NCBI GenBank assembly: GCA_947311515.1
Contig: CAMZLB010000062.1
Coordinates: 1 to 33,293, forward strand
Source: Candidatus Moraniibacteriota bacterium
Lineage (GTDB): Bacteria > Patescibacteriota > Minisyncoccia > Moranbacterales > GCA-2747515
Direction of reading: 5' to 3'
DNA: 33,293 nt
The position numbers were made by a program, and so were the translations under genes. This document shows, in pieces, positions 1 to 33,293 of the stretch. Within the stretch, counting starts at the first letter, position 1; the number at the start of each line of letters is the position of its first letter. The notes under the pieces were generated by a model. The model was given only the letters and a program-made list of their open reading frames with translations. It was not told where the DNA came from and searched no databases.

Positions 1-819
1 ATAGACAGCAGATTAGATCATCAAAAAGAAGTATTAAAATTAAAAGGAAAATACAAGAAAAAGAATAGTTCTTTTCTTTTAAGTACTATTCCTACTAAAA
101 CTAGTGCTGAATTTGATAAATTTGAAATTGGTAATGTTCAATAGATTTTGTAGAAAGTTGTGGTGTTAGTGTAGCTGAAGAGTATGCCAATAACCTTTCT
201 ATTGTTGATATAGTGTCATCTTGGTGGGAAGTACGCTGTTATAGGTAAAGGGCAAAGAAGAACTTTAAAAGGTATAGACAGGTTAGAAAAAGAATGCCTT
301 TTGATTGGATTGAGATGCATCCTGATAATGGACCTAATTTATTGAATTATTCTGTTTATGAGTACTCTAAAGAAAAAGATATTGCATTATCTAAATCTAG
401 AGCATATCATAAAAATGATATGTTTTATTGAACAGAAAAATTCTACTCATATCAGACAGGTTATTGGATATTTGAGATATGACACTCAAAAAGAAATAGA
501 CATTTTAAATGATTTGTATGAGAATGAATTAAGTGATTACAAAAATTTTTTTCAACCCGTTACTAAATTAAAAGAAAAAGTAAGGATTGGAGGTAAAATT
601 CATAGAGAATATGATACACCAAAAACTCCCTATCAAAGAATAATGAAACCAAATCAAATTGATGATAAAATTAAAGAAAAATTGAAGAAAAAATATGAGT
701 TATTGAATCCAGCTGAACTTAAAAGAGAAATTGATAAAAAGTTAAAAAATTGTATAAGGTGTATAGTAAAAAGAAAGGTAAAAAGTATGTTAAAAGTTCT
801 AATTCATTTAAAAAATTAA
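1..819 (+). pseudogene. Decayed DDE/integrase-core transposase (truncated by window edge)
   Basis: Fragments in different frames join into one integrase-like protein: TSAEFDKFEIGNVQ / IDFVESCGVSVAEEYANNLSIVDIVSSWWE / FDWIEMHPDNGPNLLNYSVYEYSKEKDIALSKSRAYHKND / FIEQKNSTHIRQVIGYLRYDTQKEIDILNDLYENELSDYKNFFQPVTKLKEKVRIGGKIHREYDTPKTPYQR. Frame changes near 143, ~235, ~290 and ~425. ORF 358..819 is only the last piece. Confidence 0.8.
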
Positions 820-1089
820 AACCTTCTATGGTGTCATTTTAAATGATAGAAAATTAACTATTTGGGTGTCATGATTATATGATTTGACACGGTCCTTATT
901 TAAATTAGGAAATTTATATAATTAATGTACAATAAAAATAAAACATATTACTATTATTCAATGAATATCATATTCTTAAAAGTGAATAAGTTTGTGAGGC
1001 AATCTTTTTGGATGAGTTAAGAATAAATTAAAAAGTTATTGATTTTATTTGAATAATACTTACTTAAACATATATATGTAATTTATACA

Positions 1090-1197
1090 AATAGAGCGAG
1101 AAAGGTAGGTAGAGGAAGGAAAGAATATCTTCCAACTAATAAAGAGAAGTTAGTATATATTTTAATGTACCTAAGGGTATATTCAACCAAGGTATAG
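1090..1197 (+). pseudogene. Fragment of an IS5-like transposase N-terminal (HTH) region
   Basis: Translation NRARKVGRGRKEYLPTNKEKLVYILMYLRVYSTKV* resembles the N-terminal helix-turn-helix of DDE_Tnp_4/IS5-type transposases; no continuing ORF. Confidence 0.4.
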
Positions 1198-1454
1198 TAA
1201 TAAATTGGTTTGGTTGAGATTGTTTAAATTATAGAATTACTGAATTAAACCATTAAATTAGGTTTTTGACAAATTTTGACAAATCAATTAAATTGAAATA
1301 GTATTAAGATATGTAATTGATGAAAATTTTGTAAAGTACAGAGCTTGCAGTTATGAATTTATAATAAAAAGTGATTACTTATGTTTATGTTTACAAAAAA
1401 ATATTATTTAAATTTTTTCTATAAGAACTGGACTTTTGCTAAATAAAATAAAAT

Positions 1455-2984
1455 ATGATAAATAATATCACATTTATGGTGGTTTTTGCTGCTGTAGGTG
1501 CGGGTGTTTTACTTGGCTATGTAATAAGACAGAGAGTAGCAAAAAATCAAGCAAATACAGTAGAGGGTCAAGCCGAAAAGATACTATTGGATTCTAAAAT
1601 AAAAGCACAAAGTATAGTGTTACAAGCTAAGGAGAAAGCAACAGAGGTTTTAAGTGAAGTGGAAAAGAATAGTAAGGAACAAAAGGAGGAAGTTAATAAA
1701 GAAAAAAAGAGACTAGAAAAGAGAGAAGAAATGATGGATAAACGTTTCGATGAATTAGAAAATGTTAAGAAAAAGTTAGAGGAAAAGGTAGAGAAAGTAA
1801 AAAAAGCTAGAAATGAAGTTGTGGGACTTCGAGAAAAACAATTAGAGAGATTAGAAAATATTGCAGATTTGACTAAGGAACAAGCTAAAAAGGCTTTGCT
1901 GCAACTAACCGAAGAACAATCAAGAGAGACTTTAGCTTCTAGAATGGCGACACTTCAAAGAATTAATGATGAAGAATTAGAAAAAGCTTCTAGAAATATA
2001 ATGACTAGGGTTATACAGAGGTACTCACGTTCTCACGCTGCGGAAGTTATGACTAGCACATTAGTTATTCCTAATGAAGAAGTTAAGGGAAAAATTATTG
2101 GTAAAGAAGGTCGGAATATTCGTTCATTTGAGAAAAATACTGGTGTTGAATTGATTGTAGATGAAACACCAGAATCAATTGTTATTTCATCATTTGATCC
2201 AGTTCGAAGAGAGATTGCAAAAATTGCACTAGAGAAATTAATAGAAGATGGTAGAATTCATCCAGCAAAAATTGAAGAGATTGTTGTTTGGGCAGAAAAA
2301 GAAATTGATAATAGGATAATGGAGGCAGGAGAAGCTGCAGCTTATGAAATAGGTATTGTAGGACTTGATCCAAAACTTGTCTATGTTTTAGGAAGATTAA
2401 GATATAGAACTAGTTTTAAACAGAATGTTTTGTTACATTCATTGGAAGTTGCATATCTTTCAGGAGCTATTGCAGCGGAAGTAGGAGGGGATGTAAAAAC
2501 TGCAAGAATGGCGGGATTATTTCATGATATTGGAAAAGCTATTGACCATGAGGTACAAGGAACACATGTGGAAATTGGCATGAAACTTCTTAAAAAGTTT
2601 GGAATAGATGAGAAAGTTATTATGGCAATGCGTTCACATCATGAAGAATATCCGTATGCTTCTTCTGAAGCATACATTGTCACTGCTGCTGATGCATTGT
2701 CAGCTTCTAGGCCAGGTGCTAGAAAAGATACGGTAGATAACTATATAAAAAGACTTGAAGAGTTGGAATCGCTTGTTAATAGTTTTGAAGAAGTAGATAA
2801 ATCATATGCAATTCAAGCCGGTAGAGAAGTAAGAGTGTTTATAAATCCAGAAAAAACTGATGATTTAGGAGCTCATAAATTAGCTAGACGTATTGCAAAA
2901 AAGGTTGAGGAAGAACTAAAGTATCCAGGAGAGATTAAAATAAATGTTTTGCGGGAGTCTAGATCAATAGAATTTGCTAGATAA
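1455..2984 (+). CDS. rny: Ribonuclease Y
   Basis: N-terminal TM, coiled coil, KH domain (IIGKEGRNIRSFEKNTGVELIVDETPE), HD domain (LFHDIGKAIDHE), C-terminus REVRVFINPEKTDD. Confidence 0.96.
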   Translation: MINNITFMVVFAAVGAGVLLGYVIRQRVAKNQANTVEGQAEKILLDSKIKAQSIVLQAKEKATEVLSEVEKNSKEQKEEVNKEKKRLEKREEMMDKRFDELENVKKKLEEKVEKVKKARNEVVGLREKQLERLENIADLTKEQAKKALLQLTEEQSRETLASRMATLQRINDEELEKASRNIMTRVIQRYSRSHAAEVMTSTLVIPNEEVKGKIIGKEGRNIRSFEKNTGVELIVDETPESIVISSFDPVRREIAKIALEKLIEDGRIHPAKIEEIVVWAEKEIDNRIMEAGEAAAYEIGIVGLDPKLVYVLGRLRYRTSFKQNVLLHSLEVAYLSGAIAAEVGGDVKTARMAGLFHDIGKAIDHEVQGTHVEIGMKLLKKFGIDEKVIMAMRSHHEEYPYASSEAYIVTAADALSASRPGARKDTVDNYIKRLEELESLVNSFEEVDKSYAIQAGREVRVFINPEKTDDLGAHKLARRIAKKVEEELKYPGEIKINVLRESRSIEFAR

Positions 2985-3150
2985 TAAGTAGATTTTAAAT
3001 TAAGTATCCTGTGGATAACTAGGTATTGCCTAATATGCGGTATTATGTGTACAATAGTATATGAAACAAGATTACTTGTTTAAAAATTAAATTAAAAATT
3101 CTTTGGCGATATCCAAGGAATCTATAAAACTAGAAAGGTAGGTGACATTT

Positions 3151-3435
3151 ATGGCAAGAATAACAAAAGCTGATATTATATCGACAATTGCAGAAAAAAC
3201 TGATACACAAAAGGTTGTAACAACAAGAGTAGTGGATGCGTTCATTGAAGAAGTAACTGCACAATTAGCACAAAAAAATGAGGTAGCGTTTACAGGCTTT
3301 GGAACTTTTTCAACTTCAGACAGAGCTGCACGTCAAGGTGTTAATCCAGCAACTGGAGAAAAAATTCAAATCGCTGCAACAACAGTACCAAAATTTAAAG
3401 CTGGTAAGGCATTAAAAGACGCTGTTAAAGCGTAA
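3151..3435 (+). CDS. HU-family DNA-binding protein
   Basis: MARITKADIISTIAEKT...FTGFGTFSTSDRAARQGVNPATGEKIQIAATTVPKFKAGKALKDAV; ATG at 3151 with upstream aggtaggtg preferred over the GTG at 3142. Confidence 0.95.
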   Translation: MARITKADIISTIAEKTDTQKVVTTRVVDAFIEEVTAQLAQKNEVAFTGFGTFSTSDRAARQGVNPATGEKIQIAATTVPKFKAGKALKDAVKA

Positions 3436-3445
3436 TTTGTAAATG

Positions 3446-3503
3446 TCATGACAGTATCGAAGTTATAATATTAGGGGATATTTATACTAAGATACTGTCA
3501 TGA
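3446..3503. other. 13-bp perfect inverted repeat downstream of HU gene
   Basis: TCATGACAGTATC (3446-3458) and GATACTGTCATGA (3491-3503), 32-nt loop, no poly-T tract. Confidence 0.75.
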
Positions 3504-3537
3504 TGTAGTTTGTGTATAGATAATGTTTTATTTTGAA

Positions 3538-3566
3538 TTGACAAGATTTGATTCAAAAGGTATTAA
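3538..3566 (+). promoter_or_regulatory. Candidate sigma70-type promoter for downstream ncRNA candidate
   Basis: TTGACA (3538-3543), 17-nt spacer, TATTAA (3561-3566). Confidence 0.5.
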
Positions 3567-3605
3567 AATACATCAGTGTGAAAATTGGCGTGGACGCCTT
3601 ATGAA

Positions 3606-3640
3606 TTAGGTTAGGTTAGGTTAGGTTAGGTTAGGTTAGG
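3606..3640. repeat. Simple tandem repeat TTAGG x7
   Basis: Seven perfect consecutive TTAGG units read directly. Confidence 0.98.
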
Positions 3641-3732
3641 TGTAGAAAATTTTAATTACATCGGGTGAGGTAGTTAATTTAATGCAAATTTATAAATTAA
3701 ATTTTAATAGTTTGCATTCTACAAAGTGGAAT

Positions 3733-3765
3733 AAAAAACTACTATCGGGTGAGAGTAGTTTTTTT
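3733..3765 (+). terminator. Rho-independent terminator
   Basis: AAAAAACTACT-ATCGGGTGAG-AGTAGTTTTTTT, 11-bp stem running into T7. Confidence 0.8.
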
Positions 3766-4003
3766 GGTTAATATTATTATTTGGATATAAGTGGACAAAA
3801 AAATAATAGCAGGAGAACACTTAGAAATCATATAGGAACTTCTTCAAAATCTTTCACTTCAATTAAGACTCTTATTTTTTCTTAAATTCCTTAGTATTTC
3901 TACTAAAGAATTTAAAAATCCTAGTAATAAAATAAGGTATTGTACGGGTTATACAATGTAATAAATATATTTTAAAAACTTGTATTAATTTTAAGCTATA
4001 AGA

Positions 4004-4294
4004 ATGAACATTATAATATTGTCTATAAAGGAAAAAAAAATTACATTAGAATTGTTTGTGGATAATCGTATGATTTATTTAGAGTCATGGTTGGATAATA
4101 ATGATATATTAGAAATTTTTTTTGAAGAATTAGATAAACTTCTTAAATTGAATAATTTAAATATAAAAAATATTTCAAAATTTAAATTAAAAACAGAAAA
4201 TCCATTTGGATATACAACAGTTAGAATTGCAGAAACTCTTATAAGCTCACTGAACTTTTCAGAAAAAGAGTTTTATATAAATACGAAAATATAA
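4004..4294 (+). CDS. TsaB-like (Kae1/TsaD-associated) small protein, divergent
   Basis: N-terminal pattern IILSIKEKKITLELF...ELDKLLKLNNLNIKNISKFKLKTENPFGYTTVRIAETLISSLNF resembles the TsaB N-terminal half. Confidence 0.35.
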   Translation: MNIIILSIKEKKITLELFVDNRMIYLESWLDNNDILEIFFEELDKLLKLNNLNIKNISKFKLKTENPFGYTTVRIAETLISSLNFSEKEFYINTKI

Positions 4295-4304
4295 TTATAA
4301 TATT

Positions 4305-5012
4305 ATGAATAAACCAAAAACAACGTTATTTATGTTAATGTCAGTAGACGGAAAAATTTCTACTGGAAATAAAAATGATAGAGATACTGATTTAGATTTT
4401 CATAGAATCTATGGAGTTTTGGAAGGCCTTAAGCAATATTATGATTTAGAGCAGCAAACAGATTTACATTCACTAAATACTGGAAGAGTTATGGCAAAAG
4501 TTGGAGTTAATGAAAAATTTAAAGATATGAGTTTTATGAATTTTATAATTTTTGATAACACTCATCTTAAAAAAACTGGTATAGAAAATTTAGTAAATAA
4601 TTTAAAAAAATTGTATCTAATAACATCAAATAAAAATCATCCTGCGTTTACATGTAAAAATAAAGAAAATTTAGAAATAATTTATTATAAAAATAAAATA
4701 AATTTTGTGGATCTATTTAAAAATTTTAAAGAAAAATATAGTATAGAAAATATAACAATCCAATCAGGAGGAACTATGAATTCAATATTTCTGAGAGAGA
4801 AGTTAATTGATGAAGTTTCGATTGTAGTTGCACCGGTGTTAATTGGAGGTAAAGACACACATACTTTAATAGATGGAAGAACATTGGAAACAGATGAAGA
4901 TTTGAAATATGTCAAAGCACTTGAATTGATTAATATGGATAAACTTAAAAATTCCTTCTTGCATTTAAAATATAAGATTATAAATGAAACAAAAATTAAA
5001 AATGATTGTTAA
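4305..5012 (+). CDS. RibD C-terminal / dihydrofolate reductase-like domain protein
   Basis: MLMSVDGKISTG...ITIQSGGTMNSIFLREKLIDEVSIVVAPVLIGGKDTHTLIDG. Confidence 0.82.
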   Translation: MNKPKTTLFMLMSVDGKISTGNKNDRDTDLDFHRIYGVLEGLKQYYDLEQQTDLHSLNTGRVMAKVGVNEKFKDMSFMNFIIFDNTHLKKTGIENLVNNLKKLYLITSNKNHPAFTCKNKENLEIIYYKNKINFVDLFKNFKEKYSIENITIQSGGTMNSIFLREKLIDEVSIVVAPVLIGGKDTHTLIDGRTLETDEDLKYVKALELINMDKLKNSFLHLKYKIINETKIKNDC

Positions 5013-5412
5013 AAATGCAAAACTTCAAGATTTAAATTTTGTAGTTAATTTTTTTGATAAGTATTTGGATAAAAATAATCCAGCACTTTATTCGCGAGAA
5101 TTTTTCTGTCCATCTGGGGTTAAAGCTGCTATAAGTAAGGATTTGGTGATTTTAATTTTAGATAATGATAATTTGGTAGCAGCTGTGAGACTATACCCAA
5201 GAAAGAGAGATAATATTGTTTCAGTTTATCAGTTTGCTATTAGTGAAAAATATAGAGGAAATAATTTATTGAAAAGTATGCTTAATTTTACAAAATACAA
5301 AACATTTGAATTTGTATGTCCTGCTGAAATCAAATTTAATGAATATTATGAAAAGCTTGGTGCTGAAATTATAAATAAAGATAAATTGAATTGTTGGAGA
5401 TTAAATATTTAA
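5002..5412 (+). CDS. GNAT-like N-acetyltransferase
   Basis: MIVKNAKLQDLNFVVNFFDKY...LVAAVRLYPRKRDNIVSVYQFAISEKYRGNNLLKSMLNFTK...YYEKLGAEI; start could be 4984, overlapping the upstream ORF. Confidence 0.65.
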   Translation: MIVKNAKLQDLNFVVNFFDKYLDKNNPALYSREFFCPSGVKAAISKDLVILILDNDNLVAAVRLYPRKRDNIVSVYQFAISEKYRGNNLLKSMLNFTKYKTFEFVCPAEIKFNEYYEKLGAEIINKDKLNCWRLNI

Positions 5413-5549
5413 GAGAGTTTGTAAAATTAAATTATTAGTAAAAATTAATAAAATATATTTCCCAAAGTCTCTATATTATAGGGTTTTTGTAAATTGTATT
5501 TTTTTTAAAAAAAGTGATTTCTGGAGTTTTGCAGACTCTCCTTAAATAT
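5405..5549. mobile_element. MITE-like element, copy 1
   Basis: Terminal inverted repeats ATATTTAAGAGAGTTTGTAAAA (5405-5426) and TTTTGCAGACTCTCCTTAAATAT (5527-5549); internal similarity to 26838-26989 (TTAGTAAAAATTAA, TATAGGGTTTTTGTAA). Confidence 0.65.
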
Positions 5550-5754
5550 CAGTGGAAACATGAAAAAGTTTAATACAAAGAGCTTAATAATATTATTTCT
5601 AAATAGCTCATATCCAATGTCTCTTGAAAATTCTGCATTATACTTGTTTCTAAAAGTTCAATAATGCTATGGTAGTACCTCACCTTTCTTAACGTTGTCT
5701 AGGTTAGAATTTTTACGACTTATTAGCATAGTTTATTGGAAATGGTATCATATA

Positions 5755-5804
5755 TTGACAAAATTTTTATGTTTGTTATAATACCTATACCGTTGGTGTA
5801 GGTA
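5755..5804 (+). promoter_or_regulatory. Consensus promoter overlapping a palindromic CsoR/CstR-type operator
   Basis: TTGACA (5755-5760), 16-nt spacer, TATAAT (5777-5782); imperfect palindrome TACCTATACCGTTGGTGTAGGTA (5782-5804). Confidence 0.7.
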
Positions 5805-5827
5805 ACTAATCTAAAGATTTAATTTTA

Positions 5828-6109
5828 ATGAATAATGATAAAAAGAAAATAATAATAGCACTAAAAAAAGCGCATACTAGTTTGGATAAAATAATTTTGA
5901 AAATCGAAAATGATGAGTCGCATTGTTTTGATGTTATCCAACAAAGTTTAAGTGTTATAGGTCTTATAAAAAACGCAAATAATCATATACTTGAAAAGCA
6001 TATAGATAGTTATATAGAGTGCGTTGCAAATAAGGAAGAAGGTAAAGAAGGTCTCATAAAAATGAAAGATGAAATCATAAAAATAGTGCAAATTGCACAA
6101 AATAAGTAA
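5828..6109 (+). CDS. CsoR/FrmR/CstR-family transcriptional repressor
   Basis: ALKKAHTSLDKIILKIENDESHCFDVIQQSLSVIGLIKNANNHILEKHIDSYIECVANKEEGKEGLIKMKDEIIKIV follows the DUF156 architecture, with Cys in HCFDV and in IECV. Confidence 0.75.
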   Translation: MNNDKKKIIIALKKAHTSLDKIILKIENDESHCFDVIQQSLSVIGLIKNANNHILEKHIDSYIECVANKEEGKEGLIKMKDEIIKIVQIAQNK

Positions 6110-6129
6110 CTTATAATAATATATATAAT

Positions 6130-7269
6130 ATGATAAATAAAATTAAAGAAAAATTTAATCCACTATTATTTCTATCTTCCTTGGGGGCTGGAGGTTTGGC
6201 AGTATCTGGATTTATACTCATACAATATGGTGGATTTTTTCATGGAAAAGGATTGGCAGTGTTTGCTGATATAGAACAAACTCCTATGGTTTTGATATTG
6301 GAAACTATAATGATAATATTTTCATTGATTCATGTGTATTTAACAATAGCATTTTTCATAGGACAAGCAGCTTGGAAAAAAACAAATGCAGCTAAAGAAT
6401 TTGAAAACAATCCACTTGTAAATTCAGGTTTAATGGCTCCATATGTATCAGTTTTTATGTCTATGAATGTTATAATTGCAGTTGTGAGATATTTTTCTGA
6501 ATGGATGTCTAATAACTTTCAAGCTATAATGTTACCAGCGTTTATATTTTTTGTATTACTATGGGTTCTGGCGGTATACAAAGTACTTACTCTTTTGAAA
6601 ATTGCATTTATAAAATCATTTGATGTAGAAAAAATTCATTTTGGATGGCTTTTGCAACCTTTTGCATTAGCTATGGCTACAGTCACAGGTTCAGGATTTG
6701 CGGCACTTGCAGAAAATAAAACTATCGGAGGATTTGCAGCATTTCTAACTCTTATATCTCTTACGATGGTAATTTTCCTGACATCGGTAAAGATTTTTTC
6801 AATTTTCAAAAAGCACTTAAGTAGAGATGCTATATTAGAAAATCATTTTATGCCAACATATTTAATTGTCGTACCTATAATTACATTGATAGGCATAGCT
6901 ATATTTAGATTAGGTCATTACGCACAGCACGTATTTCACGCACCTATTCTCTTTGTGATAGCGAAAATTTTAATGATTATGTTGTACGCATTTGAAGTAT
7001 GGTATTTTGTATTTGGTCTTATGATGCTAAAGAATTACTGGAAAGATTACTTAGTTGGAAAGTTTCATGTTTCTCAATGGGGGCTTATTTGTCCATTTGT
7101 AGCGCTTGGCGCATTGAGTGGTTTTATTTATAAGGCATTTTTCCAAAATGCAATATTCTTAGGAATTATATTTATACTTATATTAGGCACATCAGTATTT
7201 TATTTATTCTTACTAAAAAGACAGTTTAAATGTTTAAAGTCAGATATTAATAAAGTATGTGATGCGTAA
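6130..7269 (+). CDS. Polytopic membrane protein, SLAC1/TehA-like (possibly TsoY-like)
   Basis: About 10 hydrophobic segments; N-terminus FNPLLFLSSLGAGGLAVSGFILIQY; interior GWLLQPFALAMATVTGSGFAAL. Confidence 0.55.
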   Translation: MINKIKEKFNPLLFLSSLGAGGLAVSGFILIQYGGFFHGKGLAVFADIEQTPMVLILETIMIIFSLIHVYLTIAFFIGQAAWKKTNAAKEFENNPLVNSGLMAPYVSVFMSMNVIIAVVRYFSEWMSNNFQAIMLPAFIFFVLLWVLAVYKVLTLLKIAFIKSFDVEKIHFGWLLQPFALAMATVTGSGFAALAENKTIGGFAAFLTLISLTMVIFLTSVKIFSIFKKHLSRDAILENHFMPTYLIVVPIITLIGIAIFRLGHYAQHVFHAPILFVIAKILMIMLYAFEVWYFVFGLMMLKNYWKDYLVGKFHVSQWGLICPFVALGALSGFIYKAFFQNAIFLGIIFILILGTSVFYLFLLKRQFKCLKSDINKVCDA

Positions 7270-7386
7270 TAAGTATTAAAAAAGAATAGGAAAGTTATTA
7301 GATAGGTTTTTAGATAAATTAAATATTTTCTAACTTCTATTTAATAACTATTTCTAAATAAATATGTATATTATTTAAATAATTAT

Positions 7387-8343
7387 ATGAAAATATTATT
7401 ATATTTACAAAAAAATTTAGTTTATGTATTACCTTTTGTAATAATTATTGGAATTTACGTTGGTAAAGACATGGATGTTTCTTTTTTAAAGACTATGATT
7501 TTACCATTTACCTTTTTGATGATTTATCCTCAAATGGTAAATTTAAATGTAAAAAAAATTTTTGAAAAACCAAATAATAAACTAAAATTAGCGTCTGTTT
7601 TGTTAAATTTTATATTAATACCATTAATAGCTTATATAATTGGAAAGATATTTTTTTCTAATTCACATTTAGATGCTGTTGGATTATTTTTGATTGCACT
7701 TTTGCCAACAGGTAGTATGACACTAGCTTTTACTGGTATGGTAAATGGAAATTTACCAGCTAGCATTAGGATTTCTATATTTAGCTTATTAACAGCTTCG
7801 TTTTTAGCTCCTTTATATTTATATCAATTTATGGGAGAAGTTATAGAAATAAATTTTCTATTAATAACAAAAAAGATATTATTGGTAATTATAATACCTT
7901 TAATTCTTGGAATTATTACAAGATTTTTCATTGTTATGAAGGTTGGAGAAGAAAGATATAAAAAAGAAATTAGTAAAAAAATAGGAACTTTTTCAGTTGT
8001 AGGTGTAATAGGAATGGTATTTTCTGTAATGGCAATGAAAGCAGGATTTATAGTGGATGATCCTATGAAAATATTATTATATGTAATTCCTTTATTGTTA
8101 TTTTATGGATTTAATTATTCTATAAGTACAGTTATTGGGAAGATTTTCTTTAATAGAGAAGATGCACTAGCTTTAGTGTTTAGTACATCACTTAGACATT
8201 TAGCAATATCATTGGCAGTAGCAATTACTTCGTTTGGTGAGGTTGGTTTTCAAATGGCTATAATAATTTCTATAGCACTTGTATTTCAAATAAAATTAGG
8301 ATCTATTTATGTAAAGTTTTCTAAAAAAATATTTAAAAATTAA
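7387..8343 (+). CDS. Bile acid:sodium symporter / ACR3-like transporter
   Basis: About 10 TM; LIALLPTGSMTLAFTGMVNGNLPASIRISIFSLLTASFLAPLYL; STSLRHLAISLAVAI. Confidence 0.75.
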   Translation: MKILLYLQKNLVYVLPFVIIIGIYVGKDMDVSFLKTMILPFTFLMIYPQMVNLNVKKIFEKPNNKLKLASVLLNFILIPLIAYIIGKIFFSNSHLDAVGLFLIALLPTGSMTLAFTGMVNGNLPASIRISIFSLLTASFLAPLYLYQFMGEVIEINFLLITKKILLVIIIPLILGIITRFFIVMKVGEERYKKEISKKIGTFSVVGVIGMVFSVMAMKAGFIVDDPMKILLYVIPLLLFYGFNYSISTVIGKIFFNREDALALVFSTSLRHLAISLAVAITSFGEVGFQMAIIISIALVFQIKLGSIYVKFSKKIFKN

Positions 8344-8365
8344 TTTTTTTGCATCACAAAAAGAA

Positions 8366-8410
8366 ACACTACTTGTGGTGATTGACAAATCAAAACACTA
8401 TATATAGGGT
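8366..8410 (+). promoter_or_regulatory. Candidate NrdR boxes upstream of nrdD
   Basis: ACACTATATATAGGGT (8395-8410) is close to the NrdR box consensus ACACTATATATTGTGT; weaker ACACTACTTGTGGTGA at 8366-8381. Confidence 0.5.
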
Positions 8411-8533
8411 CTATTGTTAATATGTGGAAAACAATTTTTGAAAGTGTGTTATAATAATATTAAGTTAATAAAGAGAGATTATATCTGCTTACTGTTTTTT
8501 TTGACTTAAGAAAATAATAACTAAACGCTAAAC

Positions 8534-10648
8534 ATGAATATAAGGGAAATACAAAAGAGAGATGAAAGTGTTGTGCCTTTTGATAAGCAAAAAATCAAAC
8601 AGGCTATAGAAAAAGCTGTGGCAGTAGCTAATGATGATAGTGATATAGATGTTTCAGGGTTAGTTAAGGAAATTTTGGAGAGAATTGATAAAGAATCCAA
8701 AGAAAATATCCCTCAAGTAGAATTTGTACAAGATATTGTAGAGAATGTTTTAATAGAAGGGGGTTATTCAGAAATAGCAAAGTCTTATATACTTTATAGA
8801 CAAAAAAGAATTGAAGAAAGGTCGGATAAAAATGTAATGGTAACAGTTAGTGATACTATGGAAGAGTATCTTGATCAACTTGATTGGCGAGTAAATGAAA
8901 ATGCAAATCAAGGATATTCTGTGGGTGGAATGATTTTAAATACTTCCGGTAAGGTAACTGCAAACTATTGGCTTTCTCATGTATATCCAAAGGCAGTTGG
9001 GGAAGCTCATAGAAATGCTGATTATCATATTCATGATCTTAGTATGTTTACAGGATACTGTGCTGGTTGGAGTCTTCGAGCTTTATTAGAAGAAGGATTT
9101 AATGGAGTAGATAATAAAATTGAGTCAGGTCCACCTAAGCATCTAAGTAGTGCAGTGGCACAGATGGTCAATTTTTTAGGAACATTGCAAAATGAATGGG
9201 CTGGAGCACAAGCATTTTCTAGTTTTGATACTTATCTTGCACCGTATGTGCGAAAAAAGAAAGAGGAAATTATAAGAGATCTTAAAGAATATTTTGATAC
9301 TGATAATGAAGAAAGATTTGATGAATATGTAGATAAACAATTATATAAATATGTATTCCAAAACATGCAGTCATTTGTATTTAATTTAAACATCCCATCA
9401 AGATGGGGAACTCAGACTCCATTTACAAATATTACACTAGATTGGGAGTGTCCAAATGATATGAAAGACAAAAAGTTACTTTTAGGTGGAAAGCCTTTTA
9501 AATATACTTATGGTGAACTGCAAAAAGAGATGGATATCATAAATAAGGCTTTTATAGAGGTTATGGAGGCAGGAGATGTTAAAGGCAGAACATTTACATT
9601 TCCAATTCCAACGTATAATATTACAAAGGATTTTAAGTGGGATGATCCAAAAACAGAGGCTTTGTTTGAAATGACAGCAAAGTATGGAACTCCGTATTTT
9701 CAAAATTTTATAAATTCAGATTTAGATCCTGGAGATGTTCGTTCTATGTGCTGTAGGTTACAGCTTGACTTAAAGGAATTAAGAAAGCGAGGTGGGGGAT
9801 TATTTGGATCTGCTGAAATGACAGGTTCGATAGGTGTAGTGACTATAAATGCAGCAAGACTTGGGTATGTGTACGCAGGAGATAAAAAGGCTTTTTATAA
9901 ACAATTAGATTATTTGATGGAACTTGCGAAAACATCTTTAGAAATTAAGAGAAAAGTTGTTCAAAAATGGTTAGACAGGGGATTATTTCCATTTACAAAA
10001 AGATATTTAAATAATCTTAATAGTCATTTTTCTACAATTGGTATAAATGGTGTAAATGAATCCATTAGAAATTTTACAAAAGATGAGTATGGCATAACTT
10101 CTAAATCTGGGCAGGAATTTGGAATTGAAATGCTTGAGTATATGAGGGATAAGTTAGCAGAATTTCAGGAAGAAACTGGGAATTTGTATAACTTAGAAGC
10201 GACTCCAGGTGAGGGAACAACTTACAGATTTGCAAAAAAGGATAAGGAATTATATCCAGATATATTACAAGCAGGAACAGAAGAGGCTCCATTTTATACT
10301 AATTCATCCCAAATTCCAGTTGGGTATACAGATGATGTTTTTGAGGCATTGGAATTGCAAGATGAACTTCAAACTAAATATACAGGAGGTACAGTATTGC
10401 ATTGTTATATGAATGAAAGGATTAGTTCTGCAAGGGCTTGTGCAAATCTAGTAAAAAAAATATTAACCAATTTTCATCTTCCTTATATAACGATTACACC
10501 AACATTTTCGATCTGCCCCAAACATGGATATTTATCAGGTGAGCATGAATATTGTCCAAGGTGCGATGATGAGATAGGATTAAAAAATATTAAAGAAGAG
10601 GTTAGTGAATTGCGAAAAAAACATACAAGTAAGACCCCAGAGAAATAA
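8534..10648 (+). CDS. nrdD: Anaerobic ribonucleoside-triphosphate reductase, large part (ATP cone, catalytic barrel, Zn site), lacking the glycyl-radical motif
   Basis: ATP cone VPFDKQKIKQAIEKAV; NADYHIHDLSMFTGYCAGWSLRALL; Zn site CPKHGYLSGEHEYCPRCDDEIG; ends ...KKHTSKTPEK* with no RVxGY/F motif. Confidence 0.95.
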   Translation: MNIREIQKRDESVVPFDKQKIKQAIEKAVAVANDDSDIDVSGLVKEILERIDKESKENIPQVEFVQDIVENVLIEGGYSEIAKSYILYRQKRIEERSDKNVMVTVSDTMEEYLDQLDWRVNENANQGYSVGGMILNTSGKVTANYWLSHVYPKAVGEAHRNADYHIHDLSMFTGYCAGWSLRALLEEGFNGVDNKIESGPPKHLSSAVAQMVNFLGTLQNEWAGAQAFSSFDTYLAPYVRKKKEEIIRDLKEYFDTDNEERFDEYVDKQLYKYVFQNMQSFVFNLNIPSRWGTQTPFTNITLDWECPNDMKDKKLLLGGKPFKYTYGELQKEMDIINKAFIEVMEAGDVKGRTFTFPIPTYNITKDFKWDDPKTEALFEMTAKYGTPYFQNFINSDLDPGDVRSMCCRLQLDLKELRKRGGGLFGSAEMTGSIGVVTINAARLGYVYAGDKKAFYKQLDYLMELAKTSLEIKRKVVQKWLDRGLFPFTKRYLNNLNSHFSTIGINGVNESIRNFTKDEYGITSKSGQEFGIEMLEYMRDKLAEFQEETGNLYNLEATPGEGTTYRFAKKDKELYPDILQAGTEEAPFYTNSSQIPVGYTDDVFEALELQDELQTKYTGGTVLHCYMNERISSARACANLVKKILTNFHLPYITITPTFSICPKHGYLSGEHEYCPRCDDEIGLKNIKEEVSELRKKHTSKTPEK

Positions 10649-10683
10649 TATAAGTTTAAATAATTAATAAATAACAATAAAAT

Positions 10684-10848
10684 ATGGATAATTCAAAAAG
10701 AACAAAATGCGAGGTATGGACTAGAGTGATGGGATTTCATCGTCCAGTAGAATTTTTTAATCATGGTAAGAAGTCAGAACATTATTCTCGTAAGCATTTC
10801 ACACAATGTGTTGCATCAAATAGTTCATTTATAAATCAATATAAGTAA
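10684..10848 (+). CDS. Stand-alone NrdD glycyl-radical domain (54 aa)
   Basis: MDNSKRTKCEVWTRVMGFHRPVEFFNHGKKSEHYSRKHFTQCVASNSSFINQYK* matches the C-terminal glycyl-radical segment of class III RNR (RTxCEVxTRVMGYHRPV..FN.GKKSEHYSRK.F). Below the ORF-track length cutoff. Confidence 0.9.
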   Translation: MDNSKRTKCEVWTRVMGFHRPVEFFNHGKKSEHYSRKHFTQCVASNSSFINQYK

Positions 10849-10873
10849 GAAAATGCTGTAAGGCATTTTCTTA
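10846..10873. other. Hairpin overlapping the stop codon of the glycyl-radical ORF
   Basis: TAAGAAAATGC-tgtaag-GCATTTTCTTA, 11-bp perfect stem, no strong poly-U. Confidence 0.6.
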
Positions 10874-10898
10874 GATATATAACGTATAGTAAAATTAT

Positions 10899-11597
10899 AT
10901 GAAAAATAATATTTTTTTGATATTATCGGTATTTATTATTTCTTTTTTTTTCAATACTACAGTGTATGCACATCCAGATTCACAAATAGAACAAAAAGCT
11001 TTGGAAATATCAAATAATGAAGAAAAATCATTTATAGAGAATTCAATTGATTTTATTTGTTTGGGCATAATACATATTTTAAATGGTTTTGATCATATAT
11101 TGTTTGTTATTTCAATTGTTCTTATATTATTACCAATTAGAAAAATATTTTTAATGGTTAGTGCATTTACTTTAGCTCATTCATTTACATTCATATTAGC
11201 TGGTAGTAATATATTTATGATATCAGGAAAAATTGTAGAGCCAATAATTGCATTATCTATAATTTATATGAGTATTACAACAGTATTTTTGAAAAAAAAT
11301 CCCTTTTTTCAAAAAATACACAATAGATTGTGGATTGTATTTGTATTTGGATTATTTCATGGTCTTGGATTTGCTGGAGTATTTTCTGAAATTATGATTC
11401 CACAAGATAAGGTCTTATCATCCCTTTTATTTTTTAATGTGGGAGTTGAATTTGGACAAATTCTTATATTACTTCCAACAATATTAATTTTAACCTTAAT
11501 TAATAAAAATAAAAAAAACTATGAAACTTTTACAGAAATAATAGCTGGATTTATAATTGCAATTGCTATATTTTGGTTTTTACAGAGAATTTTTTAG
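10899..11597 (+). CDS. HupE/UreJ-family membrane protein (putative metal permease)
   Basis: Signal peptide then LGIIHILNGFDHILFVISIVLIL...FTLAHSFTFILA...FGLFHGLGFAG...FNVGVEFGQ. Confidence 0.85.
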   Translation: MKNNIFLILSVFIISFFFNTTVYAHPDSQIEQKALEISNNEEKSFIENSIDFICLGIIHILNGFDHILFVISIVLILLPIRKIFLMVSAFTLAHSFTFILAGSNIFMISGKIVEPIIALSIIYMSITTVFLKKNPFFQKIHNRLWIVFVFGLFHGLGFAGVFSEIMIPQDKVLSSLLFFNVGVEFGQILILLPTILILTLINKNKKNYETFTEIIAGFIIAIAIFWFLQRIF

Positions 11598-11627
11598 TAG
11601 TAATTTTTTTAAAATAAAACATAAACT

Positions 11628-12329
11628 ATGTTAATAAGCGGAATCCAAAAATTTACAATGCTGGATTTTCCAGAGCACACATCAGCTATAGTTTTTACAC
11701 CTGGATGTAATATGCGTTGCGGTTATTGTCACAATAAAGAATTTGTATTACCAGAGGAGTTAAAAAAAATATCCAAAAGCTTTATATCTGAAGATGCTGT
11801 GTTTAACTTTTTAAAAGAGAGAAAAGGACTTTTGGATGGTTTAGTTATTTCAGGAGGAGAGCCAACTATTCAAAAAGATTTAAAAAATTTTATTATAAAG
11901 GTGAGAGAAATAGGCTTCAAGATTAAACTTGATACAAATGGTGCAAATTTTGATGTTTTAAAAGATTTAATTGATAGTAATTTGTTGGATTATGTTGCTA
12001 TGGATGTAAAAACATCTTTTAGTGCATACAATGAACTAGTTGGAAATTATATAGATATTGAAAATATAAAATCTAGTATAGAGTTTTTAAAAAAAAATTA
12101 TGTTGAATATGAATTTAGAACAACATTCTTAAAAGAAATTCACACAGAAAATATTATAGAGGAAATGAAGGAAATATTGAATGGAGGTAAAAGATATTTT
12201 TTACAGTCTTTTAGACCGGCGAATGTTTTGGATAGTAAATTTGTAAAATTTAGTCCATTTACAAAAGAAGAATTGCAAAACTTAAGAGGGGAATTTAGCA
12301 AAAGTATCCAAAGTGTAAATGTTAGATGA
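11628..12329 (+). CDS. nrdG: Anaerobic RNR activating protein, radical SAM
   Basis: GIQKFTMLDFPEHTSAIVFTPGCNMRCGYCHNKEFVLPEE (CxxxCxxC); LVISGGEPTIQKDL; LDTNGANF. Confidence 0.9.
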   Translation: MLISGIQKFTMLDFPEHTSAIVFTPGCNMRCGYCHNKEFVLPEELKKISKSFISEDAVFNFLKERKGLLDGLVISGGEPTIQKDLKNFIIKVREIGFKIKLDTNGANFDVLKDLIDSNLLDYVAMDVKTSFSAYNELVGNYIDIENIKSSIEFLKKNYVEYEFRTTFLKEIHTENIIEEMKEILNGGKRYFLQSFRPANVLDSKFVKFSPFTKEELQNLRGEFSKSIQSVNVR

Positions 12330-12474
12330 TAAGTAAGATTTTCTCAATTTTGTCTTTGTTTTAAATATGTGTTTCATGTACAATATATATGTGAATTATA
12401 TATAAATATTAGCGTATATTCGCATTTACGATAATTTGCAGTTTTTATCCTAAATATGCTTTGCATAAAAACGA

Positions 12475-13081
12475 GTTAGCTGAAATATTTTTTTGGGCTA
12501 AACGAAAGAATTTTAAATGTGTTTAAATAATAACTAAATATGCAAGTAAATAAAAGTTCAAGACATTCAAAAATCACAGGTAATTTCTCCGAAAACTTAA
12601 TTTTATATTGGCTTTCTAAATATAATTTTGAATGTGCTAATGTTGATCATACTGGTATAGATATCATTGCAAAGAATCCACACACCAATGAACTAATGGG
12701 AATTTCTGTAAAAAGTAGAAGCAGAAAAGAAGGAACAGAAGGAACTTATTTGGGAATAAGTAATGATAATTTTAAAAAAGTTGAAAATGCATGTAAATCA
12801 TTTAATTGTGTTCCTTATTTTGCATTAGTTGTTGATGAAGCAGATAAAATTTATTGCTTTATTTTATCTATGGAAAAATTATTAAAAATGTCTCCAAAAG
12901 GAAAAAGGGTGTGTGCTTGGAAAATGGGAAAAAAACACATTCAAAATTATTATAAAGATTCTGAAATTAAGATTTTTGAGTTTAATTATAAAACACATTC
13001 TTGGTGGTAACGCCCAAAAAAATACTCAAGGGGACGTTGCACTTTCGCCTTCGGCTCACCCTCTTAATCGCGATGTTAGCT
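12475..13081 (+). mobile_element. Candidate gene cassette with attC-like 3' element
   Basis: 16-bp direct repeat GTTAGCTGAAATATTT at 12475 and 13075, exactly 600 bp apart, flanking ORF 12540-13010; attC-like 13008-13081 starts on the ORF stop codon (TAACGCCC...CTCAAGGGGACG...GCCTTCGGC...CTCTTAATCGCGATGTTAGCTG). No integrase gene in window. Confidence 0.4.
12540..13010 (+). CDS. PD-(D/E)XK nuclease-like protein
   Basis: GNFSENLILYWLSKYNFECANVDHTGIDIIAKNPHTNELMGISVKSRSR: E..., GID-x(n)-SVKS arrangement of the Mrr/Hjc-like nuclease core. Confidence 0.6.
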   Translation: MQVNKSSRHSKITGNFSENLILYWLSKYNFECANVDHTGIDIIAKNPHTNELMGISVKSRSRKEGTEGTYLGISNDNFKKVENACKSFNCVPYFALVVDEADKIYCFILSMEKLLKMSPKGKRVCAWKMGKKHIQNYYKDSEIKIFEFNYKTHSWW

Positions 13082-13223
13082 GAAATATTTCTTTTCTGGG
13101 TTAACGCCCAATTGTTTTAAAAAATTTTCAAATTTCTTTTTCATTAATTATAAAGGGGTACAAGGTGTTTTCTCCGCTCCGAAAATGATATATAATTTAG
13201 GGGAAATTTAATACAATACAATT

Positions 13224-13580
13224 ATGAACGAAAATAATGAATTACAGAATGGGACAACTATTGATCAGCAAATTCTTGTTGCTTTAAAAGAAAATCCTGG
13301 ACTTAAAGCAAGGGAAATAGCTACACATCTTGATGTTGACAAGAAATTTATCAATAGCGCGTTGTACGGAAGTATTAAAGATAGATGTGCTCAAGATGAA
13401 AAATATTACTGGTACTTAAACAAAGATGCTCCAACTTCAGATAAAAACAAAAAAGTCTCTATTTCACAAACAGCATTGTCAAATCTTAGTCGTTATTATT
13501 TAGCATGTCTTGGTCAAGATGACGAAGGTGGAATTAGTGTTTTCGCCGATAGTAAATATGGCTTAGATTATGTTGGTTAG
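13224..13580 (+). CDS. N-terminal part (winged-helix-like) of the SF1 helicase-nuclease, separated by a probable frameshift
   Basis: DQQILVALKENPGLKAREIATHLDVDKKFINSALYGSI is wHTH-like; ends ADSKYGLDYVG*; the adjacent frame continues WLDSLLNANNEHLFE into ORF 13586. Confidence 0.65.
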   Translation: MNENNELQNGTTIDQQILVALKENPGLKAREIATHLDVDKKFINSALYGSIKDRCAQDEKYYWYLNKDAPTSDKNKKVSISQTALSNLSRYYLACLGQDDEGGISVFADSKYGLDYVG

Positions 13581-13585
13581 ATTCT

Positions 13586-16570
13586 TTGTTAAATGCTAAT
13601 AATGAGCACTTATTTGAAACTGATAGTATTCAAAATTTGTTTGGAAAAATAAGAAAAGATCGTGGGAGAATGGAAATGTATTTTGGATATCCAACCACAT
13701 TAAAAAAAGTAAAATCAAAAAAGAGTAACTGGGAGGGATTTTTTGTAGAGCCAATACTTCTGTTTCCTGTAGAAATGGATAATAGAACACCAAAAATAAG
13801 TCCGGGTTTCCCAATTTTTAATCTCTCTGTTTTAAAACGTTTTACTAATGAAGAACATGAACAATTAATGGACGAGTTGGTACAACTTGAAGAAGAACTT
13901 AATCTAAATTCAGAAGATGAATTACCAGAATTGGACGATTTGGTACAAAAATTAAATAAGATACGTCCAGAATGGCCATGGAAAGAATCAATTATTCCAG
14001 ACGAATTACAAACTACACCAGAGTTACGCAATTTACAGGAAGAAGGTATTTATAATAGAGCTGTTCTTATTATTAGTGAGCGCTCTCCATTTACACAAGG
14101 ACTTGAAACAGAATTAAAGTCTTTATCAGAAATACAACCAGACACCTATGAAAATACCGCCCTCGGTCAATGGATAAGTGGTAATATTCACAAAAAAGAA
14201 AAAGAAGAAAGCGTACCCCTTTTAGAAGTCTTGCCACTAAATTCTGAGCAACGACAGGCAATTCAAAACTCTTTAGAAAATTCACTTACAATTATTACTG
14301 GACCACCTGGGACAGGCAAATCTCAAGTTGTAACAAATTTACTTATAAATGCTGCCTGGCAAGGAAAAAAAGTTTTATTTGCTAGCAAGAATAACAAAGC
14401 AGTAGATGTTGTCGAAATAAGAGTTAACAATTTGGGTAATCGTCCAATATTGCTTCGTATGGGTTCTGGACAATATCATGCGAAATTAGCAGAATATTTA
14501 ATGGGCTTACTCACTTCTACATCATCAGAGTATGATCAAGAAGAATTTGAAATTGATAAACAACGTTATGAAAAATTGGAAGATAAATTTACACAACTAG
14601 CAAAAGAAGAACTTAAGTTGATCCGCCTTCGTAATGAAACAGATGAATTAGATCAAGTAGTAGACAAAATTCGCAAAGATATTTCACCGAAAGTATTTGA
14701 TAAACTAAAAGATACTAGCTCAAAGAAATTTCAAGATACTGTTAATAATTTTAATAAAATATTAAAACGTGCAAATAAAGATGAGCAAGGTTTTTTTAGT
14801 AGTTTGTTGTGGAATTTTATTAAGCAAAAACGTTATGAAAAATTTCAAATGAAACTTAAAAATATTCAATCAATCGCCATAAATTTAGAAATTAATTTTC
14901 CTGCGAAAAATATAGGTGATGAGAATATTCAATATTGGTTAGATTTTTCTAAAACCCTCGATACATATTTGTATTTCATACAAACAATACAAGAATATAT
15001 TTCATCATTTAAATTACTGCAAGATGCAAAACCACTGGAACAGATTTCAAAAGAAAAAATGGTTTTGATGAAAAATATGGCAAGTAATGCTGAAAATTTA
15101 TGGAAAGGCTGGTTGCAGTTACAACCGGCTAGATTATCTGATGAAGACCGAAATTTATTGAGCAATTATAACGCTTTATTAAAAATGGTTATTGATGCTG
15201 GCAGTGATTTATATACAAAACTTGGTAAAAGAATTTATCGAGAATATTCAAATCTTTCAAAAAAAGTATCACATCTCTTGCCCGCTTGGGCTATCACTTC
15301 GTTGTCTGCACGTGGTAGAATTCCTTTTGATCCAGGATATTTTGATATTGTTATTTTTGATGAAGCAAGTCAGTGTGATATAGCGTCTGCACTTCCTCTT
15401 TTGTACAGAGCAAAACAAGCAGTAATTATTGGAGATCCGAAGCAATTAAGGCATATTAGCGGATTGCAGAAAGGACAAGATCAGAAACTCTTAGAAAAAT
15501 ATGACTTAATACCAAATTACGCAAAATGGGCGTATTCGTATAATTCACTATTTGATTTAGCTTCTGGACTTGTATCAAAAAATGACATTATAAATTTAAG
15601 AGATCATCATAGATCGCATTCGGATATTATTGAATTTTCAAATCAAGAATTTTATGAAGGTAGCTTGAGGGTAGCTACAAACTATGACAATCTAAATTTT
15701 ATTGATTCTAAAAAAAATGGAATACGCTGGATTAATGTTGTTGGAAAAGTTAAAAAACCAACTGCTGGTGGGGCTATAAATGAAATAGAGGCAAAGGCAG
15801 TAGTTGATGAAATTAGTAAACTTGTTAACGAAAGAAACTACAAAGGATCAATCGGTGTTGTAACCCCGTTTAGGGCACAAGCTAATTTTATTCGAAAAAT
15901 TATAACTGATAATAGTACATTACAAAGCAAATTGCTGAACCATGATTTTCTTGTGGATACTGTACATAAATTTCAAGGAGACGAAAGAGATGTGATGATT
16001 TTTTCTCCAGTGGTTTCTAAAAACATGCCAGCAGAAGCACTTGCTTTTATGAGGAATAATGGAAATCTCTTTAATGTCGCAATTACACGAGCACGAGCCA
16101 TGTTATTGGTTGTTGGTGATCAAGACTCTACTATTAAATGTAAAGTTTCATATTTAGAAAATTTTGCTAGATACACACAACAATTAGAAAATACCACTAA
16201 AGAAAAAATAGATTATTCTGTTCAAGATTTAGGTGAAGAATACCCGACAGTAATACACCCCGAGCGAGTTTCAGATTGGGAACATGTTTTTTATAAAGCC
16301 CTGTACAAGGCAGGAATTAAAGCTATTCCACAATACCAAGTTGAAAAATATACGCTTGATTTAGCACTATTTAAAGGAGAACGAAGACTTGATATAGAAG
16401 TTGACGGAGAACGATATCATAGAAATTGGACTGGAGAACTTTGTAGACGTGATCAAATTAGAAATCAAAGATTATTTGAACTTGGTTGGGATGTAAAAAG
16501 ATTTTGGGTTTATGAAATACGAGACGATATTGAAGGTTGTGTTGCAAAAATCAATCAATGGCTAAAATAA
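13586..16570 (+). CDS. SF1 (DNA2/NAM7/UPF1-like) helicase with C-terminal DUF559/Vsr-like nuclease domain
   Basis: Walker A GPPGTGKSQVV; FDEASQCDIASALPLLYRAKQAVIIGDPKQLRH; VDTVHKFQGDERDVMIFSPV; NVAITRARAMLLVVGD; C-terminal YTLDLALFKGERRLDIEVDGERYHRNWTGELCRRDQIRNQRLFELGWDVKRFW. Confidence 0.88.
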   Translation: MLNANNEHLFETDSIQNLFGKIRKDRGRMEMYFGYPTTLKKVKSKKSNWEGFFVEPILLFPVEMDNRTPKISPGFPIFNLSVLKRFTNEEHEQLMDELVQLEEELNLNSEDELPELDDLVQKLNKIRPEWPWKESIIPDELQTTPELRNLQEEGIYNRAVLIISERSPFTQGLETELKSLSEIQPDTYENTALGQWISGNIHKKEKEESVPLLEVLPLNSEQRQAIQNSLENSLTIITGPPGTGKSQVVTNLLINAAWQGKKVLFASKNNKAVDVVEIRVNNLGNRPILLRMGSGQYHAKLAEYLMGLLTSTSSEYDQEEFEIDKQRYEKLEDKFTQLAKEELKLIRLRNETDELDQVVDKIRKDISPKVFDKLKDTSSKKFQDTVNNFNKILKRANKDEQGFFSSLLWNFIKQKRYEKFQMKLKNIQSIAINLEINFPAKNIGDENIQYWLDFSKTLDTYLYFIQTIQEYISSFKLLQDAKPLEQISKEKMVLMKNMASNAENLWKGWLQLQPARLSDEDRNLLSNYNALLKMVIDAGSDLYTKLGKRIYREYSNLSKKVSHLLPAWAITSLSARGRIPFDPGYFDIVIFDEASQCDIASALPLLYRAKQAVIIGDPKQLRHISGLQKGQDQKLLEKYDLIPNYAKWAYSYNSLFDLASGLVSKNDIINLRDHHRSHSDIIEFSNQEFYEGSLRVATNYDNLNFIDSKKNGIRWINVVGKVKKPTAGGAINEIEAKAVVDEISKLVNERNYKGSIGVVTPFRAQANFIRKIITDNSTLQSKLLNHDFLVDTVHKFQGDERDVMIFSPVVSKNMPAEALAFMRNNGNLFNVAITRARAMLLVVGDQDSTIKCKVSYLENFARYTQQLENTTKEKIDYSVQDLGEEYPTVIHPERVSDWEHVFYKALYKAGIKAIPQYQVEKYTLDLALFKGERRLDIEVDGERYHRNWTGELCRRDQIRNQRLFELGWDVKRFWVYEIRDDIEGCVAKINQWLK

Positions 16571-16578
16571 TAAGAAGT

Positions 16579-16627
16579 TTGAGGGAGGGGGATTCACCCC
16601 TTTAATTTCCCTCTTTGCCTCCCTCAA
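16579..16627 (+). terminator. GC-rich hairpin after helicase gene (terminator or structured element)
   Basis: TTGAGGGAGG (16579-16588) pairs with CCTCCCTCAA (16618-16627); inner GGGG-ATTCA-CCCC; second TCCCTC at 16608-16613. Confidence 0.5.
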
Positions 16628-16826
16628 GCAGAAGAAGAAATTTGAAATTTTTTTAAAATAAGTTTTCTTGAATTACGATAAAATAATTAAGTTAGGGAAA
16701 TAAAAATTTCACATATCATTGACGTTGTGCGAGATAAATTGTTACCTTAGATTTTATTATAGAAACTTTTTTAGAAGGGAAGGCTAAGCGGATATTTTCT
16801 TTCGCTTTTCTACAAAAAATAAATAC

Positions 16827-17798
16827 TTATAGAAATAAATTAAATAGGTAACCAATCATAATTATCCCCAAAGTTACTATACCGAAGAAAATAGCTAATA
16901 ATTGCCATTTTAATACTTTTTTGAGAATTAAGGCTTCAGGTAATGATATGCCTACAATAGCCATCATTAAAGCCAAAGCAGTACCAATAGGGACGCCCTT
17001 ACTAACCAAAGATTCCATAATAGGTATAACTCCACTGGCATTTGAATAAAGTGGAATAGCCAAAATAACTGCTAATGGAACACCAAGCCAACCTGCTTTC
17101 TGTAAATATTTTTCAAAAAAACCTTGCGGAATGAAGCCATGAATAAATGCTCCAAGTCCTACTCCAACTAAAACATAAAGAATAATTTTTTTTGTTATCC
17201 CTAATGCCTCTTTTGATACTATTTTAACAACTTTTGAAAAAGGGATTTTTTTAGAACTTGTATTATGCTTTTGACTTTTAACTTTCCAAACAAAATCTTC
17301 CACATATTTTTCTAAATGAAGTTTTCCAATAATAAAACCTCCAATCATTCCAATCAAAATTCCTGCTAAAACATAAAAAATGGTTATTTTTAAACCGAAC
17401 ATTCCAACGAATAAAGCTAAGGCAACTTCATTAATAAGCGGTGATGTTATCAAAAAGGCAAAAGTGACACCTAACGGAATTCTAGCCTCAATAAAACCAA
17501 TAAATAGAGGAATAGAAGAACAAGAACAAAAAGGGGTTATTACTCCAAAGATTGTAGCTAAAAAATAATCTAATCCATAAAATTTATGCTTTATTAGAAA
17601 ATCACGCAACTTTTCAATAGGTAAATAATATCTCAACAAACTCATAAAATGAGTAATAATCAAAATTAAAGCAATAATTTTAAAAGAATCGTAAAAAAAG
17701 AATTGCATCGAATCTGCTAAATGTGTGCCACTTTCTAATGCCAAAACATTAAAAGCGAGAAAATTTGCAAGCCATTCAAAAGGGTAGAAAATATCCAT
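16827..17798 (-). CDS. Permease, ArsP_1/DUF318 (YraQ-like) family
   Basis: ATIFGVITPFCSCSSIPLFIGFIEARIPLGVTFAFLITSPLINEVALALF; YSNASGVIPIMESLVSKGVPIGTALALMMAIVGISLPEALILKKVL. Confidence 0.88.
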   Translation of the reverse strand: MDIFYPFEWLANFLAFNVLALESGTHLADSMQFFFYDSFKIIALILIITHFMSLLRYYLPIEKLRDFLIKHKFYGLDYFLATIFGVITPFCSCSSIPLFIGFIEARIPLGVTFAFLITSPLINEVALALFVGMFGLKITIFYVLAGILIGMIGGFIIGKLHLEKYVEDFVWKVKSQKHNTSSKKIPFSKVVKIVSKEALGITKKIILYVLVGVGLGAFIHGFIPQGFFEKYLQKAGWLGVPLAVILAIPLYSNASGVIPIMESLVSKGVPIGTALALMMAIVGISLPEALILKKVLKWQLLAIFFGIVTLGIIMIGYLFNLFL

Positions 17799-17801
17799 AA
17801 A

Positions 17802-18056
17802 CTAAGGATTTAATTTTTCTAAAATAATATTTTTAATCTCATTTTCATCTGGTATTTTTCCAGAGGTTATAATTTGATTATTAATAGCAAAAACAGGACT
17901 ACTCATTGCGCCTAATTCTACAATTTTTGTGATATCCGTGATGTATTTAACCTCTAAATCTGAGTCTATTTGTTCAGCAATTTCTGAAACTTTATTATAA
18001 AGCGTTTTACAACTTGGACACCCAGATCCAAGTACTTGAATATTTATTTTGTGCAT
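17802..18056 (-). CDS. Thioredoxin-like small protein (redox-active disulfide protein 2 / MTH895-like)
   Basis: MHKINIQVLGSGCPSCKTLYNKVSEIAEQI...VKYITDITKIVELGAMSSPVFAINNQIITSGKIP; CPSC motif. The ORF-track start at 18137 adds an unlikely extension. Confidence 0.85.
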   Translation of the reverse strand: MHKINIQVLGSGCPSCKTLYNKVSEIAEQIDSDLEVKYITDITKIVELGAMSSPVFAINNQIITSGKIPDENEIKNIILEKLNP

Positions 18057-18814
18057 AAGTTTATAGTTAAAAAAGTTTATTATGTTTGATATATATCTTT
18101 TATTTATTGAATAAAACACGTTTAATACTCTTTTCAAGATATCTTGTTCTTAAAGTCTCTGAATGATGAGAGATGAAACTTTGAGGTAATTCCAAAAATT
18201 AATAATTTTTTAAACTATTTTCATTAGAAATTGCTTTCAGAAATAAAACAGTTTCAGTGAGTTGTTTTGATTGGTTTTGCAAAAACATTTTATAATATCA
18301 ATATATATTAGTATACTACCAAATATAAATAAAATTGCAAGTTTTTTAATAAGAAGTCTCAAAAATTCCAATTAAATACCAATACCTCTTGAAATTTTTG
18401 AAACAGAAAATTAAATTTTCTTTAAAAAAAACAAAAAAAGAAAAAGCATCTTACGCAATAAGAATAATGAAAAAAATGACTCGCTCCTTTCAGTCGTTCC
18501 GTTACACTTTCTCTACATAAATTCTACTCGGGTCGTATGACACAGTATATGTGGTTCACTCTTTCATTATTTTCTATGGTTTGTTTTGATCCACTTTGTT
18601 CCGTAAAATATCGTATATACCAAATGTTAGAATCTACAGTATATGTTTTATCTTGAAGAAATGTAAACAACACAGTGGATTCTTATATATTAAAAAATCA
18701 AATAATGATAAAATTCTTCAACGAAATAACAAGGAATGAAAATCATTAAAATATTCTTCTTATAGTTATGTAAAAGTTGAAATTAAAATAGTAAGAGGTT
18801 ATTTAGAAATGCTA

Positions 18815-19087
18815 TCAGATAACAGCTTTTGAAATTGTTTTTATGATAGTTAGTGATAATAAGATGAAAGCTAAACCTATTATAGTAGATACTAGTGCTT
18901 TTTTTGCAATTCCACTTGTATTAGTGTCTCCACTAGATGTCATATATATCAAGCCTGAAATAATGATTCCTAAAACTGCAAGTCCGCCTGCAAAACTAAG
19001 TAATGATAAAAGAGCATTTAAAACGATTTCACTAATTGTAGGAGCATCTGAAATAACTCCTGCATGTACAATATTCATAAAATTCAC
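18815..19087 (-). CDS. TrbC/VirB2-like (T4SS_pilin) small membrane protein
   Basis: Two hydrophobic segments, ISEIVLNALLSLLSFAGGLAVLGIIISGLIYMTSSGDTNTSGIAKKALVSTIIGLAFILLSLTIIKTI. Confidence 0.6.
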   Translation of the reverse strand: MNFMNIVHAGVISDAPTISEIVLNALLSLLSFAGGLAVLGIIISGLIYMTSSGDTNTSGIAKKALVSTIIGLAFILLSLTIIKTISKAVI

Positions 19088-19316
19088 TTAAAATTGATAA
19101 ACTGATGCATAGATTCATACAAATATTTAAATATTTTTATAAAAAAGTATTAGTTTTTATAAAAAATCTACCAACTTAGAACTTGTTAAAATATTTTAAT
19201 TACTAAAAAGTTCTCTATTTTTTTAATAAATTATTCAAATTTCACCAAGATATATCGATATTCTATCTAAAATATAAAAATTTTGTAAAAATAATAGATT
19301 TTAAATAAATTGTTAG

Positions 19317-19769
19317 TTAGGGTCCACATTTAAATTCCCAACCAGTTATAATATTACCGTTTTTAGTAAAGATTAATCCTACACCTGCGTCACTTACAGC
19401 ACTATCTTTCACCGCCATTGCAAGTAATAGGGAAGATATAGCAAGCCAAGCTACAAGTATTATTCCTGAACCGATGAGGACGGATTTTATGGCTGTTTTT
19501 GCCATACTTGTCATTGATTCATTACCTACTGATACAATATATATTATACCTGCTATAGCTATTATAACAACAGCTGTAATAAAAATCCAATTTCTAAGCT
19601 GAATCATTATATTATTCATAAGCACGAATAAATGACATATTGTACATCTTTCAGGATTACTAGTTGTTCCACATGGTACTAAACCAGCTGCATCTAATGA
19701 CGTAGGAATTGAAGTAAAAAATAATGAAAATAGAATAACAAAGGAAAATAAAAACTTTTTATCAAACAT
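19317..19769 (-). CDS. TrbC/VirB2-like pilin-type membrane protein with Cys-rich N-terminus
   Basis: Signal peptide; GLVPCGTTSNPERCTICHLFVLMNNIMIQLRNWIFITAVVIIAIAGIIYIVSVGNESMTSMAKTAIKSVLIGSGIILVAWLAI. Confidence 0.6.
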   Translation of the reverse strand: MFDKKFLFSFVILFSLFFTSIPTSLDAAGLVPCGTTSNPERCTICHLFVLMNNIMIQLRNWIFITAVVIIAIAGIIYIVSVGNESMTSMAKTAIKSVLIGSGIILVAWLAISSLLLAMAVKDSAVSDAGVGLIFTKNGNIITGWEFKCGP

Positions 19770-19772
19770 AAA

Positions 19773-21203
19773 TTATTTCATTAAATTATTAATACGCTGA
19801 ACTGCTAAGTCTAAAATATCATCAATTGACGCTATTTCACCTGTATTTAATTGCGTTATCATATTAGCTAGTATTCTTTCTACTGCATCTGCGTTTGGAT
19901 GATACCAATTTTTAGCAATTAAATTACCCATAGCAAAATGCTCTAATATAATATCTTCTTTCTGTTTTTTTATTAAATCAAGCCTAGCTGCTGGCTTATT
20001 TGTGACTTTAAGATACTCCTGTGTATAATCAATTTCTGATCGCATACTTCTTATTTTACCGTTTGTTGCATCTATAAGTTTTACACCATCTACAGTGGGG
20101 AAAGTAATTGCTCGTAGAAATTGCCATGCCTCATGAATTCTTATTTTATTTGTAATTTTTATAGCATTGTTATCAAGAACCTCTGGTATATCTTTATTTT
20201 TGGCTACTACAAACATCCAATAATTTGCATAATTTGCTTTATATATTCTATCTTTCCCTTCTTCCATCTGAGGAAGTGGTGCTATTGCAAAATTAAGCTT
20301 TTCATTTTTGCTCTTAATTTTTTCTATGTGCCAAGAATAATTAATCATCATTGCTGTCTTACCTTCTGCAAAAGCATCTAATGAATAATGCTGCTTATTG
20401 TTCCATGTATATAAATTAGTATTAGTAATTCTACCAAATTGCGTATAGTATTGAAGAGCTCTTTTGGCAGGATTATTCATTTTATCACCTAACTTAACTA
20501 TACGGTCAAAACTAGCTATTCCATTAGAGGACATCTCAGCGCCTCCTTGCATCATAAGAACGGTCAATATATCTGCTGCTGAATTTACATTATTTGCTGT
20601 TCCAAGTGCTATTGCACTCTGAATTATTTGATTACTTTCATCATCATGTCTGGTAATAATTCTGACATCGTCACTAAGTTCTTTCCAGGTAGTTGGTGGT
20701 GAAATTATGCCAACTGAATTAAAAATATCTTTATTATAATAAAGTGCTAACGAATCTACTGAAAGTGGTGTGGCATAAATATTTGAACCATCTTTTGCAT
20801 CATGAGAGACGACTTCCACAAAGTTTTCACTAAACTCTTTTTCTGTTATTATTTGCGGTGAAACAGCAATGATTTTATCTTTGAATTCTGGTAGCCATGT
20901 ATTTTTTATCATAAAAATATCTGGACCACTATCTGCAGCTAATGCATTGATTAAGTCATCCTTATATTTTTCTAGTGTAAATTTTTTATATTCTATATTA
21001 TCAATATGTTCATTTAAGTTTACATAGTCATTAAAGATAATATTGTAATCAGTATAATTATCAAATACTCCCCACACTTCCAAATCTAGTTTATATGGGT
21101 TAATTATGCCATTTTTTTTACCAAAGCTAAAAATTGCTATGATAAAAAAACAAATAATTACTCCAGCTATCATGGTTAGTTGTATTATTTTTTTTTGAGT
21201 CAT
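19773..21203 (-). CDS. Membrane-anchored extracellular solute-binding protein (family 1)
   Basis: N-terminal TM; LAADSGPDIFMIKNTWLPEF; YATPLSVDSLALYYNKDIFNSVGIISPPTTWKELSDDV; FAEGKTAMMINYSWHIEKI. Confidence 0.82.
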   Translation of the reverse strand: MTQKKIIQLTMIAGVIICFFIIAIFSFGKKNGIINPYKLDLEVWGVFDNYTDYNIIFNDYVNLNEHIDNIEYKKFTLEKYKDDLINALAADSGPDIFMIKNTWLPEFKDKIIAVSPQIITEKEFSENFVEVVSHDAKDGSNIYATPLSVDSLALYYNKDIFNSVGIISPPTTWKELSDDVRIITRHDDESNQIIQSAIALGTANNVNSAADILTVLMMQGGAEMSSNGIASFDRIVKLGDKMNNPAKRALQYYTQFGRITNTNLYTWNNKQHYSLDAFAEGKTAMMINYSWHIEKIKSKNEKLNFAIAPLPQMEEGKDRIYKANYANYWMFVVAKNKDIPEVLDNNAIKITNKIRIHEAWQFLRAITFPTVDGVKLIDATNGKIRSMRSEIDYTQEYLKVTNKPAARLDLIKKQKEDIILEHFAMGNLIAKNWYHPNADAVERILANMITQLNTGEIASIDDILDLAVQRINNLMK

Positions 21204-21244
21204 GTCTTGTGTAAAATTATTATATTTTTGAATGAGTTTCTTTT

Positions 21245-21805
21245 TTATTTAGAGAAAGTAATTGCATAGTGTGCATTATCTACAAGTAATTGCTTATCTG
21301 TTATAAAACCTACATTATTTACCAAAGATATTAACTTTTCCTGTTTTATTCTATCCTTTATTTGCGGACCAATTAAAGCCTTATCAGTCCAACCAATCAC
21401 AAGAAGTATTCCATTTTTATGAAGGATTCGGTGAGCTTCTTTAAGTATTATATCTTTATTTTTATTTTGTAATAAAATTTTTCTTATTACAACAAAAGAA
21501 ATAGAATCGTCATCTAATTGACTTCCGCCTATTGATTCTAAATTAACTCTTTTTGTGATAATATTTGGAATATTATGAATATGAATTTGATTTATGACAG
21601 CTTCTAAAGCTGATTGCTGTATATCAAATGCATATATGATACCCTTAGTCAGTTCAGAAGCAGGGACAGTGAATATGCCTGGACCACATCCAAAATCTGC
21701 GACAGAATGATTACCACCAACTCCAGCAGAAGAAAGTATTTTTTTAGGATCTAATATTTGTGTGTATTCATTCATTTTTTTATGATTAGTCTCAAGATTA
21801 TTCAT
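21245..21805 (-). CDS. Class I SAM-dependent methyltransferase
   Basis: GGNHSVADFGCGPGIFTVPASELTKGIIYAFDIQQSALEAV...LKEAHRILHKNGILLVIGW. Confidence 0.85.
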   Translation of the reverse strand: MNNLETNHKKMNEYTQILDPKKILSSAGVGGNHSVADFGCGPGIFTVPASELTKGIIYAFDIQQSALEAVINQIHIHNIPNIITKRVNLESIGGSQLDDDSISFVVIRKILLQNKNKDIILKEAHRILHKNGILLVIGWTDKALIGPQIKDRIKQEKLISLVNNVGFITDKQLLVDNAHYAITFSK

Positions 21806-21806
21806 A

Positions 21807-23309
21807 TTATTTAAGTATAGTATCTATTAAGAAATGCATTGTTTCCATACTAGTAGATAAAAATAATTTATTATCTATAATTGCATAATCTATTGATTTA
21901 TTGGTTCCATCTTTGAAATTAAAAAATCTTATAGCATGAGAGCTGTATCGACTATTTTCAAATCCAATATCAGATCGTGAAGGCAATGTTTCTATAAATA
22001 GAGGCTTTAAGCTATCTACTAATTTTGTTTCATAATCCTTAAGTTCCTTCTCTAAGATCATTTCATCCAATGAGTCAATGACTATACTAAACCGAGTAAC
22101 TAATGTTGCTGGACTTCTGTATGCATATATTGTAAAATCATTACCTAGATTAGAAAATATCGTCTCTGATAATGTTAAATTAATCATTGTAGCAAAGGCT
22201 CTAAAAGAAAGATTTTTCTCGTCTTTTGTGGTAATAATAAATGGTATAAGATTAGAGTTATTTTCTTTTTCTAAAACTTTAGTTATTTCCTTTAAGCTCT
22301 GAGAAAAATCTGTAACTGCACTAGATACACTTTGAATTTTTATGTAATTAGGAGATATTAATGAATACGTACTAGATTCTTTATTGTCATTGGAATTATT
22401 TTTTATTCTGTTCTGAATATTAACTATGGGATTTTTTACAGGAATTTCAATTTCTATACCAATTTTCTCTAACAAATTAGTTATCATGTTGGATTTACCA
22501 TTGAACCAAAACCAGCCTACAACGCCACCTAAAATAATTATAATTAAAAAAAATACAATGAATAGCTTTAGGAAATTAAATGAAGATTTTTTATTTGAAT
22601 AATTTGTCTTATCATTATATTGTTTTTTATTTAAGTTCAAAGAAAAGGAGGGTGCTGATGTATCTGTAAGTTTTGATAAATTGCTCTTAGCTAAATTATC
22701 TTCATACTCTTTTTTTACATCATATAAAGGATCATATAAAGGTTTAACTGTATTTTTTTCTTGCAATTTCTCTCTCTTCTGCTCTAATTCAAATGTTGTG
22801 GTATCGATATCTTTAGGTGTGGTCTGTTTTAGATTGTCTATGCCAAACTTCATTTTTTGACTAGTGTCAATTTTATAATTATCTTCTATAATAGGTTCTC
22901 CAAAAAAAGATTCTTTTTTCTTATTTGAGTTTTGTGTTATGGTGTCCTGTTGCCTTAAGGTTATGTCCATCTTTGTTTCTTCGGCTAATCCTTTTTTTAA
23001 ATTTATTTCTGATGCTATTTCATGTCTTTCTGTTTTTATAGCTTCTACATTTTCATATTTTTTAGACAATGAAGCTAGTTCTTTTTTTGTATTATTTTTT
23101 TTGAATGAGAATATGGATTTTTTATCATTTGTACTTTTTGTTAAAAATGGACTTAAGGTAGAATTTATGTTACTTTTCACGGCTTTCGATGGTTTTTTTA
23201 AAAACTTTTCATCTATATCATCTTGCATTGTATGAACAACAAAACTATCCGAAGTAAATCTCTTACTATGCGGATTTTCTATTTCTTTTTTATTTTTAAA
23301 TCCCAACAT
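21807..23309 (-). CDS. Hypothetical single-pass membrane protein with long low-complexity N-terminus
   Basis: Lys/Ser/Asn-rich N-terminal ~250 aa, TM FLKLFIVFFLIIIILGGVVGWFWF, folded-looking C-terminal region. Confidence 0.6.
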   Translation of the reverse strand: MLGFKNKKEIENPHSKRFTSDSFVVHTMQDDIDEKFLKKPSKAVKSNINSTLSPFLTKSTNDKKSIFSFKKNNTKKELASLSKKYENVEAIKTERHEIASEINLKKGLAEETKMDITLRQQDTITQNSNKKKESFFGEPIIEDNYKIDTSQKMKFGIDNLKQTTPKDIDTTTFELEQKREKLQEKNTVKPLYDPLYDVKKEYEDNLAKSNLSKLTDTSAPSFSLNLNKKQYNDKTNYSNKKSSFNFLKLFIVFFLIIIILGGVVGWFWFNGKSNMITNLLEKIGIEIEIPVKNPIVNIQNRIKNNSNDNKESSTYSLISPNYIKIQSVSSAVTDFSQSLKEITKVLEKENNSNLIPFIITTKDEKNLSFRAFATMINLTLSETIFSNLGNDFTIYAYRSPATLVTRFSIVIDSLDEMILEKELKDYETKLVDSLKPLFIETLPSRSDIGFENSRYSSHAIRFFNFKDGTNKSIDYAIIDNKLFLSTSMETMHFLIDTILK

Positions 23310-23657
23310 AATTAAAAAGTTTTATATTTATATACAGAAGTTAAAATCATATTTAAATTATAGCACAAGTTAAAAAACATGCCTATTTTAAACTTTAGTT
23401 CAAGTAAAGGTGATAAAACTTCATAATTTAGTTTTATTTTTTACATTTAGAAAATGCAAAATCTCTATAAATATGAATTCATTTTTTAAATTTTATTATT
23501 TTCAGTTACTTTTGTAGTTTCTTCTCAAGTTAAAAATAGTTATATTATATAAAACATGAATAAAATATGTTCTTATAGTAGTATAGGTAATCAAGGGTAT
23601 ATTTAAAATTTTAGATATATTAGCTTAAATAGTAGATTCTAGATAGAGATAAATATT

Positions 23658-23694
23658 AAAACAAGAGACTTTTATTTGTGAAGTCTCTTGTTTT
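23658..23694 (-). terminator. Hairpin terminator downstream of pnp
   Basis: AAAACAAGAGACTT-ttatttgtg-AAGTCTCTTGTTTT, 14-bp perfect stem. Confidence 0.7.
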
Positions 23695-23716
23695 ATCTTT
23701 TTGCTAACGATTAAGT

Positions 23717-25951
23717 CTAAAGACCTAATTCATCTTCCAAATCTTTTTGAATATCTTTGACTACTGTCTTGGACTGATCTTCTTTTTTTATAAGTGCTTT
23801 TCGTGATAAATTTATTCTTCCTTTGTTATCAATTTCTATTACCCTAACTTTCACAATATCTCCCTCTTTAATTACATCAGTAACTTTTTCCACTCTCCTA
23901 TGTTCCAATTCCGAAATATGTACAAGTCCATCTTGACCAGGTAAAAGCTCCACAAATGCACCAAAATCCATAATCCTAACAACCCTTCCTTCATAGGTCT
24001 CCCCGACTTCCACTGTTTTTGTCAAGTTTATAATCCACTGCTGTGCTCTTTCTCCACCATCACCATCAGGTGCAGTTATAAATACACTTCCATCATCTTC
24101 TATATCAATTGACGCATTAGTTTCTTCTATGATCTTATTGATCGTTTCTCCACCCTTACCAATAACGTCTCTTATTTTTTCTGGATCAATTTTCATAGAT
24201 ATGATTCTTGGGGCATATTTAGATAATTCACTATTGACTTCTGGAATAGTTTTTAGCATCTCTCCTAATATATGTGCTCTACCAACATTGGCTTGTTTTA
24301 TAGCAGATGTGAGCATCTCTATAGTAACACCATCCAGCTTAACATCCATTTGAAGAGCAGTTATGCCTTTTTCTGAACCAGCTACTTTTAAATCCATATC
24401 CCCATAATGATCTTCAGCTCCTTGAATATCTGACAGTATTTTAAATTCACTTTTATCTTTACTAGTAATCATACCCATGGCAATTCCACTAACTGGTCTA
24501 ATAATTGGAACTCCTGCATGCATAAGAGATAAAGTTGAACCACAAACGCTAGCCATGGAGCTAGAGCCATTTGACTCCATAACTTCAGAGACTAATAATA
24601 CAGTATATGGAAAATCTTCTCTAGTTGGTATAACTGGAACTAAAGCTTTTTCTGCTAGTGCTCCATGTCCTATTTCTCTACGTCCAGGACCTCTGTTTGG
24701 TCTAATCTCTCCTACGCAATATGCTGGAAAATTATAGTGATGTATATAATGCTTTTTTATATCAACTTCCATAGTATCAATAATTTGATGATCACCTGGA
24801 GCTCCCAGAGTTGTAACATTCAAAACTTGAGTTTCTCCTCTAGTGAATACACCACTTCCATGTGGTCGTTCCAAAACTCCAACTTCACAAGTAATTTGCC
24901 TAATTTCTGCAAGTTCGCGTTTATCTGGTCTTTTATCAAAACGCAAAATATTTTCATGAACTATATCATCAGCAACCTCATCAAATACTAATTCAAAAGC
25001 ATCATTAAATAATTCTGGAACATTATCTCCAAATGCAATTAAGGCTGCTTCTTTTGTTGCTTCTTTTACTATATTAGTTTTTTCTTTTATTTCTATTTTA
25101 GTACCATAAAGCGCTTCTTCTAGACCTAGTTCCAAAGCTTTTTTACGAATAATATTCTCTTGACTTTCTTCAAGTTGCATAAGAAATGGTTCTGATTTCT
25201 CTTTTCCAATTTCTTGTCTAATTTTTCCTATAAAGTCTGATATTTCTGAAATAACTTTTTGTCCAGCTTCAAATGCTCGAATAATATCCTCATCAGAAAC
25301 TTCATTTGCTCCAGCTTCTACCATATTTATCATTTTACCAGTTCCCGCAAGAACTAAATTTAGAGTGCTTTTTTCTAAGTCTGATTTGATAGGATTTATA
25401 ATGATTTCTCCATCAATTATACCAACACGCACTGAAGCAACTGGTCCACCCCAAGGAATATCACTTACAGACAAAGCAGTGGATGCTGCTATTACACTAA
25501 GAGTATCGGGATCATTCTCACCATCAAATGACTGTGCTGATACAGTAACCTGTACATCATTTCTCATTCGTCCATTAAAAAGTGGTCTGATAGTACGGTC
25601 TACTACACGTCCAGTTAATACAGCTTCATCGCTTGGACGTCCTTCTCTTTTTATAAATCGAGAACCTTTTATTTTGCCAGCAGCGTAATACTTTTCTTCA
25701 TAGTCTACCATAAGTGGAAAATAGGAACGAGCAAATCCCATACCTTTACTCATAACAGCAGTTCCCATCACTTGAGTATCTCCGTATCTCACGGTAACTG
25801 AGCCATTTGCTTGTTTTGCCCACCAACCACTTTCAATTATCAAATCACGCCCAGCAACATCTAACGTCCATGTTTTTTTATTTATCATACTATAAGGTTT
25901 TGATTCATCTTTTTTGTATAAATCGAGATATCTTTTCATATTTATTGTCAA
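23717..25951 (-). CDS. pnp: Polyribonucleotide nucleotidyltransferase
   Basis: Two RNase PH domains (YFPLMVDYEEKYYAAGKIKGSRFIKREGRPSDEAVLTGRVVDRTIRPLF), KH (IRDVIGKGGETINKIIEETNASIDIEDDG), S1 (GETYEGRVVRIMDFGAFVELLPGQDGLVHISEL). Confidence 0.97.
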   Translation of the reverse strand: MTINMKRYLDLYKKDESKPYSMINKKTWTLDVAGRDLIIESGWWAKQANGSVTVRYGDTQVMGTAVMSKGMGFARSYFPLMVDYEEKYYAAGKIKGSRFIKREGRPSDEAVLTGRVVDRTIRPLFNGRMRNDVQVTVSAQSFDGENDPDTLSVIAASTALSVSDIPWGGPVASVRVGIIDGEIIINPIKSDLEKSTLNLVLAGTGKMINMVEAGANEVSDEDIIRAFEAGQKVISEISDFIGKIRQEIGKEKSEPFLMQLEESQENIIRKKALELGLEEALYGTKIEIKEKTNIVKEATKEAALIAFGDNVPELFNDAFELVFDEVADDIVHENILRFDKRPDKRELAEIRQITCEVGVLERPHGSGVFTRGETQVLNVTTLGAPGDHQIIDTMEVDIKKHYIHHYNFPAYCVGEIRPNRGPGRREIGHGALAEKALVPVIPTREDFPYTVLLVSEVMESNGSSSMASVCGSTLSLMHAGVPIIRPVSGIAMGMITSKDKSEFKILSDIQGAEDHYGDMDLKVAGSEKGITALQMDVKLDGVTIEMLTSAIKQANVGRAHILGEMLKTIPEVNSELSKYAPRIISMKIDPEKIRDVIGKGGETINKIIEETNASIDIEDDGSVFITAPDGDGGERAQQWIINLTKTVEVGETYEGRVVRIMDFGAFVELLPGQDGLVHISELEHRRVEKVTDVIKEGDIVKVRVIEIDNKGRINLSRKALIKKEDQSKTVVKDIQKDLEDELGL

Positions 25952-26288
25952 CTTATCTTGAAAATAAACAAAAAAGATTTCTCCACATTATACAAATTAA
26001 TATGAATTAATTAATTTACTCAATATTTTTATAGAGTATGTATACATAATGTCATTATTTAATAAAAAAGTCAATCAAATGTACATTATCGTTAATTACC
26101 AATAGAAGTGCTATATTAGTAATAACTTAAAATTGATTATGGTAAAAATTGGAAAATTTATCCATATTTTTATTTATGTATAAGTTCAGGAGTTTGAAAA
26201 TGTAAATAACACTAGGATTTTTTGCAAATAATATCTTCTAATTTTATATCAAAAATGTTACACTTAAAATAGTGAGTTTATCCCGTAT

Positions 26289-26325
26289 AAGATTTTAATT
26301 AAAATCTTTATTAAAGGATATCCTT
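26289..26325. promoter_or_regulatory. Two adjacent perfect palindromes upstream of mazG-like gene
   Basis: AAGATTTTAATTAAAATCTT (26289-26308) and AAGGATATCCTT (26314-26325). Confidence 0.45.
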
Positions 26326-26348
26326 AGTTAATAAAGAATGAAAATATT

Positions 26349-26678
26349 ATGAAATTTAGTGAATATCAAGAAAAGTCTCGTATAACAGCATTGTATCCAG
26401 ATAAAGATAATAACTTTATTTATCCAACACTTGGACTTGTGGGTGAATCAGGTGAAATCGCAGAAAAAATTAAAAAGGTTATCAGAGATAACGATGGTAA
26501 AATGACAGATGAGAAAAAAATAGAAATAGGTAAGGAGCTCGGTGATGTGCTTTGGTATATATCACAACTCGCAACAGAGTTAGGTATTGATTTGAATGAT
26601 GTGGCACAAGGTAATATTGATAAATTGTATAGCAGAATGGATAGGGGTGTGATACAAGGCAGTGGTGATAATAGGTAG
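26349..26678 (+). CDS. MazG-like nucleotide pyrophosphohydrolase
   Basis: YPTLGLVGESGEIAEKIKKVIRDNDGKMTDEKKIEIGKELGDVLWYISQLATELGIDLNDVAQGNIDKLYSRM. Confidence 0.9.
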   Translation: MKFSEYQEKSRITALYPDKDNNFIYPTLGLVGESGEIAEKIKKVIRDNDGKMTDEKKIEIGKELGDVLWYISQLATELGIDLNDVAQGNIDKLYSRMDRGVIQGSGDNR

Positions 26679-26760
26679 TTCAGATAAGATTGCTGTAATA
26701 GCAAGAACTAGTGGATAAGTAATGAAAGAAGCGTGAAATAAAGATGGTTTTAATTTTAAA

Positions 26761-26793
26761 TACAAATCAACCTTTGACTAGGCTGATTTGTGA
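26761..26793 (+). terminator. Hairpin after mazG-like gene
   Basis: ACAAATCA-a-CCT-ttgact-AGG-c-TGATTTGT; weak T tract. Confidence 0.4.
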
Positions 26794-26837
26794 GTTAGGT
26801 AAGTTTATTTATTGGTTTGTTTTGCAAATATTACTTT

Positions 26838-26989
26838 AGGAGAGATTGCAAAACTAATTTGTTAGTAAAAATTAACAAAATAGATCTAAAATATGTTTCA
26901 CAAAGATTTTATTTATAGGGTTTTTGTAAGTTGTATTTTAAGAAAAACAACAAAAATAATAATTTTTATAGTTTTGTAGGTATTTCTTA
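26838..26989. mobile_element. MITE-like element, copy 2
   Basis: AGGAGAGATTGCAAAA (26838-26853) and degenerate TTTTGTAGGTATTTCTTA (26972-26989); shares TTAGTAAAAATTAA (26862-26875) and TATAGGGTTTTTGTAA (26914-26929) with copy 1. Confidence 0.6.
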
Positions 26990-27041
26990 GTGTAAAAATA
27001 ACATGATATAATTAAGTCATAATTATTTAAGATTTCATATA

Positions 27042-27101
27042 ATGGTTTTGATTACAATGATAATAGTTTTAATGGTTTTGATTACAATGATAATAGTTTT
27101 A
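27042..27101 (+). repeat. Perfect 30-bp tandem duplication spanning start codon
   Basis: ATGGTTTTGATTACAATGATAATAGTTTTA twice in tandem. Confidence 0.98.
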
Positions 27102-29057
27102 GCTGTTATGTATTTTGTATTGAAATCCAGATTTGACTCTTTGGAATATAAAATTGATAGACTTAATGATTTTATAAGTAATTTAAATGAGAGTAATATT
27201 GGCAATACACAGACAAAGTCAATGTCTTCAGAAGATTATCAAAAACAGTTAGTAAGTAAAAATCAACAAATAGACAATACAACATTAAATAAATTGCAGC
27301 AAATAAAAAAAATACAAGATAACACTGCATTAGAATATGAAGAATATGGAGTGAATAGTATATCAAATGTGCAAAAAGTACCCAATTTAAATACTGTACA
27401 AAATGAAAATATCAGAAAATTACCAAAACAAGAAAAAGTAGAATTACCTAAGGCTAAAAAAGAGGATGGTGTATTTACTCGTTTTATAAAATGGCTAAGA
27501 GAGGATTGGCCTATGAAAATTGGAGGATTTCTAGTGATTTTAGCTACTGGATGGTTTGTGACTTATGCAGCTGAACAGGGTTGGCTAAGCGAAATTGCAC
27601 GTGTTGTACTTGGATATTTATTTGGTATTGCAACTCTGACATATGGATCAATTCGATCAAAAACTGTTCGATTACAGGGAAATGTATTTATAATTATAGG
27701 TGTTGCTGCGATATTTATTTCTACACTTGCAGGAGTAAATTTTCCAACTGTGTCACTTTCTGAAATTGCTGCATTATTTGTGATGTTTATAACAGTAGGA
27801 TTCGTTTCTCTTTTAGCTCTTAATCAACGGAATATAAATCTTTCAGGATCCACAATATTCTTCGGCGCTACTGTGCCACTATTCTTTTTTGATGCACTAG
27901 ACATAGATATAATATTTTTGTATCTATTGATTCTCACATTAGGTACTTTGTGGATTGTTGCTAAGTCTAATTGGAGATCCCTCACTCTTATGATGCTCGT
28001 TGTTGTTATGTTTTATGCTGTGGGACATGCTATTACAACTGGAGATGAAATTTCCATACTAAAAAATATGGTAGTATCTATAATATTTGCTTCTGTGTTT
28101 TATGGTGCAAATGTAGTAGCCATAGTAAAAACCAAAAAAATAAAGCCTATTGATATTGTAACAGCGATTGGGAATGGAATTTTGTACATGACACTAACAC
28201 TTATGTTCTCACCAGAGTATTTAGAAGTTTTCTTTCTTTTATTTGGTGTGATGATGTTCTCTACTGCTTCATATGTAATATTTCGATATTCAAAGTCACA
28301 AGGTCCTACTGTGATATATGGAGTAATATCCTTTATACTTCTAGTTATTGCAACAGCAATTCAGTTTGAAAATGAGACATCCGTATTTACAATTGCACTC
28401 ACAATAGAATTTACAGCCTTAGTGTTACTTATGATTTATAGCTTACGTCAAAAAATAACAAATTTATTTAAAATATTTAGCATAATTTTGTATTTATTTC
28501 CAATGCTTTTTGTTTTAGCTCGTATAGGGGATCTTTTTGATTTTATAGGTGGTTTGCCATTTAACTCATTGAATGACATGTGGTTGAAGTCATATTATAG
28601 ATATAATTCTTTTGAAGATGTTGTTATGGATTTATTTGTAGTTTTTGTAGCATGTTTGACTACATTTTTAATTGCGGGTTCTATTACTAAGTTCATAGGA
28701 TTTAAAGAAAATCTTATTTATATGCGTATATTTGCGTACTTTGGAGGAATTATTACAATTACTTTAATTTGGCTTTCTACTCATGTTTTTTTGCATTCCT
28801 ATCAGGACATAGCTTCATTTTTGTCACTCTTTATATTTACGATATTGGGTGTTGGATTTTATGTATTAGGATTCAAGGTAAGTCATAAAGCATATCGTGT
28901 ACTTGGAATCATATTATTTAGCATAGTTCTCCTTAGAATATTTTTTGTGGAATTTTGGGATATGGATATGCCTGTCAAGATTTTTACTGCATTTATTCTG
29001 GGAGCACTTTTTATATCTACTGCGTTTTTTGCAAAATTTAGTTCAGATAATAAATAA
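27042..29057 (+). CDS. DUF2339 polytopic membrane protein
   Basis: [52 protein letters not shown] and many TM segments; alternative start at 27072. Confidence 0.75.
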
Positions 29058-29074
29058 TTCAATTATACTTTTAT

Positions 29075-30268
29075 ATGAAACAAGCATCATTAATCTTTTT
29101 ATTTATTTTAATCTTTCCATTTTTTGTTTTAGCAGAATGTGAGAATGGAGAGTTGGACTGCATAATAGGTTCATTGCCTAAAGAGATAACATTTTTCAAA
29201 AATAAATCAGAAATAAATTTACCAACTATTCTCGTACCTCGTGTAGTAGAATTTTCTGTACCATTTGATAAAAATGTCGAAAATTCTTATTTGATAACTG
29301 ATAAGTTATCCGGAGAACCTGTTGCATCTGAGTTAGTGAAAAACAAGGATAAAAAAAGTATTAGTTTAAATATTAGAAATGCGAATAGTTTTCAAAATAT
29401 TATAAATTTACAAAATTTAGGTGATGGAAATTTAGATACATTTGCAGAATTTCAGTTTTCAGAAAAAAAGAATCAGAAGGGTGAAGTAATAGCAGATGTT
29501 GCAACATTTGATATAATTACTAGTCGCGAAATTGATACAGATAGATTGTATATTTATTTAGATAAGCAAACTAATGCTCCACAGAGTGTGCGTATATCCG
29601 TGATAGAAAATGGAAGAGAGCGTTTGCTACTTCCGCATAAAAATATGCGTAGTGCAAATATTTTATTTCCACGTATAAAATCAAATCATTTTCGCATAGA
29701 GATTAAATATACTGATATACTTCGTATAAGGCAAATTAAATTTATTGAATTTGGTGTTCAAGATTCAATAATTCAAAAAGTTAGATTTTTGGCTATTCCA
29801 AAACGAAAATATGATATTTATTATAATTCAGATAAATATCTAGAAATAGAAACAGGCGAGACTCCAAAATTATCCATAGAAAAGCATCCTCTAAAGACAG
29901 AGATAAAATATACATTAAATTCAATGTATAAAAAAGCTGATACAGATGGAGATTTTATAATAGACGATGTAGATAATTGCATAACAGTAAAAAATACAAA
30001 TCAAGAAGATAAGGATAAAAATGGTATAGGAGATGCTTGTGAAGATTTTGATAAAGATGGTGTGATTAATAGTGAAGATAACTGTCCAAATGTAGCAAAT
30101 AAATTACAAAAAGATACTGATATGGATAATAAGGGGGATGTGTGCGATATGAAGGAAAATAGAGTATTTGCAAAATATCCATGGTTACCAACTGTTACGA
30201 TAGTTATCGTAGGATTAATTGTGGCTATACTTATAATTATTACATTAAAAAAAGATAATATAAAATAA
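29075..30268 (+). CDS. Secreted, C-terminally anchored protein with thrombospondin type-3 repeats
   Basis: Signal peptide; [71 protein letters not shown]-terminal TM. Confidence 0.8.
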
Positions 30269-30421
30269 AATTCAGCAATTCCAAATAAATTGTTTAATAT
30301 TTTTTTGAATTTAGTAGACTTCTTGAAAAAAACTATGGAAATATTGTATTATATCTGTAAAAATATTCTATTTTTACAAGGTTTCAAATTTTTCATTATT
30401 ATATTTTGGAGATAAATAAAA

Positions 30422-30470
30422 ATCCCGAGATTATTTTTGTAATTTTTTACAATTTATAATCAAGGGATTA
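30422..30470. terminator. Hairpin between convergent genes
   Basis: AATCCCGAGATTAT ... ATAATCAAGGGATT between 30268(+) and 30530(-). Confidence 0.5.
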
Positions 30471-30529
30471 TTTAGCTAGTTATTATAAGCTAACTTTTAA
30501 AATGTGAGACGATGCTCACATTTTGGATT

Positions 30530-32167
30530 TTAATGAAATACTCCCACATTCAAGACTCTGACATTATTGTTTTCATTTAACTCAGCAACTTGATTGTTAT
30601 TGTCAACCTTCACGGAAATTTTATGTCCTCCATAATGAAGCTTACCCAAGTCAAAAGTAAATGCTCTTGTCTCATTTGTTTTGAGTGTGATGTATTCTTG
30701 ATGCCAAAACAATCTGTTATCAACTTGATTATCAGCTCTATAACCTTTAATAGTTGTTACTACCCAGAAACTACCTCTGAAATCTTTATTTCCTATATTT
30801 TTGATATAGTATTTGAATTTAGATGGTCGTCCTACATGATATTTATGAGTAGCATAAGCATTACTAACAATTAAATCTGGTCTAGTAGACATAAACACAC
30901 TAAAAACCTGATTTGTTTTATTATTGCTATAGTTAGATTCTTCAATATAATCACCTCCATAATTAACATTCAATTTCATAATGTAGCCACTACCAGCAGG
31001 CAATCCGATAACATCTGCAACTTTATTTACAGTACCACCATTAGCAGAAATATCATTATCAAAACATTGTTTTTTCCAAAATTTCTCTTGTCCAGATCGG
31101 AAAACTCTAATCAATGTACAAACCTTATTTGTAACTCTTGCATTTCCATTGTTTACTACATTGTAGTAAACTTTGAATGGTGAATTTTCATTTGCTCTAG
31201 AAAAACTTACAGCATTAGTTATCAAATCTGCTTTTAGTGTAGGAAATACTACAAAGCTATGATTAGTAACATTGTCATTTTCATTGGATTCAGAAACAAC
31301 ATTTTCAGGATCAATAGTGATTCTCAAATCATATTTACCAGCACTCAAGTTACCTGACTTAAGAGTTAGGTATTTAGTAATTGATTTGTTTGCACCATTT
31401 AAACTATCCAAATTATAAAAGTAAGTACTATGAAATTTTAAAGTACTACCTTGAAATATCTGAACTAAGACTTTGCAGTTACCAATATGTTTTGAATGAT
31501 TAATAGAATTTTTCACATCGAACTTAATCTTTGGATACACGTACGGATACGCTCTTTCTCTAAATCTTACATTAATAATGTTCAAATTCGGCTTTGGAAG
31601 AGGTTCTACATTTACCTTTGCAAACTCTTCTTTGTCAGAAGTGTTTGAGTAATCATTTTCATGATTATTATCAAGAGAATATTTTTGACTCTTAATCCAA
31701 GTATGGATGTAGTATTTACCAGGATTTGTTGGAATAGTTAAATTTTTCAAGCTAATCCATCTACTCTCACCAGGTGCTAAATCTTTAACTTCATTTCTAT
31801 CTTTTTTAGTAGGTTTTTTGCCTGCTAAATCAGCATTTTTATGAGAAGTTACATAAACATAAACTTGAGCATCTTCATATACTGCATCACCTTTATTCTC
31901 AATTTTGACTTTTAAATCAACATGAGAACCAGGAGTGATAGTACACGAATGACCAAAATCTTTTTGGTCATTTATAGAAACTTTGATAATCTTGATATTA
32001 CCATCAGCTAGTTTAGTATTCTCATCTTCATGATTATTAGGATGTGGTATTGTTGTACCGCCTCCAATTCTAGTAACTTTTGTATTACACACATTATATG
32101 CATATAATACTTCATTGCCACATAAAAATGTAGCTACTACTGTGCTTAAAAATGTAAATTTCATCAT
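30530..32167 (-). CDS. Secreted protein with multiple CARDB-like repeats
   Basis: Signal peptide; repeated VSESNENDNVTNHSFVV / IEESNYSNNKTNQVF / VAELNENNNVRVLNV motifs ending Ig-like CARDB units. Confidence 0.82.
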   Translation of the reverse strand: MMKFTFLSTVVATFLCGNEVLYAYNVCNTKVTRIGGGTTIPHPNNHEDENTKLADGNIKIIKVSINDQKDFGHSCTITPGSHVDLKVKIENKGDAVYEDAQVYVYVTSHKNADLAGKKPTKKDRNEVKDLAPGESRWISLKNLTIPTNPGKYYIHTWIKSQKYSLDNNHENDYSNTSDKEEFAKVNVEPLPKPNLNIINVRFRERAYPYVYPKIKFDVKNSINHSKHIGNCKVLVQIFQGSTLKFHSTYFYNLDSLNGANKSITKYLTLKSGNLSAGKYDLRITIDPENVVSESNENDNVTNHSFVVFPTLKADLITNAVSFSRANENSPFKVYYNVVNNGNARVTNKVCTLIRVFRSGQEKFWKKQCFDNDISANGGTVNKVADVIGLPAGSGYIMKLNVNYGGDYIEESNYSNNKTNQVFSVFMSTRPDLIVSNAYATHKYHVGRPSKFKYYIKNIGNKDFRGSFWVVTTIKGYRADNQVDNRLFWHQEYITLKTNETRAFTFDLGKLHYGGHKISVKVDNNNQVAELNENNNVRVLNVGVFH

Positions 32168-32180
32168 CTTTTCCTTTTTT

Positions 32181-33143
32181 TTATTTGCAAATACAAGCTT
32201 CGCCGAGATCTATTTCCTTGAGAGGTTCAGAATTACAAGTAAAATCATCACCTGCTACTTCAAACCATGTTACAGCATCTGAACAATCACCTGCTGGATA
32301 CCAACCAACTGTTTTTCCATCTGAAAAAGTGTGAGAACCAATGTAACAAACATCATCAGTTCCACATATAGATTCCCAGAGACTCATAACAGTAGGACAT
32401 GCTAAATCTACACCTTTTTTGATTTGAGCTGATGAATAACCATTACCAGCATTAACATGATTGTCTTTTGCATGTTTAATAAGCCAGCCTTTGGGTTCAT
32501 TTTTACAATAAAAACCTTTGCGTTTTCCTGCTGGTCCATCTATGACAGTTTCTTGTTCTCCTGTCAAAAGTTTTGCTTTTCTCACAAAGACAGAATCATT
32601 GGAAGTATTATACTCGTTTACTTCAATAGACATAGGTATTGATTTTCCAGCAAAATAATCGCTAAATTTATGAACACCGAAGTGTAAATGTGCTCCTTCA
32701 GAAGAACTCCCACTATTACCAGACAATCCAATCACATCACCTGCTTTTACCCAGGTACCCGTTGACTTCTTGGTAACATATACCTTACTAAGGTGCGCAT
32801 ATATAGTAAAAATACCCCTGTCTAGCAATTTTCCATTTTCATCTTTTTTTGGAATAAATGGTCCATGATAAACACGGACAACTTCTCCCCAAATAGGATC
32901 TGAAGTGTGTACTGCATAACCATCTTTTGCAGCGAGTACTTTGGTACCCGCACTTAGACCAAAGTCTAAATCGTAATTTGTGGAAGGCTTATCTATTCCA
33001 TGAGATGGGTTATCTTTAGATGTTCCATTCTGAGTACATATCTGAATTCCCTCAAAAGGTAATCTATCTATATGATAATACTCTGTCTGAGCCTGAGTTG
33101 CTAAACTAAATAAAACTAACGTCAAAAAATGTTGTTTTTGCAT
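32181..33143 (-). CDS. M23-family peptidase (LysM-less, secreted)
   Basis: Signal peptide; HGIDKPSTNYDLDFGLSAGTKVLAAKDGYAVHT; YAHLSKVYV; GDVIGLSGNSGSSSEGAHLHFGVHKF. Confidence 0.85.
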   Translation of the reverse strand: MQKQHFLTLVLFSLATQAQTEYYHIDRLPFEGIQICTQNGTSKDNPSHGIDKPSTNYDLDFGLSAGTKVLAAKDGYAVHTSDPIWGEVVRVYHGPFIPKKDENGKLLDRGIFTIYAHLSKVYVTKKSTGTWVKAGDVIGLSGNSGSSSEGAHLHFGVHKFSDYFAGKSIPMSIEVNEYNTSNDSVFVRKAKLLTGEQETVIDGPAGKRKGFYCKNEPKGWLIKHAKDNHVNAGNGYSSAQIKKGVDLACPTVMSLWESICGTDDVCYIGSHTFSDGKTVGWYPAGDCSDAVTWFEVAGDDFTCNSEPLKEIDLGEACICK

Positions 33144-33293
33144 TTTAAATCCTTATTATAAATTGTAAATGAGCTGTATTCTTTTGCATATGACTACACC
33201 CCGATGATGTAGTCAATTAGAAAAACAATATCTCTAATAATAATCAAACGTACTTAAAATTGTATCAAAAAGTAGTTTCATTTCTTTGTTTGG

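Follow-up and report, generated by a model that had tools for sequence, protein, structure and literature searches.

The DNA analysed here (hereafter the window) is a stretch of 33,293 nucleotides from a Candidatus Moraniibacteriota bacterium, and belongs to a genome of 1.2 Mb. The locus studied lies downstream of the HU gene, and its features, all on the forward strand, are the following.

3151–3435, + strand: HU (hup) gene, upstream of the locus, assigned by Pfam PF00216
3538–3566, + strand: promoter TTGACA-17-TATTAA, read directly and fitting the promoter–motif–terminator order of relatives
3573–3766, + strand: predicted non-coding transcript of ~190 nt, with a more stable fold than its own shuffles (z = −2.85) and no ORF of at least 60 aa inside
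3587–3598, + strand: small hairpin GGCG-TGGA-CGCC, −4.6 kcal/mol when folded alone
3606–3641, + strand: (TTAGG)7, a perfect tandem pentanucleotide repeat upstream of hairpin A within the predicted RNA
3641–3723, + strand: possible three-way junction of a closing helix (3641–3645/3719–3723), hairpin A and a hairpin at 3681–3718, from folding alone
3652–3677, + strand: hairpin A, 8 pairs, from direct reading and folding
3660–3669, + strand: motif copy 1, AUCGGGUGAG, the loop of hairpin A, with the core GGGUGAG at 3663–3669; the sequence recurs in leader and terminator RNAs of relatives
3733–3764, + strand: hairpin B, 11 pairs, an intrinsic terminator running into a T tract, from direct reading and folding
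3744–3753, + strand: motif copy 2, AUCGGGUGAG, the loop of hairpin B, with the core GGGUGAG at 3747–3753, on the same basis as copy 1
4004–4294, + strand: next gene, 238 nt past the terminator; its 96-aa product is of unknown family

The promoter is present where the initial annotation had placed it, with TTGACA at 3538–3543, TATTAA at 3561–3566 and a spacer of 17 nt, matching the consensus at 10 of 12 positions by eye; a strict promoter scan omits it because the final T of the −10 box is missing. The earlier description of two hairpins whose 10-nt loops are identical (ATCGGGTGAG as DNA), the second being a terminator, was also confirmed. Hairpin B is followed directly by seven T. A pair of hairpins with identical loops (at least 7 pairs, loop of 8–12 nt) arose in none of 2,000 dinucleotide shuffles of 3436–4003, and hairpins A and B are the only pair with an identical 8–12-nt loop in the whole window. 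The 9-mer TCGGGTGAG has two copies in the entire genome, both of them at this locus. Each loop is able to close one U-A and one C-G pair around GGGU.

Judged by their sequences, the two hairpins appear to derive from a tandem duplication and to have diverged since (AATTAC-ATCGGGTGAG-GTAGTT versus AACTACTATCGGGTGAGAGTAGTT). Aligning the stems recovers the compatible differences reported earlier, with one U-A pair gained in B and one C-G pair in place of U-G. A duplication would account for two loops of one sequence, which leaves the question of why they have not drifted.

The small GGCG-TGGA-CGCC hairpin lies where it had been reported; it is absent from the full-length MFE structure and has no comparative support. 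The proposed three-way junction does form when 3641–3723 is folded alone (−18.6 kcal/mol), but other pairings compete with it in the full transcript, and it is peculiar to this genome and without comparative support. The (TTAGG)7 repeat, missing from the initial annotation, is a candidate for slippage that would change the length of the leader. Directly past the HU stop, at 3447–3502, there is also a 12-bp perfect inverted repeat, CATGACAGTATC/GATACTGTCATG, with a spacer of ~32 nt. The HU genes of family f1 (L072–L079) carry an unusually long Shine-Dalgarno stretch, UAGAAAGGNNGGUGA, which is kept across genera.

A scan of the window against Rfam 15 gave no match to any known family at the gathering threshold, in agreement with the earlier description of the locus as an undescribed RNA element. 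Among 18 member loci the same scan returned only a tRNA, and the best E value in a permissive scan of 3430–3900 was 1.9. Nothing on the GGGUGAG motif, on regulatory RNAs of Moranbacteria or on control at intrinsic terminators in the Candidate Phyla Radiation came up in a literature search.

A conserved core beside intrinsic terminators

The loop sequence was sought in the family (Candidatus Moraniibacteriota), a set of 17 genomes made up of the window's own genome and 16 relatives, and its core was found to be conserved. The core GGGUGAG, usually as CGGGUGAG, lies in or just 5′ of an intrinsic terminator and mostly directly after a sigma70-type promoter. Exact copies of ATCGGGTGAG in relatives are intergenic and have one layout: the motif comes after a TATAAT-like box and is itself followed immediately by the terminator. 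Such exact copies stand beside a promoter and terminator in G007, G010, G011, G012, G014 and G016, and beside the HU terminator in G013. At 0–4 copies per genome the 9-mer TCGGGTGAG is rare, and all of its copies in the window's genome (G000), G005, G014 and G015 are elements of this kind; chance matches in coding sequence (L132, L135, L138–L140, L143, L148–L151, L154, L155 and others) were set aside.

A model (R1), derived from the six aligned leaders described below, was run on related genomes, where it returned further members with ACGGGTGAG in G002, G005, G008 and G010; on about one third of the window's genome its best E value was 1.8. A scan that required a T6 tract, run on 131 genomes of the order, found real elements in this family only. 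A pattern search added members both within the family and elsewhere in the order (among them six g62 genomes and G104, G106, G091, G031 and G054); outside family f1 the count of the 7-mer pattern is barely above control, and the members there depend on their hairpin context. In a GTDB-wide scan the carriers are Candidatus Moraniibacteriota, and the 11 single matches in unrelated organisms beyond the lineage are about the number predicted by a uniform-base estimate. Comparison of whole leaders with relatives at the DNA level yielded only AT-rich and terminator-stem noise. Two contigs of DYDB01 (L249, L263), titled Micavibrio sp. IMS_BF-2, carry the same element as G005, and their public name looks wrong.

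The stems around the motif covary. In an alignment of six leaders, a 12-pair stem starts at the UGAG of the motif with 97.2% of its cells paired; five of the 12 pairs show double changes, and the covariation score is higher than those of all 500 shuffles and of every slid register. For a set of 14 leaders (10 at the transpeptidase gene described below, one at a secreted-protein gene and three beside yfiH), pairing is kept at 94 of 98 variable stem positions, compared with a mean of 59.7 after re-dealing the arms, and none of 5,000 re-dealings was as good; kinship among the leaders inflates these tests somewhat, and the slid-register control is clean. GGGUGAG is invariant throughout the 14 leaders, which is partly built in, since the leaders were collected partly by that sequence. 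Model R1 tolerates changes, yet all of its strong matches keep GGGUGAG.

The place of the motif relative to the stem is by no means constant. It covers the free 5′ end and the stem base at the transpeptidase gene, and lies within the stem near murA and in G091 and G031, at the stem/loop border in family f7, upstream of the stem at HU in G013, and in the loop in the window. Similarly, the distance from the −10 box to the motif ranges from ~7 to 180 nt, while that from the motif to the terminator stays short. This variation in geometry and in −10 distance points to a common partner that reads the RNA sequence, and argues against both a promoter element and a fixed riboswitch fold. By comparison of the members, the constant feature is the sequence and its closeness to a terminator, usually to a promoter too, and not a hairpin loop. 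The two-hairpin fold is peculiar to this genome; relatives keep the sequence near the terminator and not the fold. The range of the element exceeds what the initial annotation described, whereas the particular fold described there has less support. The idea of a binding motif shown twice by the repeated loop fares better: the sequence is indeed conserved in relatives, but its presentation in a loop is peculiar to this genome.

Genes beside the motif and a putative attenuator

The most regular neighbour of the motif is a gene for an L,D-transpeptidase. In 10 of the 17 family genomes, from four genera (G002, G005, G007, G008, G010, G011, G012, G013, G014 and G016), the leader lies 43–90 nt upstream of this ORF. 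The YkuD domain was confirmed by Pfam in all four of the proteins tested (G002, G007, G008 and G012), and the others were assigned via a common C-terminal signature. The start codon is only ~6–50 nt past the U tract, with scant or no room for an additional promoter, so the gene is most simply transcribed by readthrough of the terminator. All 10 leaders have the conserved order expected of an attenuator, with a promoter, an intrinsic terminator and a nearby ORF. In the window's own genome, the transpeptidase leader (L327, ~17680–17975 of contig C52) keeps the promoter, hairpin and U tract, and the motif has decayed to UUAGUGAAU; a second transpeptidase of this genome (L330) has no leader. This loss implies either that the regulon differs between genera or that the window RNA has another target there.

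Other copies stand beside unrelated genes. In the g5 genomes a second copy is located ~300 nt 5′ of murA, which has its own promoter, and a third lies past yfiH and is followed by a second terminator, the next gene being glycyl-tRNA synthetase in two species and a different one in the third. The copies ahead of glycyl-tRNA synthetase (L215, L207) do not match the T-box covariance model, and a T-box is therefore disfavoured. The motif precedes secreted-protein genes with a similar N-terminal region in G015 and in G091, which is of another family, and precedes enolase in G054. In six g62 genomes of family f7, GGGUGAG is at the stem/loop border of the terminator. The gene downstream was confirmed as ftsK in G119, G121, G122, G123 and G124, and the terminator of G123 shows a compensatory change from C-G to U-A. 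Past HU, the full motif in G013 and the GGGUGAG variant GGGGUGAG in G011 each stand shortly 5′ of the terminator; no motif was seen past HU in the g5, g6 or g3 genomes examined. At four loci (L295, L297, L298 and L304) there is a second conserved hairpin, GUGAUCGGGAG...UUAAUUCUCGAG, ~40 nt past the motif terminator and before ftsK; it has a covarying outer stem, is followed by a small CxCPxC ORF and has no Rfam match.

The motif, the layout of promoter, motif, covarying hairpin and U tract, the recurrence at unrelated genes and the orthologous position at the transpeptidase gene are read directly from the genomes; transcription, termination, binding and the direction of control are steps that we infer. 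We propose that the window carries a member of a family of GGGUGAG-terminator RNAs whose core is read by one trans-acting factor, and which acts as an attenuator at the transpeptidase gene, and we give this reading as a whole a probability of about 0.5. GGGUGAG is probably the recognition site for a putative regulator, and the copies at the transpeptidase gene, judged by their arrangement, probably form a transcription attenuator. In the nascent or released RNA, single-stranded GGGUGAG would be read by the factor, which is most likely a protein. By default the transpeptidase leader would yield a terminated RNA of ~45 nt, and binding of the factor to GGGUGAG would be in competition with the closing of the stem base, shifting the balance between termination and readthrough. 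Copies with no close downstream gene (in the window, near murA and near yfiH) would give short RNAs that carry this site and serve either as extra targets or to titrate the factor. In the window, where the site is duplicated, one RNA would show it twice.

A single exclusive switch between binding and termination does not explain all copies, given that the place of the motif relative to the stem varies; several copies have no near downstream sense gene and fit a small RNA better than a leader. A switch in cis, in which the motif would pair with a downstream complement, is unsupported by 10 of 11 leaders, which have no complement of at least 6 nt downstream; in the exception, G013, the complement is the terminator arm itself.

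A bolder proposal is that of one global regulator acting at the RNA level, which may be an RNA-binding protein specific to the lineage. By reading GGGUGAG on leaders that are nascent and terminated, it would jointly control genes for peptidoglycan, division and the surface (L,D-transpeptidase, murA, ftsK, secreted proteins and HU), and the two-site RNA of the window would be its natural sponge. In this full form we consider the proposal speculative and rather unlikely. A leader element that recurs with covarying stems and an invariant core of 7 nt suggests a common regulator of cell-envelope genes in largely uncultured and probably host-dependent cells, and the GGGUGAG loci offer a concrete target set for tracing it.

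Alternative readings of the motif

A base-pairing small RNA is the main rival to a protein factor and a serious one. Here, GGGUGAG would be the seed of a family of trans-acting RNAs of 45–190 nt that pair with C-rich (CUCACCC-like) sites in mRNAs, the downstream genes being mostly incidental. The promoter–motif–terminator units are compact enough for such RNAs, past the murA-side copies there is a separate murA promoter, past the yfiH-side copies a second terminator and genes that differ between species, and the loop presentation in the window resembles that of small-RNA seed loops, where two copies would double the seed. However, across four genera the distance between the transpeptidase copies and the start codon stays at ~6–50 nt, which fits a leader acting in cis; a perfect 9-nt complement is found nowhere else in the G000 or G005 genomes; and the putative seed is paired inside the terminator stem in the murA-side copies. 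We hold this reading as a tentative possibility.

It is conceivable, though improbable, that the motif resembles a Shine-Dalgarno sequence, GGUGA pairing with UCACC of the 16S tail (GGAUCACCUCCUUUCUA in this order of bacteria) and drawing 30S subunits to short leaders, much as the HU genes use a GGUGA-containing Shine-Dalgarno sequence, UAGAAAGGNNGGUGA. The invariant last G would nevertheless find no partner in the 16S tail, and a wobble is all that the first G could form, U and A being the best fit at these positions. Moreover, genuine Shine-Dalgarno sequences vary whereas GGGUGAG does not, and the aligned leaders have neither a start codon nor a conserved small ORF at a constant distance after it; full complementarity to the 16S tail together with a start codon 4–10 nt downstream was not found.

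An element acting in DNA during early transcription, such as an operator or a pause or escape sequence near +1, is equally improbable. In many leaders the motif is 7–11 nt past the −10 box, which is at the start site. Elsewhere, however, it is 19–40 nt downstream, in the window ~95 and 180 nt, and in G013 past the HU ORF, so that it tracks the terminator and not the start site.

The least probable reading, disfavoured by the comparative data, is that of a functionless, ordinary terminator with a loop duplicated by chance: stems of the ACTACT/AGTAGT type are indeed common terminators in these genomes (L010, L011), but the same GGGUGAG occurs at independent loci of many species with covarying stems around it.

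Comparison with known systems

The arrangement in the window, with two successive hairpins sharing a loop motif and the second being the terminator, recalls the leaders targeted by ANTAR proteins (nasF, amiR and eut type). The loops of ANTAR targets are hexanucleotides with A1 and G4. In contrast, the two loops at this locus are 10 nt long, and in most relatives there is a single hairpin with the motif outside its loop, so an ANTAR-target RNA is disfavoured. LoaP/RfaH leaders also place a short element upstream of terminators and envelope genes. Such a specialised NusG paralogue is disfavoured as the factor here, PF02357 being found once per genome in 16 of the 17 genomes and not at all in G008. 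Small RNAs with a seed in the terminator loop, such as RepG and the UCCC-loop RNAs of staphylococci, share with the window a short conserved sequence in that loop; GGGUGAG differs in being G-rich rather than C-rich and, in most relatives, in lying outside the loop.

The proposed factor-read element also resembles the leaders controlled by LicT/SacY (RAT–terminator), PyrR, HutP and TRAP, which likewise consist of a promoter, a short leader and a recognition sequence that adjoins or overlaps an intrinsic terminator ahead of the gene. They differ from the GGGUGAG leaders, in which an antiterminator hairpin is not conserved, and to our knowledge GGGUGAG is not among the binding sequences of these regulators. 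In each of these systems one factor serves several genes, as proposed here for GGGUGAG. The element is a new RNA of a known general kind, a leader or terminator-associated regulatory RNA with a putative partner.
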